Positions 1 through 64,000 of a stretch of DNA of 64,000 bases are shown one piece after another. Position 1 is the first letter of the stretch. Each line of letters begins with the position of its first letter. The translations under genes and the position numbers were made by a program. Origin of the DNA: Acidobacteriota bacterium (GTDB lineage: Bacteria > Acidobacteriota > Thermoanaerobaculia > Multivoradales > Multivoraceae); NCBI GenBank assembly GCA_028875725.1, contig JAPPCR010000023.1:469620-533619 (forward strand), in the 5' to 3' direction. Below the pieces are notes generated by a model, which saw only the letters and a list, made by a program, of their open reading frames with translations, was not told where the DNA came from and made no database searches.

Positions 1-454
1 TGGCGCGGGCCGTGCGGTTCCGGATCTCGGCGCGGGCCTGCTCCAGCATCCGCTCGCGCTCTCTCTCGGCCAGGGCCGCGATCTCGCGCGCGTCGCGTTC
101 GCCTTCCTGCCGGGCGCGCTCGGCCGCCTGGGCGACCTCCGCTTCCAGGGCGGCGAGTTGGTCGTCGAGGCCGGCGTGCAGCTCTTCCGCGTCCGCGCGC
201 TGGCGCCGGGCGGTCATCAGGCTGTCCCGTATCTGGTCCCGGCGATTCTCGAGCGCACTCATTGCCATCGGCCCGACCAGGTAGCCGAGACCACCGAAGA
301 AGACGAGCATGTTGAACCAGGAAAAGACCCAGCGCGGCAGGCCGAGGAAGGTCGTCGACTCGCCGACTTCCGCGCCGAACGCGGCGGCCACGCCGGCGAA
401 CAGCGTCCAGAGCAGCGCCAGCGAGGCGACTCTCAGGACCGTGGAGCGCCTCAC
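1..454 (-). CDS. atpF: F-type ATP synthase subunit b (3' end off window)
   Basis: Membrane-anchored stator subunit of the F0F1 ATP synthase; the b dimer links F0 subunit a to the F1 head. The reading frame is open from a GTG at 454 to the window edge (151 codons seen). It shows a short hydrophobic N-terminus (about residues 7-26), a second hydrophobic stretch (about 45-65, VFSWFNMLVFFGGLGYLVGP) and then a long charged Ala/Glu/Arg coiled coil typical of subunit b. It overlaps the stop of the b'-type gene by the GTGA tetranucleotide, so the two are translationally coupled. Genes for delta, alpha and the rest of F1 are expected beyond the left edge. The first hydrophobic stretch may be a signal-like segment, an added feature over the usual single anchor. 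Confidence 0.85.
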   Translation of the reverse strand, partial: MRRSTVLRVASLALLWTLFAGVAAAFGAEVGESTTFLGLPRWVFSWFNMLVFFGGLGYLVGPMAMSALENRRDQIRDSLMTARRQRADAEELHAGLDDQLAALEAEVAQAAERARQEGERDAREIAALAERERERMLEQARAEIRNRTARA

Positions 455-873
455 GAGGGGGCTCCCATCAGCTTCGCGGTCATGTCGGCCGCGAGCCGCT
501 CGGCGCGGGCTTCAAGCGATCGGCGCTGTTCCGCGGTCTCGGCGTCGAGCGCGGCGATCGCCTGCTGGAGTTCGGCATCCGCCTCCTGGCGGGCTTCGGC
601 GACCAGCGTCTCGCGGGCCTGCTGGGCCTCCTTGCGCATCCGGTCGCGGTGCGCGGCGGCCTCGGCGCGGGCTTCCTTCAGCTTCTCGCGCTGCGCCTCG
701 ACTCTCGCCTCGACCTCGGCCTGGGCCCGGTCGAACGTCTCCTGGGCGGTCACGATCTCGCTGTCGCGCTCCTTGAGCATGCGCATGATCGGGCGGACGA
801 GGTAGAACCGGACCACCACATAGGTGGCCCAGAAGATCGCCATGATGACCAGGAGGCTGGCGTCGAAATCCAC
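451..873 (-). CDS. F-type ATP synthase subunit b/b'
   Basis: Second b-type stator subunit (140 aa) at the head of the ATP synthase operon. A single membrane segment at about residues 5-25 (LLVIMAIFWATYVVVRFYLV) is followed by an uninterrupted Glu/Ala/Arg coiled coil. The GTG at 873 is preferred because it places MDFDASLLV directly before the membrane helix and has a GGACGAG stretch just upstream; longer versions add an Arg/Ser-rich stretch with no family likeness. Two different b subunits suggest a heterodimeric stalk as in photosynthetic bacteria and several other phyla. Which of the two is b and which b' cannot be settled from sequence alone. Confidence 0.8.
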   Translation of the reverse strand: MDFDASLLVIMAIFWATYVVVRFYLVRPIMRMLKERDSEIVTAQETFDRAQAEVEARVEAQREKLKEARAEAAAHRDRMRKEAQQARETLVAEARQEADAELQQAIAALDAETAEQRRSLEARAERLAADMTAKLMGAPS

Positions 874-1094
874 AGCTACTCGTCCCGCGGTCGTCCGGGT
901 CTGTTTCGACGAGCGCAGACCTCTACCAACGCCTGCCAACCTGTCTCGCTCGCGCCCGAAAGCGGCGGTAACGTAACACGGCTGTCAGGGGTGGTCAACG
1001 GCCGTTGCGGGCACAGACCGGGCTTCAAGAATGCCGAGCTTCGCGAGCTGCGACCGGCGCTCGGAAGGACCCGGACCAAACGTCGACACTTTCC

Positions 1095-1141
1095 ACTACA
1101 GTCGAAAATGTCCACGGGCATTTTCGACTACGGTCGAAAAT
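1095..1141 (+). promoter_or_regulatory. Nested inverted/direct repeats, likely operator of the DUF4143 ATPase gene
   Basis: GTCGAAAATG (1101-1110) is the inverse of CATTTTCGAC (1119-1128), and ATTTTCGAC (1120-1128) is the inverse of GTCGAAAAT (1133-1141). The outer half-sites are also a direct repeat, ACTACAGTCGAAAAT (1095) and ACTACGGTCGAAAAT (1127), offset by 32 bp, about three helical turns. The last half-site ends 19 bp before the proposed GTG start of the ATPase, where a repressor would block transcription. The AT-rich core stands out in a GC-rich background. No regulator gene with an obvious claim to it lies beside it. Confidence 0.6.
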
Positions 1142-1160
1142 CTTGGTAGTCTCGCGTGCC

Positions 1161-2282
1161 GTGGCGACCGCAACCAGGTACCTGGCGGATCAGATCGAGC
1201 GAGACCTCGAGCGGAAGATGGTCTTCGTCGCCGGCCCCCGGCAGGTCGGCAAGACGACGCTGGCTCGCAGCCTGCCCGGCGCCGACGACGGCTACCTCAA
1301 CTGGGACGTCGCCGAGGATCGCGAGCACATTCTGAGACGCGAACTCCCGATCGCCGATCTCTGGGTCTTCGACGAGATCCACAAGTACCGGGACTGGCGG
1401 AACTACCTCAAGGGGCTGTACGACGCGCGGGGCGCCGCAGAGCGTCGGATCCTCGTGGTCGGAAGCGCCCGGCTCGACGCCTACCGGTTCGGCGGCGACT
1501 CGCTCCAGGGCCGCTTCCATCTCCTCCGCCTGCACCCACTGTCCGCCGCCGAACTCGAGCTGCGAACGGCCGGCGAACTCCGGGATCTGTTGCTGCTCGG
1601 CGGCTTCCCCGAGCCCTACTTCGGCGGCAGCGAAGTCGAGGCCCGCAGGTGGTCCCGCGAGCACCGCACGCTGCTGATCCGCGAGGAGGTGACGAGCCTG
1701 GAACGCATTCAGGACCTCGGCCGGCTCGAACTACTGATGCTCCGTCTCCCGGAACTGGTCGGCTCGCCGCTCTCGATCAACGCGGTCCGTGAGGATCTGC
1801 AGGTAAGCCACAAGGCAGTCGCCGACTGGCTGGGAGCGTTCGAGCGGCTCTACGCGATCTTCCGGCTGTCACCCTTCGGCGCCCCGACGATCCGGGCGGT
1901 CAAGAAGCAGCAGAAGCACTACCACGTCGACTGGACCGTCGTGCCGGCGGACGCGCCACGCTTCGAGAACCTGATCGCCTGCCACCTGCTCAAGTGGGTG
2001 CATCATCAGCAGGACACCCAGGGTCTCGACCTGGAGCTTCGCTACTTCCGCGACACGGACGGCCGCGAAGTCGACTTCATCGTCACCGACCGCCGGCAGC
2101 CTGTGCTCAGCGTCGAATGCAAGTGGGCAGACGGGCGGCTCGACAAGAGCCTCCGCTACTTCAAGGTCCGGTTCCCGGACTGCGAGGCGTGGCAGGTGTC
2201 GGCCACGGGGACGAAGGACTTCGTAACGCCCGAGGGCATCCGGGTTGCGCCGGCCCTGGAGTTGCTGGGCCGGCTGGTGTAG
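1161..2282 (+). CDS. AAA+ ATPase with C-terminal DUF4143 domain
   Basis: About 373 aa. Walker A GPRQVGKTT lies near residue 27, Walker B LWVFDEIHK near residue 70, and the C-terminal half has the DUF4143 nuclease-like fold signature (LRYFRDTDGREVDFIV followed by SVECKW, an E-K pair like PD-(D/E)XK enzymes). Proteins of this group are widespread, often single, frequently duplicated or horizontally moved, and their cellular role is not established. The GTG at 1161 is chosen because the conserved N-terminus begins at TRYLADQIERDL; the longer frame would read through the upstream repeats. The gene diverges from the ATP synthase operon and stands alone. Confidence 0.8.
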   Translation: MATATRYLADQIERDLERKMVFVAGPRQVGKTTLARSLPGADDGYLNWDVAEDREHILRRELPIADLWVFDEIHKYRDWRNYLKGLYDARGAAERRILVVGSARLDAYRFGGDSLQGRFHLLRLHPLSAAELELRTAGELRDLLLLGGFPEPYFGGSEVEARRWSREHRTLLIREEVTSLERIQDLGRLELLMLRLPELVGSPLSINAVREDLQVSHKAVADWLGAFERLYAIFRLSPFGAPTIRAVKKQQKHYHVDWTVVPADAPRFENLIACHLLKWVHHQQDTQGLDLELRYFRDTDGREVDFIVTDRRQPVLSVECKWADGRLDKSLRYFKVRFPDCEAWQVSATGTKDFVTPEGIRVAPALELLGRLV

Positions 2283-2325
2283 CGCGGGCCTTGCGGCCCG
2301 GACGTCAGGGAGGGACCTCGCGGGC

Positions 2326-3096
2326 CTAGTCCGTTGGCGCAGGTGGGCACACGACCACGACCGTCGCGTTGTCCTGCCAGGAAAGCGCCCGCTGCTCGAT
2401 CCGCCGGATGATTGCGGCGGCGATCCGCGACGCTCCCGCCGACCGGTGGTCGCCGCAAATCGCCGCGACCTCTCTGTCGGAAAGCGCCTCAATGCCGTCG
2501 CTGGCGAGAACAACGACATCCCCGGCGGCGAGGTTGACCGCGCCCTCCGCCACCTCGTCGAGTGGCAGGCCCATCACCGCGCTCGTGATTGCGGCGCGTT
2601 CCGGGTGAAGGGCGGCGTGCGTTGCGCTGATCTCGCCGCGCGCGGCCCGGGCGTCGAGTTCGCGGCCGTAGGTGTGGAGCGGGTTAACACGCTCCAGGTC
2701 GCCGGCGCGCCAGTGGAAGATGAACGAATCGCCGACGCTGAGCCAGCGGAAACGGTCCCTGAAGAACAACGCAGCCACCAGGGTGGTACCCATGCCTCGA
2801 AGGGACGGATCGGCCTCGATCGCACGCGCCACCTCGCCGTTCGCGTTGGCGAGCGCGAAACGCAGGCGCTCAGCGGGCGGCTCCGGGATCAGCGCGTAGC
2901 TGCCGACGAAGCTACGGATCGTCATCCGGCTCGCCCGGTCGCCGGCCGGCATTCCGCCCAAACCGTCGGCGACCGCCACGAGTAGCAGCTCTTCGTCCGA
3001 ACCGTCGTCGGACACGGGGCGGACGCTCCACGCGTCTTCCTGGCGTTTGCGCGCGCCGATCATGGTGGCCGCCGCGTAGTGGCGGCCTTCGATCAC
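2326..3096 (-). CDS. PP2C-family serine/threonine protein phosphatase
   Basis: 256 aa, the size of a stand-alone bacterial PP2C (Stp/PrpC type). Metal-binding motifs are present: RQEDAW near residue 18, VAVADGLGGMPAGD near 42, LASDGIEALSD near 195 and a final DNATVVVV near 245. It would remove phosphate from Ser/Thr residues using two Mn2+/Mg2+ ions in the cytoplasm. There is no signal peptide or membrane segment. Its ATG overlaps the stop of the upstream PIN toxin gene (ATGA), placing it as third gene of an antitoxin-toxin-phosphatase unit; no kinase gene is nearby. Whether it acts on the toxin pair or is merely co-transcribed is unknown. Confidence 0.85.
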   Translation of the reverse strand: MIEGRHYAAATMIGARKRQEDAWSVRPVSDDGSDEELLLVAVADGLGGMPAGDRASRMTIRSFVGSYALIPEPPAERLRFALANANGEVARAIEADPSLRGMGTTLVAALFFRDRFRWLSVGDSFIFHWRAGDLERVNPLHTYGRELDARAARGEISATHAALHPERAAITSAVMGLPLDEVAEGAVNLAAGDVVVLASDGIEALSDREVAAICGDHRSAGASRIAAAIIRRIEQRALSWQDNATVVVVCPPAPTD

Positions 3097-3488
3097 GCTT
3101 CTCCGAGGTCCAGGACCGGGATCTCCATCGCTCTGGCGGCTTCCGCCATGCGACGGTCGTAGGTAGCTAGCTCCACGCCTTGGCGTTGCCCTCGAAAGTA
3201 GTCAAGCGACGCCAGGTGCAGGGCGTCCAGTGTGCGAACCGGCGCCGGGAAGGCGCCCAACGCCCGGGTCAGTATGACCGGAGACAGTTCCAGCAGCGCG
3301 ATCTGGCCGATCGCCTCCTCGGCGGCCTCGCCGTGGGTTTCTGCCCGTCCCCGGGCGTGAAGACGGTTCCAGACTTCGTACTCGACCAATCGGCTCGCCA
3401 CGAGGCTCTCAGCCCAAAGATGTTCAGGTAGCCGCCGAATCTCCGCAAAGAGGTGCGCCAGCACGACCGAGGAGTCGATGTAGATCAC
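3093..3488 (-). CDS. PIN-domain ribonuclease toxin, VapC type
   Basis: 131 aa. Starts GTG-ATC-TAC with the PIN opening MIYIDSSVV (Asp5), followed by an acidic residue in LVEYEVWNRL (about 37-46), TLDALHLASLDYF (about 96) and a late LATYDRRMAEAA (about 113), the four acidic positions of a Mg2+-dependent PIN ribonuclease. The GTGA overlap with the upstream antitoxin gene is typical of VapBC-like modules. The free toxin would cleave a specific RNA, often tRNA, and slow growth. Target not inferable. Confidence 0.82.
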   Translation of the reverse strand: MIYIDSSVVLAHLFAEIRRLPEHLWAESLVASRLVEYEVWNRLHARGRAETHGEAAEEAIGQIALLELSPVILTRALGAFPAPVRTLDALHLASLDYFRGQRQGVELATYDRRMAEAARAMEIPVLDLGEA

Positions 3489-3778
3489 CGGTCTTGCCGA
3501 TCCGCTTCCAGATCCTGCAGCAGCTCATCCAACGACATGATGGGTGGCGGCTTCACCGGCGGCCCTGCTCCCTTCATGGCCGGCGGCGTCAACAGGCCCT
3601 TGCGCACGGCATCGGCCAGCAGCGCGTCGGCAATGAAGGGGCTGCGCTCTTCGCGCGGCGGCACGATCTCGGCGACTACGCGGTCTCTATCCGTAACCAG
3701 GATCGTCTCGCCCGCTGCAGCCATTCGCACATACCGGCTGAGCCGGTTGTTCAGCGTCTTGAGTCCCACAGATCTCAT
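3485..3778 (-). CDS. Phd/YefM-family antitoxin of the PIN toxin
   Basis: 97 aa. The N-terminal half (VGLKTLNNRLSRYVRMAAAG, then ETILVTDRDRVVAEIVPP) is the DNA-binding Phd/YefM fold: a helix carrying L-x-x-R-L-S-x-Y followed by two strands. The C-terminal half is a Pro-rich tail ending in MSLDELLQDLEADR, a likely toxin-binding helix. The start at 3778 gives MRSVGLKTLN; the long upstream open frame is antisense to ftcD and is not coding. As in related modules it should neutralise the PIN toxin and repress the promoter in the 63-bp gap to the divergent ftcD. Confidence 0.8.
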   Translation of the reverse strand: MRSVGLKTLNNRLSRYVRMAAAGETILVTDRDRVVAEIVPPREERSPFIADALLADAVRKGLLTPPAMKGAGPPVKPPPIMSLDELLQDLEADRQDR

Positions 3779-3841
3779 GGCGCAGAAATGTAGCTTCCGG
3801 TGGCCACCTTCGTCAAGGTCAGGCCGCGTTAGCCTGACCGC

Positions 3842-4723
3842 ATGGTCCGCCTGGAGTGCGTCCCGAACATCAGCGAGGGCCGGCGCCGCGATGTCATCGA
3901 CGCCTGTGTGGAGGCGGCTTCGACGACTGGGGTGTTGGTGCTCGACGTGTCTTCGGACCCCGACCACAACCGGACGGTTCTGACGTTGCTGGGCGAGGGC
4001 GGCGATCTGGTGCGGTCCGTGACGGCGTTGGCGGCAGCGGCGATCGAGCGCATCGATGTGGCCGAACACTCGGGTGTTCATCCGTTTCTCGGCGCGGTCG
4101 ACGTGGCACCGTTCGTGCCCCTGGAGGCGGGACAGATGCCCGCGGCCGTTGACGCCGCGCTGCGCGCCGCGGACGAGTTGGCCGCGCTCGGCCTGCCGGT
4201 GTTCCTCTACGGCGAGGCCTCCTCGACACCGTCGCGAGCCGTTCTTGCCGACCATCGCCGCGGCGGTCTCGCGCGACTCGGCGAGCGGATGGCGAGCGGC
4301 GAGTGGCTGCCGGACCGCGGCCCGAACCGGCTGCACACGACCGCCGGCGCGGTGTGCGTCGGCGCCAGGCCACCACTGGTCGCCTTCAACCTGTTGCTCG
4401 ACACGGACCAGATCGCCGCGGCGAAACGGATCGCGTCGGCGCTGCGCGAGTCAGGCGGCGGCTTGCCGGGCGTGCGCGCGCTCGGCTTCTTCCTTGAGAG
4501 TCGCGGGCAGGCCCAGGTCAGCGTGAACCTGACGGACTGCGACCGAACGTCGCTACTCGACGTCGTCCGGAGAGCCGACGAGCTGGCAGCCGCGGCTAGC
4601 GTACGCGTCGTCGAGACGGAGTTGGTCGGGCTGGCGCCGCGCCGTGTCGTGCCGGCGGGAGGCGCGGCGGCGCTAAGGCTGCCCGCGCTTTCCGACCAGC
4701 AGATCCTGGAGAGCCATCTGTAG
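3842..4723 (+). CDS. ftcD: Glutamate formimidoyltransferase
   Basis: 293 aa, corresponding to the formiminotransferase part of FtcD without a cyclodeaminase domain. It transfers the formimino group of N-formimino-L-glutamate to tetrahydrofolate in histidine degradation. Family motifs: ECVPNISEGRR at residue 5, SSDPDHNRTVLTLLG near 39, EHSGVHPFLGAVDVAPFVPL near 79 and a Gly-rich LPGVRALGFFLESRGQAQVS segment near 210-230. A stand-alone transferase of this size is common in bacteria. No other histidine-degradation gene is visible here. Its 3' end overlaps the convergent mpl gene by 51 bp. Confidence 0.88.
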   Translation: MVRLECVPNISEGRRRDVIDACVEAASTTGVLVLDVSSDPDHNRTVLTLLGEGGDLVRSVTALAAAAIERIDVAEHSGVHPFLGAVDVAPFVPLEAGQMPAAVDAALRAADELAALGLPVFLYGEASSTPSRAVLADHRRGGLARLGERMASGEWLPDRGPNRLHTTAGAVCVGARPPLVAFNLLLDTDQIAAAKRIASALRESGGGLPGVRALGFFLESRGQAQVSVNLTDCDRTSLLDVVRRADELAAAASVRVVETELVGLAPRRVVPAGGAAALRLPALSDQQILESHL

Positions 4724-6085
4724 ACGGCGGGGCATGCCGTCGAAGGACCCCGACGACATCGTGACCAGGACGTCGCCGGGCCGGGCCTCCCCGAGGACCG
4801 CCGCGGCCAGTTCGTCGTTCGAGCTGCAGGCGGTGGCCGCCGCACCGAGGCGTTCGATCTCGGCCGCCACCTCCTCCGGGTCGAACCCCTCCTCGCCCAG
4901 CCGCTCGCGGTGGAACACGGGCGCCAGGAACACGCGGTCGGCCGAGGCCAGCGACGCCGCCAGGTCGGCCGCGAACTGCCGCCTGCCCGCACTCAGGCTT
5001 CGCGGCTCGAACAAAGCGACCAGCCGGCGGCCCGGAAAGCGCTGCCGGAGCGCCGCGAGGGAGGCCGCGACCTCCGAGGCATGGTGGGCGAAGTCGTCGA
5101 TGACGATCACCCCTGCGGCCTCGCCGATCACCTCGAGCCGCCGCTTGACGCCCCGGAAGCTGGCGAGCGCTTCCAGGACGGCGTCCCGCTCCAGTCCGTC
5201 GGCGCGAGCCGCCGCCCACACCGCCATCGCGTTCAGCGCGTTGTGCTCGCCCCATACGCCGAGGTCGACCCGCTGTCGCCGGCCCTCTTCCTCCAGTTCG
5301 AACGAGATCCCGCGCTCGCTGCTCTCGACGGGGCCTTCAAGCCGGATATCGCCCGCCCCGGCACCGTAGGTCACGACCCGGCACGGGCTCGCCGGCAAGA
5401 GTCGTTCCACCGTCGGATAGTCGGCACAGGCGACCAGCAACCCGGTCGGCGGCAGGCGCTCGACGAGATCGAGGAAGACCCGCTTCAGCCCCTCGAAGTC
5501 GGGATAGAGATCGACGTGGTCGTGCTCCAGGCTGGTCAGGATCACGGTCTCCGGCCGGTAGTGCCAGAACTTCGGTCCGCGATCGAAGTAGGAGGCGTTG
5601 TACTCGTCGCCCTCGATCGCGAAGCGCGAACCGCCGCCGAGAGCGAACCCCGAGGCCAGACCGATCGGCGCGCCGCCGATGAGATAGCCCGGATCGGCGC
5701 CGGCGCGAGAGTAGACCCAGGCCGCCATCGCCGTCGTCGTCGTCTTGCCGTGACTGCCGGCGACGACCAGCGGCCGGCGGTCGCGGAGGACGAATCGGTC
5801 GAGCGCTTCGGGCATCGACAGCCGCGGCAGGCCGAGTTCCTCCGTCGCGACGGCCTCCGGGTTCGTCCGCGGCACCGCGTTGCCGACGATCACCAGGTCC
5901 GGCCGGGGCTCGAGGTGGGCCGGGTCGTAGCCGACCAGCGGCTCGATGCCCGCGTCGGCGAGGATGTCGCTGGTCGGCGGGTAGAGGGGCCCATCCGAGC
6001 CTCGCACCTGATGGCCCAGCTCCCGGAGCAGGCAGGCCAGCGGCGCCATGCCGGTGCCGCCGATCGCGATCAGGTGGATGTCCAG
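4673..6085 (-). CDS. mpl: UDP-N-acetylmuramate:L-Ala-gamma-D-Glu-meso-DAP ligase
   Basis: Recycles murein tripeptide by ligating it to UDP-MurNAc with ATP. The Mur-ligase signature is clear: N-terminal Rossmann loop IAIGGTGMAPLACLL, ATP loop VVAGSHGKTTTTAM, EGDEYNASYFDRGPKFWHY (typical of Mpl), an EHDHVDLYP motif and a C-terminal IDDFAHHASEV. The first ATG is at 6049, but it would delete the first strand and glycine loop of the UDP-binding domain. The frame is open upstream with no ATG, GTG or TTG, so a CTG at 6085 (LDIHLIAIGGTG) is proposed. A copy of the dispersed GC repeat sits just upstream (6118-6164) and may have displaced the original start region. Last gene of the envelope operon. Confidence 0.85.
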   Translation of the reverse strand: MDIHLIAIGGTGMAPLACLLRELGHQVRGSDGPLYPPTSDILADAGIEPLVGYDPAHLEPRPDLVIVGNAVPRTNPEAVATEELGLPRLSMPEALDRFVLRDRRPLVVAGSHGKTTTTAMAAWVYSRAGADPGYLIGGAPIGLASGFALGGGSRFAIEGDEYNASYFDRGPKFWHYRPETVILTSLEHDHVDLYPDFEGLKRVFLDLVERLPPTGLLVACADYPTVERLLPASPCRVVTYGAGAGDIRLEGPVESSERGISFELEEEGRRQRVDLGVWGEHNALNAMAVWAAARADGLERDAVLEALASFRGVKRRLEVIGEAAGVIVIDDFAHHASEVAASLAALRQRFPGRRLVALFEPRSLSAGRRQFAADLAASLASADRVFLAPVFHRERLGEEGFDPEEVAAEIERLGAAATACSSNDELAAAVLGEARPGDVLVTMSSGSFDGMPRRLQMALQDLLVGKRGQP

Positions 6086-6117
6086 AGTGGCTCCGCTAGC
6101 GGCAAGGACGACCAGAG

Positions 6118-6164
6118 GCCGGCGCTGCGCGCCGGATGCCGGCGGGGGCGCCGGCGCACCCAGT
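6118..6164 (+). repeat. Dispersed GC-rich repeat, copy A
   Basis: A 47-nt unit that matches copy B (14269-14315) at 44 of 47 positions, ending in the core GACGCCGGCGCACCCAGT-like sequence (here GGCGCCGGCGCACCCAGT). It contains interleaved self-complementary GCCGGCGC / GCGCCGG arms and could fold as a hairpin. It lies in the short gap between the rph stop codon and the mpl start. Confidence 0.7.
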
Positions 6165-6171
6165 CCCGGAG

Positions 6172-7008
6172 CTAGTCACGGGGAGGCCGCTTCCAGATGC
6201 TGGCCTCGTCCTTCGCCTTGGCCGGACCGCTTCGGCGGCGCTCGAGCGCCTCTTCCATCTCAGCAAGGCGCGGAGCCAGACAACGCTGCTGCAGCTCGGT
6301 CAGCTCGGCGATCCCGGCCAGCGCAAGGTCGAGAAGACCGTCGAACTCGGGTCGTGTGAACACGCGGCCCTCCGCGGTGCCCTGAACCTCGATCAGGTCA
6401 CCCTCGCCGGTCGACACCACGTTCAGGTCGACCTGGGCGTCCCGGTCCTCGACGTACTCCAGGTCGAGCAGCAACTCGTCCTGGCAGATCCCGACCGAGA
6501 CCGCGGCCACCGAATGGACGATGGGCCACTTCTTCAGGTCGCCCTCGAGCAGCATCCTGGCCAGCGCCGCGACGGTCGCCACATAGGCGCCGGTGATCGA
6601 GGCGGTGCGGGTGCCGCCGTCGGCCTGGATGACGTCGCAGTCGACCGCGATCGTGACCTCCGGGAGCTTCCTGAGGTTGACCGCCGACCGGAGCGAACGA
6701 CCGATCAGCCGCTGGATCTCCGCCGTGCGCCCCGAAGGTCGCCCGCGCGACACCTCCCGCCTCGAGCGGGTCAGGGTCGCCCGCGGCAGCATCGCGTACT
6801 CCGCGGTCAGCCAGCCCTGCCCCTTGCCGATCAGAAAGGGCGGCACCCGCCGTTCCACGCTGGCGGAGCAGAGCACCCTGGTGTCGCCGCACCCGATCAG
6901 CGCCGAACCCTCGGCGAACTTCATCGCGTCGAGTTCGATCGTCACCGGCCGCAGGGCGGAAGGCGACCTGTCGCCGCTCCGGCTGAAACCGCCGCCTCGA
7001 TTCGTCAC
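6172..7008 (-). CDS. rph: Ribonuclease PH
   Basis: 278 aa. Phosphorolytic 3'-5' exoribonuclease that trims tRNA 3' ends. Family features include LRPVTIELDAMKFAEGSALI near the N-terminus, SRGRPSGRTAEIQRLIGRSLR, VDCDVIQADGGTRTASITGAY and DLDYVED-like LLDLEYVEDRDAQVDLNVV. The GTG at 7008 gives MTNRGGGFSRSGDR, and it overlaps the murI stop as GTGA, which decides the start over the longer antisense-biased frame. The C-terminal tail (ERRRSGPAKAKDEASIWKRP) is slightly longer than in model enzymes. The rph-murI-amidase grouping is a recurrent envelope/RNA operon in several phyla. Confidence 0.92.
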   Translation of the reverse strand: MTNRGGGFSRSGDRSPSALRPVTIELDAMKFAEGSALIGCGDTRVLCSASVERRVPPFLIGKGQGWLTAEYAMLPRATLTRSRREVSRGRPSGRTAEIQRLIGRSLRSAVNLRKLPEVTIAVDCDVIQADGGTRTASITGAYVATVAALARMLLEGDLKKWPIVHSVAAVSVGICQDELLLDLEYVEDRDAQVDLNVVSTGEGDLIEVQGTAEGRVFTRPEFDGLLDLALAGIAELTELQQRCLAPRLAEMEEALERRRSGPAKAKDEASIWKRPPRD

Positions 7009-7838
7009 GATGTCTCGACCTCCCTGGTTTCGGTTCCCGGCTCGTCCACGTCGATCCACTCGAGCGTCGCCGACTCGCCGAGGATCCGCTCGGCAAGTCT
7101 GGCAAATCGCGGACCAGCGTCAGTGGCGAAGAGTCTCACACTTGCCGGTCCGCGCCCGGCGCCGTCGGTCCAGCCTCCGGCGCGCAGTTCCCGTTCCACC
7201 AGGGCGCCGGTCGAGGCGGCGGAGTCGACCAGGGTCACCTCCGGGCCGCACACTCGCTCCAGCACGCCGCGCAGCAGCGGATAGTGGGTGCAGCCGAGCA
7301 GCAGCGTGTCTATCCCCTCGGCCAGCAGCGGTTCGAGATAGCGGGCCACGATGCGCCCGGTGATCTCGTCCTCCTCCCAACCTTCCTCGACCAGCGGAAC
7401 GAGCAGCGGGCAGGCCCGCTGACTGACGCGGAGGCGCGGGTCGAGGCGGCGGATCGCCTCTTCGTAGGCGCCCGACCGCACCGTCGACTCGGTGGCGATG
7501 ACGCCGATGTGCCGGCTCGCCGCCGCCACCGCGGCCGAGGCGCCCGGCTCCAGCACGCCCCAGTGCGGCGCCCGCACGACGAGGTCGTCGAGCGCCATCG
7601 CCGAGGCCGTGTTGCAGGCCACGACCAGAGCGTCGACCTGCCGGCGCTCCAGGAAGTCGACGTTCGTCTGGGAGTAGCGGAGCACCGTTCGCCGCGACTT
7701 GGTCCCGTAGGGCAGACGCGCGGTGTCGCCGAGATAGAGGATGGCGGCGCCGGGCAGGCGGCGCCGGAGCGCCGCGACCACGGTCAGGCCGCCGACGCCC
7801 GAGTCGAAGACGCCGATCAGGGGCTGTGCTCCGCGCAT
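7005..7838 (-). CDS. murI: Glutamate racemase
   Basis: 277 aa. Converts L-Glu to D-Glu for peptidoglycan. Both catalytic cysteines are present in their motifs: VVACNTASA (about residue 75) and LLLGCTHYPLL (about residue 185), and the N-terminus IGVFDSGVGGLTV is canonical. It sits between the GerMN lipoprotein gene (3-bp gap) and rph (GTGA overlap) in a cell-wall operon that also holds an amidase and mpl, consistent with a peptidoglycan role. Confidence 0.93.
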   Translation of the reverse strand: MRGAQPLIGVFDSGVGGLTVVAALRRRLPGAAILYLGDTARLPYGTKSRRTVLRYSQTNVDFLERRQVDALVVACNTASAMALDDLVVRAPHWGVLEPGASAAVAAASRHIGVIATESTVRSGAYEEAIRRLDPRLRVSQRACPLLVPLVEEGWEEDEITGRIVARYLEPLLAEGIDTLLLGCTHYPLLRGVLERVCGPEVTLVDSAASTGALVERELRAGGWTDGAGRGPASVRLFATDAGPRFARLAERILGESATLEWIDVDEPGTETREVETS

Positions 7839-7841
7839 CGC

Positions 7842-8450
7842 TCAGAGGTCCGCGGAAGGCTCCACGTTTCGGTCGAGGTCTGGCAGCAGCGGCCGGCTCG
7901 TGTCGACGTGGCCGGCGAAGGTCAGGCGCTGTTCGCCGTTCCACATCAGCACGACGCGCTCGATGCCCAGGTTGCTCGCGGTCAGACTGTTCACCAGGCT
8001 GTAGACCGCGAGCAGTTCATCGCGCAACCCCATCGCCGGGCGCTCGAAGCCCAGCGCGGAGCCGGTCCGCGCGACGGTCAGGTCGACGTAGGCGACGCCG
8101 TTGACCAGGTCGAAGGCCTGCAGCCTGACGGAGGGCGGCAGCACGGGGAAGATCTCGTCGTCCAGCGGGTCGCCGCCGACCGGAGCCGTACCGGGACCGT
8201 CGATCAGGGCCTGGACGATCGCCGCCGCCGTCTCCTCGACGCTGCCGGCGGCCGGGATCGCCCGCGGCTCGCAACGGAGCAATCCGTCGGCCGCCGGGAA
8301 GCAGAGAATCGCGAAGAAGTCCTCGCCCTCCGGGACGAGTTCCACTTCGCCGTCGAGGTCGCCGTCCAGGTCGCCGCCGCCGCAGGCGCCAAGCAACACG
8401 AGCAGCACGACGGCGGCCAGGGGCCAGCGGTTGGAGAGCAGCCGTCTCAC
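7842..8450 (-). CDS. GerMN-domain lipoprotein
   Basis: 202 aa. The N-terminus MRRLLSNRWPLAAVVLLVLLGACGGG is a lipoprotein signal peptide with lipobox LGAC. An Asp/Gly-rich linker (GDLDGDLDGEVE) follows, then a single GerMN (sporulation-type) domain: AIVQALIDGPG, LPPSVRLQAFDLVNGVAYVDLT and YSLVNSLTASNLGIERVVLMWNGEQ. GerMN domains bind or accompany peptidoglycan-remodelling proteins, and this gene lies directly downstream of an amidase gene (GTGA overlap), as in many non-sporulating bacteria. Likely tethered at the inner or outer membrane and working with the amidase. GTG start. Confidence 0.83.
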   Translation of the reverse strand: MRRLLSNRWPLAAVVLLVLLGACGGGDLDGDLDGEVELVPEGEDFFAILCFPAADGLLRCEPRAIPAAGSVEETAAAIVQALIDGPGTAPVGGDPLDDEIFPVLPPSVRLQAFDLVNGVAYVDLTVARTGSALGFERPAMGLRDELLAVYSLVNSLTASNLGIERVVLMWNGEQRLTFAGHVDTSRPLLPDLDRNVEPSADL

Positions 8451-10174
8451 GATCGCGTCCCGTCGGCGGTCGTCTCCGCGGCACCGGACATGACGCCCCG
8501 GAAGAGCCGGATCGCCCGGCCGATCGCCTCGAAGACCTCACGGCCACGCGGTCCGTCGAAGACCGGCGTCTTCACTTCCTCGACTTCCTCGTACCCGAAC
8601 TCGATCAGTACCGCCGGCATCGACGCCCCGGTCAACACCCGCAGCGGCGCGCGCTGGAAGCCCCGGTTCCGCAGGCCGAGGACGTCGCTGACCTGGGTCT
8701 GGATCAGCCGCGCCAGCAGCGCGCTCCGCTCGAGCTCCGCATCGTGGACCCGGTCCCAGGGTTCGAGCGGCGGGATCACGATCGGCGGCTCCTCTTCCGC
8801 CGGTTCCGCCTCGAGGTCGCCGAGCTCCTCGTCCTCGAAGGTCTCCGGCTCCCGATCTCGTCGCGGTTCGTCCTCGGCGACCTTGGGACCGGCTCCGTCT
8901 TCCGACTCGGTCGCCTCCTCATCGAGCGACGCCGGAGGCGGATCGAGAACCCAGGTCTGAAACGCGCTTCCCGGCATGGCCGCCGCGGCGGCGCCCACGT
9001 GCAGCGACACGAACAGGTCCGCTTCGTACTGGTTGGCCAGGGAGGTCCGGTTCTCCAGCGTGACCGTACTGTCACCGTTGCGGGTCAGCACCACCCGCGC
9101 CCCCAGTTCGAACTCCAGATAGGACCTGAGCGCCTCGGCGATCCCGAGCGCGAGGTTCTTCTCGCTCTCGCCGAACGGAGCCCGCACGCCGTTGTCCGTC
9201 CCGCCATGCCCCGGGTCGAGGACGATCCGGAACTCGCGCCGTTCCTCCTGCGCGCGCGACGTCGCGCGCGGCTGAAGTCCGGGCCGGCGCCGCGTGATGT
9301 CGAAGACGAGCTGGACCCGCGGGGGACGGCCCAGGAGGTACGGCTCGGACGCCTCGGCGAGAGGCGCCAGACCGACGTCGACCGAGCGCTCACGCACTTC
9401 GATCCAGCGCACGAGGGGATCGTTCAACCGCACCCGGCGGCGCGGCTCCAGGACCCCGCTCAGCAGCCGCAGCCGCACGCCCGCGCGGTAGCGCTCGACC
9501 TGGAAGCGAGGCCGGTTGGAAAACGTCACGACCAGTGTCGTCGCGCCCAGGTCGTGGACACGGTCCACCTCGACGTCGAGGCGGCGTTCGCCCGTCCTGT
9601 CGACGCGAAGCAGGCCCCGCCGCCGGTCGAAGTCGAAGCGGTAGCCGAGGGTTTCCGGATACGCCCGCGCCAGCGCGTCGACCGGCACGAACAGCTTGCG
9701 CGGCTCGATCGGCTCAGGGGGCAACTCGGGCTCTTCCTCTTCCGGCTCGGGATCTTCCTCCTCGCCGTCTTCCTCCTCCTCTTCGTCGGGGTACTCCGGC
9801 TCTGGCTCGATCCAGGGCCTGATCGACAGGCTGTGGACCTCGTCGTCGACCACGACCGTCCTGCTCAGGGGTCCGAGCACGACCACCCGCCCCGCTACGC
9901 GCAGCGTGTGCGCCTCGCCGAGCGGTCCCCTCTCGAGGTCCCCTCCAAGCACCTCGACCACGGTACCCAGCGCGACCAGCGGCCCGGAGGAAGAGCGGGC
10001 CCAGCGCAGTGGCTCGGAGTCACGGCCGACGACGATCGTCCCCGCCTCGTGGGAGAGGATCTCCGTCTCCGGCTCGTCGTCCCTCTGCGCCGACGCCGGC
10101 GCGAGCGGCAGGAGCCCCAGGGCCGCTGCCAGCAGTCCGGAGGCACACCAGAAGATGCCGCGTCGGAGAGACAC
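8447..10174 (-). CDS. N-acetylmuramoyl-L-alanine amidase (Amidase_3) with acidic linkers
   Basis: 575 aa. Signal peptide (MSLRRGIFWCASGLLAAALGLLPLAPASAQ), then a region like a copper-amine-oxidase-N / AMIN module ending near residue 300, then the zinc amidase: IVLDPGHGGTDNGV (zinc His), SEKNLALGIAEALR (zinc Glu), TRNGDSTVTLENRTSLANQ and LFVSLHVGA (second His). It cleaves the MurNAc-L-Ala bond in the periplasm during division. Two strongly acidic low-complexity stretches are odd: a Glu/Pro run at about 128-160 and a 60-residue Glu/Asp-rich insert at about 410-470 inside the catalytic domain, before the final Glu in VLIEFGYE. The insert probably forms a surface loop that regulates access. First gene of the envelope operon. 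Confidence 0.88.
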   Translation of the reverse strand: MSLRRGIFWCASGLLAAALGLLPLAPASAQRDDEPETEILSHEAGTIVVGRDSEPLRWARSSSGPLVALGTVVEVLGGDLERGPLGEAHTLRVAGRVVVLGPLSRTVVVDDEVHSLSIRPWIEPEPEYPDEEEEEDGEEEDPEPEEEEPELPPEPIEPRKLFVPVDALARAYPETLGYRFDFDRRRGLLRVDRTGERRLDVEVDRVHDLGATTLVVTFSNRPRFQVERYRAGVRLRLLSGVLEPRRRVRLNDPLVRWIEVRERSVDVGLAPLAEASEPYLLGRPPRVQLVFDITRRRPGLQPRATSRAQEERREFRIVLDPGHGGTDNGVRAPFGESEKNLALGIAEALRSYLEFELGARVVLTRNGDSTVTLENRTSLANQYEADLFVSLHVGAAAAAMPGSAFQTWVLDPPPASLDEEATESEDGAGPKVAEDEPRRDREPETFEDEELGDLEAEPAEEEPPIVIPPLEPWDRVHDAELERSALLARLIQTQVSDVLGLRNRGFQRAPLRVLTGASMPAVLIEFGYEEVEEVKTPVFDGPRGREVFEAIGRAIRLFRGVMSGAAETTADGTRS

Positions 10175-10245
10175 TACGGCAACCTAACACCACCGCGGGG
10201 AGCCCTGATTCCGGGCCCGCCGGGGCGAACCACCCACACGCGCGC

Positions 10246-10321
10246 TGGTAGCCCGTACGGGATTCGAACCCGTGTTACTGGCGTGAGAGGCCAGCGTCCT
10301 AGACCCCTAGACGAACGGGCC
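10246..10321 (-). tRNA. tRNA-Glu (anticodon CUC)
   Basis: Read on the minus strand, the 7-bp acceptor stem GGCCCGT/ACGGGCT closes (one G-U pair), the anticodon stem CTGGC/GCCAG encloses the loop CTCTCAC with anticodon CUC, and the T arm ACGGG-TTCGAAT-CCCGT is canonical. Discriminator A is followed by an encoded CCA (10246-10248). It lies 71 bp upstream of the amidase gene. Confidence 0.95.
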
Positions 10322-10364
10322 ACGCGTGCGCAGGGCCGCGCAATTTAGCACAGCGTGCCCGTGG

Positions 10365-11204
10365 TCAGGGCGCCTCGGACGAAGCACTGCTGACGGCAAC
10401 CTGCGTGTCAGGATTCAGGTCCTGATTGGGGTCGACGAGATGACCACCCGGGAAGCTGACCGAGACCGCCGGGGCGGACGTATCGAGGCACAGAAGGTGG
10501 TTGTTGTCGTTGTCGCCCAGATCCGCGAGCGCCGCCGGGACGATCTCGTCGGTCGAGCCGTCCGTGCGCTCCACGGCCACGCGATAGAGGACGCGCTCGG
10601 CGTCGCCAGCATCGGCGCCATCCGGCCGTCGTATGCCGCCGGCCCAGGTCGCCCGGATCACCTGCCGGATGCCTTGCGGACACGTCGACCCACGGCTCTC
10701 CGTTGACCATCGGTCCTCGGGTACCACCTCCGCGAGCACGAGAGAGGGCCCGGCATCCAGCGGCGTGACGTCCGTCTCCGTTCCGCGGAAGTTCACCGGA
10801 TCACCCGTTGCTCCATCCGAGAACAGGTCGCCGACCACGAGCACTCTCGCCGGTGGGTCGTCCGCCGCGTCGCCGAACTCACCGATGAGGAGTACGGTCC
10901 TGAGTTCGCCTGGATCGCTGGCCGGCCGGAGGGTTGAGCAGATGGGAGTGCGTTCAGACCCGGACCGCGTGACGATCCGGAAGTCCTCGGCCTGCAGGGT
11001 TTCCGCGTCCACGGTATGGGACAGCACGATCGGCATGCCGTCCTGCCCGGATGCGCCTTGGCAGAGGACGTTCGCCACGCCCGGCAGGGCGTTGTCCAAC
11101 CCGAAGAAGGCCGACAGCGGGCGCGCCGTTTCGCCGTTCGCGGCCTGCGCGACAGGCATCATCGCTGCCAGGCACCCTGCAACAAGGTAGAGAAACGTCT
11201 TCAT
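10365..11204 (-). CDS. Secreted protein of unknown function
   Basis: 279 aa. N-terminal signal peptide MKTFLYLVAGCLAAMMPVAQAANG. The mature part is acidic, rich in Asp/Thr/Ser, with four cysteines (VLCQG, PICST, STCPQ, LLCLD) that could form two disulphides. I see motifs reminiscent of secreted Ig-like or DUF-type proteins (VLSHTVDAETLQAEDFRIVTRSG, an 'allowed property after main term' pattern) but no named domain. It lies between the tRNA and a sulfatase gene on the same strand (21-bp gap), so the two may be co-transcribed. Function not inferable. Confidence 0.65.
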   Translation of the reverse strand: MKTFLYLVAGCLAAMMPVAQAANGETARPLSAFFGLDNALPGVANVLCQGASGQDGMPIVLSHTVDAETLQAEDFRIVTRSGSERTPICSTLRPASDPGELRTVLLIGEFGDAADDPPARVLVVGDLFSDGATGDPVNFRGTETDVTPLDAGPSLVLAEVVPEDRWSTESRGSTCPQGIRQVIRATWAGGIRRPDGADAGDAERVLYRVAVERTDGSTDEIVPAALADLGDNDNNHLLCLDTSAPAVSVSFPGGHLVDPNQDLNPDTQVAVSSASSEAP

Positions 11205-11225
11205 GCGCTACCCACGCGGATCAGC

Positions 11226-12755
11226 TTACTCCGCAAACCGCCACCTCTCCGGCGCCACGAAACCGTCGCGGTCCTCCCAGAAGATCGGTACGTGCTCCTC
11301 GGGCTGCAGCGCACGGAAAGCAAGCGCCTTCCCGATCAGACGCTCGGCGATTTCCGGGTGCTCGGCTGACAGGTCGTGCTGCTCGCCGGGGTCGTCGCCC
11401 AGGTGAAAGAGCATGGCCTGGGACTCGGCGAGCGCCGTGCGGTCGAGCGGCTCCGGGCCAATGACGATCAGCTTCCAGTCGCCTTCCATCGCCATGAGCT
11501 GCTCGCGCTCGCTGCTCAACTGGCCGCAGTAGGAGTAGAAGTCGCGGTCGCCGGCGACCTCGCCGCCGCGAAGCGCAGGCAGGGCATCGCGGCCGTCCAG
11601 TTCAAGGTCGGGGCGATCCGAAGCGGCCGCGGCCTCCATAAGCGTCGGCATGACGTCGAGGTAGTTGAGCGGCGCGGAGACGGCGCCGCCGCCGCTCACC
11701 CCGCCGGCGGTCCAGCGGGCCGCCGCAGCTACGCGGATTCCCCCTTCGAAGACGTTGCCCTTGGAGCCACGGAATGGGCGGTTGTCGCCGATGCCCGTGT
11801 CGCCGCCGTTGTCCGAGAAGAACCAGACCAGGGTGTCGTCGGCCACGCCCGCTTCGTCCAGGGCATCGAGGATGCGACCGATGCCGACATCCATCGCGTG
11901 GACCATCGCGCCGGTGATCCTCCGGTTGCGGAGCCGGCCTTCCACGTCTTCGAGGCGCGCCCGGCTCATGGCGTGACCGCCGAACCACTCGTACTTCTCC
12001 GGCGGCACGCCCGCGCCGACGACCGCCTCGATCGGCACCGACTCGAGGTCCTCATAGAGCGGCAGATCCTCTTCCTTCGCCTGGAAGGGTGAGTGCGGCG
12101 CGTTGTAGGGCACGAACAGGAAGAAGGGTGCCTCGCCGGCGGCGTGCTCGCGGACGAAGCGCACCGCATGCTCGGAGATCAGATCCGTGCTGTAGCCAGG
12201 CTCGTTCACCGACTCGTCGTCGTGAAACCAGTCGACCTCGCCGTAGCGCTCGTGCGTGAAGTAGTCGAAGCCCCAGCCGAGGTGGCCGACGAAGCGCGTG
12301 AAGCCGCGCTCCAGGGGGTGGTACTCCCGGCGCGACAGGCCAAGATGCCACTTCCCGACGAGGCCGCGGTGCTCGTAGCCGGCCTCGGCGAGCACCTGCG
12401 GCACGATCACAGCCTCGGGATCGAGACCGTAGTCGTGGTACCCCATGACGACGCCGCGCATCATGCCGTAGCGAATCGGATGTCTGCCGGTCATCAGGCC
12501 GGCGCGCGTCGGCGAGCAGATGGGCGCCACGTAGAAGCGATCGAGCCTGACGCCCTCCGTGGCGATGCGGTCGATGTTGGGGGTGGCGATCTCGCCGCCG
12601 TTGAAGCTGACGTCACGCCAGCCCAGGTCGTCGGCGACGATGAGCACGACGTTGGGCGGCTGCCGCGCCTCCGGCGCCTCGATCTCCTCGCCCGGCGCAC
12701 AGCCGAGCAGGACGATCGTCATGAGCAGGTTCCACTGCTTCGCCTTCGTCACCAA
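11226..12755 (-). CDS. Sulfatase, cysteine type, predicted lipoprotein
   Basis: 509 aa alkaline-phosphatase-superfamily sulfatase. Hydrophobic N-terminus with lipobox LLGC (Cys19). Metal site VVLIVADDLGWRD near residue 36, activation motif CSPTRAGLMTGR with Cys80 (to be oxidised to formylglycine), KWHLGLSRREYHPLERGF, and FFSDNGGDTG near 330. It hydrolyses a sulfate ester, probably on a carbohydrate, in the periplasm or at the outer membrane. A second sulfatase lies at 21044, but they share only family features. No formylglycine-generating enzyme gene is in the window. It diverges from the extradiol dioxygenase with a 65-bp gap. Confidence 0.87.
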   Translation of the reverse strand: MVTKAKQWNLLMTIVLLGCAPGEEIEAPEARQPPNVVLIVADDLGWRDVSFNGGEIATPNIDRIATEGVRLDRFYVAPICSPTRAGLMTGRHPIRYGMMRGVVMGYHDYGLDPEAVIVPQVLAEAGYEHRGLVGKWHLGLSRREYHPLERGFTRFVGHLGWGFDYFTHERYGEVDWFHDDESVNEPGYSTDLISEHAVRFVREHAAGEAPFFLFVPYNAPHSPFQAKEEDLPLYEDLESVPIEAVVGAGVPPEKYEWFGGHAMSRARLEDVEGRLRNRRITGAMVHAMDVGIGRILDALDEAGVADDTLVWFFSDNGGDTGIGDNRPFRGSKGNVFEGGIRVAAAARWTAGGVSGGGAVSAPLNYLDVMPTLMEAAAASDRPDLELDGRDALPALRGGEVAGDRDFYSYCGQLSSEREQLMAMEGDWKLIVIGPEPLDRTALAESQAMLFHLGDDPGEQHDLSAEHPEIAERLIGKALAFRALQPEEHVPIFWEDRDGFVAPERWRFAE

Positions 12756-12820
12756 TCCGTTCCTTCGTGGGGTCGGTTTGGAGCATACTCAGTCACGGTC
12801 CCAATCCAGGAGAACGAACG

Positions 12821-13792
12821 ATGAGCACAGCCTCCCTCGCCTACCTCGGAGTCCGCTCGGACAAGCTCGACGACTGGAACGACTTCGCCTGCAACCTCCT
12901 CGGCATGCAGCAGGTCGACCGGGGCGGCAAGTCCCTGTCCTACCGGATGGACGACTTCGAGCAGCGCCTGCTGGTCTCGGACGAACCGGGCGACACGCTC
13001 TCCTTCATGGGCTGGGAGGTCGCCGGAGAGAACGATCTCGAGAGCTTCGCCACGAAGCTCGACGCGGCCGGCGTCGAGGTGGAATGGGGAAGCTCCGAAC
13101 TCGCCGACCGGCGCTTCGCCGAGCGGCTTATCGTCTGCCACGACCCGGACGGAAACCGCGTAGAGCTGGTGTGGAATCCGATGCGCACGAGCGAGCCGTT
13201 CCTGCCGGGCAGGACGATCTCGGGCTTCAAGACGGGTCCGCTGGGCATGGGCCACGCGGTCCTGCACGTCACCGACATCGAGAAGCAACTGGCCTTCTAC
13301 CGCGACCTGCTGGGCTTCGAACTCAGCGACTTCGGCAACATGCCGGTCCCCATCCACTTCCTGCACGTCAACGGGCGCCACCACAGCCTGGCGATGATCG
13401 CCTCCGGACAGAAGGGCTTCCACCACTTCATGGTCGAGTTCCAATCGCTGGACGATGTCGGACAGGGCTACGACCTGGCGGGAGCGACGGACGACCGGGT
13501 GGGCTTCACCCTCGGTCGCCACACCAACGACTTCATGACGTCCTTCTACGCGAGGACTCCCTCCGGCTTCTTCGTGGAGAACGGCTGGGGCGGCCGGATC
13601 ATTGACCCGGCGACCTGGCAGCCCGTCGAGATCTTCGACGGCCCGAGCCTCTGGGGTCACGACTGGGTCGACCTGCCGGACGAAGCCAGGGCCATGGCGC
13701 TCAGCCAACGGATCGACCTCGCCTCGCGCGGCGTTCAGTCACCGCCCTTCATCGATTGCCCGTGGCTGTTCGAGCAGGTGGCGAAGACGTAG
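12821..13792 (+). CDS. Two-domain extradiol (catechol 2,3-) dioxygenase, VOC family
   Basis: 323 aa. The N-terminal VOC module (LAYLGVRSDKLDDWNDFACNLLG) is non-catalytic; the C-terminal module carries the Fe(II) ligands: MGHAVLHVTDIEKQLAFYRDLLGF (His near 145), GFHHFMVEF (His near 205) and FFVENGWGGR (Glu near 258), the BphC/type I meta-cleavage pattern. It would open a catechol-type ring next to the diol. A good ribosome site (AGGAGAAC) precedes the ATG at 12821. It faces the minus-strand hydroxylase cluster, which supplies ring-hydroxylating capacity. Exact substrate unknown; 2,3-dihydroxyphenyl-type compounds are most likely. Confidence 0.82.
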   Translation: MSTASLAYLGVRSDKLDDWNDFACNLLGMQQVDRGGKSLSYRMDDFEQRLLVSDEPGDTLSFMGWEVAGENDLESFATKLDAAGVEVEWGSSELADRRFAERLIVCHDPDGNRVELVWNPMRTSEPFLPGRTISGFKTGPLGMGHAVLHVTDIEKQLAFYRDLLGFELSDFGNMPVPIHFLHVNGRHHSLAMIASGQKGFHHFMVEFQSLDDVGQGYDLAGATDDRVGFTLGRHTNDFMTSFYARTPSGFFVENGWGGRIIDPATWQPVEIFDGPSLWGHDWVDLPDEARAMALSQRIDLASRGVQSPPFIDCPWLFEQVAKT

Positions 13793-13815
13793 CCCGGTGG
13801 AGACGCAGGTCGCGA

Positions 13816-14031
13816 TCATGGCTCGGGCTTGGATCCGAGGACTACCTGGGCCGCCACCTGCATCGCCTCGCGCAGCACCTCGTGATCGCCGATGTGGTTG
13901 GCCAGCAGCAGGATCAGACTGACGTTCAGCGCGTCGCTCTCGTCCCTCGAGCAGCCCTGGTGAAGATCAAGGAATTCCTCGTAGAAGCTGTCGCTATCGG
14001 GGATGTTGGCTTTGTTCTGGAGTCGGGTCAT
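13816..14031 (-). CDS. DUF2783-family small protein
   Basis: 71 aa, MTRLQNKANIPDSDSFYEEF followed by a short helical protein with LSLILLLANHIGD and REAMQVA. Small DUF2783 proteins regularly sit directly after FAD-dependent aromatic hydroxylases of the MhpA type, as here, where its ATG overlaps the hydroxylase stop (ATGA). Soluble, without motif residues that hint at catalysis; probably an accessory or stabilising subunit. The longer open frame upstream is antisense-derived and rejected. Confidence 0.72.
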   Translation of the reverse strand: MTRLQNKANIPDSDSFYEEFLDLHQGCSRDESDALNVSLILLLANHIGDHEVLREAMQVAAQVVLGSKPEP

Positions 14032-15716
14032 GGGTCGTCTGTCTCCCTCGCCCTCGCGCGCCGAAAAGCGTCGGCGATCCGCTCGGGGTCGTAGTCGGTG
14101 AAGCGCGCGGCGACGTGCTGGTCGGGGCGGAGAAGATACAGGGCGCCGGGAGCATCGCCCAGGTACCTTTCGTTCAGCAGGGGGTGCCTTCCGGCCGGCT
14201 GGCTGACGACTTCCAGGCCGGGCTCGTCGTCCGGAACATCGATGCCCAGCGCGGCAGAAGATCCAGAAGCCGGCGCTTCGCGCCGGATGCGGGCGGGGAC
14301 GCCGGCGCACCCAGTTTCTGCCGCGCAGTTGCCCAGGGCCAGAAGCTGGAAGCGGTCGCCCAGCCGCGCCAGCAGCCAGCCGTCGCCGAGCGGCGCGTCG
14401 ACCGCGGGCGAGCCGGGCCGCGTCCGCGCGGGAAGACCGTCCGTGTCCGGGCTCTGGAGGGGCGAGTCGAGATACACGTGGGGCAACGACAGCCGTCCCG
14501 AGTTCACCAGGGGCCGCGCCATGGGCTGGGTCTCCGCGAGGTTCAGGACCGCGTCCCGGAACAGTCGGCTGGTCTCCGACTTCGGACTGATGAAGTCCGT
14601 CGAGCGCGTCGAGTTCAGGATGTTCTCGTCGGCCGCCGGTACGCGCTCGGCGTCGTAACTGTCGAGGAGCGAATCCGGCGAACGGCCGCGGAGGACGCGC
14701 TCGAGCTTCCACACCAGGTTGTCGACGTCCTGGATGCCGCTGTTGGCTCCGCGTGCGCCGAACGGCGAAACCTGGTGGGCCGCGTCGCCGGCGAAGAGCA
14801 CGCGGCCGTGGCGGAAGCGGTCGATCCGCGCGCACTGGAAGGTGTAGACCGAGATCCACTCGAGCTCGAACTCGACGTCATCGCCGAGCATCTGGCGCAA
14901 CCGCGGAACGACGTTCTCCGGACGCTGCTCCTCCTCCCTGTCGACGCCCCGCCCGAGCTGCAGGTCGATCCGCCACAGACCCTCCGGCTGCTTGTGGAGC
15001 AGGGCCGACTGGCCCCGGTTGAACGGCGGATCGAACCAGAACCAGCGCTCCGTCGGAAAGTCGGCCTTCATTGTGACGTCGGCGATGAGGAAGTTGTCCT
15101 CGAACGCCCGGCCCGCGAACTCGAGCCCCAGCTCGCGGCGCACGGTCGAGCCGGCCCCGTCGCACGCCACGACCCACTCGGCCTCCAGCCGGTACGGACC
15201 TTCCGGGGTCTCGACGGTCAGGAGCACGCTGGCAGCGGCGGGTTCGACCTTCGTCACCCGGCTGCCTCCCCGCAGCTCGACGGGACGGCCCTCCGACTGG
15301 AGATCGCGGAGGCGCCCCACCAGGAGTTCCTCGAGGCGATACTGCTGCAGGTTGATGAAGGCGGGCCGCCGGTGCCCTTCCTCCGCCAGGAGATCGAACT
15401 CGTAGATGCAGCGATCGCGGAAGAAGACCTTGCCGCGGCTCCAGGTCACCCCGCGATCGACGATCTCGTCGCCGCAGCCGAGGCGGTCGAGGATCTCCAG
15501 CGTCCGCTTGGCGAAACAGATGGCGCGCGAGCCGTAGCTGACCCGGTCGTTCTCGTCGAGCAGCACCACGGGGATGTCGCGCCGCGCCAGGTCGATGGCG
15601 GCCGCCAGACCGGCCGGACCCGCACCGACGACGACCACCGGGTGACGGGCCGGCATGGAAGCGTCCTGGTCGGGACTCCGCTCGTAGGGGTAGAGCGGAG
15701 TCTCGAAGGTCCTCAA
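14028..15716 (-). CDS. FAD-dependent aromatic hydroxylase (MhpA-like)
   Basis: 562 aa flavoprotein monooxygenase. FAD dinucleotide motif VVVVGAGPAGLAAAIDLA near residue 26, the middle motif VVACDGAGSTVRRELG near 180, and the GD motif VLFAGDAAHQVSPFGARGANSGIQD near 300. It would hydroxylate a phenolic ring using NAD(P)H and O2. The TTG at 15716 overlaps the MBL-gene stop (TTGA) and adds the PLYPYERSPDQDAS leader seen in this subfamily; the alternative is ATG at 15656. The dispersed repeat (copy B) lies in frame in the C-terminal thioredoxin-like domain and encodes CAGVPARIRREAPAS, between LALGNCAAET and GIDVPDDEPG, an extra loop not expected in relatives. Confidence 0.85.
   Translation of the reverse strand: MRTFETPLYPYERSPDQDASMPARHPVVVVGAGPAGLAAAIDLARRDIPVVLLDENDRVSYGSRAICFAKRTLEILDRLGCGDEIVDRGVTWSRGKVFFRDRCIYEFDLLAEEGHRRPAFINLQQYRLEELLVGRLRDLQSEGRPVELRGGSRVTKVEPAAASVLLTVETPEGPYRLEAEWVVACDGAGSTVRRELGLEFAGRAFEDNFLIADVTMKADFPTERWFWFDPPFNRGQSALLHKQPEGLWRIDLQLGRGVDREEEQRPENVVPRLRQMLGDDVEFELEWISVYTFQCARIDRFRHGRVLFAGDAAHQVSPFGARGANSGIQDVDNLVWKLERVLRGRSPDSLLDSYDAERVPAADENILNSTRSTDFISPKSETSRLFRDAVLNLAETQPMARPLVNSGRLSLPHVYLDSPLQSPDTDGLPARTRPGSPAVDAPLGDGWLLARLGDRFQLLALGNCAAETGCAGVPARIRREAPASGSSAALGIDVPDDEPGLEVVSQPAGRHPLLNERYLGDAPGALYLLRPDQHVAARFTDYDPERIADAFRRARARETDDP
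14269..14315 (+). repeat. Dispersed GC-rich repeat, copy B (inside the hydroxylase gene)
   Basis: 47-nt unit matching copy A at 44 of 47 positions, including GACGCCGGCGCACCCAGT at its end. It is read antisense to the repeat's plus orientation and keeps the hydroxylase frame open. Its two halves can pair through GCCGGCGC and GCGCCGG segments. Confidence 0.7.
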
Positions 15717-16663
15717 TCCTGCAGCGCCGCCCACATCTCGAGGTCGCGCTGCGCGGTCCAGATGCGCGGCGTGTCGATCCCCCGCGCCTCGTCGTATGCC
15801 CGCGCGACGTTGAAGGGCAGGCAGTGCTCGTAGATCGCGTAGTCGGAGAACTTCGGATCGCAGACCGCCCGCGTGGCCTCGAAGGCCTCCTTGAGCGTCC
15901 CGCCCCGAGCGGCGACCCGCGCTGTCGGCTTGTAAGTCGAGTCGACGAAGTCGCGCGTGCTCTCGATCGCCTCGACCACCATTCGCTCTCCGACCAGCGC
16001 GTCGCCGCGGCCGGGCGCGATCGCGCTCGGCCGGAAGGAGGCGATCCGGTCGAGCGTCCCGCCCCAGTCGAGGAAGTGCCCGTCGCCGCAGTAGCAGGCC
16101 GAGTGGTACTCCACGATGTCGCCGGTGAAGAGCACCTGCTCGTCCGGCACCCGGATGACGGCGTCGCCGGCGGTGTGGGCGCGGCCCACCTGGAGGATGT
16201 CGACCCGGCGCTTGCCGAGGTAGACCGTCATCCGGCCCGAGAAGGTCGTGGTCGGCCAGGTCAGGCCGGGGATCGACTCGTGCCCTTCGAACAGGCGCGG
16301 CATGCGCTGGAACTCGCTGTCCCAGTCCTCCTGGCCGCGCTCGGCGACCATCGAGCGGGCGGCGTCGGACATGATGACCTGCTGCGCGTCGAAGGCCGAC
16401 GCCCCGAGCACCCGCACCGCGTGGTAGTGCGTGAGGACCAGGTGCGTGATCGGCTTGTCGGTCACGGAGCGCACCTTCTCGATCACCTTGTTCGCGAGCA
16501 GCGGCGTCGCCTGCGCCTCGACCACCATGACGCAGTCGTCGCCGATGATCACGCCGGAGTTGGGGTCGCCCTCCGCCGTGAAGGCCCAAAGCCCCTCGCC
16601 GACCTCGGTGAAGCTGATCTGCTTCTCGGCGAGGTCCCCCGCCGACGCGAACGCCCTTGCCAT
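15713..16663 (-). CDS. Metallo-beta-lactamase-fold hydrolase
   Basis: 316 aa. MBL motifs: THLVLTHYHAVRVLG (H-x-H but lacking the following Asp-His of classical enzymes), a later VGRAHTAGDAVIRV with His, LFTGDIVEYHS with Asp and a late FSDYAIYEHCLPFNVAR. The missing D-H pair suggests a single-metal or altered site, as in quinoprotein-relay MBL proteins. It overlaps the hmgA stop (TGATG) and the following hydroxylase start, so it belongs to the aromatic operon. No signal peptide. It may hydrolyse a ring-cleavage product or an ester/lactone of the substrate; not determined. Confidence 0.8.
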   Translation of the reverse strand: MARAFASAGDLAEKQISFTEVGEGLWAFTAEGDPNSGVIIGDDCVMVVEAQATPLLANKVIEKVRSVTDKPITHLVLTHYHAVRVLGASAFDAQQVIMSDAARSMVAERGQEDWDSEFQRMPRLFEGHESIPGLTWPTTTFSGRMTVYLGKRRVDILQVGRAHTAGDAVIRVPDEQVLFTGDIVEYHSACYCGDGHFLDWGGTLDRIASFRPSAIAPGRGDALVGERMVVEAIESTRDFVDSTYKPTARVAARGGTLKEAFEATRAVCDPKFSDYAIYEHCLPFNVARAYDEARGIDTPRIWTAQRDLEMWAALQD

Positions 16664-18006
16664 CAGCCGTCGCTCGGGTCGAAGCGCTTCTCGAGCCCCG
16701 TCCAGCAGTCGGTGTAGTCGTCCTGGAGCGGCGCCTCCCGGGCCGCGAACTCGGTCAGGTGCTGCGGGAAGCGGGTCTCGAACATGAAGCTCATCGTGTT
16801 CTCGAGCTTCTTCGGCGCCAGTTCGGCGGATGTCGCGGCCTCGAAGGCGTCGGCGTCGGGCCCGTGGGGCAGCATCATGTTGTGCAGCGACAGGCCGCCC
16901 GGCACGAAGCCCTCCGGCTTGGCGTCGTAGATGCCGTAGATGTTGCCCATCAGCTCCGACATGATGTTCTTGTGGTACCAGGGCGGCCGGAAGGTGTGCT
17001 CCGCGACGCTCCAGCGATCGCGGAAGAGCACGAAGTCGATGTTGGCGGTGCCGGGCACACCCGACGGCGCGGTCAGGACCGTGAAGATCGACGGATCGGG
17101 GTGGTCGAAGAGGATCGCGCCGACCGGCGCGAAGGCCTCCAGGCCGTACTTCGAAGGCGCGTAGTTGCCGTGCCAGGCGACGATGTCGAGCGGCGACTGC
17201 CCGATGTCGGACGCATGGAAACGGCCGCACCACTTGACCACCAGCCGTGACGGGACCTCGCGATCCTCGAACGCCGCGACGGGCGTCTTGAAGTCGCGGG
17301 GATTGGCGAGGCAGTTGGCACCGATCGGCCCGCGGTTGGGCAGCCGGAACTTCGCGCCGTAGTTCTCGCACACGAAGCCCCGGGCCGGGCCCTCGGCGAC
17401 CTCCACGCGAAAGACCATGCCGCGAGGCAGGATCGCGATCTCGCGCGGCTCGAGGTCGATCCGGCCGAGTTCCGTCCAGAAGACAAGCCGTCCCTCCTGG
17501 GGCACGACGAGCAGTTCCGAGTCGGCCGAGTAGAAGTACTCGTCGACCATGCTCTCCGTGGCCAGATAGACGTGGGCGGCCATCCCGACCTGGGTGTTCA
17601 CGTCGCCGGCGGTCGTCATCGTGCGCATGCCGGTCAGGAAAGTCAGCGCCTCCGCCGTGTGGGGCACCGGATCCCAGCGGTACTGGCCGAGCGAGACGAC
17701 GTCGTCGACGATGTGGGGCGCCGAACGCCAGTACGGCAGGTCGATGCTCCGAAAGCGCGACGTGTGCCTGACCGAAGGGCGGATGCGGTAGCACCAGGTG
17801 CGCTCGTTCTCGCCCTGGGGCGCCGTGAACGGGGTGCCCGAGAGCTGTTCGGCATAGAGGCCGTAGGCGCAACGCTGCGGGCTGTTCTGGCCCTGCGGCA
17901 GCGCGCCCGGCAGCGCTTCGGTCTCGAAGTCATTGCCGAACCCGGGCATGTAGCCCGGTGTCGTCCCGCAGGGGGTTTCGGCCTGGACGATCCGGCGTCC
18001 CGTCAT
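16663..18006 (-). CDS. hmgA: Homogentisate 1,2-dioxygenase
   Basis: 447 aa, the usual length. Opens homogentisate to maleylacetoacetate in tyrosine/phenylalanine breakdown. Diagnostic stretches: [20 protein letters not shown] at the N-terminus, [16 protein letters not shown], and the Fe(II) site [20 protein letters not shown] (His and Glu) with [12 protein letters not shown] (His). Clear family member. No fumarylacetoacetase gene follows, so the partner genes (MBL hydrolase, FAD hydroxylase, DUF2783) point to a broader or alternative aromatic route in which this enzyme may act on a homogentisate-like diol. Ribosome site GAGGGAG lies 13 nt before ATG in a leader nearly identical to that of the selenoprotein gene. 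Confidence 0.9.
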
Positions 18007-18063
18007 GGGTCGAGCGCTCCCTCTCGCCGTACTTCGGCTACAGGGATTCTAGCTACTCGCCAA

Positions 18064-18753
18064 TCAAGCCGCGCTCAGATCGACGGGCTCCTGCTTCACG
18101 ATCTTCCGACAGATCGTGAGGCAAGGCAGAAAGCTGTCCCGCCCCGTCAAGCGCTCGACGAGACCGGCCACACCGGGCCACCGCGACGCGTCGAGCGGCC
18201 CGGCGACGAACTCGAACTGGGCGATCTGACACGCGAGCGAGATGTCCGCGATCGTGAGCGCGTCTCCAACCAGGAACGGTCCGTCACCGACTTCGCCCTC
18301 GAGATAGTCCAGACGCCGCGGAAGCCGTTCCTCATACGTCTTCCTGGCCGTGTCCACATCGGGCTCCTCGCCCATGAACCGTTTGAACTGGATCGGGCGG
18401 AAGATCCCGAGGCCGATCGCCATCGCCAGCTCGGTGTCGCAGTACTCCTCCAGCCAGACGGCGCGGCCGCGTTCGTAGGGATCCGCAGGATAGAACGCGG
18501 GCTCCGGGAACTTCTGCTCGATGTAGGCGCAGATCGCGGACGAATCGGGGATCGTGCCCGCCGGGCCTTCCTCGCCCACGTCCGTATCGCGCAACACCGG
18601 AATGCGGCGCGCCGGACTGATCTCCTTGAACCAGTCGGGCATCGGCATGATGTTGACGCTCTCGAGCTCGAAAGGCGCCCCCTTCTCACGTAGCAGGGCA
18701 TCCGCCTTCCGAACGAAGGGAGAGAGGTGGGCTCCGTAGAGGATCAGGCTCAT
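18064..18753 (-). CDS. Glutathione S-transferase family protein
   Basis: 229 aa with the two-domain GST layout. Thioredoxin-like N-terminus LYGAHLSPFVRKADALLREK (catalytic Ser/Thr region), RRIPVLRD cis-Pro loop and DSSAICAYIEQKFPEP (glutathione-binding Glu/Asp-Ser), then an all-helical C-terminal domain with VGDALTIADISLACQIAQ (N-capping box). It sits 57 bp upstream of hmgA on the same strand; in that context it might be a maleylacetoacetate isomerase-like enzyme acting after ring cleavage, but the SSCxW-type motif of known isomerases is absent (SPFV here), so only the family is claimed. Confidence 0.85.
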   Translation of the reverse strand: MSLILYGAHLSPFVRKADALLREKGAPFELESVNIMPMPDWFKEISPARRIPVLRDTDVGEEGPAGTIPDSSAICAYIEQKFPEPAFYPADPYERGRAVWLEEYCDTELAMAIGLGIFRPIQFKRFMGEEPDVDTARKTYEERLPRRLDYLEGEVGDGPFLVGDALTIADISLACQIAQFEFVAGPLDASRWPGVAGLVERLTGRDSFLPCLTICRKIVKQEPVDLSAA

Positions 18754-18798
18754 CTTGACTGCCCCGGCGTCGAGTCGGAGGTGGTAGTTGAGCGGCGG

Positions 18799-20010
18799 CT
18801 ATCTGCGACGACCCGGCATCACCAGCGGTTCGATCGGCGCCTTGAGCACGACCGTCTCTTCCTTCGGCACGTAGCAGACCGTCTCGCTGCAGGCCTGGTA
18901 GACCACGTCGACCGGAATCTCGATCTCGGTCGGCTTGTCCTGAATCGGCCAGTTGAGAATCTCGGCGTTCAGGGCGATCGGGATCGCAATGTCGATCGTG
19001 CCTTCCTCGTAGACGTTGAGCGTCACGTCGAGCTGGGGGAACTCGCGCTCGGACGTCGCCGGGTAGACCGGCTCGCCTGTTCTCACGCCCTTGGTCGGCA
19101 CGACGGTCGCCGTGGACGCGATGAAGCCGTCCGGCAGGGGGTCCGCGTAGATGTGGTAGCCGTCGGCGACCTCGAACCGCACGTGGAGCGTGCTCCTGTA
19201 CTCGAACTTGAGCGCCTCGTCGGCGAGGAAGACAGACACTTCGACGTGCTCGTCGCCCAGTTCGGCAGCGGGAACCTCGTGCTTGGCGAGGATGCGGCCG
19301 ATCGCGCTGTCGCGAATCGTCCCGGCCGAAGTGCGCGTCGCGTAGTGGCGGTGGAAGAACTTCTCCGTCACCTGGCCGTCACGGTCCGTGACGTAGACGC
19401 CCGGGAAGGGAATCCCGTAGAACCCCTTCTGCGTCGCCCGGTTGAGCACGTCCGCCTCGGGATCGATCGTCGTGTTCAGAATGCCGAAGCGCTTGATGAC
19501 CGCGGAGTCGGCATCGGAGAGCAGGTCGTAGGTGACGTCCCGATCCTCCGCGAAGGCCTTCAACTGCTCCTGCGTGTCGTAGCTGATGCCGTAGACCTTG
19601 ATGTCCTCGGCGTCGAAGAGTTCCAGGTTGTCTTGCAGCTCGACCAGCTGCGTGCGGCAGTACGGTCACCAGACGGCGGAACGGTAGAAGACGACGACCG
19701 CCTTCGAGTCGCCCCGGTCCGCGTGGAAGTCGATCAGCTCGCCGTCCTGGTTCGGCAGCTCGAATTCGGGCAGTCGCTCGCCGATGGCCGGACCGGTCGG
19801 GAACTCGTGTTCCGCCGGGTAGCGGCGGCCCGGGTGGCTCGTCGGCACGGGAACCGTGATGCCGAGATCGTCCTGCCGAGCCTCCGGCAACTGGTTCTCG
19901 TGCGCGCCCTTCACTCTCTCGTTCTCGTTCTCGTCGCCGTCCTGGGCAAACGCCGGAACGGCCAGGAACATCGTGACAAGGGCGAGCAAGGCAAGTCGGC
20001 CTCTCTTCAT
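18799..20010 (-). CDS. Predicted selenoprotein: exported peroxiredoxin-like / DsbD-alpha fusion with UGA-encoded Sec115
   Basis: 403 codons with one in-frame TGA (19666-19668, codon 115). Signal peptide MKRGRLALLALVTMFLAVPAFAQ; a thioredoxin-fold redoxin domain from about 75 to 250; then a DsbD N-terminal-like domain (about 260-400) ending with VVYQACSETVCYVPKEE. The TGA falls exactly where the peroxidatic/redox cysteine belongs: VVFYRSAVW-TGA-PYCRTQL, i.e. U-x-x-C with Cys118. Homology continues across it (LQDNLELFDAEDIKVYGISY). A hairpin with a GGUCG apical loop begins 14 nt after the TGA. Thus recoding to selenocysteine is favoured over a pseudogene. It would reduce peroxides or disulphides in the periplasm. 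ATG 20010 has a GAGGGAG ribosome site. Confidence 0.85.
19635..19651 (-). promoter_or_regulatory. Bacterial SECIS-like hairpin
   Basis: On the coding strand GCAGCT-GGTCG-AGCTGC forms six perfect base pairs closing a five-base loop that contains GGUC, the loop sequence recognised by SelB in E. coli formate dehydrogenase mRNA. It starts 14 nt after the UGA, and the loop GGUC lies 20 nt after it, within the known bacterial window. It lies within the reading frame, as bacterial SECIS elements must. Confidence 0.75.
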
Positions 20011-20081
20011 GGGTCGAACGCTCCCTCTCTCTGATTCGGATGCCGGAAGCGGCATCCGTCTTACTCTAGCCCTGAGCCCGC

Positions 20082-20996
20082 CTAGAACGGTGACCAGGCG
20101 GGGTTGCTGTTGGATCCTGTGCCCGTCAGTCGCATCGGATTGGAGCCATCCAGGTTCATGACATAGATCTCCCTCCCTCCGCCGCGCGAAGAATCGAAGG
20201 CGATCCGGGTGCCGTCGGCCGACACCGAAGGGTTGGAGTCGGCACCTGGGGCGGTGGTCAGACGGCGCTTGTCGGAGCCATCGACGTTCATGATGTAGAT
20301 CTCATAGTTGCCGTTCTGCGGTGCCCCGTCGCGATCGGTGGAGTAGACGATCTGCCTGCCGTCGGGTGTCCAACTGGGGACCTCGTCAAGAGCACGAGTG
20401 AACGTCAATCGCTGCTGGTTGGTGCCATCGACGGCGTTGGCCAGATAGATCTCCGGGTCGTCCCGGTCACCGTCGGCTTCGAAGGCGATCCACAAACCGT
20501 CGGGCGACCAGGCGACGAAGTTGTTTACGCGCCCCAGAGGATGGTCTTCGGTGAGCTGCGTGAGGTTGTATCCCCAGTTTCCGGCGTCGACGTTCGTACG
20601 CCACACCTGAGAGCTGCCGCTGCGATTCGAATCGAAGGCGATCATCGAGCCGTCGGGCGACCAGGAGGGGCCGCCGTCGTTGGCCGCGTGGCTGGTGAGA
20701 CGGACGACGTTGGAGCCGTCGGCGTTCATGATGTAGATGTCGGCGTTGTCGTTGCGAGATGATGCGAATGCGATCCGGGTGCCGTCGGGCGACCACGTCG
20801 GGGCACCATCGAAGCCCGGATTGTTGGTCAGCCGCGTCAGGTCGGAGCCACCTTCGTTCATGACGTAGATCTCCGGGTTGCCGTCCTGATTGGATACGAA
20901 GGCGATCCTGGAGGAGTTGTTCTGTGCAGCCGCTGGCTGCACATGTGTTGCAGTCGTGACGGCAAACAGAAGGCAGATGAAGAGAACGGGACCCAT
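20082..20996 (-). CDS. Secreted TolB-like beta-propeller (PD40 repeats)
   Basis: 304 aa. Signal peptide MGPVLFICLLFAVTTATHVQPAAAQ. At least six PD40/WD40-like blades with the repeat SPDGTRIAF followed by EIYVMNxDGSxxxRLT, starting near residue 32 and running to the C-terminus (PAWSPF). This matches the C-terminal propeller of TolB and related periplasmic proteins, but there is no TolB N-terminal domain, so it is not tolB itself. Probably a periplasmic binding scaffold. ATG 20996 gives the cleanest signal peptide. It diverges from a sulfatase gene with a 47-bp gap, suggesting a shared regulatory region. Confidence 0.8.
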   Translation of the reverse strand: MGPVLFICLLFAVTTATHVQPAAAQNNSSRIAFVSNQDGNPEIYVMNEGGSDLTRLTNNPGFDGAPTWSPDGTRIAFASSRNDNADIYIMNADGSNVVRLTSHAANDGGPSWSPDGSMIAFDSNRSGSSQVWRTNVDAGNWGYNLTQLTEDHPLGRVNNFVAWSPDGLWIAFEADGDRDDPEIYLANAVDGTNQQRLTFTRALDEVPSWTPDGRQIVYSTDRDGAPQNGNYEIYIMNVDGSDKRRLTTAPGADSNPSVSADGTRIAFDSSRGGGREIYVMNLDGSNPMRLTGTGSNSNPAWSPF

Positions 20997-21043
20997 CGCG
21001 TTGATCTCGTAGGCTATCGCCCCAACCACTCGAAAGGACGAGA

Positions 21044-22681
21044 ATGATGAATCGATGCGGCGCACGACGCGGCCTGGTCGCCCTCGGACTCGCGGTGGCC
21101 TTCGCGGCCGGAACCGTGGGCACGGCTGCACAGTTTCAGCCCGCCGAGATCGGTCCGACCCAGACCATCGACTGGCAGTCCGGCACCGATCCCCAAGGAC
21201 GGCCCGCCGGCGAGAGACCGCCCAACATCGTCGTCATCCTCGCCGACGACCTGGGCTGGAACGACCTGAGCTGGCTCGGCGGCGGCGTCGCGGGCGGCAC
21301 GGTGCCGACCCCGCACATCGACTCGCTGGCACGTGACGGCGTCCACTTCGCCAACGGCTACTCGGCGAACGGCACCTGCGCGCCGTCACGAGCCGCCCTG
21401 ATGACCGGTCGCTACGGCACCCGCTTCGGTTTCGAGTTCACGCCGACGCCGCCGGGGTTCGCCACGATGGTGCCCCGGCTCTCGAGCACGGAAGGCAGAC
21501 TCCGGCAGACGAGCGGCAACACGGAAGGGGCTTCGCTTCCCATCGACGAGAAGGGTGTGCCGCCGTCCGAGATCACGCTCGCCGAACTGCTCAAGCCGGC
21601 CGGCTACCACACCGTGCACATCGGCAAGTGGCACCTCGGTGTGGGCGACGGCATGCGGGCCCACGAGCAGGGCTTCGACGAGAGCCTGCTCATGAGGAGC
21701 GGCCTGTACCTGCCCGAGGACGACCCGAACGTCGTCAACTCGAAGCAGGAGTTCGATGGGATCGACCGTTTCCTGTGGCGCTTCATGCGCTACGAGGCGT
21801 CTTTCAACGACACTCCCGCCTTCGAACCCGGCGGGTACCTGACCGACTACTACACCGACCAGGCGGTCCAGGTCATCGAGGCCAACAAGGACCGGCCCTT
21901 CCTTCTCTACCTGGCGCACTGGGCGGTGCACACGCCGCTCCAGGCGCTGCGCGCCGACTACGAGGCGCTGTCCCACATCGAGGAGCATCGCCTGCGGGTC
22001 TACGCCGCGATGGTGCGCTCACTCGACCGCAGCGTCGGCCGGGTGCTCGAGGCGCTGCGCGAGAACGGCCTCGAAGAGAATACGCTCGTCTTCTTCACCT
22101 CCGACAACGGGGCGCCGGCCTACATCGGTCTGCCGCGCGTCAACGAGCCGTTCCGCGGCTGGAAGATCAGCTTCTTCGAGGGCGGCATCCACGTGCCGTT
22201 CCTCCTGAAGTGGCCTGCTCGCCTCAGCGCAGGCCAGGTCTACGAAGACCCGGTGCACGGCTTCGACATCTTCGCGACCGCGGCAGCCGCGGCCGGAGTC
22301 GATCTGCCCGGCGACCGGACAATCGACGGCGTCGACCTGGTGCCGCACGTCCTGGGTGAGGTCGAAGGCGCGCCGCACGACCGTCTCTTCTGGCGCACCG
22401 GCGACTATCAGGTCGTCCTCGCCGACGGCTGGAAACTCCAGATCAGCGAACCCCCCGGGGGAGTATGGCTCTTCAACATGAAGAAGGACCCCACCGAGCA
22501 GCACAACCTCGCCGACTCCGAGCCGGAGCGGGTCGCGGCCCTGAAGAAGCTCCTCGCCGAGCACAACGAGGAGCAGGCGCCGCCGATCTGGCCCTGGGCC
22601 ACCCGAAGCCCGGTCAACATCGACAAGACGCTGCTCGACCCGGACGCTCCGGAAGACGAGCACATCTACTGGTACAACTGA
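21044..22681 (+). CDS. Sulfatase, cysteine type, secreted
   Basis: 545 aa. Signal peptide (about 1-30, ending AAGTVGTAAQ). Metal motif IVVILADDLGWNDLSW near 62, activation motif CAPSRAALMTGR with Cys112 for formylglycine, GKWHLGVGDG near 196, and FFTSDNGAPAYIG near 350. It should hydrolyse sulfate esters of a polysaccharide or glycan in the periplasm. It is only family-level similar to the other sulfatase here and keeps a different loop after the metal site (GGVAGGTVPTPHIDSL). A second ATG directly follows (21047). Confidence 0.87.
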   Translation: MMNRCGARRGLVALGLAVAFAAGTVGTAAQFQPAEIGPTQTIDWQSGTDPQGRPAGERPPNIVVILADDLGWNDLSWLGGGVAGGTVPTPHIDSLARDGVHFANGYSANGTCAPSRAALMTGRYGTRFGFEFTPTPPGFATMVPRLSSTEGRLRQTSGNTEGASLPIDEKGVPPSEITLAELLKPAGYHTVHIGKWHLGVGDGMRAHEQGFDESLLMRSGLYLPEDDPNVVNSKQEFDGIDRFLWRFMRYEASFNDTPAFEPGGYLTDYYTDQAVQVIEANKDRPFLLYLAHWAVHTPLQALRADYEALSHIEEHRLRVYAAMVRSLDRSVGRVLEALRENGLEENTLVFFTSDNGAPAYIGLPRVNEPFRGWKISFFEGGIHVPFLLKWPARLSAGQVYEDPVHGFDIFATAAAAAGVDLPGDRTIDGVDLVPHVLGEVEGAPHDRLFWRTGDYQVVLADGWKLQISEPPGGVWLFNMKKDPTEQHNLADSEPERVAALKKLLAEHNEEQAPPIWPWATRSPVNIDKTLLDPDAPEDEHIYWYN

Positions 22682-22736
22682 GCGCGGATGGATGCCCAAC
22701 CTTGAGCCGCTAGGCACCCGGCCGCCGACGGAGCGA

Positions 22737-23075
22737 TCAGCTCGCGAGCTTCTCAAGCGTGTCGACTCTTCCCTCAAGTCGATTTAGCGCTACGCGATCG
22801 TTGACCGCATCAACCTCGATCGAGTCGAGTCGGGGGAGTCGGAGCCGCGCCTTCCGACGCTTGCGAACGTACTCAAGCCAAACGCCAATCGCGGTCGCCG
22901 CGACGGCGATGTCGGCGAGCACTGTAGTGATGGGAGTGGCTTCCGCCAAGCTGTAGTCGCCATCCTTGGCGATCTGCCAGATGCCGATGGCACTGGCAGC
23001 AATGAAGCCAATGCCCAGATAGACCACGACGGCGGACCACGTCTGAGCTGCCCAACTCGGTTTCTCCTCTGACAT
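22737..23075 (-). CDS. Small inner-membrane protein of unknown function
   Basis: 112 aa. Two membrane segments (about 13-34, WSAVVVYLGIGFIAASAIGI, and about 46-66, TTVLADIAVAATAIGVW), then a basic stretch YVRKRRKARLR that fixes the inside, and an amphipathic coiled tail (VALNRLEGRVDTLEKLAS). No family recognised. It is oriented like the defence-like operon upstream but separated from it by 216 bp that hold no gene I can recognise, so membership is doubtful. Confidence 0.6.
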   Translation of the reverse strand: MSEEKPSWAAQTWSAVVVYLGIGFIAASAIGIWQIAKDGDYSLAEATPITTVLADIAVAATAIGVWLEYVRKRRKARLRLPRLDSIEVDAVNDRVALNRLEGRVDTLEKLAS

Positions 23076-23291
23076 TGCGTTTCCTCCCTTGTTGCCAGCC
23101 TACGGTTCTCGGCTCCGCCGTATGCGTCTGACGCCGTGCGGAGCCGGTGCCGGTCTCCGTTCCACCGCAGGTCCGGCTGGTTGAAGTGGCCCGCCTGAGG
23201 CCACGCACCTCCGCCTTGGCCCTGGAGGCAGTGTGCCTCTGAGCCTGTTTGAGACGGACGTTCACTACGCCGGTGGGGCCGCCTGGACCGT

Positions 23292-24248
23292 TCAGCGCGG
23301 GCCTCCCGCGATCTTCCGGTTTCCCACAAGTTCAACAGGCGCTCCAACGATGTCGAAGTCACTTGGAGGGTCCTGCGCGTACTGCTCCCACCGATGCAGG
23401 TACTGCTGTTCCGAGAGCAGGGTAACGTCGTCGGTTGCACCGGAGCTGCCCGTGTCGAGGCCGGTCCCGAACTGGATGCCGCAGAGGTCGGTCAGCACAT
23501 AGCGGTTGTGCATCTGGTCCCGGCCTTCTCTCCGTTGGAGCCGCTTGACGACGACACGCAGCCCCTCCGGGGCGCGGCCCGGAAGTTCCGACCTGCATGC
23601 GTCGTCAAAGTACGCGTCCCTGCCCCTCTTGCAGGAAAACTCAGTGAGGATGATGAGCTGCTCCGGCGGAGGACCGGGTCGGTTCCGGAACATGCGCTCG
23701 CAGAAGCTCTCGAAAACCTGCAGGTTCTCACGTCGTTTCGGCCGGAAGTAGGGATCGACGAGGACGATCCGTTTGCTGAGACGGAGCGTCGAAGCGACGG
23801 CGTCAGCCATGGCTTCGGCCCGCCGGTCGACGAGAAGGCCCCGGGGCACTTGCCAGAGTGGGTGTTCGTCAAGGTCGTCGTGGAGCAGAATGTCCGAATG
23901 TCCTCCAGGGTTCGAGCCGGCGAGGATCGCGTCAAAGGGACAGCGTTCGTGTTCTCGCAGGGCGCCGGCGAGCCATCCGGCGGCCTTGTCCGGGTTCGGC
24001 TCGCCCCCTGGGCGACCAATCGTTCGGCCCTTGAGCTTGCGCAGAAACAGGCTCAACTGCTTCTTGCGTCGCGTACTTCCTGAGTACTCCGACTCATTGA
24101 AGGCGTTCAGTACGTCGTTGCGCCACTGGGCCGGCCAGCGGGACACGACGCGGCCACCGTCCATCGAGAACTGGCTCCGGTAGTAGCGCGCCTGATCCTC
24201 GTTCCATGTGCCGACCAGGTGAGGCTCCAACGCAAACTCCCGGATCAT
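23292..24248 (-). CDS. PLD-like protein, putative nuclease effector
   Basis: 318 aa, no signal peptide. Central region IVLVDPYFRPKRRENLQVF (about 161-180) and IILTEFSCKRGRDAYFDD (about 199-216) precede an HxR(x)4D motif, HNRYVLTD (His247, Arg249, Asp254), followed by GIQFGTGLDTGSSGATDD. This resembles one HKD motif of phospholipase D-fold nucleases with Lys replaced by Arg; only one copy is seen, so activity would need a dimer or may be absent. It is the last gene of the hsdM-hsdS-ATPase operon (2 nt after the ATPase stop). In that setting it may be the DNA- or RNA-cutting partner of the ATPase. Function is inference. Confidence 0.6.
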   Translation of the reverse strand: MIREFALEPHLVGTWNEDQARYYRSQFSMDGGRVVSRWPAQWRNDVLNAFNESEYSGSTRRKKQLSLFLRKLKGRTIGRPGGEPNPDKAAGWLAGALREHERCPFDAILAGSNPGGHSDILLHDDLDEHPLWQVPRGLLVDRRAEAMADAVASTLRLSKRIVLVDPYFRPKRRENLQVFESFCERMFRNRPGPPPEQLIILTEFSCKRGRDAYFDDACRSELPGRAPEGLRVVVKRLQRREGRDQMHNRYVLTDLCGIQFGTGLDTGSSGATDDVTLLSEQQYLHRWEQYAQDPPSDFDIVGAPVELVGNRKIAGGPR

Positions 24249-24250
24249 CC

Positions 24251-25972
24251 TCAGAACAGTTCCTCTTCGCGTTCGTCGAAGAACCCGTCCGGCCAAGGAT
24301 GCGCGAAGTCGCCGTCGGGTGTGATGGGAATGTGGACGACTTCCGCACCCTCGGAACCCGGCTCCACATAGAGCACCGCAACGTCCTCCGGCTTGACCGG
24401 GAAGCCGACTTCCTCGCCGTCGGAGGTCTCGCGGATACGACGCAGAATCCTCAGCATCAGGTGCTCGCTGTGCGTCTCGATCAGAAAGCGGTTGCCGGCC
24501 TCACCCAGCGCAGACTCCAGGAAGACGTCGCCAAGCTCCGCCTGCAGTGCGGGATGCAGGTGGATTTCCGGCTGCTCGATAGCGATCCACTTGTCACTGG
24601 AGGCAAACGCCGCGACCAGCACGGGTAGCAACTGGCTTACGCCGATGCCGACATCGCGATGGCTCACCGGTGTAACGGATCGCTTGTCGATCAATGAGAG
24701 TTCAGAACGTGCTTCGCCGCGCCTCCCGGCGACCGCGTCCCGGATCCAGCCCTCGGCGACAGTGTCAGACTCGATGATGTCGCCAACGACGTTTGCAATC
24801 TCGCCGTCGAGAACCTCGTTGTCGGCAGCTGACCGTTTATCCGTACCTTGGCGAATCAGTTCCAGCACCCTGGCTAGAGACTCGCCTTGGTCGGAGAACG
24901 GCGTCGAGGCCAACTCGGACCGGGCGGCCTGGGACTCACTGCGCTCCACTTCCTCAAGCAGTTTCAGCGCAGCTTGGTCCAGCGTCTCGCCAAGTCTCAA
25001 TCCCAGTTCGAACTCCAGATCTCCGGCGGGAAGCAGCTCCTGAACCTGGAGCTCGTACGGCGTCTTCAGACGGCCGGTGTCTCCCAGCCACTCGTTTACC
25101 CGTCCCCTGACGCCATCGTTCGTCCGAACCACGTCCCACGCATGGCCTCCTCCGGCAAGCCAGTTGGGATCGACGGCTCCGGAAGACGAGTTCAACTGCC
25201 GAGGCGGGTATGAGCGAAGGGGGCCCAGATAGCGGAAACTGCCGAGAGCTTCTTCGACCGGCGCCGCGGCGCCGTCGAGTAGCTGCCTAAGGCGATTCTC
25301 GCGCCCGGATTCGAGAGCTCCAGCCGGGCGCTGGTGTCCCGACGCCCGCCTGAAGCGAGGAAACAGCTTGCGACCCGGTTCAGCCCCGGCCCCTACGACG
25401 GCCTCGGCTGCCGGCAGGAGCTGGCCAGTGCGCGCTATCGAGGCCGGCACCAAAGGGGGGCGTTGGCTGAAGACACCCTTGAACGCCGAGTGGTCTGCGT
25501 CGAGCAGATCAAGTACCAAGACGCCGCCGCTTCGAGCGCTCATCGTGAGCAGCGGCGCTCCGTCTACCAGCAGGGCGTAACGGGACACGAGCGCACCTGC
25601 CACACTGTCAGCCCCATCTGCCGAGATGCTCAACTCAATGCCGACACGGCTTGCTTCGGGGAGCCCCAACCTTCTGGCCGCTGTACCATCCGACCATTCG
25701 AAAGCGAGTTCGACCTGATGGTTCCACCAGTACCTCCGGTGGACGTAACTCCGATACCCTCCCAAGTCGATGGAGTCGCCGCCGACGCTGGTCCGATGGA
25801 CGTCGACATCACCCGTCTCGGCGGCGTGCTGCGCCAGCGCGAGGGAGTGGATCACGCTGGACTTGCCGGAGCTGTTCGCGCCAAACAGCAGCGTGATGGG
25901 CCGCAACGGCACGCGCTGCGTACGACCGAAGGCCTTGAAGTTGCCGATACGGAGAACGTCCAGACGACTCAT
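24251..25972 (-). CDS. AAA family ATPase with DUF3696 C-terminus (SMC/OLD-like)
   Basis: 573 aa. N-terminal RIGNFKAFGRTQRVPLRPIT and Walker A LLFGANSSGKSSVIHS near residue 31; after a long coiled/insert region the C-terminal half has Walker B WIAIEQPEIHLHPALQAEL near 465 and IETHSEHLMLRILRRI; the extreme C-terminus GDFAHPWPDGFFDEREEELF is the DUF3696 signature. ABC-type ATPases of this layout occur in anti-phage systems as sensors that control a neighbouring nuclease. Its ATG overlaps the hsdS stop (ATGA) and the PLD-like gene follows after 2 nt, so all four are coupled. Confidence 0.87.
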   Translation of the reverse strand: MSRLDVLRIGNFKAFGRTQRVPLRPITLLFGANSSGKSSVIHSLALAQHAAETGDVDVHRTSVGGDSIDLGGYRSYVHRRYWWNHQVELAFEWSDGTAARRLGLPEASRVGIELSISADGADSVAGALVSRYALLVDGAPLLTMSARSGGVLVLDLLDADHSAFKGVFSQRPPLVPASIARTGQLLPAAEAVVGAGAEPGRKLFPRFRRASGHQRPAGALESGRENRLRQLLDGAAAPVEEALGSFRYLGPLRSYPPRQLNSSSGAVDPNWLAGGGHAWDVVRTNDGVRGRVNEWLGDTGRLKTPYELQVQELLPAGDLEFELGLRLGETLDQAALKLLEEVERSESQAARSELASTPFSDQGESLARVLELIRQGTDKRSAADNEVLDGEIANVVGDIIESDTVAEGWIRDAVAGRRGEARSELSLIDKRSVTPVSHRDVGIGVSQLLPVLVAAFASSDKWIAIEQPEIHLHPALQAELGDVFLESALGEAGNRFLIETHSEHLMLRILRRIRETSDGEEVGFPVKPEDVAVLYVEPGSEGAEVVHIPITPDGDFAHPWPDGFFDEREEELF

Positions 25973-26796
25973 GGCGTGTCCCCGCAGAGGGCCGCCGATC
26001 GCGCCGACGCCTCCTCATTGAGCACGGGCGCTCCGGCCTCACGGGAAGCGGCTCCCCTGGGCTCCGGGAACCACCGAGCAAGGTCGGTCAGGTGATCGCC
26101 CACGACGCCCGCTCGGCGCCGGGCTTCCTGCAGTCGCCGCGCCGCCTCGCGAAAGTCGCTCTGACGTTCCATCGGAGGGATGGGAAGCCGAACGTCCTTC
26201 ACGTCCGCGACGAGGAGACTCCGAAGCGGCCCCTGACCGAGAGACCGCAGCCACGAGCGACGGAGCCTGAACCAGGCGAAGAGGTACCAGGAGTCGATCG
26301 CGTCGCCGCACACGAAACCTAGGACACCCGGTCCTGCAACTACGTGTGTCCCGGCAATCGCGATGAGTCCGATCCTACCCGCGGCGCTCAGCAGCACGGA
26401 TCCCGCCGGGAGAAGCCCGTTGCCGAGGTGCTTCGCGCTCTCGTCCTCGAGCGAGCGCGCGGTTCTGGTCACCACCCATGCGCCGTCGCGGGCCAAGTCC
26501 CTCGGGGTTACCCATGGAATGCCGCCACCACGATGCTCCGGCGAGACTCGTTGGGCCGGCCCGCCTAGGCGGACGTCGCAGACAGTGCCCAAGGCACCTT
26601 CTGCCCAGCCCATCGGGTTCGCGAACGGGTCGCCGAGACAGCGTACGAAAAACGCGTCAAGAGCACGGCCCGTCATGCGGTCGGCCTCGGCGCGAAGTTC
26701 GAGCAGGCCGTCGATCTGATCTCGTAGCCGTTTCGCTTGGTCGCCCTCCATCGGAGGTCGGACGCCGTCCACCGTTGCGCGATGTGACTCGGGCAT
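25969..26796 (-). CDS. Half-size restriction-modification specificity subunit (HsdS-like)
   Basis: 275 aa, about half the usual type I S subunit. It starts with a coiled helix (AKRLRDQIDGLLELRAEADRM), followed by one target-recognition domain (WAEGALGTVCDVRLGGPAQR, GGGIPWVTPRDLARDG, LLPAGSVLLSAAGRIGLIAI, PLRSLLVADVKDVRLPIPPM) and a second helix (QSDFREAARRLQEARRRAG). A single TRD between two helices is a circularly arranged half S subunit that would work as a dimer and recognise a palindromic site. It gives sequence specificity to the upstream methylase. ATG 26796 lies 2 nt after the hsdM stop; an overlapping GTG at 26802 is an alternative. Confidence 0.8.
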   Translation of the reverse strand: MPESHRATVDGVRPPMEGDQAKRLRDQIDGLLELRAEADRMTGRALDAFFVRCLGDPFANPMGWAEGALGTVCDVRLGGPAQRVSPEHRGGGIPWVTPRDLARDGAWVVTRTARSLEDESAKHLGNGLLPAGSVLLSAAGRIGLIAIAGTHVVAGPGVLGFVCGDAIDSWYLFAWFRLRRSWLRSLGQGPLRSLLVADVKDVRLPIPPMERQSDFREAARRLQEARRRAGVVGDHLTDLARWFPEPRGAASREAGAPVLNEEASARSAALCGDTP

Positions 26797-26798
26797 GG

Positions 26799-28385
26799 TC
26801 ACGCCTCCACCGCGCGCAGCACCTGCTCGAGACCGGCGACCAGCTTCCTCTCGATCTCGATCGCGTCGCGGATCAGCTCGGCCGGGTCTTCGTCGGGAAG
26901 CGGCTCCGGGACGACGGGCCTGTAGCGAGAAGCGGCGAGAACGCAGCCGTTCTCGGCGATCATCTCGAACGGCGCCCACCAAGAACGCGGTTCTTCGCTG
27001 CTCCGGGGCAACACGGCAAGGGCCTCGTTACCTACCGGCTCACGGAAGCCGGACGCTCGGTAGGCCTCCCATTGAGTGAGCAGGGGGGCAACGCCGCTTG
27101 AGTCCGCCGTCACCTGGTCGGCACGGCAGCCTCGGCTGCTTGCAAGAGCATCGCTGCCAAGCTCGTGAAACCAGACGCAGCGGGTGGCCGCCGCTGCCTG
27201 CCGCTGACTGAGGGCCGGACGTCGGAAGAGGACGACGGACGCCCTGAGGCTGCTGTATGGCCGAAAGGTGGAAGGCGGGAGGGACACGACGGCCAGGATC
27301 TGGAACCGCCGGAGGAGCCACTGGCGCAGTTCGCCGTGCGTTCGTGAGCGGCCCTGCAACATGAGGTCGGGGACCACCATTGCACAGCGCCCGCCCGGGG
27401 CCAGAGACTCCGCCAGAAGCAGCGGAAACAGCATGCCGATTCTGGCGGACGAGACCGGCAGGTCGCCGCGCACTCTTTCCCTGCGATAGCGATTGCCCAT
27501 CGGCGGGTTCGAGAGCACAACGTCGTACTCGTTGCGTCGCCCCGCAAAGAGCGGCTCGCCGAGATCGTCGAGTGCGTCCCCGTTGTCGAGCCGCGCCCCT
27601 CGCAGTCCGTGAAGCGCCAAGTTCGCCGTAGCGATCCGGGCGACCGTTCGATTGAGTTCCGTGCCATGCAGGAACCTGCCTCTTCCGGCTGGTTCGGGCA
27701 GGTCCTCTCCAGCCCCTCCGGTCTTACCCCGAACGTGCTCCGCTGCGTCGACCAGAAATCCTCCCGTTCCGCAAGCCGGATCGTGGATCGTCTCGCCAGC
27801 GGCAGGGTCGAGCATTTTGACCATCAACTTACGGAGGCGTCGAGGAGTGCGGAACTCGCCGATGGGTGAGGACCCTGTGTCCTGGAGGTTCGTCAGTACG
27901 TACTCGAGCGCCTCTCCTCCATCATCAGTCCTAGACTGGTTCAGGGTGATCGCGTCGACCTCGTCGACGATCCGCCGGAAGGTCTCCGGATCCTCGATCC
28001 GGAGCGTGGTGCCGCGGAAGAACGCAGCGGTCTGGCGATCCATCCCCCCGAGCGACGCCATGTAGGGGAGCACGTCGTCCCGCACGAACGCGAGCCGGTC
28101 CTCTGCCTCCAGCGAGCGCCATCGGCTCCAGCGGTAGCGCTGCGTCTGGTGGGGGAAGAGACCCTCCTCCACCAGGGCTGCCCCCCCGCGCTCCGCGCCT
28201 ATCCGCAACCGGTCTTCCTCCTCCTCATCGAGCAGCTTCAGGCTGATCAGCAGGGCGATCTGCTCGACAGCGTCGATGGGTTCAAGAAGATCGTTCTCGC
28301 CGGCCCCGCCACGAACGAGGCTCGTCAGGAGGTCGAGTCGGTCCTGGAGTTCCTTCTTCATCGTCGGTTCGGGGAGGGGCGGCAT
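26799..28385 (-). CDS. hsdM: N6-adenine DNA methyltransferase, HsdM type
   Basis: 528 aa. N-terminal helical HsdM domain (LDLLTSLVRGGAGENDLLEPIDAVEQIALL) followed by the methylase core: SAM motif IHDPACGTGGFLVDAAEH near residue 195, and catalytic NPPMGNRYRRER near 285 (the [N/D/S]PP[Y/F/W] position has Met, unusual for a type I M subunit). It would methylate adenine at the site chosen by HsdS. No HsdR helicase/nuclease gene is present in the window, so this is not a standard type I system. First gene of the operon; alternative start ATG 28361 (MKKELQDRL). Confidence 0.87.
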   Translation of the reverse strand: MPPLPEPTMKKELQDRLDLLTSLVRGGAGENDLLEPIDAVEQIALLISLKLLDEEEEDRLRIGAERGGAALVEEGLFPHQTQRYRWSRWRSLEAEDRLAFVRDDVLPYMASLGGMDRQTAAFFRGTTLRIEDPETFRRIVDEVDAITLNQSRTDDGGEALEYVLTNLQDTGSSPIGEFRTPRRLRKLMVKMLDPAAGETIHDPACGTGGFLVDAAEHVRGKTGGAGEDLPEPAGRGRFLHGTELNRTVARIATANLALHGLRGARLDNGDALDDLGEPLFAGRRNEYDVVLSNPPMGNRYRRERVRGDLPVSSARIGMLFPLLLAESLAPGGRCAMVVPDLMLQGRSRTHGELRQWLLRRFQILAVVSLPPSTFRPYSSLRASVVLFRRPALSQRQAAAATRCVWFHELGSDALASSRGCRADQVTADSSGVAPLLTQWEAYRASGFREPVGNEALAVLPRSSEEPRSWWAPFEMIAENGCVLAASRYRPVVPEPLPDEDPAELIRDAIEIERKLVAGLEQVLRAVEA

Positions 28386-28420
28386 GCCGGGCGTGCGGGC
28401 GGGCCGGGAGCCGGCGGTGG

Positions 28421-28436
28421 TGCAAGCCCCCTGCCA
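28421..28436 (-). promoter_or_regulatory. Sigma-54 (-24/-12) promoter of the hsdM operon
   Basis: TGGCAGGGGGCTTGCA on the minus strand: the GG and GC elements are separated by ten bases exactly as in the consensus TGGCAC-N5-TTGC. It begins at the base after the stop codon of the sigma-54 activator gene, and the expected start point is about 12 nt further, near 28410, about 25 nt before the hsdM ATG. The activator gene next door makes the match meaningful. Confidence 0.7.
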
Positions 28437-29944
<1,508 letters not shown>

Positions 29945-29945
<1 letters not shown>

Positions 29946-30343
29946 TAGTTGAGAGTACAAAGATCATTGTTGTCTTCGCAAGTTGTCTTAGGGCGCAGAG
30001 CCCCGCCGAAGTAGCCGAGTCCGAAGCGGTGTGCGCCGCCTCCCCCAGCCACTAACCCACGCCGGATCACGCATCGCAAACCGAGTTCTGAATGGGATCC
30101 GAGGCGCACGAGCCGGAGCGTCCCGGGATCGGGCTTCTGGTAGATCAGCACCAGGTCCGGCTTGACGTGGCGGTCCCTCTGGCCGCTCCAGTTGCCGCTC
30201 AACGCATGGTCGTGGTGCCGTGGCTCGAGTGAGCGGTCGCCGGCCAGGGCCTTCAGGACCGGTACCAGGACGGCATCGAGTGACTTCCGATGCCGGCCGC
30301 GAGATTCGCGCTTGAACTGGGAGATCCGCTCAATCGTCCGCAT
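29945..30343 (-). CDS. YafQ/RelE-like toxin with run-on C-terminus
   Basis: 132 aa. The first 90 residues follow the YafQ pattern: FKRESRGRHRKSLDAVLVPVLKALA, HHDHALSGNWSGQRDRHVKPDLVLIYQKPD and LVRLGSHSEL with the catalytic C-terminal His. Relatives normally stop just after SELFG; here a Phe codon seems lost and the frame runs about 40 residues further (RCVIRRGLVAGGGG and on), finishing one base into the start codon of the sigma-54 activator. The extension may inactivate or alter the ribosome-dependent mRNA cutting. It overlaps its antitoxin gene by 14 bp. Confidence 0.7.
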
Positions 30344-30593
30344 GCAGATCGTCGAGCAGCTCCTCGACGCTGGCGAACCGGGGAAGTCCGCCTCGACGGG
30401 CTTCCTTCATGGCCTCGATGGTGGCGGGGTTAGGCACCAACGGCGCGAACGGCAGCGCCTTCTCGTTGACGACCTTGGTCAACAGGAGGCGTACCGCGTC
30501 GGAGACGGTCAGACCCATGGCGGCCAGGACGGCTGCCGCTTCCTCCTTCACGGCCGGGTTGATGCGAGCTTGCACGAGGTGGTTTGCCGCCAT
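30330..30593 (-). CDS. RelB/DinJ-family antitoxin
   Basis: 87 aa. N-terminal ribbon-helix-helix (LVQARINPAVKEEAAAVLAAMGLTVSDAVRLLLTKVVNE) as in RelB/DinJ, with a toxin-binding tail LPRFASVEELLDDLHADD. It binds its toxin and the operon promoter. ATG 30593 chosen; the short upstream extension MSCTGGSP is unlikely. Its partner toxin gene overlaps it by 14 bp. Confidence 0.82.
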   Translation of the reverse strand: MAANHLVQARINPAVKEEAAAVLAAMGLTVSDAVRLLLTKVVNEKALPFAPLVPNPATIEAMKEARRGGLPRFASVEELLDDLHADD

Positions 30594-30636
30594 GGGACTT
30601 CCTCCTGTGCATGACACTATCAGTCGCCGGTAGCGA

Positions 30637-30828
30637 TCAGGTTCGCGGCGTCCCGGCGATGGCGTCGGAACCGTACTGCGCCGAGGCGCCGTCGCGGAGC
30701 ACCTCGACCTGACGCAGCGCGATGGCCGGGATGACCGCCAAGTCCGGCCCCTGGGCGCCGATCGAGACGGCGTCGCCGTCCCAGTGGATCACCGCGGTGC
30801 CGATCCAGGAAACGAGGATTCCGTGCAT
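30637..30828 (-). pseudogene. Chimeric remnant: duplicated activator start fused to a TonB-receptor plug fragment
   Basis: The frame begins MHGILVSWIGTA, the same start as the sigma-54 activator (MHRVLVSWIGTA), then continues without a break into VIHWDGDAVSIGAQGPDL and PAIALRQVEVLRDGASAQYG-SDAIAG, the plug-domain signature of TonB-dependent receptors, and stops in TPRT. About 63 codons remain of what would be two different genes. The region upstream of the start is also duplicated (see findings). Not expected to be functional. Confidence 0.7.
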
Positions 30829-30993
30829 GCATCGAGGGTACAAGGATCGTTGCTTGTTCCGCTAGATGTCTTACGCTGGCCGAACCCTCCCATATGGGGG
30901 GCGACTTCGTCGGGGACGCTTTGGAATAGTAGGCTTGTTCTCGTTCAGAGCCACTTGCTGGCCGGTTCCCCACGATCGAACCTCACCTGAGCC

Positions 30994-32043
30994 GTGAAGC
31001 ACTTGTTCCCACTGGCGTTGCTGCTGTCTCTGGCGATCGGCCCTGTCGGCGCCGAGACGCTCTACAACAAGGACGGCGTCCAGATGTCGGCGACGGCGCG
31101 TCCCATCGAGCCCGGCGCGGCGACCTGCCGCATTCGGGAGGAACGTCATTCAACGGCGGAGTACGAACGGCTGAAGCCGAACGACGGGCAGCCCCTGGAC
31201 GTGTGGCGAGTGGAGCTCGTGGTCGCCAACTACTCCGGCAGGGTGCTCGACTACCTGAACGCCCATCTCAACGTGAAGTCGGACTGGCCGCCCTGCGACC
31301 ACTGGGACGGGCCGGAATCCAGCTACGGGCCTCAACAAGTCAAATGGACCGGTCCCCTGATGACGATCCACGAGGTGGGGAGCGTGCAGCCGGGCGAGGA
31401 GCGGCGCGAGATCAGGTTCGTGCTGGCGTGGCACGACGACGATCCGGTGCTCGGGCGCTGGGACATCAACTACACGTTCGAGGACTCACCGCCTGAGGCC
31501 GGCGGCGGAAGCGAAGCGCCTGTGCGACAGGCAATCCCTGATCCCTTGGACCCCGCTCGCGGCGGCGCCCAGTTCCAGCCGGACGAGACGTGTGCGGATG
31601 TGTCCTTCCGGAAATCTTGTTGGATAGAGATAGAGAACCACCCGGGCTGCTACGTTTGGAATCCGTTTCCCCAAACGGAAGAGACGATCACCTGGAGCGG
31701 CGGTTGCACAGGCGGTCGGCCCAGCGGCACAGGTGAGCTGGCATGGAGCTTCACGGACAGCGGCGGCAAGCCGCGAACCTCCTCCCACATCGGTGAAATG
31801 CGGGACGGCCAGAGGCACGGCCACTGGGTCGACCAAAGCGCCTCTTTCGAAGGCTACGTCGATGAAGGCTCGTACGTGGACGACAAGAGGCACGGCTACT
31901 GGATCAGTAAGGACGACGAGGGTCATGTGTTCTTCCACGGACCCTACGTCGGCGGTAAGGCGCACGGCCGCTGGACCTCGGACATCGGCGGCGTACTTTC
32001 GTACACTTGTTACTCTGACGGGGACGAGGTGCCGTGCCCTTAG
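30994..32043 (+). CDS. Secreted protein with MORN-like C-terminal repeats
   Basis: 349 aa, GTG start. Signal peptide MKHLFPLALLLSLAIGPVGA. The first half is a beta-rich domain of unknown family (VWRVELVVANYSGRVLDYLNAHLNV, with paired cysteines CRIREER and PPCDHW). The second half has a Cys-rich patch (CADVSFRKSCWIEIENHPGCYVW) and then at least four MORN/toxin-like strand repeats: GEMRDGQRHGHWV, GSYVDDKRHGYWI, GPYVGGKAHGRWT. Such repeats bind membranes or partner proteins. Alone between the defence island and a set of orphan genes. Confidence 0.7.
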   Translation: MKHLFPLALLLSLAIGPVGAETLYNKDGVQMSATARPIEPGAATCRIREERHSTAEYERLKPNDGQPLDVWRVELVVANYSGRVLDYLNAHLNVKSDWPPCDHWDGPESSYGPQQVKWTGPLMTIHEVGSVQPGEERREIRFVLAWHDDDPVLGRWDINYTFEDSPPEAGGGSEAPVRQAIPDPLDPARGGAQFQPDETCADVSFRKSCWIEIENHPGCYVWNPFPQTEETITWSGGCTGGRPSGTGELAWSFTDSGGKPRTSSHIGEMRDGQRHGHWVDQSASFEGYVDEGSYVDDKRHGYWISKDDEGHVFFHGPYVGGKAHGRWTSDIGGVLSYTCYSDGDEVPCP

Positions 32044-32199
32044 AATCTGCATCAGGGCGCTGCTGATGTTCCATCCACCCGACGTTTCCACGCCTCTCGC
32101 CCCTAGCGTCATCCCGGCAGACTGCACCCGCGCCGCGTACCGCCAGCAGGCCGTGCTCAGTCGTACCGAGCAGCTGGCGACGACAATCAGAGCGGAACT

Positions 32200-32739
32200 G
32201 TGACTCTTGTCGCCATCGCGATTGGGATCCATGCGCTCGCCGTCGTCGTCACGATCGCCATCATGGAGTACTTCCGCCAGACGCACATTGACTTCGGCGA
32301 GTACGACGACGTCCAAGGACTGTCGTTCGTGAAACAGCCTGGCTACTGGAAGTACCGGCTGGTGAAGCAGCATGATCACGAATGGGCTAGCAAGCCGCGT
32401 GCGGCCGGGGCCTTGCTGAAGCAGGAGAGCATTAACCTCGGGTGTGCTGCGAGCGTCACCAGGACTGGCGTCACCCTCAAGCCGGGATATGCATGGGACG
32501 GAAGTTCTGGGCCTGCAAAGGACACCTGGACCGGCATGCGAGCCTCCGCTCTACACGATATCTGGTGTCAGGCAATGGCAAACCGAATCTACGTCCGGGG
32601 TTTCCACAACTGGTCTCTCGGTGCTCGGGAGTACCGGCGAGTGTGCATCGCCGACCACATGCCAAAGTGGAGGGCCTGGGGCCGGTACGTGGCGGTATGG
32701 TGTTACGGTCGCTTGAAGTACAGGCACCTCCGGCGATGA
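32200..32739 (+). CDS. Membrane-anchored protein of unknown function (DUF1353-like)
   Basis: 179 aa, GTG start. One N-terminal membrane helix (LVAIAIGIHALAVVVTIAIM, about 3-21). The segment VTLKPGYAWDGSSGPAKDTWTG followed by SALHDIWCQAM resembles DUF1353 proteins (pattern G-Y-x-W-D-G-A-S then A-x-x-H-D), which are often phage-associated. Function unknown. Next to another small membrane protein on the same strand (16-bp gap), so they may form a pair. Confidence 0.6.
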   Translation: MTLVAIAIGIHALAVVVTIAIMEYFRQTHIDFGEYDDVQGLSFVKQPGYWKYRLVKQHDHEWASKPRAAGALLKQESINLGCAASVTRTGVTLKPGYAWDGSSGPAKDTWTGMRASALHDIWCQAMANRIYVRGFHNWSLGAREYRRVCIADHMPKWRAWGRYVAVWCYGRLKYRHLRR

Positions 32740-32754
32740 CCCGAGCACAGCTTC

Positions 32755-33381
32755 ATGAATGACATGGCAATGGTGCTGACGGTCGCGAAGGCCAGCGTTC
32801 CAGAGGGAGCAGTCACGCTCCAAAACGGCGCAGCCGCGGCCTGGCTGGCGGCTGTAGTGGCGTTTCTATCCATGGTTTGCTCGATCTTGTTCGCCGGAAG
32901 GGCCGAAGTCAAGGCCCGGAGGAATCTGTCGCTCCGCGAGTTCGAGATTCAGCAAGCCTACCGCGCTCGAGTGATAGAGTGGGCCAATGAAGTGGTTGCC
33001 GTGATGTCTGTCGCTACGATCATGTGCGAACTCGACCCAGCCAGAGTGCCGGATTTCTTTTCCCAAAGGAACGTCATCCGGACGAAGCTCTCCGAACTGA
33101 TAGATCGAGGAAGGTGGTTCTTCGAGAACGACAAGAGTTCCGATTACGGCACTTGGAAGGAAGATGCGTATCAGGGGCTCTCTCCCGCGGCGATCAGCCA
33201 CATCAAGAAAGTGGAACAGTTAATCTCAGGACTGAACTATAAAGAAGCGGACCACAACCCGTGTCAACGCCCACTGATAGTGTCCGAGAAGAGAGCCTTT
33301 GTTAGCGAGATACAGAAGTTCGCCGGTCCAGCGCAAGCCCACAGGGAACTGGCGAAGTTCCGCACCCCAGCTCCCGGATGA
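32755..33381 (+). CDS. Hypothetical membrane-anchored protein
   Basis: 208 aa. One clear membrane segment near residues 27-47 (AAAAWLAAVVAFLSMVCSILFAG) followed by a helical soluble domain rich in charged residues (EVKARRNLSLREFEIQQAYRARVIEWANEVV; ELIDRGRWFFENDKSSDYG). No family recognised. Codon use is less GC-biased than its neighbours in places, which together with the surrounding orphans suggests a transferred region. Confidence 0.6.
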   Translation: MNDMAMVLTVAKASVPEGAVTLQNGAAAAWLAAVVAFLSMVCSILFAGRAEVKARRNLSLREFEIQQAYRARVIEWANEVVAVMSVATIMCELDPARVPDFFSQRNVIRTKLSELIDRGRWFFENDKSSDYGTWKEDAYQGLSPAAISHIKKVEQLISGLNYKEADHNPCQRPLIVSEKRAFVSEIQKFAGPAQAHRELAKFRTPAPG

Positions 33382-33615
33382 ATGGCCGGCTACAAAGGAA
33401 AGGCCAGGAGCCGGTAGCGGAAGTGGTGTTGGGTGTGGCAGGCGGCAGACAGACTCTTGGCGGTGTGGAGAGGCGGCGCACTAGGGCCGTCTGGTGGTCG
33501 CTGGCGCAAGAACTTAGTGTTTTCCCGGCAGAGGCGCGCAGAAGGTCCAGCGCCTTACAACGAGCAGGATTACGGCGAGGGTGACTCGGCGCTTTCCGCG
33601 CGTAAGGCGCTTCAG

Positions 33616-35844
33616 TTGTTGGGCTCTGCGTTCACCCTGATGGCCTTGGTTGGCCTGGGGGTCGCCCAGCAGGCTCGGCCATCGGAGAGCGTGAAGTTGG
33701 CGAGTTTCGCGAACGATGCGGGCGCGGTGGGCGGCACCTGCGAGCCGGACGCCGAGACCCTCTGCCTCCACGACGGTCGCTACGAGCTGCAGGCGGACTG
33801 GTGGACCAGCGATGGCAACAGGGGCGCCGCACAGGTCGTTCCGAAAGCGACGAGGGACTCCGGCCTGTTCCGGTTCTTCGATGCCGACAACTGGGAAGTC
33901 CTGATCAAGGTTCTCGACGGCTGCGCCGTCAACGGCCACCACTGGGTGTACGGCGCCTCGACGACAGACCTCGGCTACGAGATCCGGGTGAGCGACACCG
34001 CGACTGGTGACCTCAAGACGTATCGGAACGAGCCCGGCCGGCCAGCCCCCGCGATCACGGACGCCGAGGCGTTCCAGGCAGTCTGCGAAGCAGGCGTGTC
34101 GTCCTCGGTCGCTTTCCCCGATTGGGGCTTCAGGGGCTCACCGGGCAAAGAGCTGATCCCTGTTCCGCTGATCGACGAGTCGGTGTCCGGCTGCGTGACC
34201 GACGGCACGTCGCTGTGCCTGGCGGACAGCCGCTTCGCGGTAAGCGTCGACTGGTCCACGGCAAGCGGAGCCGAGGGATCCGCGAGCACGGTTCCCGGCG
34301 GCACGAACAACTCGGGCCTCTTCTACTTCTTTGATCCGAACAACTGGGAGATGCTGATCAAGGTGTTGGACGGCTGCGCGATCAACGGCCACTACTGGGT
34401 GTACTCGGCGGCCGCCACGGACCTCGGGCTCGACATCACGGTGACCGACACGGCGACCGGCGCGACATGGACCTACGAGAAGGAACCCGGTCCGCCGGCT
34501 GCCGCCATCACGGAGAGCGAGGCGTTCCCCGACAGTTGCGATGCGAGGCCGCTGCCGGAACTCGTTTCGCCCGGGTCGCTAGCCATCGAGAGGAGTGTTT
34601 GGGGGGCCAACGTGGCCATCAACGACGTCTACCTCCTTCCGTTCGCGGCCGACTTCGACGGAGACGGCGACGACGACGTGCTGCTCGCACCGTCGGACAA
34701 CATCCTCAGTCCGGCGTCCGGTGTCATCCTGATCAACAACGGTGATTTCACGTTCGAGGTGGCAGCCGGAGACCGACCGAGGGGCATAGCTCACCGAGAG
34801 ATCCTGATGGCGGACTTCGACGGCGACGGGCGGAACGATTTCTTCATCGCCGACCACGGCTACGACAGGGAGCCATTCCCCGGCTGGCACAACCAACTCC
34901 TGCTGTGGACAGCGACCGGCTACCTTGACGCCACCGACCGGCTTCCGACTGACCCGACCGGATTCACGCACAACGCCGCAGTCGGCGACATCGACGGCGA
35001 CGGCGACGTGGACATCCTGGTGGCGAATCACGGGGGCGACTGGATTCCTGGGCCGTACTTCCTGATGAACGATGGCGAGGCCAGCTTCGTCGCCGACACA
35101 AGCGGGCTGCCTGACAGGATGGAAGCCGAGTGGGAGCGGTGGCCCTGGGCGGTCCAACTGGCAGACCTGGACAACGACGGTCACCTGGATCTTCTTGCAG
35201 GCGCCAGCAGTTTTCTCTCGAGCGACGAGTCCTTCGTGTACTGGGGTTCAGCGGCAGGGGAGTACCGGGACGAGGATGTGACGGTGTTGGCGATGCCGGG
35301 GTTCATTGCTGCCTACGGTGACGGCGCGGTGATCTCCACGGCGCTGCACGACTTCAACGGGGACGGTCGGACCGACATCCTGCTTGGTGGCTACGACGAC
35401 GGGTCCGGGGCGCTGGGCCGCCCACCGCGGCGCGGTGCGCAACTGCTCGTGAACGAGGGTGGGCGAGTGTTCGTCGACGAGACGCGGCGCCGCCTTGGCT
35501 CAAGCGCCTGGTCGGAGTCGGTGGAAAGCTGGCATCTCGGGCACCGGTTCTTCGACTTCAATGGCGACGGAACGGTCGACATCGTCCCGCAAGTGTTCGA
35601 CGTCGACGATGGCGAGAACGTTCTCGCGTGGCTGAACGACGGTACGGGGCGGTACGCGGTCCTCAAGAGCACCGACTTCGACAACACGGAGACGATGCGG
35701 CACACGTTGCGGCACTTTGCGTCCGGCGTGACCGTCCATGCCGCTGGGAGCTTCAAGTACCTGTGGTTCCACAACGACGGCACCCATCTGGTGGCGCACG
35801 CGGGTGTCGTGGTTGAGGGTGCCGCGATACGGCGCCAGGACTGA
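33616..35844 (+). CDS. Large secreted FG-GAP/VCBS-repeat protein with two paired Ig-like domains
   Basis: 742 aa from a TTG at 33616 (a GTG at 33433 extends the frame by 61 residues with no signal peptide of its own; the hydrophobic stretch FTLMALVGLGVAQQ is best read as the signal peptide after this TTG). Two tandem domains of about 105 residues carry FFDADNWEVLIKVLDGCAVN / FFDPNNWEMLIKVLDGCAIN and GHHWVYGAS / GHYWVYSAA, then at least six FG-GAP blades with Ca-binding motifs (DFDGDGDDD, DFDGDGRND, DIDGDGDVD, DLDNDGHLD, DFNGDGRTD, DFNGDGTVD). Likely a cell-surface or secreted propeller. It has two decayed relatives downstream. Confidence 0.75.
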   Translation: MLGSAFTLMALVGLGVAQQARPSESVKLASFANDAGAVGGTCEPDAETLCLHDGRYELQADWWTSDGNRGAAQVVPKATRDSGLFRFFDADNWEVLIKVLDGCAVNGHHWVYGASTTDLGYEIRVSDTATGDLKTYRNEPGRPAPAITDAEAFQAVCEAGVSSSVAFPDWGFRGSPGKELIPVPLIDESVSGCVTDGTSLCLADSRFAVSVDWSTASGAEGSASTVPGGTNNSGLFYFFDPNNWEMLIKVLDGCAINGHYWVYSAAATDLGLDITVTDTATGATWTYEKEPGPPAAAITESEAFPDSCDARPLPELVSPGSLAIERSVWGANVAINDVYLLPFAADFDGDGDDDVLLAPSDNILSPASGVILINNGDFTFEVAAGDRPRGIAHREILMADFDGDGRNDFFIADHGYDREPFPGWHNQLLLWTATGYLDATDRLPTDPTGFTHNAAVGDIDGDGDVDILVANHGGDWIPGPYFLMNDGEASFVADTSGLPDRMEAEWERWPWAVQLADLDNDGHLDLLAGASSFLSSDESFVYWGSAAGEYRDEDVTVLAMPGFIAAYGDGAVISTALHDFNGDGRTDILLGGYDDGSGALGRPPRRGAQLLVNEGGRVFVDETRRRLGSSAWSESVESWHLGHRFFDFNGDGTVDIVPQVFDVDDGENVLAWLNDGTGRYAVLKSTDFDNTETMRHTLRHFASGVTVHAAGSFKYLWFHNDGTHLVAHAGVVVEGAAIRRQD

Positions 35845-36191
35845 TGGCTGGCGCCAGCGCCTGGGCGGTCGGGGAAACCTGGCACGTGGAGCATCGCTTC
35901 TTCGACCTCAACGGCGATGGCACGATCGACATCGTGCCGCATCTTCTGCTCGACCATGGCGAGAACGTGCTGGCCTGGCTCAACGACGGAACAGGACGCT
36001 ATGCGGCTCTCAAGCTCAGCGACTTCGGCAACGCCGAGGAGGTGTTCGACGCGCTGGGCAACTTCGCGTACGGTCCGAAGGTCCAAGCCGGCGGCGTCTT
36101 CAAGTACCTGGGGTTCTATGGTGACGGCACGTATCTGGCAGCGGATGCTGGAGTCGTCGTCGAGGGTGCCGTGATACACCGCCAAGACTGA
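35844..36191 (+). pseudogene. 3'-end fragment of an FG-GAP paralogue
   Basis: 115 codons that match only the last part of the preceding gene (SAWAVGETWHVEHRFFDLNG, then GENVLAWLNDGTGRYAALK, GDGTYLAADAGVVVEGAVIHRQD). Its ATG overlaps the preceding stop (TGATG). It lacks a signal peptide and the other propeller blades, so it is a duplication remnant. Confidence 0.7.
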
Positions 36192-36475
36192 TGGGCCAGA
36201 GGCGCCGGTTGCACACTCCGTAGTGGCTGCTTCCGGGCCGCTCAGCGCTCCGGGACAAGCTCCGCAGGCTTTGGCGTCCTGAACGAACCCTCGGTAAGCT
36301 CCTTCATCGTGGGAGGGACAGGCAGGTGCAGCCCCTCTAGGCGTGTTTCCGCTGGCCTCCTACCGTGTCCTGGGATCCGATATCGGGTTCGTGCCGGAGC
36401 GTGGCACGAGGACGATCCGGTGATCCGGCGCCGGAGCATCGGGGCGCTCAGTGACCTAGCCCTCGCGCCTGAACC
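36192..36475. other. Gene-poor stretch
   Basis: 284 bp between two decaying gene remnants. A short plus-strand frame ends at 36478 (about 35 codons, with RYRVRAGAWHEDDPVIRRRS) but resembles nothing I can name; it may be the tail of another lost gene. No RNA, repeat or promoter was recognised. Confidence 0.4.
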
Positions 36476-36832
36476 TTGAAGCTGCCGAACGCTGACCAGG
36501 CGATCGTCGATGAATCGAAAGTGGTCGAGTACCTGCTCTCCGCGAGCCACCCTGAGGGCTAGAGCAAGGCGGCCTTCTTTTCGACGTTCGGATTTCGCTC
36601 ACACCTTTGGAAGAGGTTCGCACGGGCGCTGCGCGATCACGGAAACGTCGGCGAGGCAACCGACGTGTCAAGATCGCACTACGGAACGAGGTACAGCGTG
36701 GACGGCCCCATCGAGACTCCGAGTGGCCGCGAACCCCGAGTGCGGACCGTCTGGGTCATTGACAGGGAACTGGAGGTTCCACGCCTCGTCACCGCCTATC
36801 CGCTGAGGAGACGAAATGCTCGCAGAACATGA
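36476..36832 (+). pseudogene. DUF6883-like gene broken by an in-frame TAG
   Basis: From a TTG at 36476 the frame reads KLPNADQAIVDESKVVEYLL-SASHPEG, then TAG (36560-36562), then continues in the same frame with SKAAFFSTFGFRSHLWKRFA, DVSRSHYGTRYSVDGPIETP and RTVWVIDRELEVPRLVTAYP, the core of DUF6883 proteins. A single base change from a sense codon (the position is usually Arg or another polar residue) would restore a 118-residue protein. The partner DUF4926 gene overlaps its 3' end, as in intact DUF6883/DUF4926 pairs. Either recently inactivated or a sequencing error. Confidence 0.65.
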
Positions 36833-37049
36833 CAGGATCGTACTCACGGGGGACCTTCGGGATGACCGCCTGAAGGGCGGAGACGTCGGCACGATCGTGC
36901 ACGTTCACCGTGATGGCGAGGCCTTTGAGGTGGAGTTTCTGGCCCTGGACGGCAACACCGCAGCGGTGGCGACCGTGCCGGCATCGAGGCTCCGCCCCGT
37001 GACGGCTACCGACCTCACCCACGCGCGGGTGTTGAAGAAGGTCGGCTGA
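36816..37049 (+). CDS. DUF4926 small protein
   Basis: 77 aa, ATG after a good ribosome site (GAGGAG). The sequence LAEHDRIVLTGDL, LKGGDVGTIVHVH, FEVEFLALDGNTAAVATVPASRLRPV is a single SH3-like beta barrel typical of DUF4926. These proteins usually follow a DUF6883 gene, possibly as a toxin-antitoxin-like pair; the partner here is interrupted. It overlaps that gene by 17 bp. Confidence 0.75.
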   Translation: MLAEHDRIVLTGDLRDDRLKGGDVGTIVHVHRDGEAFEVEFLALDGNTAAVATVPASRLRPVTATDLTHARVLKKVG

Positions 37050-37152
37050 AGGCCCGCATTCCAAGATCGGGCGGCCCGCTGGCAGCCCGGGCTGCGTACC
37101 CGGACCGGCGGCCGGGCGCCTCCTGGCGTCGTCGTCGTGCTCGTTGTAGGGT

Positions 37153-37917
37153 TTGATCCAAGGTGACTCGGCTCTTCTGAACACCCAGGTCGCTTGGGCT
37201 GTTAGGCGCCGCCTTCGCCTTGATCGCCGTGGTCGGGCTCGGTGCCGCCCAGCACCCTCGATCGCCGGAGAGCGAGCGGTCAACGGCCATCACTGGGTGT
37301 ACGGCGCCTCGACGACGGACCTTGGCTACGAGATCCGGGTGCGCGACACTGCGACGGAGGACGTCAAGACGTACCGGGACGCGAACGCAACGGTCCTGCC
37401 GACTCCGGGTTTCTTCACCGCCCTGGGGCGCGGCCAGGTGGTGTCCGCTTCCGTGCACGACTTCAGCGGGGACGGCCGACCGGACATCCTGCTCGGCGGC
37501 TACCGATTCGGCTCGTGGGTGCGCGGTGTGCAGGTGCTGGTGAACGCGGGCAACCGAACCTTCTTGAACGAGACGCTCCACCGGCTCGGTCCAAGCGCCT
37601 GGTCAGCGACCGAGAGCTGGCACGTGGGGCACCGCTTCTTCGACTTCAACGGCGACGGCTCGGTGGACATCGCGCCGCAGTGGTACGGAGTGGGCGCGCA
37701 CGTGATGGCGTGGCTCAACGACGGAACGGGGCGCTACGCGGCTCTGAAGACCACCCGGTTCAGCGACGCGGACGCCGTGCTGCCCTTCGCGCACGGCGTT
37801 GTCGTGCGCGCCGGCAACGCGTTCAAGTACATGGAGTTCCTGGGCGACGGGGTCCGCCTGCACGCGAACGCGGGGGTAGTAGTCGAGGGCGCGACTGTGC
37901 GCCGTCCGACACCCTGA
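37153..37917 (+). pseudogene. Internally deleted FG-GAP paralogue
   Basis: An open frame of 254 codons. The start region mirrors the upstream gene (GDSALL vs GDSALS) but the signal-peptide stretch (AFALIAVVGLGAAQ) is in another frame. After a junction the sequence jumps to AVNGHHWVYGASTTDLGYEI of the first Ig-like domain, then directly to the last propeller blades (DFSGDGRPDILLGG, DFNGDGSVDIAPQW, then VVVEGATVRRPTP). A large middle part is lost. Expression is unlikely without a signal peptide. Confidence 0.65.
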
Positions 37918-37971
37918 CCGCCGCGCGCAGCCTCCAACAGGCCGGCCTGGACTCCGCCCAGGCCGGGGCCA

Positions 37972-38157
37972 TCACGGGCACCACCGCCGCTCCTGCTCTT
38001 CGGGAGACGCCTGCTTGAGGAAGAGCTCCAACGCCGCCCGCAGATTCTCTCGCGCTTCGCGTCCGGTGGCCCCCTGGCTGACTACGTCGAACTCCGGGCA
38101 GCGGGCGACGTAGAGGTCATCTTCACGTTCGATGACTGCGGTCAACGTTGTGTTCAT
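37972..38157 (-). CDS. HicB-like antitoxin, orphan
   Basis: 61 aa. NTTLTAVIEREDDLYVARCP, EFDVVSQGATGREARENLRA and ALELFLKQA are the HicB beta-alpha core (RNase H-like fold) without the C-terminal DNA-binding domain. No HicA toxin gene is found on either side, so it may be an orphan or act with a distant partner. The ATG at 38157 is preferred to an upstream MEGES start because of the family N-terminus. Confidence 0.7.
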   Translation of the reverse strand: MNTTLTAVIEREDDLYVARCPEFDVVSQGATGREARENLRAALELFLKQASPEEQERRWCP

Positions 38158-38254
38158 GCTCTCTCCCTCCAAGCTCCGTGAGCCCTTGATTCTACGGCCT
38201 CGGTCGTTCCCCGGAGCGCCCCGGCTGAGGCCTGCTCGATGACGCCGCGGTGCT

Positions 38255-38377
38255 CTACCGGGACAGGTGCCGGTCGAAGAAGCGCACGATCACGTCGTGC
38301 ACCTCGTCCGACTCCGGCAGGCGCGGGTTGAACGCGAAGATCGCGTGCCCGAGGCCTTCCCAGACGTGCAGGTCGGA
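38255..38377 (-). pseudogene. 3'-end remnant of an alpha/beta hydrolase
   Basis: About 40 codons and a stop that match the C-terminus of the hydrolase at 43699: DLHVWEGLGHAIFAFNPRLP, then ESDEVHDVIVRFFDRHLSR and TAG. Near-identity with that gene ends abruptly around 38377 and the flanks are unrelated. It keeps the catalytic-His segment only. Origin: duplication or recombination with the intact gene 5.4 kb away. Confidence 0.75.
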
Positions 38378-38549
38378 GCGGCGGTCTTCCCGCGATAACT
38401 CTAGAGGCCGAAGCCTGAATCGGTTGCACGAGCGAGCCCCTGATCCGTGATCTGACCGGGAACCTCCGTCAATCCGCTATGGCCAGCGATCCGCAGCCAA
38501 AGCCGTCTTACGCTCGACCGGCAATGGAACTCGCATAACCGCCCTGCGA

Positions 38550-41500
38550 TCAGTCGCCTATCTCGACTTCCGTAACCCGTCGACGCTCCGTTCGCACCAA
38601 AGCCGTCTGTTCGTTCCAGCGCACGGAGTAGGTCCCTTCGGGGAGGTTCGTGATCGATTCTCCCGCCCGGAACGTTCTCGCGCCGCCGAACCAGATGCGC
38701 AACGCGCCAAGATCCCAGCCTCCGGGGCCCGTGACTTCCACTCCCGCCACCGGCGCTTCGCCAACGAGCATGATGGCGGAGTCCGATTCGCGGGCGTCGA
38801 GATCGACCCCTCGATCCAGCGCGGCCCGAAGATCCTGCCAGCCGGTGAGAACATACCGCCCGTCAGTCTGGCACGCGATTCGGACTCGTTCCGCCAACGG
38901 CGGCAAGGGCTTCTGTCTGGCCCTCCCCGCGTCGATTCGGATCATCTGAGACGCACCCGACTCCATCTCCACGAAGCAGAAGCCGCGGTCACCGCCGACG
39001 ATGCGAATCTCCAGTTCCTCGTTCGGCGGTTCATCCACCAGGAGGAGTTCCACCGCCTCGCGGTCAGCGTAGTCCCGCAACTCAACGTTCAGGAGAGAGG
39101 ACCGTTGATGACGCAACCGCGCCCGCAGTTGGTAGGCACCGGGCGAGAGACCCAGCACCTGGAATCTACCGCTGGCGTCCGCCACGACCGCTCGACGGCC
39201 TGGGAACACATCGACCGTGGCTTCAGCGGCCAGACCGCCTTCAGCGTCCATCACCGCGCCCTCAATCACTGCCCCGCTGTAGTCGAAGTTGTGGACGAAC
39301 TCCTCGCCAGGAGCATTCGGCACGGCCACCCCGCGAACCTCCTGCCGCACACCCTCGAATGACATCCAGATCACCTCCCAAGCGCCGGGAAGCACATCTC
39401 TCATCCGGTACCTTCCCTCCGCATCCAGCAGCGCCCGCCTCTCCTGCGGGCGACTTGTGACGGCTTGGGTCGTGGGCAGGCCCCGGCCGACCGTTCTGAT
39501 CACACCCTCCGGAAGCTCGTCGTGTCGCTTCTGCTGCCACACCAGCACGCCATCTCCAGGAAGACCTCCGATCGCGACCCGGCCGGACACGATCATCGTG
39601 CTCCGGTCGCAGCGCACGTTCACGTCGCCCGTCTCACTCTCCTCGGCCCGCTCGCACACCGGAACGCCGTCATCGACGACCGTGAGGCGAAAGGACCCCA
39701 GGGGCACACGGTCGACTACGGCCCTGCGATCGACCAAGGCAGCCGTCATCCGGTCCCTCGGATGGCCCAAACCTCCTGTGTCGAGCACGACCTGGCCAGC
39801 TTCCACGTCCGACTGCACGGTCACACGGCGGCCTCGTGACAACTCGATCGTCCCCGCGTCGAGCCATTCCAGCCCCTCGGCCTCAACCCCGAACTGCAGA
39901 GGCGCGAAACCCTCCGCTTCCACGCGAAGAGTCGAAGCGCCCGGCGCCAGCCCAAACAACTCGAAGTACCCTTCGGCGGTCGTCTCGACGGTATCGAATT
40001 CGCCCAAGGCCCAAGCCATCAGCGGACCGAAGGCAGCCGCTGGCATATGCGACACTTCGGCGCCGAACACGGGTTCGTACTCTGGACTCACGACGTAGCC
40101 GGACACCCAGGCCGAGGCAGGAGCAATGAGGTCACCCAAGTCCCGCGTCTCCCCTGCCAATCCCGTCACGTCGAGCCGTAGCAACCCCGCGTTGCCAGCC
40201 GAGAGTTCAAGGGTCCAGGAACCCGGACTCAGTTGAATGGAGAAACGGCCGTCCGCCTCGATCGCTGCGAAGTTACTGCTCGTCACCCCTTTGTGCCTCC
40301 GGAGGGCCGTAACCCGACCCGCCGCCGCGGGCGTGCGCCCGTCCGCTGCCAGGAACCTGCCTTCAACTTGCAACGCGGCCGCAAGCGGGATCACAAAGGG
40401 CTGCTGGAAGGTCGCGCCTGCGCCCTCGGGCAACTCCAAGCGTTCGAGATGGTAGCCCTTGGCTTGCGCAACGACCTCCCGGCGTTCAACGAGCGACAGG
40501 CGGGCCAAACCCTCCTCGTCGACCTGCCATTCTGAGCTGCCGGCCCGAACACGCGCCTCGGCAATCGGCGACAGTCTCCCGCTGTCGACGACGCGGACCC
40601 AAACGTGCTCGGCTTTCATCAGCACGACCTGCCCCAAATCCAACGAGGCCTCGAGGTCCAACATCCGTGAGAACGAGAGCTCACCGTGGTCCGCTCGGAC
40701 CGATGCGACGCCCTCCGAGAACCCGGACAGGTGGAACCGGCCATCGGGCGTAGATTCCCCGTCGTGGCGTTGCATCAGTCGCCCACCACCCGGGATCCGG
40801 GAGAAACCAACGACACGGGCACCACCCAACGCCCCCCCGGCATCGTTCAGCGCACGACCGCTAACGCTTAGTCCCGGGTGAAGTTCCACTCTCGGCGGCA
40901 CGTCGCCTGGTCTTCGAAACACTGTGGCGCTTCTGCCCTTTCCCGCAACCACGATCAGAGAGCGCTCCTGTTCGGGCAGCGTGAGGCCGACCCGGCCAGA
41001 GTCACCCACATGATCGAAGACGAGAAGCTCCTCAGGACGCCTGGGGCCTTTGGCTGGACGCACCAGGGAAAGACGCGCACTGGTCAACGGCGCATGCTCA
41101 GCGGTGACTTGCACGTCGAGACGAATCGAGGGCTGCAGGACCAACTCCACCAGCCCCTCCTCGGGAAGCACGTCCCGCCACACCGAGGCTCTCCCGTCCA
41201 TGCGGGCCTGCACTCGCCATGATCCGGGATTCCGAGGCACAGAGAACGAAGTCAGCGGATCTGCACCCACGAACGGCAACAAGCTGAAAGGCACTTCCCG
41301 CCACATGTCGACTGGGGCCGCCGTGACTTCCACGCGAGCGGGCGAATCCGAAGGTGCGCCGATCGCCTGGGGAACTCGGACCCGAAACTGCAAGCGGCGG
41401 TCCGTTTCGCACCGGCTGGTCGGGTCCTCCCCGGGTAGAATCCGACTCACCGGACAAGCCCGGCCCCACGACCAGCAGTGTGTCAAGGCCTCTCCATCCG

Positions 41501-41672
41501 CGAGCCCTTCCAGGACCGACCAAGTCTCTTGTGGCGACGCCACGATCAGAGGTTCCGAAGAGACGGCCCGGCGGTCCACGTCCAGACACACGAACTGCAT
41601 CGTCGCAGTGCCCTGGCCGAGCGCAGCCCCGGGCAACACAATGGCGCCAACCACCGCGGCCAGAACCCGCAT
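38550..41672 (-). CDS. Giant secreted protein with carboxypeptidase-regulatory-like domains
   Basis: 1040 aa from ATG 41672 with signal peptide MRVLAAVVGAIVLPGAALGQ. Repeated beta-sandwich modules of the CarboxypepD_reg/SdrD-B type: GRALNDAGGALGGARVVG, GRFHLSGFSEGVASVRADHG, GYVVSPEYEPVFGAEVSHMP, GYFELFGLAPGASTLRVEAEG, GAVMDAEGGLAAEATVDVFP, GRFQVLGLSPGAYQLRARL. Probably a cell-surface or periplasmic scaffold, perhaps with glycan or peptide-binding roles. No catalytic domain is seen. Third gene of a three-gene operon (4-bp gap to the gene upstream). Confidence 0.75.
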   Translation of the reverse strand: MRVLAAVVGAIVLPGAALGQGTATMQFVCLDVDRRAVSSEPLIVASPQETWSVLEGLADGEALTHCWSWGRACPVSRILPGEDPTSRCETDRRLQFRVRVPQAIGAPSDSPARVEVTAAPVDMWREVPFSLLPFVGADPLTSFSVPRNPGSWRVQARMDGRASVWRDVLPEEGLVELVLQPSIRLDVQVTAEHAPLTSARLSLVRPAKGPRRPEELLVFDHVGDSGRVGLTLPEQERSLIVVAGKGRSATVFRRPGDVPPRVELHPGLSVSGRALNDAGGALGGARVVGFSRIPGGGRLMQRHDGESTPDGRFHLSGFSEGVASVRADHGELSFSRMLDLEASLDLGQVVLMKAEHVWVRVVDSGRLSPIAEARVRAGSSEWQVDEEGLARLSLVERREVVAQAKGYHLERLELPEGAGATFQQPFVIPLAAALQVEGRFLAADGRTPAAAGRVTALRRHKGVTSSNFAAIEADGRFSIQLSPGSWTLELSAGNAGLLRLDVTGLAGETRDLGDLIAPASAWVSGYVVSPEYEPVFGAEVSHMPAAAFGPLMAWALGEFDTVETTAEGYFELFGLAPGASTLRVEAEGFAPLQFGVEAEGLEWLDAGTIELSRGRRVTVQSDVEAGQVVLDTGGLGHPRDRMTAALVDRRAVVDRVPLGSFRLTVVDDGVPVCERAEESETGDVNVRCDRSTMIVSGRVAIGGLPGDGVLVWQQKRHDELPEGVIRTVGRGLPTTQAVTSRPQERRALLDAEGRYRMRDVLPGAWEVIWMSFEGVRQEVRGVAVPNAPGEEFVHNFDYSGAVIEGAVMDAEGGLAAEATVDVFPGRRAVVADASGRFQVLGLSPGAYQLRARLRHQRSSLLNVELRDYADREAVELLLVDEPPNEELEIRIVGGDRGFCFVEMESGASQMIRIDAGRARQKPLPPLAERVRIACQTDGRYVLTGWQDLRAALDRGVDLDARESDSAIMLVGEAPVAGVEVTGPGGWDLGALRIWFGGARTFRAGESITNLPEGTYSVRWNEQTALVRTERRRVTEVEIGD

Positions 41673-41676
41673 CGCG

Positions 41677-43059
41677 TCAGTCCGAGGGCGCCAGCAGGTG
41701 AGTCGTGAAGATCTCTGACGGCCGCCCATACCTCGGACTGAGCGCATCGCTCTTGAGCAGGACGACCGCCCGTTCGCCACGAAGGTCTGCCCGGAGGCGG
41801 GCGTCACCGAGGTTCGACATGATCGCGCACGGGAGTCGGGTCACGTCGCTGAAGTCGTCAGAATGAGCATGGACCAAATCCCAGCAGACCCGGCCCCTCG
41901 GAGGATAGTCGGATGCCTCCCCCGAGATGTCGGGGGCCGGTTCCCTCGCGGCAATCAGAGATCTCATCTGCTCGATCCGCTTCTCGACCGCTTCCTCGAG
42001 CGGTTCGCCGGCATCGCGAAGCGCGGTCACCAGTTCCTCCAGATCCTGCTCCGTACGTACCAGAATGGGGGCGGACTGACCATCTTTCGCCCGCTTGATC
42101 TGGTCAGCGACGCTCTCGACGCTCCCTAGGCCGGCACTCCCAGGCGCCGGTAGCGGGGTGGTCGACGAAAGGGAGGAAGGCGGCTGGTCGGCAGAGAAGC
42201 TGCGAACGAAGAAGTAGACGTTGCCTACACCGTCGGCGACAACCTCATCGATCACCCGCCGCCGGTTCAGCCAAGCCGTTCTATAGGGTGCGCCCGCCAT
42301 CAGAAGCGACTGTTCCTCCCCGATCTCGCAGCCCGAATCGGCGAAGAACGACTCGGAAGTCAGACTGTCCATGAGGGAGCCGTCCCGGTCATAGACGAAG
42401 ACCCCCCGTTCGGCACCGGGCACGACCAGCAAGCGATCTTCTGAGAGGAAGCGGATCACCGACAATTCCGCCTGGTAGCAAAGAGCCATAGCCAAACCCT
42501 CATCTCGAGTCGGCAAGAGCGGACGCACCCCCGGCCCGTCAAAGAGCCAGGCCACATGATTCTCCCAGCTTCGGTCCTCCGTTCTGCTCAGGCCTACCGT
42601 TGCGGTCAAACTGGCCTTACGGTCGATATCGCCAACCAACTCAACATCCTTGAGAAGTCGGATTCCTGTTGGCTCGTGGATGTAGACGCCGAACAAGCTG
42701 TTGCCGAAGGCAAAACCGTCCGAACCCGTGCCCCCCAAGCGGCCGTAGTCAGGGCGACCGGGCACACGGTACTTGGTCCCGAACAGCCTGACTTCGCGCC
42801 GGGCTTCGTCCTCGCCGATGCGCCAGGAGAAGACCCCACCCTCTACGACCCCGAGCAGGAGCACACCCTCGCCGAACCAGCGCACGTCGGTTGCCCGCGC
42901 CACAGGCCCCGGCAACTCAACGGCGCGCAGGCCATGGATCGCCGGGCCTGCAAGGTCACTTTGGGCGCGAAGCTCTGCGGAGACGCAGAGCTGCAGGCCG
43001 AGGACGAGACTGAAAGTCGCATACCGGCCCAAGTGACCGGTACGCCACCAGTCGATCAT
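41677..43059 (-). CDS. Secreted protein of unknown function, propeller-like N-terminal part
   Basis: 460 aa from ATG 43059 with a signal-like N-terminus (YATFSLVLGLQLCVSAELRAQS). The mature part reads like a strand-rich fold (DVRWFGEGVLLLGVVEGGVF, VIRFLSEDRLLVVPGAERGV, RVIDEVVADGVGNVYFFVRS), perhaps a propeller, followed by a helical region (QIKRAKDGQSAPILVRTEQD, EEAVEKRIEQMRSLIAARE). No named family recognised. It is coupled to its neighbours by 4-bp gaps on both sides. Confidence 0.65.
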   Translation of the reverse strand: MIDWWRTGHLGRYATFSLVLGLQLCVSAELRAQSDLAGPAIHGLRAVELPGPVARATDVRWFGEGVLLLGVVEGGVFSWRIGEDEARREVRLFGTKYRVPGRPDYGRLGGTGSDGFAFGNSLFGVYIHEPTGIRLLKDVELVGDIDRKASLTATVGLSRTEDRSWENHVAWLFDGPGVRPLLPTRDEGLAMALCYQAELSVIRFLSEDRLLVVPGAERGVFVYDRDGSLMDSLTSESFFADSGCEIGEEQSLLMAGAPYRTAWLNRRRVIDEVVADGVGNVYFFVRSFSADQPPSSLSSTTPLPAPGSAGLGSVESVADQIKRAKDGQSAPILVRTEQDLEELVTALRDAGEPLEEAVEKRIEQMRSLIAAREPAPDISGEASDYPPRGRVCWDLVHAHSDDFSDVTRLPCAIMSNLGDARLRADLRGERAVVLLKSDALSPRYGRPSEIFTTHLLAPSD

Positions 43060-43063
43060 CTCC

Positions 43064-43522
43064 TCAAGGCGCGGGTACCGGGTCCAGGTATCTCCTCGTC
43101 CGAGCACGAACGGGCGAGGACGGAACGGCAGCCTCCTGGACTCTCTGGGCCAGGGCATCGAAGATTCGCCCGTCTTGCGCGCATGAACGCAACGCCTGTA
43201 CGGACTGGTAGGTCGGCACCGTCCAATCGTCCGACTCCTGCGGGTCTACCGCGGCTGCCAGCTCCGGGCCAAGACGCGGCGGCACCGATGGTCCGCCGGG
43301 GGTAGGCGAGTAGAAGATGATCGTGATCCACTCGTCGTCGATCTCGAAGTTGCACTCCATGCAGCCACGTCCGTGCCCGGCGCAGCTACTGCCCCCGAAG
43401 GTCGAGTCCGGGTAGAAGTTGCACGGGTCGCGATCCTGGGCTTCGGCGGGCGACGCACCCAGAACCCCCACGACGAGCACGATGCCCACCGCCACAACCT
43501 GAACCAAGACGCTCTTCTTCAT
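43064..43522 (-). CDS. Small secreted cysteine-rich protein
   Basis: 152 aa. Signal peptide MKKSVLVQVVAVGIVLVVGV followed by LGASPAEAQ. The mature N-terminus has a cluster of cysteines (DPCNFYPDSTFGGSSCAGHG, RGCMECNFEIDDEW), which could bind a metal or form two disulphides. The rest is low-complexity and unassigned. First gene of a three-gene operon with the unknown secreted protein and the giant carboxypeptidase-regulatory protein. Confidence 0.6.
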   Translation of the reverse strand: MKKSVLVQVVAVGIVLVVGVLGASPAEAQDRDPCNFYPDSTFGGSSCAGHGRGCMECNFEIDDEWITIIFYSPTPGGPSVPPRLGPELAAAVDPQESDDWTVPTYQSVQALRSCAQDGRIFDALAQRVQEAAVPSSPVRARTRRYLDPVPAP

Positions 43523-43698
43523 CGACGATCTCCATGTGTTGCGGGACATCCCAGGTTCCCGGGAATCCCGCCAGTTGAACCTTGTGTTCGTTGAAAGCGG
43601 CCGAACGCTAGATTCCGCGTTCCAGTTTGTCAAGAGCGAGTGAGCGTAGCCCCCAGCACCCATCGCCTCGAGTACATGGGCGTGCGCGGCGCAAGGTC

Positions 43699-44856
43699 TT
43701 ACCGGGACAGGTGCCGGTCGAAGAAGCGCACGATCACGTTATGCACTTCGTCCGACTCGGGCAGGCGCGGGTTGAACGCGAAGGTCGCGTGTCCGAGGCC
43801 TTCCCAGACGTGCAGATCGGCCTCGACGCCGAGGCTGACCAGCTTGTTGTGGCTGGCCAGGACGCCGCCCAGCGCGAAGTCGCGGGTGCCGCTGATCAGT
43901 AGCGCCGGCGGGAAGCGGGCGAGCAGGTCGTCGTGGTCGCCGGGAGCGACGACGGGGTCGCCGGCTTTCACACCGCGGAAGTAGCCGCTCGGCTGGGGCG
44001 GCTCGGCCGGTTCGACCGGGCGCGGGAAGCCGTTGATCGCCGAGACGAGGAAGGCGCTCTCGCTGCGGCCCATCTTGAACACGCCCGGGGTGTCGCCGTC
44101 GGTCGTCGGTATCCCGGCGCAGAAGAGACCGATCGCGCCCGGCAGCGGCAGGTCGTTCTCCAGGATGTAGGCGACCGTCTGCGCCGTGAGCATGGCGCCG
44201 GCCGAGCAGCCGTAGATGCCGATCTTCGCCGCCTCGTAGCCCTCGAGCATCGCCTTGTAGACGGCGATGACGTCCTCGACGCCCGCCGGATGGGTGGCCT
44301 CCGGCGCCATCCGGTAGTCGGGGCTGATCACCTTGTAGCCGCCCATGTCGGCGACCTGCATCGCCTCCGTCTGGCTGAAGTAGCGGGCGCCGACGCGGAA
44401 GCCGCCGCCGTGGATGCTGATCAGCAGCCGGTCTTCCTTCTCCTCGGCGACGCCCGCCTCGGGGACGAACACCTCGGTGTAGATGCCGGCGATCGTCTCC
44501 GCGCTGATCTTCACCGGGTGCTTGGCGACGGTGTCCCGGTAGATGGCCGTCTTGTAGTAGCCGTCGGCGACGCACTGGCGCGCGGCCCGAATCGCCTCCG
44601 GGTCGTCGGCGACGTCGTTCAGGCTCGCGCAACCCTCGGAGAAGGTGCCGAACTCCGGTCCGTAGACCTCGCGGAAGTACTTCATCGCCGCCCGCGACTC
44701 CTCGCTGAGGTAGGAGGTCTCCGGCAGGTCGAAGGCCGGGACGTGAACGGTACCGTCGGCCTCCACGCGTGGACGTTCAACCTGCGCCGCGAGCGACGCG
44801 CCGGACAGGGCGACAGCGGCGAGGGCGGCGGCGACAAGGCCGAACTGGGTACGCAT
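43699..44856 (-). CDS. Secreted alpha/beta hydrolase (HSL-like)
   Basis: 385 aa. Signal peptide MRTQFGLVAAALAAVALSGA. Oxyanion motif ISIHGGGFRVG near 157, nucleophile elbow IGIYGCSAGAMLTA (Gly-Cys-Ser-Ala-Gly instead of the usual G-D-S-A-G) near 227, acid in SGTRDFALGG and His in GLGHATFAFNPR. Esterase or amidase acting outside the cytoplasm. A 3' remnant with high similarity lies at 38255. It diverges from the TauD-family gene with a 49-bp gap. Confidence 0.85.
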   Translation of the reverse strand: MRTQFGLVAAALAAVALSGASLAAQVERPRVEADGTVHVPAFDLPETSYLSEESRAAMKYFREVYGPEFGTFSEGCASLNDVADDPEAIRAARQCVADGYYKTAIYRDTVAKHPVKISAETIAGIYTEVFVPEAGVAEEKEDRLLISIHGGGFRVGARYFSQTEAMQVADMGGYKVISPDYRMAPEATHPAGVEDVIAVYKAMLEGYEAAKIGIYGCSAGAMLTAQTVAYILENDLPLPGAIGLFCAGIPTTDGDTPGVFKMGRSESAFLVSAINGFPRPVEPAEPPQPSGYFRGVKAGDPVVAPGDHDDLLARFPPALLISGTRDFALGGVLASHNKLVSLGVEADLHVWEGLGHATFAFNPRLPESDEVHNVIVRFFDRHLSR

Positions 44857-44905
44857 GACCCGGATTCTAGAGATAGCCTCGATCCTCAACCGCAGGAGAA
44901 ATCCC

Positions 44906-45820
44906 ATGAGTCATCGAGTCGTACGCCTCTCCGGGTCCCTGGGTGCCGAGGTCCACGATCTGCCGCTGGCGGACGCCGGCCCGGACGAGGCCGCAACGAT
45001 CCGCGGCCTGCTGCTGGACCACCAGGTGCTGTTCTTTCCCGATCAGCATCTCGACGTGGCGCAGCACGTCGCCTTCGGCCGCCACTTCGGCGAGCTGGAA
45101 GGGCACCCGCACCTGAACAACCCCTTTCTCGACCATCCCGAGGTCTTCGAGCTGGTGGCGACCCGCGGTGGCGTCGCGGACGAGTGGCACAGCGACATCA
45201 GCTTCCAGGAGAGTCCTTCCGTGATGGCGATCCTGAACATGGTCAAGTGCCCGGAGGTCGGCGGCGACACGATGTGGGCCAACATGTACAGGGCCTACGA
45301 GGAACTCTCGCCGCCGCTGCAGGAACTCTGCGAGGGCCTCACCGCGCTCCACGACGCGACACCGCACGGCAAGCCGGAGAGAATGACGATCCACCCCGTC
45401 GTCCGCGTTCACCCGGAGACCGGCAGGAAGTCGCTGTTCGTCAACGAGCACTTCACCCGCCGCATCGTCGAACTGAGCCATGAGGAAAGCGACCACCTGC
45501 TCGGCTACCTGACCCGCTGGGCGACGAACACGCGCTTCACCGTTCGGTATCGCTGGCAGCAGGGCACGCTCGCCATGTGGGACAACCGCTGCACCCAGCA
45601 CTTCGTGCTGAACGACTTCGACGAGGAGCGGATCATCCAGCGGGTCACCGTGATGGGCGACCAGGTCGAGGCGGCCGGCGAAGCGCGCTGGGAGCCTTAC
45701 GTGCGAGCCCGTCACGCCGGCGCCACGAGCCGCTACGACCAGCAGCTCAACAAGTACCTGAAGCGCAAGGTCCAGTCGCTGGAGTCGAACGCGAAGAAGG
45801 AAGTCGCGCTGGAGATGTAG
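44906..45820 (+). CDS. TauD/TfdA-family Fe(II)/2-oxoglutarate dioxygenase
   Basis: 304 aa. Fe ligands: WHSDISFQESPS (H-x-D near 96-98) and distal His in WDNRCTQHFVLNDF near 237; the 2-oxoglutarate Arg lies in the C-terminal ERIIQRVTVMG. ATG 44906 follows CAGGAGAA. The family releases sulfite from taurine or alkylsulfonates, or opens 2,4-D-like side chains; the substrate here is unknown, but sulfatase and sulfate-ester genes are common in the window. Faces the alpha/beta hydrolase gene. Confidence 0.85.
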   Translation: MSHRVVRLSGSLGAEVHDLPLADAGPDEAATIRGLLLDHQVLFFPDQHLDVAQHVAFGRHFGELEGHPHLNNPFLDHPEVFELVATRGGVADEWHSDISFQESPSVMAILNMVKCPEVGGDTMWANMYRAYEELSPPLQELCEGLTALHDATPHGKPERMTIHPVVRVHPETGRKSLFVNEHFTRRIVELSHEESDHLLGYLTRWATNTRFTVRYRWQQGTLAMWDNRCTQHFVLNDFDEERIIQRVTVMGDQVEAAGEARWEPYVRARHAGATSRYDQQLNKYLKRKVQSLESNAKKEVALEM

Positions 45821-45835
45821 GGTCAGGGGAGCAGC

Positions 45836-46984
45836 ATGGTCGCGCGCCAAAGCGGACGCCGGCCTGCCGGCCGGCGCGTCTTCCTGGCCGCCTCTGGCGG
45901 CAGCGGGTCAGAAGACCCGCGCACCCAGTGTGTGGCGCTCGTGCTCGCCGTTGCGCTGAGTCCAGCTCTAGTGCACGGGCAATCCCCGCAGCGGTGCGTG
46001 CCCGCGGGCGCGAACCCGCCCATGCCGAAGAGTGCCCGCGCCTACGCCGCGATGTGCGAGCCCCACCTGGGCGTGGCGCCCATCGTCGACTGCGGCCAGG
46101 GAGCGCGCATCCGCATTCGGCAGGACGGCGAGGAGATCTTCGAGGACCCTGGTCTCCACGCCTGTGACGACGGCAGTCTGCAGATCGGCGACTGCATGCC
46201 GGGCTCGAGCCTCCAGCGCCACGAGGGCAGGAACGCCGACGGCTCGCCGCGTCCGGAGGTCGTCTGGGTGGGCTTCTGTCGTCACGACGGGCGGGACGAC
46301 GTCTTCAACGTCGACATCGGCGATTCGGTGCAGATGATCGGCTACAACCGTGAGACCGGCGCCACGTGCTTCTTCGAGTCGGGCGACAACAGCCCCTGGA
46401 CCTACGTCGGCGAGAACAACCGGCTGCTCGGCGTGCTGCCCGGCCCCGACGACCCGGACTTCGACGACGCCTACATGCCCGCCGGAGACATCCAGTGCGT
46501 CCGCTGCCACCAGGCGGACCCGTTCATCCACAACCCGTGGATCAAGTCCGCGCGGCTTCCCGAGAACCCGCGCCAGCCGGTCGTCCCGGTCCTGCCCGGA
46601 CCGAACCCGCCTTACTACGTCGTGGGCGCGCCTACGTGGGACATGCGGACGATCCACATCGAGGGCACCGGCTGCCTCGGCTGCCACCGGATCCCCATGG
46701 AGACGCTGGAGGAGTTCACCGGCGACTTCTGGGATCCGAACGAGCACATGCCACCACACGATCCGGGCTCACTGGCCGCGGACCTCGAGGCGCTGAAGCA
46801 ATGCTGGGCCCACGGCCCGGAGAACACGCCCGGCTGCGACTGGGTGATCCCGCCGGCCGGCGAGTGCGCCGGCGGCGTGGTCGGACCGGACTATCCGCAT
46901 GCGGCGGAGAGGTTCAACCGCGGGGCCAGGAGCGCGCCGCACAGCTCGGGAAAACGCTGGATGAAGCAGGGCGCCGCCCAGTAG
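45836..46984 (+). CDS. Secreted dihaem c-type cytochrome-like protein
   Basis: 382 aa. Two c-type haem motifs: CVRCH (in GDIQCVRCHQADPF, near residue 221) and CLGCH (in GTGCLGCHRIPM, near residue 280). N-terminal region holds a divergent copy of the dispersed repeat (45852-45939) between the ATG and the signal-peptide core VALVLAVALSPALVHGQ, so the true start may be the GTG near 45931. Periplasmic electron carrier or haem-dependent peroxidase-like protein; the enzyme family is not clear. It follows the dioxygenase gene after a 15-bp gap. Confidence 0.7.
   Translation: MVARQSGRRPAGRRVFLAASGGSGSEDPRTQCVALVLAVALSPALVHGQSPQRCVPAGANPPMPKSARAYAAMCEPHLGVAPIVDCGQGARIRIRQDGEEIFEDPGLHACDDGSLQIGDCMPGSSLQRHEGRNADGSPRPEVVWVGFCRHDGRDDVFNVDIGDSVQMIGYNRETGATCFFESGDNSPWTYVGENNRLLGVLPGPDDPDFDDAYMPAGDIQCVRCHQADPFIHNPWIKSARLPENPRQPVVPVLPGPNPPYYVVGAPTWDMRTIHIEGTGCLGCHRIPMETLEEFTGDFWDPNEHMPPHDPGSLAADLEALKQCWAHGPENTPGCDWVIPPAGECAGGVVGPDYPHAAERFNRGARSAPHSSGKRWMKQGAAQ
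45852..45939 (+). repeat. Dispersed GC-rich repeat, divergent copy C
   Basis: A longer, interrupted copy beginning AGCGGACGCCGGC and ending with CCCGCGCACCCAGTGTGTGG, sharing the CGCACCCAGTGTGTGG end with copy D. It contains GCCGGCCTGCCGGCCGGC, a strong self-complementary stretch. It covers the 5' part of the dihaem gene. Confidence 0.5.
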
Positions 46985-46997
46985 GAAGGTCCATGCT

Positions 46998-47018
46998 GGG
47001 GACGCCGGCGCACCCAGT
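46998..47018 (+). repeat. Dispersed GC-rich repeat, partial copy D
   Basis: Holds GACGCCGGCGCACCCAGT, identical to the core of copy B, followed by GTGTGG as in copy C. It lies between two convergent genes, where a GC-rich palindrome could help end transcription. Confidence 0.6.
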
Positions 47019-47028
47019 GTGTGGCGAC

Positions 47029-48705
47029 CTACTCCTGCCCGGCTGCCTGCTCCACCAGCAGCAACTGGTCGGCGGCGACGTTCTCTCGCTCCGTGGTCGA
47101 GCCGTCCGGCCAGGTCACGACGACCGAGTCGACCGTGGCGGCATCGCCGAGACCGAAGTGCTGGCGGAAGTCGTCCTGAGAAAGGTAGCTGGTGCCGCTG
47201 CGGATGTTGCGGATCTGGCTGCGGCCGCCCGCCTTGACCTGAATCACCGAGCCGATCGCGTCCGTGTTCCTGCCGGCGCCCTCCAACCTGACCTGCAGCC
47301 AGCGGCCGCCGTCGGCCTCGTTGCGCAGCACCGTCGGCGAGCCGTCCAGGTCGTTGATCACGAGGTCCACCCGGCCGTCGTTGTCGAGATCGCCCATCGC
47401 CAGGCCGCGGCTGACTCGCTGTTCGAGGAAGGCCGGACCGCCTCGCTCGGCCACTTCCTCGAACGTGCCGTCGCCCAGGTTGCGATAGAGCAGCTTGCGC
47501 TGGCGGTAGCCGGCCGAGGCACCGAGCCGGGCGCCGTCGAGCTGGGGATAGACGTGGCCGTTCACCACGACCAGGTCCTCCCAGCCGTCGTTGTCGTAGT
47601 CGAGAAACGCGGTTCCCCAGCCGACGTAGGGCAGGCTCGACGCACCCGTCCTCGACCGGAAGGAGGCGTCGCTCGAGTAGTCGCCCTCGTTGCGGTAGAG
47701 CGCGTTGTACTCCTCGGCGAAGTTGCTGACGAACAGGCTCAGCCGGCCGCTGCCGTCGTAGTCGCCGACCGCGACGCCCATGCCTCCCTGCTCGCCGCCG
47801 TCCTCACTCACCGCGACGCCCATGAAGAAGCCCGACTCCTCGAAGGTGCCGTCCTTGCGGTTCATGTAGAGGTAGTTGGGCGTCGAGTCGTTGGCGACGT
47901 AGAGGTCGAGCCAGCCATCGTCGTCGACGTCGACCCAGGCGATGCCGAGGCCGAAGTAGCCGTCCGGGTCGCGAACCCCCGCCTCCTCGCCGACCTCGGT
48001 GAAGGCGCCGTCCTCTTCCTGGCGGAACAGGAGGTCGGAAGTGCCCGGCAGGCCGCGCGGTCCGCACTGGACGGCGACGCCGCGGTACTCGCAGGTCTTG
48101 CCGCTGCCGAACTCCGGCAGGCTGTCGAGATCGAACTCGACGTAGCGGCTCACGAACAGGTCGAGATCGCCGTCGCGGTCGTAGTCGGCGAAGCCGCAGC
48201 CCGCCGACCAGCCCGAGGCCGCGACGCCAAGCTCCGACGCCACCTCGGTGAACGTGCCCTCGCCCGAGTTGCGGTAGAGCCGGTTCCGGCCGATGCCGGT
48301 CACGTAGAGGTCCTGCCAGCCGTCGCCGTCGACGTCGGCGATGCACAGGCCCATTCCCCAGCCCGGATGGGCGACCCCGGACTCGGCAGCGACGTCGCTA
48401 AACGTGCCGTCGCCGAGGTTGCGGTAGAGCGCGCTGTGCGAGGACTCCGGGTCGTTCGCGGTCTCGACGGTGAGGGAGTTGACGAAGTAGATGTCGAGCA
48501 GGCCGTCGCGGTCGAAGTCGAAGAGACCGACGCCGCCGCTCATCGACTCGACGATGTACTTCTTCTCGGGCGCCGAGTTGTGGCGGAAGGTGATGCCGGT
48601 GGACTCGGTGATGTCGCGGAAGAGAGGCGTGTCCTCCGCGTTCTGGGCGAGCGCCGACACAGGCCAGACGAAGAGCACGGCCATCGCTGCCGCGGCTCCG
48701 TTCAA
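47029..48705 (-). CDS. FG-GAP protein with C-terminal ASPIC/UnbV domain (CRTAC1-like)
   Basis: 558 aa, TTG start overlapping the upstream TPR stop (TTGA). Signal peptide about 1-21. Seven FG-GAP blades with Ca-binding loops (DFDRDGLLD, DVDGDGWQD, DYDRDGDLD, DVDDDGWLD, DYDGSGRLS, DYDNDGWED, DLDNDGRVD), then an ASPIC/UnbV C-terminus (GGRWLQVRLEGAGRNTDAIG, RNIRSGTSYLSQDDFRQHFG). Eukaryote-like CRTAC1 domains often occur in secreted proteins of Acidobacteriota and Planctomycetota. Last gene of a VWFA-TPR-TPR operon. Confidence 0.83.
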   Translation of the reverse strand: MNGAAAAMAVLFVWPVSALAQNAEDTPLFRDITESTGITFRHNSAPEKKYIVESMSGGVGLFDFDRDGLLDIYFVNSLTVETANDPESSHSALYRNLGDGTFSDVAAESGVAHPGWGMGLCIADVDGDGWQDLYVTGIGRNRLYRNSGEGTFTEVASELGVAASGWSAGCGFADYDRDGDLDLFVSRYVEFDLDSLPEFGSGKTCEYRGVAVQCGPRGLPGTSDLLFRQEEDGAFTEVGEEAGVRDPDGYFGLGIAWVDVDDDGWLDLYVANDSTPNYLYMNRKDGTFEESGFFMGVAVSEDGGEQGGMGVAVGDYDGSGRLSLFVSNFAEEYNALYRNEGDYSSDASFRSRTGASSLPYVGWGTAFLDYDNDGWEDLVVVNGHVYPQLDGARLGASAGYRQRKLLYRNLGDGTFEEVAERGGPAFLEQRVSRGLAMGDLDNDGRVDLVINDLDGSPTVLRNEADGGRWLQVRLEGAGRNTDAIGSVIQVKAGGRSQIRNIRSGTSYLSQDDFRQHFGLGDAATVDSVVVTWPDGSTTERENVAADQLLLVEQAAGQE

Positions 48706-49559
48706 GGCTCGGCCCTCGAGCCAAGCGGCGGCTGGGCGCGCAGGCGTTCGATGTGCTGTTCGATCGCGGCCTGGGCCTCCCGGGAAAGCGCCAGGTGTCG
48801 CTCCGCCCCCGCGCGGTCGCCGAGGCGGGCCAGGGCGAGGCTGAGCTGGTAGTGCCCCTTGATCGACTGGGTTTCGACGGCAACCGCTCGGGTGAGCGCG
48901 TCCCGGGCCTCCTCGAAACGACCCTCCTTGACGCGAGCCGTTCCGATCGTCACCAGCGCCGTCGGGTGATCGGGATTGACCGCGAGAGCACGGTCCGCGA
49001 GCCGGGTTGCTTCGTCCAGATTGCCGAGCCCCTCGACAGCCTCGGACATGGCGGCCAGGGCCTCCACGTTGTCGGGCTCCAGCCGCAGCGCCGCGGCCAG
49101 TGACTCCCGTGCCTCGTCGAATCGGTCCACGCGGTTGAGCGCGAGCCCGAGCCCGATGTGGGTCAGGGCCCGACCCGGATCCAGGGCCGCCGCCTCCTGG
49201 AGCACCTCGGCCGCTTGCGCCATCTCGCCTACCTGCATGCGGGCCACGCCGAGCAGGTAGGCGTACTCAGCCTCTCCGGGCTGCATTCGGGCCAGCGGCT
49301 CGAGCGCCAGGATCGCCTGGATCGGGTTGCTCCGGGCGAGGGAGAAGCGGGCGTAGGCGTTCAGGACGTCTTCGGAGTTGGGCGCCAGGGTGATGGCGCG
49401 GCCGAGTGCTTCGGCGGCGGCGTTGGGTTGGTTGCGGCCGGCGAGAGAGCGGGCCTGGTCGAGAAGCGCGCGGACGGACTCGGTAGATGCGGCGCCGGTC
49501 TGGGCGCCGAGACCGGTCGGCGCGAGCAGCAGCGAGAGGAGAACCCAGCGGAAGGTCAC
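48702..49559 (-). CDS. Secreted TPR protein
   Basis: 285 aa. Signal peptide MTFRWVLLSLLLAPTGLGAQT. Six or so tetratricopeptide repeats (NAAAEALGRAITLAPNSEDV, AEVLQEAAALDPGRALTHIG, ATRLADRALAVNPDHPTALV, ARDALTRAVAVETQSIKGHY), ending in a basic tail. Periplasmic protein-interaction scaffold. It overlaps the larger TPR gene (4 bp) and the ASPIC protein gene (4 bp), so the three should be made together. Confidence 0.82.
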   Translation of the reverse strand: MTFRWVLLSLLLAPTGLGAQTGAASTESVRALLDQARSLAGRNQPNAAAEALGRAITLAPNSEDVLNAYARFSLARSNPIQAILALEPLARMQPGEAEYAYLLGVARMQVGEMAQAAEVLQEAAALDPGRALTHIGLGLALNRVDRFDEARESLAAALRLEPDNVEALAAMSEAVEGLGNLDEATRLADRALAVNPDHPTALVTIGTARVKEGRFEEARDALTRAVAVETQSIKGHYQLSLALARLGDRAGAERHLALSREAQAAIEQHIERLRAQPPLGSRAEP

Positions 49560-51760
49560 TGGTCGGACCTTCCCTTGAGTCGCTGGAAGATCTCGAATTG
49601 CTCCCTCGCTTTCTCGCGGTCGCCGAGCTTCTGGTACGCCAGACCGAGCTGATTGCGGATATTGGGGTCCTCAGGCGCCAGCTCCGCCGCCGCGAGCAAC
49701 TGGGCGGCTGCCTCGTCGGCGCGGCCATCCTCCAGCAGGATCTTGCCGCGGAGGTAGCGGGCGTCGGCGAAGTCGGGTTCCGCGCCGAGCACGAGTTCCA
49801 CTTCGCGCAACGCGGCCTGGGGCTGATTGTCGAGTTCGAGGACGGTGGCCAGAACGTAGCGCGACTGGTGGTCGGCGGAATGGGTGGCCAGTTCGGCTCG
49901 CAGCGCGGCGCCGGCTTCCTCGAGGCGGCCCTGGCGGAGATAGATGTTGCCGAGCGTGGCCTGCGCCTCGGCGACGTCGGGCCGAAGTTCGATGGCGCGT
50001 TCGAGGTGCTCCACCGCCGCCTCGAAGTCGCCTTCCTGCGCCGCCGCCTGGCCGAGCAGCACGTTGAGTTCGGGCCAGTCGGCGTGCTCGGCGAGCAGGC
50101 GGTCGAAGATCGGCTGCGCCTCGACGGTCCGACCGCTACGGACCAGGGCCAGGCCGTAGGCGTACTGGAGCGAACGGTCGACGGCGCGGGACGGATCGGT
50201 GGCCAGCAGCTCAGCCGCGCGTTCGTAGACCTCGGCGTTGAGCCAGGCCAAGGCGAGCATCCGCCGCAGCGCCGGATTGTCGGGCTGCCCCTCCAGCGCC
50301 TTCGACAGGGGCGTCGTCGCCAGGTCGAACTGCCCGGCGTTGAACCGGGCGACGCCCAGCGAGTACTGGACGCTCGGGAAGCCCGGATCCACCCAGGCGG
50401 CCTGCTCGAAATGACCCGCGGCCCGGGTGAAACGCCGGGCCTGCGTCGCCATGACACCGAGATTGAACGAGGCCCGGGCCAGGGTCGTTCGCGCCGTTCG
50501 AACGAGTTGCGCCCGCACCTCCGGAGAAAGGCCGGAGACCGGCGTCTCGCTGAAGACGGACAGGCCGACAACCCCGGCCGACGGTTCCTTGCCATGCCCG
50601 TCCAGGTAGTTCGACATGCGGTCGCGCGAACTCCGGGCCAGGGCCACCGAGAAGCGCTCGGCAGCCTCGAAGTGAGGCATCGCCCGCGCCTCGTCGCCCG
50701 TGCGGCGCAGCGCCAAAGCGAGCTGATAGTGGAGGCTCTCCATCTGGTTCGCGTTGAACGAGCCGCCGTAGCGGCCCTCCGCCAGAGCGATGGCGCTCTC
50801 GAGCGCGGTCGCCGCTTCCCCCGGCCGGTCGAGTCCGAGCAGGGCCCGGCCCAGATGATGCAGGGCGTTGGGCCGGGTCGACGTCGACTCCACCGCGATC
50901 TCCAGGGAGGCCAGCGCCTCCTCGAAGCGCCGGGCATCGACGAGGACCATTCCCAGGTAGAGGTGGTTCACCGGATCCTCGGGCGAGATGCGGCGTTCCT
51001 CCTTGAAGTGGTCGATGGCCTCCTCGACGGCGCCCCGGCCCCGGTCCAGCAACTCCACGGTCCCAAGGTAGAAGCGGGCCCGCGGCACCCGCGGTTTTTC
51101 CTCGATGGCGCGTTCGAGCGCCTCGCGGGCCTTCCCGTACTCGCCGTAGTCGCGGTAGGTCCTTCCGATCAGAATCCAGGTCTGCGGAATCGGACGCTCC
51201 TCGGCCACGTCCCGGAAGAGTCTCTCGGCGGCTTCCGGACGCTCCAGGCGAAGGTAACCGCTGGCGAGGGCGAAGCGGGTCTCGAGGTCTTCCGGCGTGG
51301 CCTCGACGGCCCGCTCCAACTGCTGCACCGCCATCTCCGGCTGGCCGCTCGCGTTGAAGGCCCGGGCGAGCAGGCGCACGGCCCGACCGTCTCCCGAGCT
51401 GCGCGCGAGCAGGCGCCGGAGGTGGTCCGCCGCGCCTTCGGGATCGCCGCGCTCGAGCGCGAGTTCGGCGAGGGCGAGCAGCGGGCGGCGGGCTTCGAGG
51501 GCCGAAACCAGGGCCCGTTCGTAGGCGGTCTCGGCCTCGGCCGGGGCGCCGCCGGCGCGGTGCAGGTCGCCGAGCAGCAGCCAGCCTTCGAGCAGCGCCT
51601 CGCGGTACCAGCTCTCGGCCGCCTGCGGCTCGTCGCGGCGGAGCATGTTCTCGGCCTCTGTGAGGGCGCGCTGCAAGGCGGCGTCGGGCGGCTCTTCCTG
51701 GGCCGCAGCCAGCCCTGCAACCAGGACCAGGCCGAGAGCAGACCCGCGCACCCAGAGCAA
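49556..51760 (-). CDS. Large secreted TPR protein
   Basis: 734 aa. Signal peptide MLWVRGSALGLVLVAGLAAA. About 16 TPR units over the whole length (for example AESWYREALLEGWLLLGDLH, VEEAIDHFKEERRISPEDPV, ALREVELVLGAEPDFADARY, EAAAQLLAAAELAPEDPNIR). A superhelical scaffold in the periplasm. It lies 2 bp after the VWFA-type protein gene. No enzyme domain seen. Confidence 0.84.
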   Translation of the reverse strand: MLWVRGSALGLVLVAGLAAAQEEPPDAALQRALTEAENMLRRDEPQAAESWYREALLEGWLLLGDLHRAGGAPAEAETAYERALVSALEARRPLLALAELALERGDPEGAADHLRRLLARSSGDGRAVRLLARAFNASGQPEMAVQQLERAVEATPEDLETRFALASGYLRLERPEAAERLFRDVAEERPIPQTWILIGRTYRDYGEYGKAREALERAIEEKPRVPRARFYLGTVELLDRGRGAVEEAIDHFKEERRISPEDPVNHLYLGMVLVDARRFEEALASLEIAVESTSTRPNALHHLGRALLGLDRPGEAATALESAIALAEGRYGGSFNANQMESLHYQLALALRRTGDEARAMPHFEAAERFSVALARSSRDRMSNYLDGHGKEPSAGVVGLSVFSETPVSGLSPEVRAQLVRTARTTLARASFNLGVMATQARRFTRAAGHFEQAAWVDPGFPSVQYSLGVARFNAGQFDLATTPLSKALEGQPDNPALRRMLALAWLNAEVYERAAELLATDPSRAVDRSLQYAYGLALVRSGRTVEAQPIFDRLLAEHADWPELNVLLGQAAAQEGDFEAAVEHLERAIELRPDVAEAQATLGNIYLRQGRLEEAGAALRAELATHSADHQSRYVLATVLELDNQPQAALREVELVLGAEPDFADARYLRGKILLEDGRADEAAAQLLAAAELAPEDPNIRNQLGLAYQKLGDREKAREQFEIFQRLKGRSDQ

Positions 51761-51762
51761 CG

Positions 51763-53520
51763 TCAGTTCCGGGCCCCTTCGCCCACGGCCAGGGTGGTCG
51801 AGACGAACGCGGTCTCGCGCGTGGCGTCGTCGCGAACGCCTACCGCGACCAGGTTCAGGCCGTCCGGAATGTCGATGTTGAAGACCAGGTCGAGAAGGCG
51901 CGTGTCGCGATCCGGAGGCACTTCCACCAGGAAGGTCTTCTCGTCCCTGACCACCTTCGAGGTCTGGGCGTGGCGACTGGCGACCTCCACCCTAATCCGC
52001 GCCATCTCCTTGTCCTCGAACGGCAGGAAGGCGACTTGCGCGGCCGGCACCATGACGTGGAGCGGCAGTCGCCGCTTGCCGCCGCCGGCGGCGCGAACGC
52101 GGCCAGCGCCCAGCCGCACGCCGAGCGGATTCTCCACGAGACCGAGATAGAGCGCGCCGTCGAGCTGCTCGCTCATTCGCTGGTCGGAGCTCTTGTCGCG
52201 ATAGCCGCGGCGGTGGCGCACCTGCACGTTCCGGCCCCGCACCCGCACCCGGATCTGGTGTTCGCCGCGGTCGCCGCCATGGGGCGGTCGGTAGGCGACG
52301 GAGTAGTAACTCGCCATCTCGCCGGCGATCTGTTCGAGCTCGTCCCCGAACTGGTTGCGGTTGAAGATCGCGCGGCCGCCGGTTTCGTCGGCGAGAACGG
52401 CCATGCCGTCGCGTTCGGCTTCACGAACCGAACTGTTGAAGGGATTCGCCCCCTGGAAGTCGATCGACGACTGCTCCGCCGCGCTCAGGAACGTGGAGCG
52501 GAGGCCGCTGGTCTGGAGCGAGTAGACCGTCACGCGGTTCGCGTTGGCGTGGCGGGTGAGCTCGTGAAAACCGGTGGACAGCTCCGCCACCGGCGACATG
52601 GAGCGGAACCGGTCGCCGGCGGGACACAGGCCAGTGATGAAGTCCCGCAGGTCGCTGCCGGGAGTCCGTTCGAGGGAGTCACTGATGTAGAGCAGCGTCT
52701 TGACGCCGGGCAGCGCCGCCAGGAAGCGGACGGTCGTCGTCAGGTGATCGAGCGTCGCGCCGATCCGGTCGCGGCCGATGTGGGCGGCGTTCTCGACCTC
52801 GGGCAGCGCCTGGCGGACGAACGTTCCGCAGGGAGCCGGCGCCGAGTTCCGGCGGCTGCTGCCCGCGGAAGCGAGCGTCCTCGCGTCCTGCCAGAGCTGG
52901 TTCAACCGCCGTATCGCGAGCCGCTTCGCCTGCTGCGACTGGCCACCCATTCCCGGCGAGGCCGCGATGCGCTCGAGCGCCGCATCCAGGTCCTCGCGGC
53001 TGGAGCCGAAGTAGGCCTCGGTCACGAGGTCGCGGTCCTGCCGAAAGATGAGCACGCGTTCCGCGGGGAACTTCTCCTCGTCGAGGAACGCGCGCAGATC
53101 CTCGATCGCCTGCTTGCGGCTGGCAGGGCCGAGATGGAGTTCGTCGAAGTAGAGGACGAGATGCGCGGGTTCGGCCGCCCCGCCCGTCGAGGCCGGTTCC
53201 GCTGCGGGCGCCGGCTCGCCGGGCTCTCCGACGTTTCCGGCGGACACGGCATTTGTGACCTCACTGAAGAAGTCGATCGTCACCGGCTCGCCGTCCTCGC
53301 GCACTTCGAAGTCGTCGGGACCCAGGCCGGTGACGGGACGGCCGCGGTTGTCGCTGACCCAGACCTCGACGTTGACGAGCTGAACGTCGACGACTTCGCT
53401 GAACGAGGGTGGCTCGGCATCCTGCGCCTGGGCAGCGGCAATCAACGGCACAGCGGCGGCAACCCCCCCGACCATCGCAAGCACAGGGCGTCCCCGTGGA
53501 GAACTCCGGAAGCTCATCAT
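51763..53520 (-). CDS. VWFA-related secreted protein (Acidobacteria type)
   Basis: 585 aa. Signal peptide about 1-30. The opening FSEVVDVQLVNVEVWVSDNRGRPVTGL and DDFEVREDGEPVTIDFFSEV are the start of the VWFA-related Acidobacterial domain. Its metal site is degenerate: VLYFDELHLGPASRK instead of D-x-S-x-S. A C-terminal beta-domain follows (LFLVEVPPDRDTRLLDLVFNI-like). The domain is probably a Ca/Mg-dependent protein-binding module outside the cytoplasm. First gene of the four-gene operon with the TPR and ASPIC proteins. Confidence 0.83.
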   Translation of the reverse strand: MMSFRSSPRGRPVLAMVGGVAAAVPLIAAAQAQDAEPPSFSEVVDVQLVNVEVWVSDNRGRPVTGLGPDDFEVREDGEPVTIDFFSEVTNAVSAGNVGEPGEPAPAAEPASTGGAAEPAHLVLYFDELHLGPASRKQAIEDLRAFLDEEKFPAERVLIFRQDRDLVTEAYFGSSREDLDAALERIAASPGMGGQSQQAKRLAIRRLNQLWQDARTLASAGSSRRNSAPAPCGTFVRQALPEVENAAHIGRDRIGATLDHLTTTVRFLAALPGVKTLLYISDSLERTPGSDLRDFITGLCPAGDRFRSMSPVAELSTGFHELTRHANANRVTVYSLQTSGLRSTFLSAAEQSSIDFQGANPFNSSVREAERDGMAVLADETGGRAIFNRNQFGDELEQIAGEMASYYSVAYRPPHGGDRGEHQIRVRVRGRNVQVRHRRGYRDKSSDQRMSEQLDGALYLGLVENPLGVRLGAGRVRAAGGGKRRLPLHVMVPAAQVAFLPFEDKEMARIRVEVASRHAQTSKVVRDEKTFLVEVPPDRDTRLLDLVFNIDIPDGLNLVAVGVRDDATRETAFVSTTLAVGEGARN

Positions 53521-53539
53521 TTCAGTCTACTTTTTGCGT

Positions 53540-54721
53540 TCAGACAGGCTGTGGTTGGGCCACGCGGCGCAGCAGGCCGAACAGCAGGGCCAGGAGGACC
53601 AGACCCGCCATCGGTGCGATGAAGCCGGCCGCCAGGCGGTCGGCGCCGCCGGCAATCCGGGCCGTCAGCCAGGGCAGAGCCGCTCCGCCGGTGCCCGCCA
53701 GCGCGAACACCCAGCCGGTGGAACGCGAGCGGGTGGAGGCGGTGAGTTCGGCGAGAAACGAAACGGTCAGCGGAAAGAGGGGGGCCAGACCGGCACCGAC
53801 CGCGACGGCCGCCACCGCCACCTCCGCCTGCGACTGGCCGGCCAGCAGACCGAACAGGCCGGCGCCGGCCAGCACGATGCCGGCGCCATAGAGCACCGGC
53901 TCGGAAATCCGGCGCAGCAGCAGAGGCGCGATCGCCCGGCTGGCGAGCAGCGCCGCCCAGAAACCCGATCCGATCCACAGCGACGTCGCGGTGCGCGCGG
54001 GCTGGAACTGGTCGGCGAGGCTGACCAGCCACCCGCCGACGGCGTTCTCGATCCCCACGTAGAGAAACAGGATCGCCGCGATGGCCGCGAGCGCCGCCGT
54101 TGCGCCCGGCGGCTCGGACGGCCGGCCTGGACCGCTGGCCGCCGTCAGGCCCGCCCGATCCTCCGCGCCAGCGAACGCCCGGATCAACGGCAGCAGAACG
54201 AGCCCCGCGGCGACGGCCAGGACGACGAGCACCGCGTCGCTCGATGTTCCGCGCGGACGAACCGCGAACAGCAGCGGGCAGGCGACCGCGCCGGCCCCCC
54301 ACACCAGATTGAGCGACGAGAGCGCCGCCCCTCGCCGCGCCGGCTGCGAATGGGCGACGCGAAGGTTCGTGGCCGGAATCGCCAGGCCGAGCCCCAGACC
54401 GGTGGCGGCCACCGCCGCCAGGGCGAGCGGCCAGACGGCGATCGCCAGGGACAGCAATCCGACGCCGATCAGCAGGTAGCCCAGCACCAGGCTGAGCCCC
54501 TGCCGATAGCTGGAAAGAAGCGACCCCAACGCGCTCGCGAGGAACTGGGCGACGAACAGCGGCGCCAGCTCGTCCACCGGGACGCGCCACTCGCGAGACA
54601 GCTCGGGAAGCAGAGGACCGAGGAGCACCGTGGCCACGCCGGTCAGCAGAAAGCCCGCGTAGAGCGGCGCCCGCGCCGCGACGCCGCCGAGCTCGGCCCC
54701 TGGTCGATTCGAATCAGCCAT
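53540..54721 (-). CDS. Major facilitator superfamily transporter
   Basis: 393 aa with about 12 hydrophobic helices in two six-helix halves (from LYAGFLLTGVATVLLGPLLP to GLVLLALLFGLLRRV) and a central loop (RAFAGAEDRAGLTAASGPGR). No signal peptide. Proton-coupled uptake of a small solute, most probably a sugar because the gene overlaps the lacI-type repressor gene by 8 bp and the locus also has a TonB receptor and a GH3 enzyme. Substrate not determined. Confidence 0.85.
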   Translation of the reverse strand: MADSNRPGAELGGVAARAPLYAGFLLTGVATVLLGPLLPELSREWRVPVDELAPLFVAQFLASALGSLLSSYRQGLSLVLGYLLIGVGLLSLAIAVWPLALAAVAATGLGLGLAIPATNLRVAHSQPARRGAALSSLNLVWGAGAVACPLLFAVRPRGTSSDAVLVVLAVAAGLVLLPLIRAFAGAEDRAGLTAASGPGRPSEPPGATAALAAIAAILFLYVGIENAVGGWLVSLADQFQPARTATSLWIGSGFWAALLASRAIAPLLLRRISEPVLYGAGIVLAGAGLFGLLAGQSQAEVAVAAVAVGAGLAPLFPLTVSFLAELTASTRSRSTGWVFALAGTGGAALPWLTARIAGGADRLAAGFIAPMAGLVLLALLFGLLRRVAQPQPV

Positions 54722-55802
54722 CGCCCGGCGGCGGGCCGGTCGAGTCCCGGACCACCAGGGTCGGTTCGATCGTGATCGCCGGGGGCGACTCCTCGCCCGG
54801 AGCGCCCAGCTTGCGCAGCAGCTCGGCGGCCGCCCGACGTCCCATCTCGTGCAGCGGCTGCCGCACGGTGGTCAGGCTGGGGTTCTGGAAGGCCGCGCTC
54901 AGGATGTCGTCGAAGCCGACGACCGAGACGTCGTCGGGAATGCGCAGCCCGCTCTCGCTGAGCGCGCGCATCGCGCCGATCGCCGAAATGTCGTTGAAGG
55001 CGAAGAGCGCGGTGAACGGCGCGCCCACCTCGAGCAGCTTCCGGCCAAAGACGTGCCCTTCCCGGTAGCCCTCCTCCGGCGAGAACTCCTCCCCGGCCGG
55101 TTCTCCGGAGAGCTGGAGAGTCAACCGGGGGTCGATCTCGAGACCAAGGTCAGCCGAGGCGCCTACGATCGCCCGCCACCGCGATTCGGTGTCCGCGGAG
55201 TGCGCGTGACCCTTGAAGAAGGCGATTCGCCTGTGTCCGAGTTCGGCGAGATGCGCCAATGCCTGTCGCGCGGCGGACTGGTGGTCGATGACGACGTTCG
55301 TGACGCCCGCCAGTTCGCGGTGTCCGGCCACGACGACCGCCGGCAGCGCCAGAGCGCTCTCGATCGGCGTGTTGACCAGGATCAACCCTTCGACCGAGCG
55401 CTCCGTGAGGAGTTGCAGGTAATCGTCGAAGAGGTCGGGCTTCGAGTGGTGGCCGGCGACCAGGTAGAAGTAGCCCTCCTGCAAGAGCTGGTCCTCGATA
55501 CCGCCGAGGACGCCGGCGGCGTAGCCCTCGCTGATCTCCGGCAGGAGGACGCCGACCGCGAACGTCCGCTGACGCCGAAGCGACCGGGCGATGAAGTTCG
55601 GGCGGTAGCCGAGTTCTTCCGCCGCCGCGCGGACTCTCTCCTGCGTTTCCGGCGGAATCCCCTTGGCCGCCGGTGAGCGGTTCATCACCAGGGAAACGGT
55701 AGTCGGCGACAGACCGAGATGGGCCGCAACGTCCTTGAGCCGGATCGGCTTCCCGGTGTTCGGCTCGTCCCGTGGGGGGCGGGTTCCTCTGGCGGCGCTC
55801 AT
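54714..55802 (-). CDS. LacI-family transcriptional repressor
   Basis: 362 aa. N-terminal HTH (LKDVAAHLGLSPTTVSLVMN, about 22-41) with hinge helix ARSLRRQRTFAVGVLLPEIS, then a periplasmic-binding-protein-like effector domain (GLILVNTPIESA, NVVIDHQSAARQALAHLAEL, FTALFAFNDISAIGAMRALS, VVGFDDILSAAFQNPSLTTV). It would release its operator when a sugar binds. Start ATG 55802 follows GAGG; a TTG at 55823 adds seven residues. It diverges from the TonB receptor gene with both operators between them. Confidence 0.9.
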   Translation of the reverse strand: MSAARGTRPPRDEPNTGKPIRLKDVAAHLGLSPTTVSLVMNRSPAAKGIPPETQERVRAAAEELGYRPNFIARSLRRQRTFAVGVLLPEISEGYAAGVLGGIEDQLLQEGYFYLVAGHHSKPDLFDDYLQLLTERSVEGLILVNTPIESALALPAVVVAGHRELAGVTNVVIDHQSAARQALAHLAELGHRRIAFFKGHAHSADTESRWRAIVGASADLGLEIDPRLTLQLSGEPAGEEFSPEEGYREGHVFGRKLLEVGAPFTALFAFNDISAIGAMRALSESGLRIPDDVSVVGFDDILSAAFQNPSLTTVRQPLHEMGRRAAAELLRKLGAPGEESPPAITIEPTLVVRDSTGPPPGDG

Positions 55803-55848
55803 CTTCCTCACGGCCGGATCCAAAAAAGTGGGTGCACTTCACAGGATC

Positions 55849-55877
55849 TTGACAACCCTACGCGGCGTGTGCAGACT
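55849..55877 (+). promoter_or_regulatory. Putative promoter of the TonB receptor gene
   Basis: -35 box TTGACA (55849-55854), 17-bp spacer and a weak -10 box CAGACT (55872-55877); the predicted start point near 55884 lies 5 bp before the first LacI operator, so a bound repressor would block it. Confidence 0.5.
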
Positions 55878-55888
55878 CAGGCTAGCAT

Positions 55889-55904
55889 GCTAAAACGATT
55901 TAGC
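55889..55904. promoter_or_regulatory. LacI-type operator O1
   Basis: GCTAAAACGATTTAGC, an almost perfect palindrome with the central CG usual for LacI-family sites. It lies just downstream of the TTGACA promoter, in the divergent lacI/TonB gap. Confidence 0.65.
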
Positions 55905-55957
55905 CCGACCCTTCCGTCTGCAGCGGCAGGAAAGCCGGGCGTTTTCTACGGCTACCG

Positions 55958-55973
55958 GCTAAATCGGTTTACC
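55958..55973. promoter_or_regulatory. LacI-type operator O2
   Basis: GCTAAATCGGTTTACC, a second, weaker copy sharing the GCTAAA half and the central CG with O1. It is centred 69 bp from O1 and lies just before the ribosome site of the TonB receptor gene; two sites would allow looping. Confidence 0.55.
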
Positions 55974-55988
55974 CGTCAAGGAGGACAC

Positions 55989-58900
55989 ATGTCCATGGCT
56001 CGAAGACTCTCCCTCATCCTGATCCTCGCGCTGCTGGCGGCGCCCCTCGCGGCGCAGCGCTTCACGGCCAGCATCCGCGGCACCGTGACCGACCCGAACG
56101 GCGACGCCCTGCCCGGCGCCACGGTGAACCTGGAGGGGACCGAAACCGGTCTCAACCGGACCACGTTCACGAACGCGGCCGGCATCTACACCTTCGGCGA
56201 CCTGCCGGTCGGCGCCTACGAAGTCACGGTCACGCTCGACGGCTTCAAGTCCTCCGTGGTCAGCGGCCTCGAACTGAACGTCGCCGACGTCCGCGAGGTG
56301 AACGCGGCGCTCGAACTGGGCGACGTCTCGGACACGATCACGGTCGAAGCCGAGGCCATCCCCGTCGAGACGATGAGCGGCGAGGTCTCCGGCCTGATGA
56401 CCGGCGAGCAGATCCGCGAGCTGCCGCTCAACGGGCGCAACTTCGTCCAGTTGACCCTCCTGCAGCCGGGCGTGAGTTCGCCCGAGGGCTTCGACACGAA
56501 GAACAAGGGCCTGCTGGCCGGCGTCGACCTGTCGATCAGCGGCAGCGGCACGACCGGCAACCTGTGGACGATCGACGGCGCGAACAACAACGACGTCGGC
56601 TCGAACCGCACGATCCTCATCTACCCCTCGGTCGACGCGATCGAGGAGTTCAAGATCCACCGGAACAGCTACAGCCCCGAGTTCGGCGGCGCCGCCGGCG
56701 GCCAGATCAACATCGTGACGCGCGGCGGCACGAACCAGTTCCGCGGCAGCGCCTACACGTTCATGCGGGACGACTCCTGGAACGAGACGAACTACTTCCT
56801 GGAGCAGGCCGGACTGGACACCGAGCCCCTCGACCGCCAGGACTACGGCTTCACCCTCGGCGGCCCGATCCAGCAGGACAAGCTCCACTTCTTCCTCTCC
56901 GGCGAGTGGAACGAGGAAGAGCGCGGCATCGCCCGCACGGGCTTCGTTCCCACCGCGGCCGAACGCGCGGGTGACTTCAGCGGCCCGTCGATCCCCGGGT
57001 GCACCCCGGCGATCCCGACCGACCCGACCACCGGCCAGCCCTTCCCGGGCAACGTGATTCCCTCGGACCGGATCAACGCCGGCGGCCAGGGCATGCTGAA
57101 TCTCTACCCGCTTCCCAACGTGACGCCCGGGGCCGGCAGTTGCAACAACTGGGTCGAAGCCGTCGTCACGCCGATCGACTGGGACCAGGCGAACCTGCGG
57201 CTCGACTACGACGCCACGGACCGCACCCGCTTGATGCTCCGCTACACGCGTGACAATTGGGTGAACGGCGCTCCGAACGCCGGCGAAGCGAACGGCCTGT
57301 GGGGCGACGATCCGTACCCCGCGGTCGACACGAACTGGGACCAGCCCGGCCACTCCCTGGTGGCACAGCTCAGCCAGGCGATCGGCGACGACAGCGTCAA
57401 CACGATTACCTTCTCCCTCTCGGGCAACGAGATCAGCCTCAACCGGGGCGGCACCAACCCGGGGTTGAACAGCCAGATCAACGCGGCGATCCCCGCGATC
57501 TGGGACGGGAAGACGGGCGGCGCGGACCGTAGCCACCCGGTGTTCTGGGGCGCCGCCGGCTACGGCGCGCTGTGGAACATCGCGCCCTGGGAAAACAAGC
57601 AGGACCTGATGGTGCTCAAGGACGACTACTCGCAGGTCTTCGGCAAGCACTGGCTCAAGGTGGGCGCCCTCTACAGCGAGAACAAGAAGAAGGAGTACAT
57701 CGGCGGCAGTTCGGCTTCCGAGACGCCTCAGTTCTGGGGACCGAGCACCGGCCACAACGGTTGGGGCGCCAACACCGGCAACATCCTGGCCGACTTCCTG
57801 CTCCAGGACATGACGTTCGGCTACGCGGAGGCATCGCACCAGCCGGCGCCGGAGTTGAACTGGGAGGACATCGAGTTCTACGTCGCCGACTCCTGGCAGG
57901 TGAACCCCCGCCTCAACCTGGACTACGGCGTCCGCTACTCGAACTACAAGTGGCCCTACGCCAGTGACGACCTGATCACGGCGTTCGATCCGAATCAGTT
58001 CGATCCCGCCTTGGGCAACGACCCCTGCAACGGCCTGATCCAGGTGCCCGGAACCGATCCCTGTGGCGACGCGGGCTTCCTGGGCGGCTCGACCGGACCG
58101 GGCCGCGGGCTGGTGGACAGCGACACGGACAACTTCGCGCCGCGCCTCGGCCTGGCCTACGACATCTTCGGCAACGGCAGGAGCGTGGTCCGGACCGGTT
58201 TCGGCCAGTTCTTTCAGCGCGACCGCGTGAACATCCAGCTCGAGTTCGCCGGGAACCCGCCCTTCGTCAATCGCCTGAACGGCATCCGCAAGCTTGACGA
58301 GGTGCCGGAGCCATGCGTCGGCTGCGGCGTCGGAGGGCCATCGAGAGCGATCGACCCCGGCTTCGTGACGCCGTACAACCTGCAGTTCAACGTGGCCTGG
58401 GAACAACGTCTCGGTCGCAGCAGCACGATCGAGATCGCCTACGTCGGCACCCGCGGGCGCCACATCATGCGGCGCTCCGACATCAACCAGGTGGCCTCCG
58501 GCGACAACAACGGCAACGGCATCCCGGACCGGCTCGAGTACGTCACCGCCCCGGCGGACGACGGCGGCGCCGGCGCACGCGGTGCCCTGCGACCGTTCTC
58601 GGTCTTCGGCGACAGCGGCATCCTGTTCTGGGAAACGAACGGCGCCTCCGAGTACGACGGCCTCCAGATGCAGTACGTGCAGCGGTACGGCAACGGCTCG
58701 CAGTTCCAGGCCTCGTACACGCTCTCGAGCTTCAAGGCCAACGACCCGCTGAACGACGCGGGCGCGGGCCCATTCGCCGGCCAGGTCACGGACCGCGAGA
58801 ACCCCGATCTCGACTGGGGCTACGCGGGCCTGCATCGGGATCACGTGTTCAACGCCAACGTGCTTCACAACCTGCCCACCCTCGAGAACCAGAGCGCGTT

Positions 58901-59435
58901 CGTCCGGGCGCTCTTCGGCGCCTGGCAGTTCGGCGGCATCGTCCAGTACTCGTCGGGGCAGGCCCTGACGGTGAGGACCGGCAGTCTGTCCGGGATCAAC
59001 GGAGCCGGCGGTACCGGGTACACCGAGAACATGCGACCGCTGCTCACCGGCGCTTCCTGCGGCGGCAGCGGGCTGCAGGTGATCAACCCCGACGCCTTTA
59101 CGCTCATCGGCTGGCAACTCGGAACGCTGAGCGGTACACGGCCCGGCGTGTGCGAGGGCGCGGATTTCTTCCAGGTCGACTTCTCGCTGACCAAGAACAT
59201 CCGCATCACCGACCGCGTGACCGGGCAGTTCCGGTTCGAGATGTTCAACGTGACGAACCGCGACAACTTCGTCGGCGTCAACACGGTCATGAACCCCACG
59301 AGCATCACCTATGACAGCGATGTCCCGTCCGACAGAAGGACCATCACTGGCTACACCCTGCCGAACAACTTCGGCGAGGCTCAGGCAGCGCGCGATCCTC
59401 GGCAGATTCAGGTCGGCTTCAAGCTGTTGTTCTAG
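55989..59435 (+). CDS. TonB-dependent receptor, Oar-like
   Basis: 1148 aa. Signal peptide MSMARRLSLILILALLAAPL. An N-terminal carboxypeptidase-regulatory domain (ASIRGTVTDPNGDALPGATV, FGDLPVGAYEVTVTLDGFKS) about 30-120, a plug domain (PLNGRNFVQLTLLQPGVSSP, INIVTRGGTNQFRGSAYTF) about 150-250, and a long beta-barrel with C-terminal aromatic end (IQVGFKLLF). Imports large substrates such as oligosaccharides across the outer membrane with TonB energy. Strong ribosome site AGGAGG before the ATG. Its LacI-type operators and the following GH3 gene suggest a glycan. Confidence 0.88.
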   Translation: MSMARRLSLILILALLAAPLAAQRFTASIRGTVTDPNGDALPGATVNLEGTETGLNRTTFTNAAGIYTFGDLPVGAYEVTVTLDGFKSSVVSGLELNVADVREVNAALELGDVSDTITVEAEAIPVETMSGEVSGLMTGEQIRELPLNGRNFVQLTLLQPGVSSPEGFDTKNKGLLAGVDLSISGSGTTGNLWTIDGANNNDVGSNRTILIYPSVDAIEEFKIHRNSYSPEFGGAAGGQINIVTRGGTNQFRGSAYTFMRDDSWNETNYFLEQAGLDTEPLDRQDYGFTLGGPIQQDKLHFFLSGEWNEEERGIARTGFVPTAAERAGDFSGPSIPGCTPAIPTDPTTGQPFPGNVIPSDRINAGGQGMLNLYPLPNVTPGAGSCNNWVEAVVTPIDWDQANLRLDYDATDRTRLMLRYTRDNWVNGAPNAGEANGLWGDDPYPAVDTNWDQPGHSLVAQLSQAIGDDSVNTITFSLSGNEISLNRGGTNPGLNSQINAAIPAIWDGKTGGADRSHPVFWGAAGYGALWNIAPWENKQDLMVLKDDYSQVFGKHWLKVGALYSENKKKEYIGGSSASETPQFWGPSTGHNGWGANTGNILADFLLQDMTFGYAEASHQPAPELNWEDIEFYVADSWQVNPRLNLDYGVRYSNYKWPYASDDLITAFDPNQFDPALGNDPCNGLIQVPGTDPCGDAGFLGGSTGPGRGLVDSDTDNFAPRLGLAYDIFGNGRSVVRTGFGQFFQRDRVNIQLEFAGNPPFVNRLNGIRKLDEVPEPCVGCGVGGPSRAIDPGFVTPYNLQFNVAWEQRLGRSSTIEIAYVGTRGRHIMRRSDINQVASGDNNGNGIPDRLEYVTAPADDGGAGARGALRPFSVFGDSGILFWETNGASEYDGLQMQYVQRYGNGSQFQASYTLSSFKANDPLNDAGAGPFAGQVTDRENPDLDWGYAGLHRDHVFNANVLHNLPTLENQSAFVRALFGAWQFGGIVQYSSGQALTVRTGSLSGINGAGGTGYTENMRPLLTGASCGGSGLQVINPDAFTLIGWQLGTLSGTRPGVCEGADFFQVDFSLTKNIRITDRVTGQFRFEMFNVTNRDNFVGVNTVMNPTSITYDSDVPSDRRTITGYTLPNNFGEAQAARDPRQIQVGFKLLF

Positions 59436-59485
59436 CGAGAAGCGGTCAGCCCCAACGAACTCTCACAACGAAAGGTAGATAAACA

Positions 59486-60091
59486 GTGAAGATCCTTGCC
59501 CTAACCGTGGTCGCTTGCAGCCTTGCGTTGCCGCTGGGCGCCCAAGAGACCGCCCGCGAAGAGCTACGCGAGCTGACCTACGCGGAAGAGAGCGATCGGG
59601 TGCTGTCGCACTTGGTTTCACTGCTCCCGCACGCCCGCGACGCCGCCCAGTTCGAAGCCGCTCTTGATCGCTGGGTTGCGGACCTCGATCCTGCGGACGC
59701 GGTGAGTGTCCGGCATCGGATCGACCAGATGTTGCGCGAAGTTCCGGACCGTGAACTCTACGGTCTGCTTCTCACCGTCGTCCGACATCGTTCCCGAACG
59801 ACCCCGCAGAAAGGGCCGACCGGTATCGCTAGTGCGAGTTCCATCGGAGGCCCGGGCAATGTGAATCCACCGCCTCTTCCCTATCCTGCAGCGGACTTCG
59901 TAACGATCGGCAGAGTCGGAGGGCAACTCGCAAGTGCTGCCGGCAACTGCTCCCAGTTGCAAGCCCTTTCGGCCGAACTCTCTACCGTAACGTGCAACAC
60001 GAACTACCCGGAGTGGGGCGACCAGTGCCGAGCCGCTCGAGGTCAAGTAGCGGACCAACTGAACCAACTCCTAGACGACGCCGACTGCTAG
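59486..60091 (+). CDS. Small secreted protein of unknown function
   Basis: 201 aa, GTG start. Signal peptide MKILALTVVACSLALPLGAQ. The mature part is helical at first (REELRELTYAEESDRVLSHL) with a Pro-rich linker (GNVNPPPLPYPAADF) and a cysteine-containing C-terminus (GNCSQLQALSAELSTVTCNT, QCRAARGQVADQLNQLLDDADC). No family recognised. It follows the TonB receptor by 50 bp and may be part of that locus. Confidence 0.6.
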   Translation: MKILALTVVACSLALPLGAQETAREELRELTYAEESDRVLSHLVSLLPHARDAAQFEAALDRWVADLDPADAVSVRHRIDQMLREVPDRELYGLLLTVVRHRSRTTPQKGPTGIASASSIGGPGNVNPPPLPYPAADFVTIGRVGGQLASAAGNCSQLQALSAELSTVTCNTNYPEWGDQCRAARGQVADQLNQLLDDADC

Positions 60092-60280
60092 ACTTCACGA
60101 GCGCAAGAAACAGGACGTCACAACAGTCTTCGGGCTCGTACTTCGTGGGCTCCCCTGCCGAGACGGCGAACACTCGGCGGTGCACGAAGCCATCCATGGA
60201 CCCTCAATCCAACGACCACACGCAGATCTCGGTGAGTGCCACGCACCTGCTGAGACCACAGTTAGCGGGAACCCTTCAAG

Positions 60281-61531
60281 ATGCCAACCGATCGCACCTG
60301 CTTCGTGATCTCTCCCATCGGCGAGCCAGACAGTGACATCCGGGCTGCAGCAGACGACTTCTTCGACCTGCTGGTCGCGCCGGCTGTCGAGAGGTTCGGC
60401 TTTCGCATCGTCAGAGCTGACAGGATCGCAGGAACTGGGAACATAACTGACGACGTTCTCGCACACGTCCGAGAATCCGAGCTATGTATCGTCGACTTGA
60501 CCGGCCACAACCCCAATGTATTCTATGAGTGCGGTCGTCGGCACGAGACTGGGCGTCCCTGTATTCAGTTGATTGAGGCGTCCCAGAAGCTGCCTTTCGA
60601 CGTCGCCGGAATTCGGACAATCAAGTACCAGTTCGGAAACGAACGACAGACGCGAGACACTGTGCTCGAACTCCAACGGACGATTGAGGGGCTTCAGGAA
60701 ACTGGGTTCTCGACGTCTTCCGGTGCCAGCCTTGCCACAATTGCCGAGGCGGTGAACCGGCTCGAGAGACGCCTGCTGGCGGGAGAATGGGCCCAACAGC
60801 CGATCAGATCTGCTTCGGAACGCAAGCCGGAGGACATCTTCCAGAATCCGTTGAGCAGATTCGACAGAGCCATGCGCTCTGGAAACCTCGCCGATATGCA
60901 AGCATTGCTTCCGCAGCTGGAATCCACGCGACACCCGAGAACCCTGCAAGCGGCCGTCGTCCTCGCGATCAACGGAGTTGCCGCCGGTGCCGAGACACTG
61001 ACTAGGCTCCTGGCGAACGAGGACGCCACGGGCCTGGATGTGGACGAGTTCTGCGCCGCCATATCGGGTTTCGTTCAGTTCCATGTGACGATGGACACCG
61101 AGAAGGACGGTCTAGAGTTCGTCAAAGAGAAGGTGGATCGGTATCTCGCGGACAGGCGGGATGTCGAGGCAGACCGGCGCGCCTACTTATACAATCAGAT
61201 TTCCATGCTTCAGTATGGCGCGATGGAGTTCGGCGAAGGACTTGCGTCCCTAGAGAAGGCTCTAGAGTTCGAGCCAGAGGAGAGGTCCTACTGGTACAAC
61301 ATTTCGTTGATGTATGAGGCATTGGAGATGTTGGAGAAGAGCTGCCAAGCGGCACTGACGTGCGTGAGGGACAGCGAAACGCCCGACGAGGATCATCTGG
61401 CTCACGCAGTGAAGGTCTTGTCTGGGGCAGGCAGGTCTGACGAGGCCAAGGAGTACCTGGGGATCCTCCGGCAATTGGACCCGGTCCGGGCGGGAGGACT
61501 GGCCCGGACGTTGGAATCCGGCGACAAGTAG
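60281..61531 (+). CDS. Deoxyribosyltransferase/TIR-like protein with C-terminal helical repeats
   Basis: 416 aa. The N-terminal 130 residues have the nucleotide-sugar-cleaving fold: CFVISPIGEPDSDIR, then RADRIAGTGNITDDVLAHVR, SELCIVDLTGHNPNVFYECG and RRHETGRPCIQLIEASQKLP, where the Glu of NVFYE corresponds to the catalytic Glu. The C-terminal half is TPR-like (LASLEKALEFEPEERSYWYN, EEAKEYLGILRQL-like). Such proteins occur singly in defence settings and could cleave NAD or nucleotides; it is not in an operon here. The preceding 189 bp holds no gene. Confidence 0.7.
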   Translation: MPTDRTCFVISPIGEPDSDIRAAADDFFDLLVAPAVERFGFRIVRADRIAGTGNITDDVLAHVRESELCIVDLTGHNPNVFYECGRRHETGRPCIQLIEASQKLPFDVAGIRTIKYQFGNERQTRDTVLELQRTIEGLQETGFSTSSGASLATIAEAVNRLERRLLAGEWAQQPIRSASERKPEDIFQNPLSRFDRAMRSGNLADMQALLPQLESTRHPRTLQAAVVLAINGVAAGAETLTRLLANEDATGLDVDEFCAAISGFVQFHVTMDTEKDGLEFVKEKVDRYLADRRDVEADRRAYLYNQISMLQYGAMEFGEGLASLEKALEFEPEERSYWYNISLMYEALEMLEKSCQAALTCVRDSETPDEDHLAHAVKVLSGAGRSDEAKEYLGILRQLDPVRAGGLARTLESGDK

Positions 61532-61652
61532 GAGGCGGAGTGCCCGGGGAGTTGGAGATCTGAGCGCAGCCGCGCTTCGGCGATCACGTCCCTTCTGGAC
61601 TCGCCTTTGCAGCAGGCCGTGTCCGCTATCGCCTCCGCTTTGGGAGCCTTGG

Positions 61653-64000
61653 ATGCCCGGCAGACGAAACCAAAGACTCAGTCGCCGGCGATCTGTAGCG
61701 CTCGGGCAGGCCACGCCTCTTCGGGTGCCAGTTCGGTCGGTCGGCTCCGTGTTTGTCTGCCTTGGGCTTGCGATCGCCAGCGCCGTTCCGGGTTCCGGGC
61801 AGCAGGCTCCGGCTCCCGAGGTTCGGGCCGACGCCTGGCCTGAGCTGAGTTCGCCGCTACCCGTCGACCCGGAACTCGAGGCGCGGGTGACCGCTCTGAT
61901 CGAGCGGATGACCCTCCGCGAGAAGGTCGGCCAGGTCATCCAGGCGGAAATCCGCTCGGTCACGCCGCGTGACATGCGGCGGTACGACCTGGGCTCGGTG
62001 CTGAACGGCGGCGGCTCGTTTCCCGACGAGAACAAGCACGCCTCGCCGGAGAGCTGGCTGGCGCTGGCCGACGCGTTCCACGAAGCCTCGACCGACACCT
62101 CGGACGGCGGCGTCGGCATTCCGGTAATCTGGGGCGTGGACGCGGTGCACGGCCACAACAACGTGATCGGCGCCACGATCTTCCCCCACAACATCGGGCT
62201 CGGCGCGGCCCGCAACCCGGACCTGATCCGCCGCATCGGCGAGATCACGGCCCGCGAGGTGCTCGCCACCGGCCTGGACTGGAACTTCGGGCCGACCGTC
62301 GCCGTGGCCCGGGACGATCGCTGGGGCCGCACCTACGAGAGCTACTCGGAAGACCCCGAGATCGTCGTCGAGTACGCGCGCGCCCTGGTCGAGGGCCTCC
62401 AGGGCGCGGTCGGCAGCCCGGACTTCCTGGGCGAAGAGCGGGTGATCGCCACGGCGAAGCACTTCCTGGGCGACGGCGGCACCTTCGAGGGCCACGATCA
62501 GGGAGACACGCGGGCCAGCGAAGAGGAGCTCCGCGACATCCACGGCGCTCCCTACGTCGCCGCCCTCGATGCCGGCGCGCAGGCGGTGATGGCCTCGTTC
62601 AGCAGTTGGCACGGCCGCAAAATGCACGGCCACAACGAGCTGCTGACGGACGTGCTCAAGGGCCGGATGGCATTCGACGGGCTCGTCGTCGGCGACTGGA
62701 ACGGTCACGGTCAGTTGCCGAACTGCACGAACGAGAGCTGTGCCGACACGCTTCGAGCCGGCCTCGATCTGTTCATGGTCCCGGAAGACTGGAGGGCGCT
62801 CCACAGGAACACGCTCCGCCAGGTGCGTTCCGGCGAGATTCCCGAGGAGAGGCTCGACGACGCGGTGCGGCGCATCCTGCGGGTGAAGGCCCGAGCCGGC
62901 CTGCTCGACAGCGGCCGGCCGTCGGAGCGAGCGCTCGGCGGACGCTTCGAACTGCTGGGCGCTCCCGAGCATCGCGAGGTGGCCCGGCAGGCGGTGCGCG
63001 AGTCTCTCGTCCTGCTGAAGAACGACGACGGCCTTCTGCCTCTCTCCCCTCGATCCCTGGTCCTGGTCGCGGGTCCGGCGGCCGACGACATCGGCCGGCA
63101 GAGCGGCGGCTGGACGCTGACCTGGCAGGGGACGGAGAACACGAACGACGACTTCCCGGGCGCCACCTCCATCTGGACCGGCATCGAACGGACCGTCGAG
63201 GCGGCTGGCGGCCGGGCCGTCCTCTGTCAGGGATGCGCGTACAGCGGCGAACTACCGGACGCCGCCATCTACGTGACCGGCGAGACGCCTTACGCCGAGG
63301 GCCAAGGCGATGTGACGGGCCTCGAGTACAGCCCGGCGGACAAGTCCGACGTCGAGTTGATGGGGAGGCTTCGGGCCGCCGGCATTCCGGTCGTCACGAT
63401 CTTCCTGTCCGGGCGCCCGCTGTGGACGAACCCGGAGATCAACGCCTCCGACGCCTTCGTGGCCGCCTGGCTGCCGGGCTCCGAGGGCGGCGGCGTGGCC
63501 GACGTGATCTTCAGCGCGGCCGACGGCGGAGTCGCCCACGACTTCCGGGGCAAGCTCTCCTTCTCCTGGCCACGCTCCCTGGATCAGACGGTGCTCAACG
63601 TTGGCGACCCGGACTACGACCCGCTCTTCCCCTACGGCTACGGCCTGACCTACGCCGACGAGGGGAACCTCCCCGACCTGGATGAGACGCGGCCCGCCGG
63701 ATCGATGCCGGTTCGCACGACCGATACCACGGCCGGCGGCACAACCGACCTCGTTCTCTTCGAAGGACGGACGGCGGAAGGGTGGCAGTTCTACCTCGGC
63801 GACGAGGCGGACTGGCGGGTTACCGCCCCGGACGGCCGCGGCCAGACCCGCCGCCGAGTGTCCGGCGTCGTGCTCTCGGCCGTCGACCGCAACGTCCAGG
63901 AAGATGCGAGGAAAGCGCAGTGGCGAGGCCGCAACGAGGCCCAGATCTACCTGCAGTCGGCTCCCATCGACCTGCGCGCCGAAACGGCTGCCGGCATGAC
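61653..64000 (+). CDS. Glycoside hydrolase family 3 beta-glycosidase (3' end off window)
   Basis: At least 782 residues, open to the window edge. The ATG at 61653 has a GGGAG ribosome site 6 nt upstream. A signal-like stretch (SVFVCLGLAIASAVPGSGQ) follows a basic leader. The GH3 TIM barrel has RMTLREKVGQVIQAEI, PVIWGVDAVHGHNNVIGATI, ATAKHFLGDGGTFEGHDQGD and the nucleophile Asp348 in FDGLVVGDWNGHGQ; the second domain has RESLVLLKNDDGLLPLS and the carbohydrate-facing PLFPYGYGLTY. A beta-glucosidase or cellodextrinase acting on the sugar imported by the TonB receptor is the likely role; a further domain starts near residue 700 (DLVLFEGRTAEGWQFYLGDE). Confidence 0.88.
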   Translation, partial: MPGRRNQRLSRRRSVALGQATPLRVPVRSVGSVFVCLGLAIASAVPGSGQQAPAPEVRADAWPELSSPLPVDPELEARVTALIERMTLREKVGQVIQAEIRSVTPRDMRRYDLGSVLNGGGSFPDENKHASPESWLALADAFHEASTDTSDGGVGIPVIWGVDAVHGHNNVIGATIFPHNIGLGAARNPDLIRRIGEITAREVLATGLDWNFGPTVAVARDDRWGRTYESYSEDPEIVVEYARALVEGLQGAVGSPDFLGEERVIATAKHFLGDGGTFEGHDQGDTRASEEELRDIHGAPYVAALDAGAQAVMASFSSWHGRKMHGHNELLTDVLKGRMAFDGLVVGDWNGHGQLPNCTNESCADTLRAGLDLFMVPEDWRALHRNTLRQVRSGEIPEERLDDAVRRILRVKARAGLLDSGRPSERALGGRFELLGAPEHREVARQAVRESLVLLKNDDGLLPLSPRSLVLVAGPAADDIGRQSGGWTLTWQGTENTNDDFPGATSIWTGIERTVEAAGGRAVLCQGCAYSGELPDAAIYVTGETPYAEGQGDVTGLEYSPADKSDVELMGRLRAAGIPVVTIFLSGRPLWTNPEINASDAFVAAWLPGSEGGGVADVIFSAADGGVAHDFRGKLSFSWPRSLDQTVLNVGDPDYDPLFPYGYGLTYADEGNLPDLDETRPAGSMPVRTTDTTAGGTTDLVLFEGRTAEGWQFYLGDEADWRVTAPDGRGQTRRRVSGVVLSAVDRNVQEDARKAQWRGRNEAQIYLQSAPIDLRAETAAGM

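What the first reader, a model, noticed from the sequence alone, without database searches (positions are those of the whole stretch)
18799..20010. Exported peroxiredoxin/DsbD-alpha fusion with UGA at the catalytic cysteine
The frame is continuous in the same phase on both sides of one TGA (19666-19668). Seen: the TGA replaces the first Cys of a C-x-x-C-like motif (SAVW-TGA-PYC) and conserved thioredoxin-fold sequence goes on afterwards into a DsbD-alpha domain. Known: this is exactly where selenocysteine appears in other redox selenoproteins. Any gene caller would split it into a 5' piece and a 3' piece.
Basis: partly seen in the sequence, partly recalled or inferred. Interest (0 to 1): 0.85.

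Follow-up and report, generated by a model that had tools for sequence, protein, structure and literature searches.

The report
Selenocysteine redoxin fused to DsbD-alpha domain
An Acidobacteriota gene really does read a UGA stop codon as selenocysteine in the active site of an exported redox enzyme that carries its own DsbD-like electron-donor domain, a selenoprotein design found across the phylum that gene callers split in two.

Summary
Confirmed. The minus-strand gene 20010..18799 is open on both sides of one UGA (codon 115, 19668..19666). The genome encodes tRNA-Sec(UCA), SelA, SelB and SelD, while UGA is still the commonest ordinary stop (467 of 832 long frames). UGA is kept in every full-length homologue found in its own clade, down to about 60% identity. 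Elsewhere in the phylum the same two-domain protein has Cys (TGC/TGT) instead, with at least 7 Sec/Cys switches on a tree. A 6-bp hairpin (GCAGCU-GGUCG-AGCUGC, loop 20 nt after UGA) fits a bacterial SECIS. It is intact in 80 of 81 UGA genes but 1 of 8 Cys genes (Fisher p = 9e-9), shows compensatory pairs, and freezes six consecutive codons in 32 orthologues. In two genomes a homologue sits in the sel operon. The N-terminal domain is a Prx-like UxxC redoxin: Sec replaces the Thr of the peroxiredoxin TxxC motif, not the peroxidatic Cys. The C-terminal domain is DsbD-alpha/ScsB-like with its Cys pair. Prx-like UxxC selenoproteins are known; this fusion appears undescribed. Likely role, inferred: a DsbD-fed envelope selenol peroxidase or disulfide reductase. 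A new variant of a known kind.

The parts
18799..20010 (-). whole selenoprotein gene, 403 residues with U115, TAG stop at the low-coordinate end
   Evidence: translation with TGA read; start Met conserved in 19 homologues
19945..20010 (-). N-terminal signal peptide, MKRGRLALLALVTMFLAVPAFA|QDG
   Evidence: sequence inspection: basic start, hydrophobic core, AFA before Q; no lipobox; poorly conserved but hydrophobic in orthologues; no predictor was run
19363..19785 (-). AhpC-TSA (Prx-like) thioredoxin-fold domain, residues 76-216
   Evidence: Pfam PF00578 6.1e-30; AlphaFold model matches BcpB/Bcp4/ResA
19666..19668 (-). in-frame UGA, codon 115, selenocysteine; U of UxxC
   Evidence: conserved UGA in the orthologues, Cys in 8 homologues
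19657..19659 (-). Cys118, resolving partner of U115 (position of the peroxidatic Cys in true Prx)
   Evidence: invariant in A2; aligns with C_P of Bcp
19635..19651 (-). bacterial SECIS upper hairpin GCAGCU-GGUCG-AGCUGC; stem begins 14 nt, loop 20 nt after UGA
   Evidence: pair counts, frozen codons, Sec/Cys contrast, 17-mer folds -8.9 kcal/mol, z -2.6
18844..19203 (-). DsbD-alpha (nDsbD)-like C-terminal domain, residues 270-389
   Evidence: Pfam PF11412 1.9e-12; fold matches only ScsB N-domain and nDsbD at E<=0.001
18874..18891 (-). catalytic Cys pair C374-x4-C379 of the DsbD-alpha domain (QACSETVCY)
   Evidence: invariant in 18 of 18 C-terminal domains; aligns with the E. coli nDsbD pair QGCADAGFCY

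Best explanation
It is a genuine selenoprotein gene. SHOWN by comparative evidence: the ribosome must read UGA-115 as selenocysteine, directed by the SECIS hairpin just downstream and the cell's own SelA/SelB/SelD/tRNA-Sec; the product is one protein with a Prx-like thioredoxin-fold domain (UxxC) followed by a DsbD-alpha domain with its redox Cys pair, exported judging by its N-terminus. INFERRED: in the periplasm Sec115 attacks an oxidised substrate, Cys118 resolves the intermediate as a selenenylsulfide, the fused Cys374/Cys379 pair reduces it, and the membrane DsbD of the same genome recharges that pair from cytoplasmic thioredoxin. It thus works like the ScsB/DsbD-TlpA-PprX relay collapsed into one polypeptide. 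The most likely substrate is a hydroperoxide (about 0.5); a protein disulfide or mixed disulfide is almost as likely (about 0.4).
For: tRNA-Sec 74 bits with UCA anticodon; selB 350 bits with its pieces joined, selA 443, selD 253 bits, all over cut-off. UGA in all same-clade homologues. Cys counterparts with the same architecture; at least 7 Sec/Cys changes on a tree built with that column masked. SECIS stem intact in 80/81 UGA genes vs 1/8 Cys genes, p = 9e-9; distinct 36-mers 41/42 vs 1/8, p = 6e-7; compensatory pairs GC/CG/UA at 18-34 and GC/AU at 21-31. Six consecutive degenerate codons frozen at the hairpin, P = 1.7e-8. selA in 23/28 genomes with the UGA form and 2/7 with only the Cys form. 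The homologue sits directly beside selA-selB in one genome and behind selB-selD-selA in another. DsbD-alpha by Pfam, profile and fold. Full-length DsbD in the genome. Relay precedent ScsB-TlpA-PprX (PMC5403849).
Against: No protein or selenium was measured. The MFE fold of the isolated 49-nt stretch prefers another hairpin that pairs UGACC with GGUC, though that one shows no covariation and is broken in the sister clades. Five genomes with the UGA form gave no selA hit (several are fragmented or incomplete). Export rests on inspection of the N-terminus. Peroxidase activity is not shown: the PxxxTxxC peroxiredoxin signature is absent. DsbD as partner is inferred.
Confidence: 0.88

Rival explanations
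1. The UGA is a real stop and the downstream ORF is a separate gene or a decayed remnant.
For: ORF callers see 129-aa and 254-aa frames; TTG at 19563 could in principle start the second.
Against: The split falls inside one AhpC-TSA domain; purifying selection on both sides; coding signal runs straight through; Cys in place of UGA in intact homologues; SECIS kept only in UGA genes.
Confidence: 0.01
2. Sequencing error or recent nonsense mutation of a Cys codon (TGC/TGT to TGA).
For: One base separates TGA from TGC/TGT.
Against: The same TGA is in independent assemblies of some 17 genomes of the genus and family and in Vicinamibacterales at about 60% identity; codons downstream frozen for an RNA hairpin.
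Confidence: 0.003
3. UGA is reassigned to another amino acid (such as Trp) genome-wide.
For: None beyond the open frame.
Against: TGA ends 467 of 832 long frames in this genome; homologues show Cys, not Trp, at the site; complete Sec machinery present.
Confidence: 0.002
4. Sec is inserted, but the protein is a disulfide reductase/isomerase-type oxidoreductase (ResA/TlpA-like) rather than a peroxidase.
For: WUPYC is a thioredoxin-like motif; the Prx signature PxxxTxxC is lost; ResA is among the best fold matches; reviews file the UxxC proteins as Prx-like thiol:disulfide oxidoreductases (PMC9312934, PMC13188914).
Against: Best sequence and fold matches are Bcp/AhpE peroxiredoxins; other Prx-fold genes of the genome also use Sec (TAGU, WAPYUGC), pointing to peroxide chemistry.
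Confidence: 0.4

Closest known systems
[quoted passage not shown] 'Prx-like 1' of the GOS survey)
   Same: AhpC-TSA domain, Sec at the first position of UxxC, SECIS directly downstream, widespread Cys homologues (PMC1088965, PMC2398784, PMC9312934)
   Different: Those surveys describe the redoxin domain; none of the texts searched mentions a fused DsbD-alpha domain. The GOS paper's Prx-like fusions are to Secretin_N-like or unknown domains; one of its unknown domains with conserved Cys could not be compared here.
Sec-containing peroxiredoxin PrxU (TxxU)
   Same: AhpC-TSA fold and Sec in the active-site loop
   Different: Sec is the peroxidatic residue there; here it sits at the Thr position and Cys118 occupies the peroxidatic position. 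The same genome has a separate TAGU peroxiredoxin.
DsbD / ScsB alpha domain (nDsbD)
   Same: nDsbD fold and QxC...CY redox pair
   Different: Normally the N-terminus of a membrane electron transporter; here a C-terminal domain of a soluble enzyme, C-x4-C instead of E. coli C-x5-C (the same genome's DsbD also has C-x4-C).
Caulobacter ScsB-TlpA-PprX envelope peroxidase pathway
   Same: Envelope redoxin fed with cytoplasmic electrons through an ScsB/DsbD domain (PMC5403849)
   Different: Separate proteins and Cys-based; here donor domain and selenol enzyme are one chain.
Neisseria PilB (thioredoxin-like domain fused to methionine sulfoxide reductases, fed by DsbD)
   Same: One polypeptide joins a DsbD-linked thiol domain to a repair enzyme (PMC5403849)
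   Different: Different domains, no Sec.
Rhodanese/DsbD fusion-like selenoprotein TsoB (NF045694)
   Same: Selenoprotein with a DsbD-related part
   Different: Rhodanese-based, UxxxxU motif (PMC13188914); unrelated catalytic domain.

Membership tests
bacterial selenoprotein gene | in-frame UGA with Cys in homologues | tested here: met
   8 Cys homologues of full architecture
bacterial selenoprotein gene | selA, selB, selD and tRNA-Sec(UCA) in the genome | tested here: met
bacterial selenoprotein gene | SECIS hairpin immediately downstream with G in a small apical loop | tested here: met
   6-bp stem, loop GGUCG, 20 nt from UGA; covariation and Sec/Cys contrast
bacterial selenoprotein gene | Sec present in the protein | not testable with these tools
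   needs mass spectrometry or 75Se labelling
Prx-like UxxC selenoproteins | AhpC-TSA domain with UxxC in place of TxxC | tested here: met
   Pfam 6e-30; U115 at T, C118 at C_P
canonical peroxiredoxin | PxxxT(S)xxC/U active-site signature | tested here: not met
   SAVWUPYC: Ser at the P position, U at the T position
canonical peroxiredoxin | peroxidase activity | not testable with these tools
   enzymology needed
DsbD-alpha (nDsbD) domain | nDsbD fold and sequence | tested here: met
   Pfam PF11412 47.7 bits, cut-off 25; the 11 fold hits at E<=0.001 are all ScsB N-domain or nDsbD
DsbD-alpha (nDsbD) domain | conserved catalytic Cys pair | tested here: met
   C374, C379 invariant
NCBIfam curated (seleno)redoxin families (SelL_rel_redox, WAxxUGC_long, TUGYCR, Bcp, ResA) | score over the curated cut-off | tested here: not met
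   best 68.4 bits against 140 (Bcp), SelL_rel_redox 44.9 against 120

The most novel reading that the evidence does not exclude
A phylum-wide, undescribed family of self-fed envelope selenoenzymes: a selenol redoxin that carries its own nDsbD electron-donor domain, so that cytoplasmic electrons reach a periplasmic Sec residue without a separate thioredoxin-like carrier. Its repeated Sec/Cys switches, including a Cys copy (L103) that still has the intact SECIS stem, give a natural series for testing what Sec adds.
Probability: 0.6. Interest if true: 0.6.

Novelty: new variant of a known kind. Interest (0 to 1): 0.5.

Why it matters
Automated ORF calling cuts this gene into a truncated redoxin and a headless one, and the same will hold for its UGA homologues across Acidobacteriota. 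Recognised whole, it points to selenium use in the cell envelope of this phylum and a Sec enzyme joined to its reductant domain. The family holds Sec and Cys forms in close relatives, with SECIS loss following Sec loss, which makes the open question of why bacteria keep or drop Sec directly testable by swapping U and C in one scaffold.

Tried and rejected
Real stop, sequencing error and code reassignment were each tested and rejected. The MFE alternative hairpin pairing UGACC with GGUC was counted and shows no covariation. Gene neighbourhood: neighbours (a PD40-type beta-propeller protein, a sulfatase, a GST-like protein, homogentisate dioxygenase; named from their sequences by inspection) are kept only within the genus, so no operon partner. 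A scan of 2.42 Mb of the same genome for further UGA genes by codon bias gave no convincing new family beyond Prx-fold ones; its strict form missed known paralogues and just over half the genome was covered. The full-length fold search listed only Prx/ResA-type matches at the top, so the C-terminal domain was folded apart.

Full report
OBSERVATION. On the minus strand, 20010..18799 reads as one 403-residue protein if the single TGA at 19668..19666 is translated; it is codon 115 in ...FYRSAVW-U-PYCRTQLVELQ.... An ORF caller gives two pieces. With the UGA read, Pfam finds AhpC-TSA (residues 76-216, 6e-30) straddling the UGA and DsbD_N (270-389, 1.9e-12) at the C-terminus. The N-terminus looks like a plain signal peptide (MKRGRLALLALVTMFLAVPAFA-QDG; inspection only).

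GENOME. The window lies in a 4.54-Mb genome of 98% completeness. It holds tRNA-Sec with UCA anticodon (74 bits), selB (350 bits with its pieces joined), selA (443 bits) and selD (253 bits). TGA ends 467 of 832 long frames used for training, so UGA is not reassigned. Close relatives are MAGs named Holophagales / Thermoanaerobaculia / Candidatus Multivorans thiocomprendens; that some are sponge-associated is from memory and was not tested.

CONSERVATION OF UGA. In 99 related genomes, every full-length homologue in the genus and family has TGA at this codon, as have Vicinamibacterales homologues at about 60% identity. dN/dS is 0.06-0.17 upstream and 0.08-0.29 downstream. A profile search of 396 genomes of the phylum found the two-domain protein in many families; some members are uninterrupted and have TGC or TGT at the site. 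With that column masked, a tree needs at least 7 Sec/Cys changes; Cys forms are scattered and the window's own clade is all Sec. The tree is a quick one with some long branches.

SECIS. A hairpin GCAGCU-GGUCG-AGCUGC starts 14 nt after the UGA with its loop 20 nt after it. This fits the bacterial rule of a small apical loop with a G close downstream of UGA (PMC1088965; the finer spacing rule is from my own knowledge). In 32 orthologues the six codons +5 to +10 (ACG CAG CTG GTC GAG CTG) are all invariant, although only 13 of 206 comparable degenerate columns are (chance for six given columns 1.7e-8). Over the phylum the six pairs are all formed in 80 of 81 UGA genes but in 1 of 8 Cys genes (Fisher p = 9e-9; by distinct 36-mers 41/42 vs 1/8, p = 6e-7), with compensatory changes GC/CG/UA at the base pair 18-34 and GC/AU at 21-31. 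Rows are related, so the p-values overstate independence, but the Cys losses are spread over the tree. The one Cys gene with an intact stem (L103) lies in a genome without a selA hit and looks like a recent Sec loss. The thermodynamic optimum of the isolated 49-nt strand is another hairpin, which lacks covariation.

SEL GENES AND CONTEXT. selA is found in 23 of 28 genomes with the UGA form and in 2 of 7 with only the Cys form. In G125 the UGA gene is followed by selA and selB; in G264 the order is selB, Ndh-SelD-like, selA, then the UGA gene (names of the selB and selD-like frames by inspection of their sequences). In the window itself the gene stands alone; its neighbours are conserved only within the genus.

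FOLD AND CHEMISTRY. AlphaFold gives a confident Prx-like core (pLDDT about 90 over residues 71-170) matching Bcp4, BcpB, AhpE and ResA. Against Bcp, U115 takes the Thr of TxxC and C118 the peroxidatic Cys. The C-terminal domain folded apart (pLDDT 89) matches, at E<=0.001, only the ScsB N-terminal domain and nDsbD; the PDB profile search also returns nDsbD first, weakly. The only invariant Cys/Sec positions are U115, C118, C374 and C379. The genome has one complete DsbD with alpha, membrane and gamma parts. I therefore propose the relay thioredoxin -> DsbD -> C374/C379 -> C118/U115 -> oxidised substrate. The chain is inferred; the ScsB-TlpA-PprX route is the precedent (PMC5403849). Peroxide and disulfide substrates are about equally likely.

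KNOWN AND NEW. Prx-like UxxC selenoproteins have been known since the Sargasso Sea survey or before (PMC1088965) and were abundant in GOS data (PMC2398784). The 2026 review lists them and one DsbD-related fusion, the rhodanese-type TsoB (PMC13188914). I found no description of a Prx-like/DsbD-alpha selenoprotein in the papers searched, and no NCBIfam model reaches its cut-off. Only an open-licence library was searched, so prior mention elsewhere is possible. I class it as a new variant of a known kind.

SAME GENOME. Six of 15 AhpC-TSA genes carry TGA: this one, two paralogous UxxC/DsbD_N fusions (C15:587025, C6:1109014), a UxxC form without DsbD_N (C6:1918407), a TAGU peroxiredoxin (C6:1764610) and a WAPYUGC protein (C23:426919). 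Three known Sec motif types of one fold therefore coexist.

Noticed in passing
G000:C6:1764610-1764987 (L154): A Bcp-type peroxiredoxin with TAGU: Sec at the peroxidatic position, the known TxxU class, in the same genome.
   Followed up: partly
G000:C23:426919-427251 (L162): WAPYUGC redoxin, resembling the known UGC-containing Prx-like / WAxxUGC class.
   Followed up: partly
G000:C15:587025-588008 (L142): Paralogous UGA fusion (UPPC) with DsbD_N whose conserved start gives no obvious signal peptide, so possibly cytoplasmic despite the DsbD-alpha domain.
   Followed up: partly
L169 (G125) and L170 (G264): Homologues of the UGA fusion are encoded inside sel operons (with selA-selB; with selB, an Ndh-SelD-like fusion and selA).
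   Followed up: yes
L103 (G360): Cys (TGC) homologue with a fully intact SECIS-like stem in a genome without a selA hit: apparently a fresh Sec-to-Cys loss.
   Followed up: partly
window 20082-21131, minus strand: Exported-looking protein with repeated TolB/PD40-like beta-propeller motifs just upstream of the selenoprotein gene, conserved beside it only within the genus.
   Followed up: no
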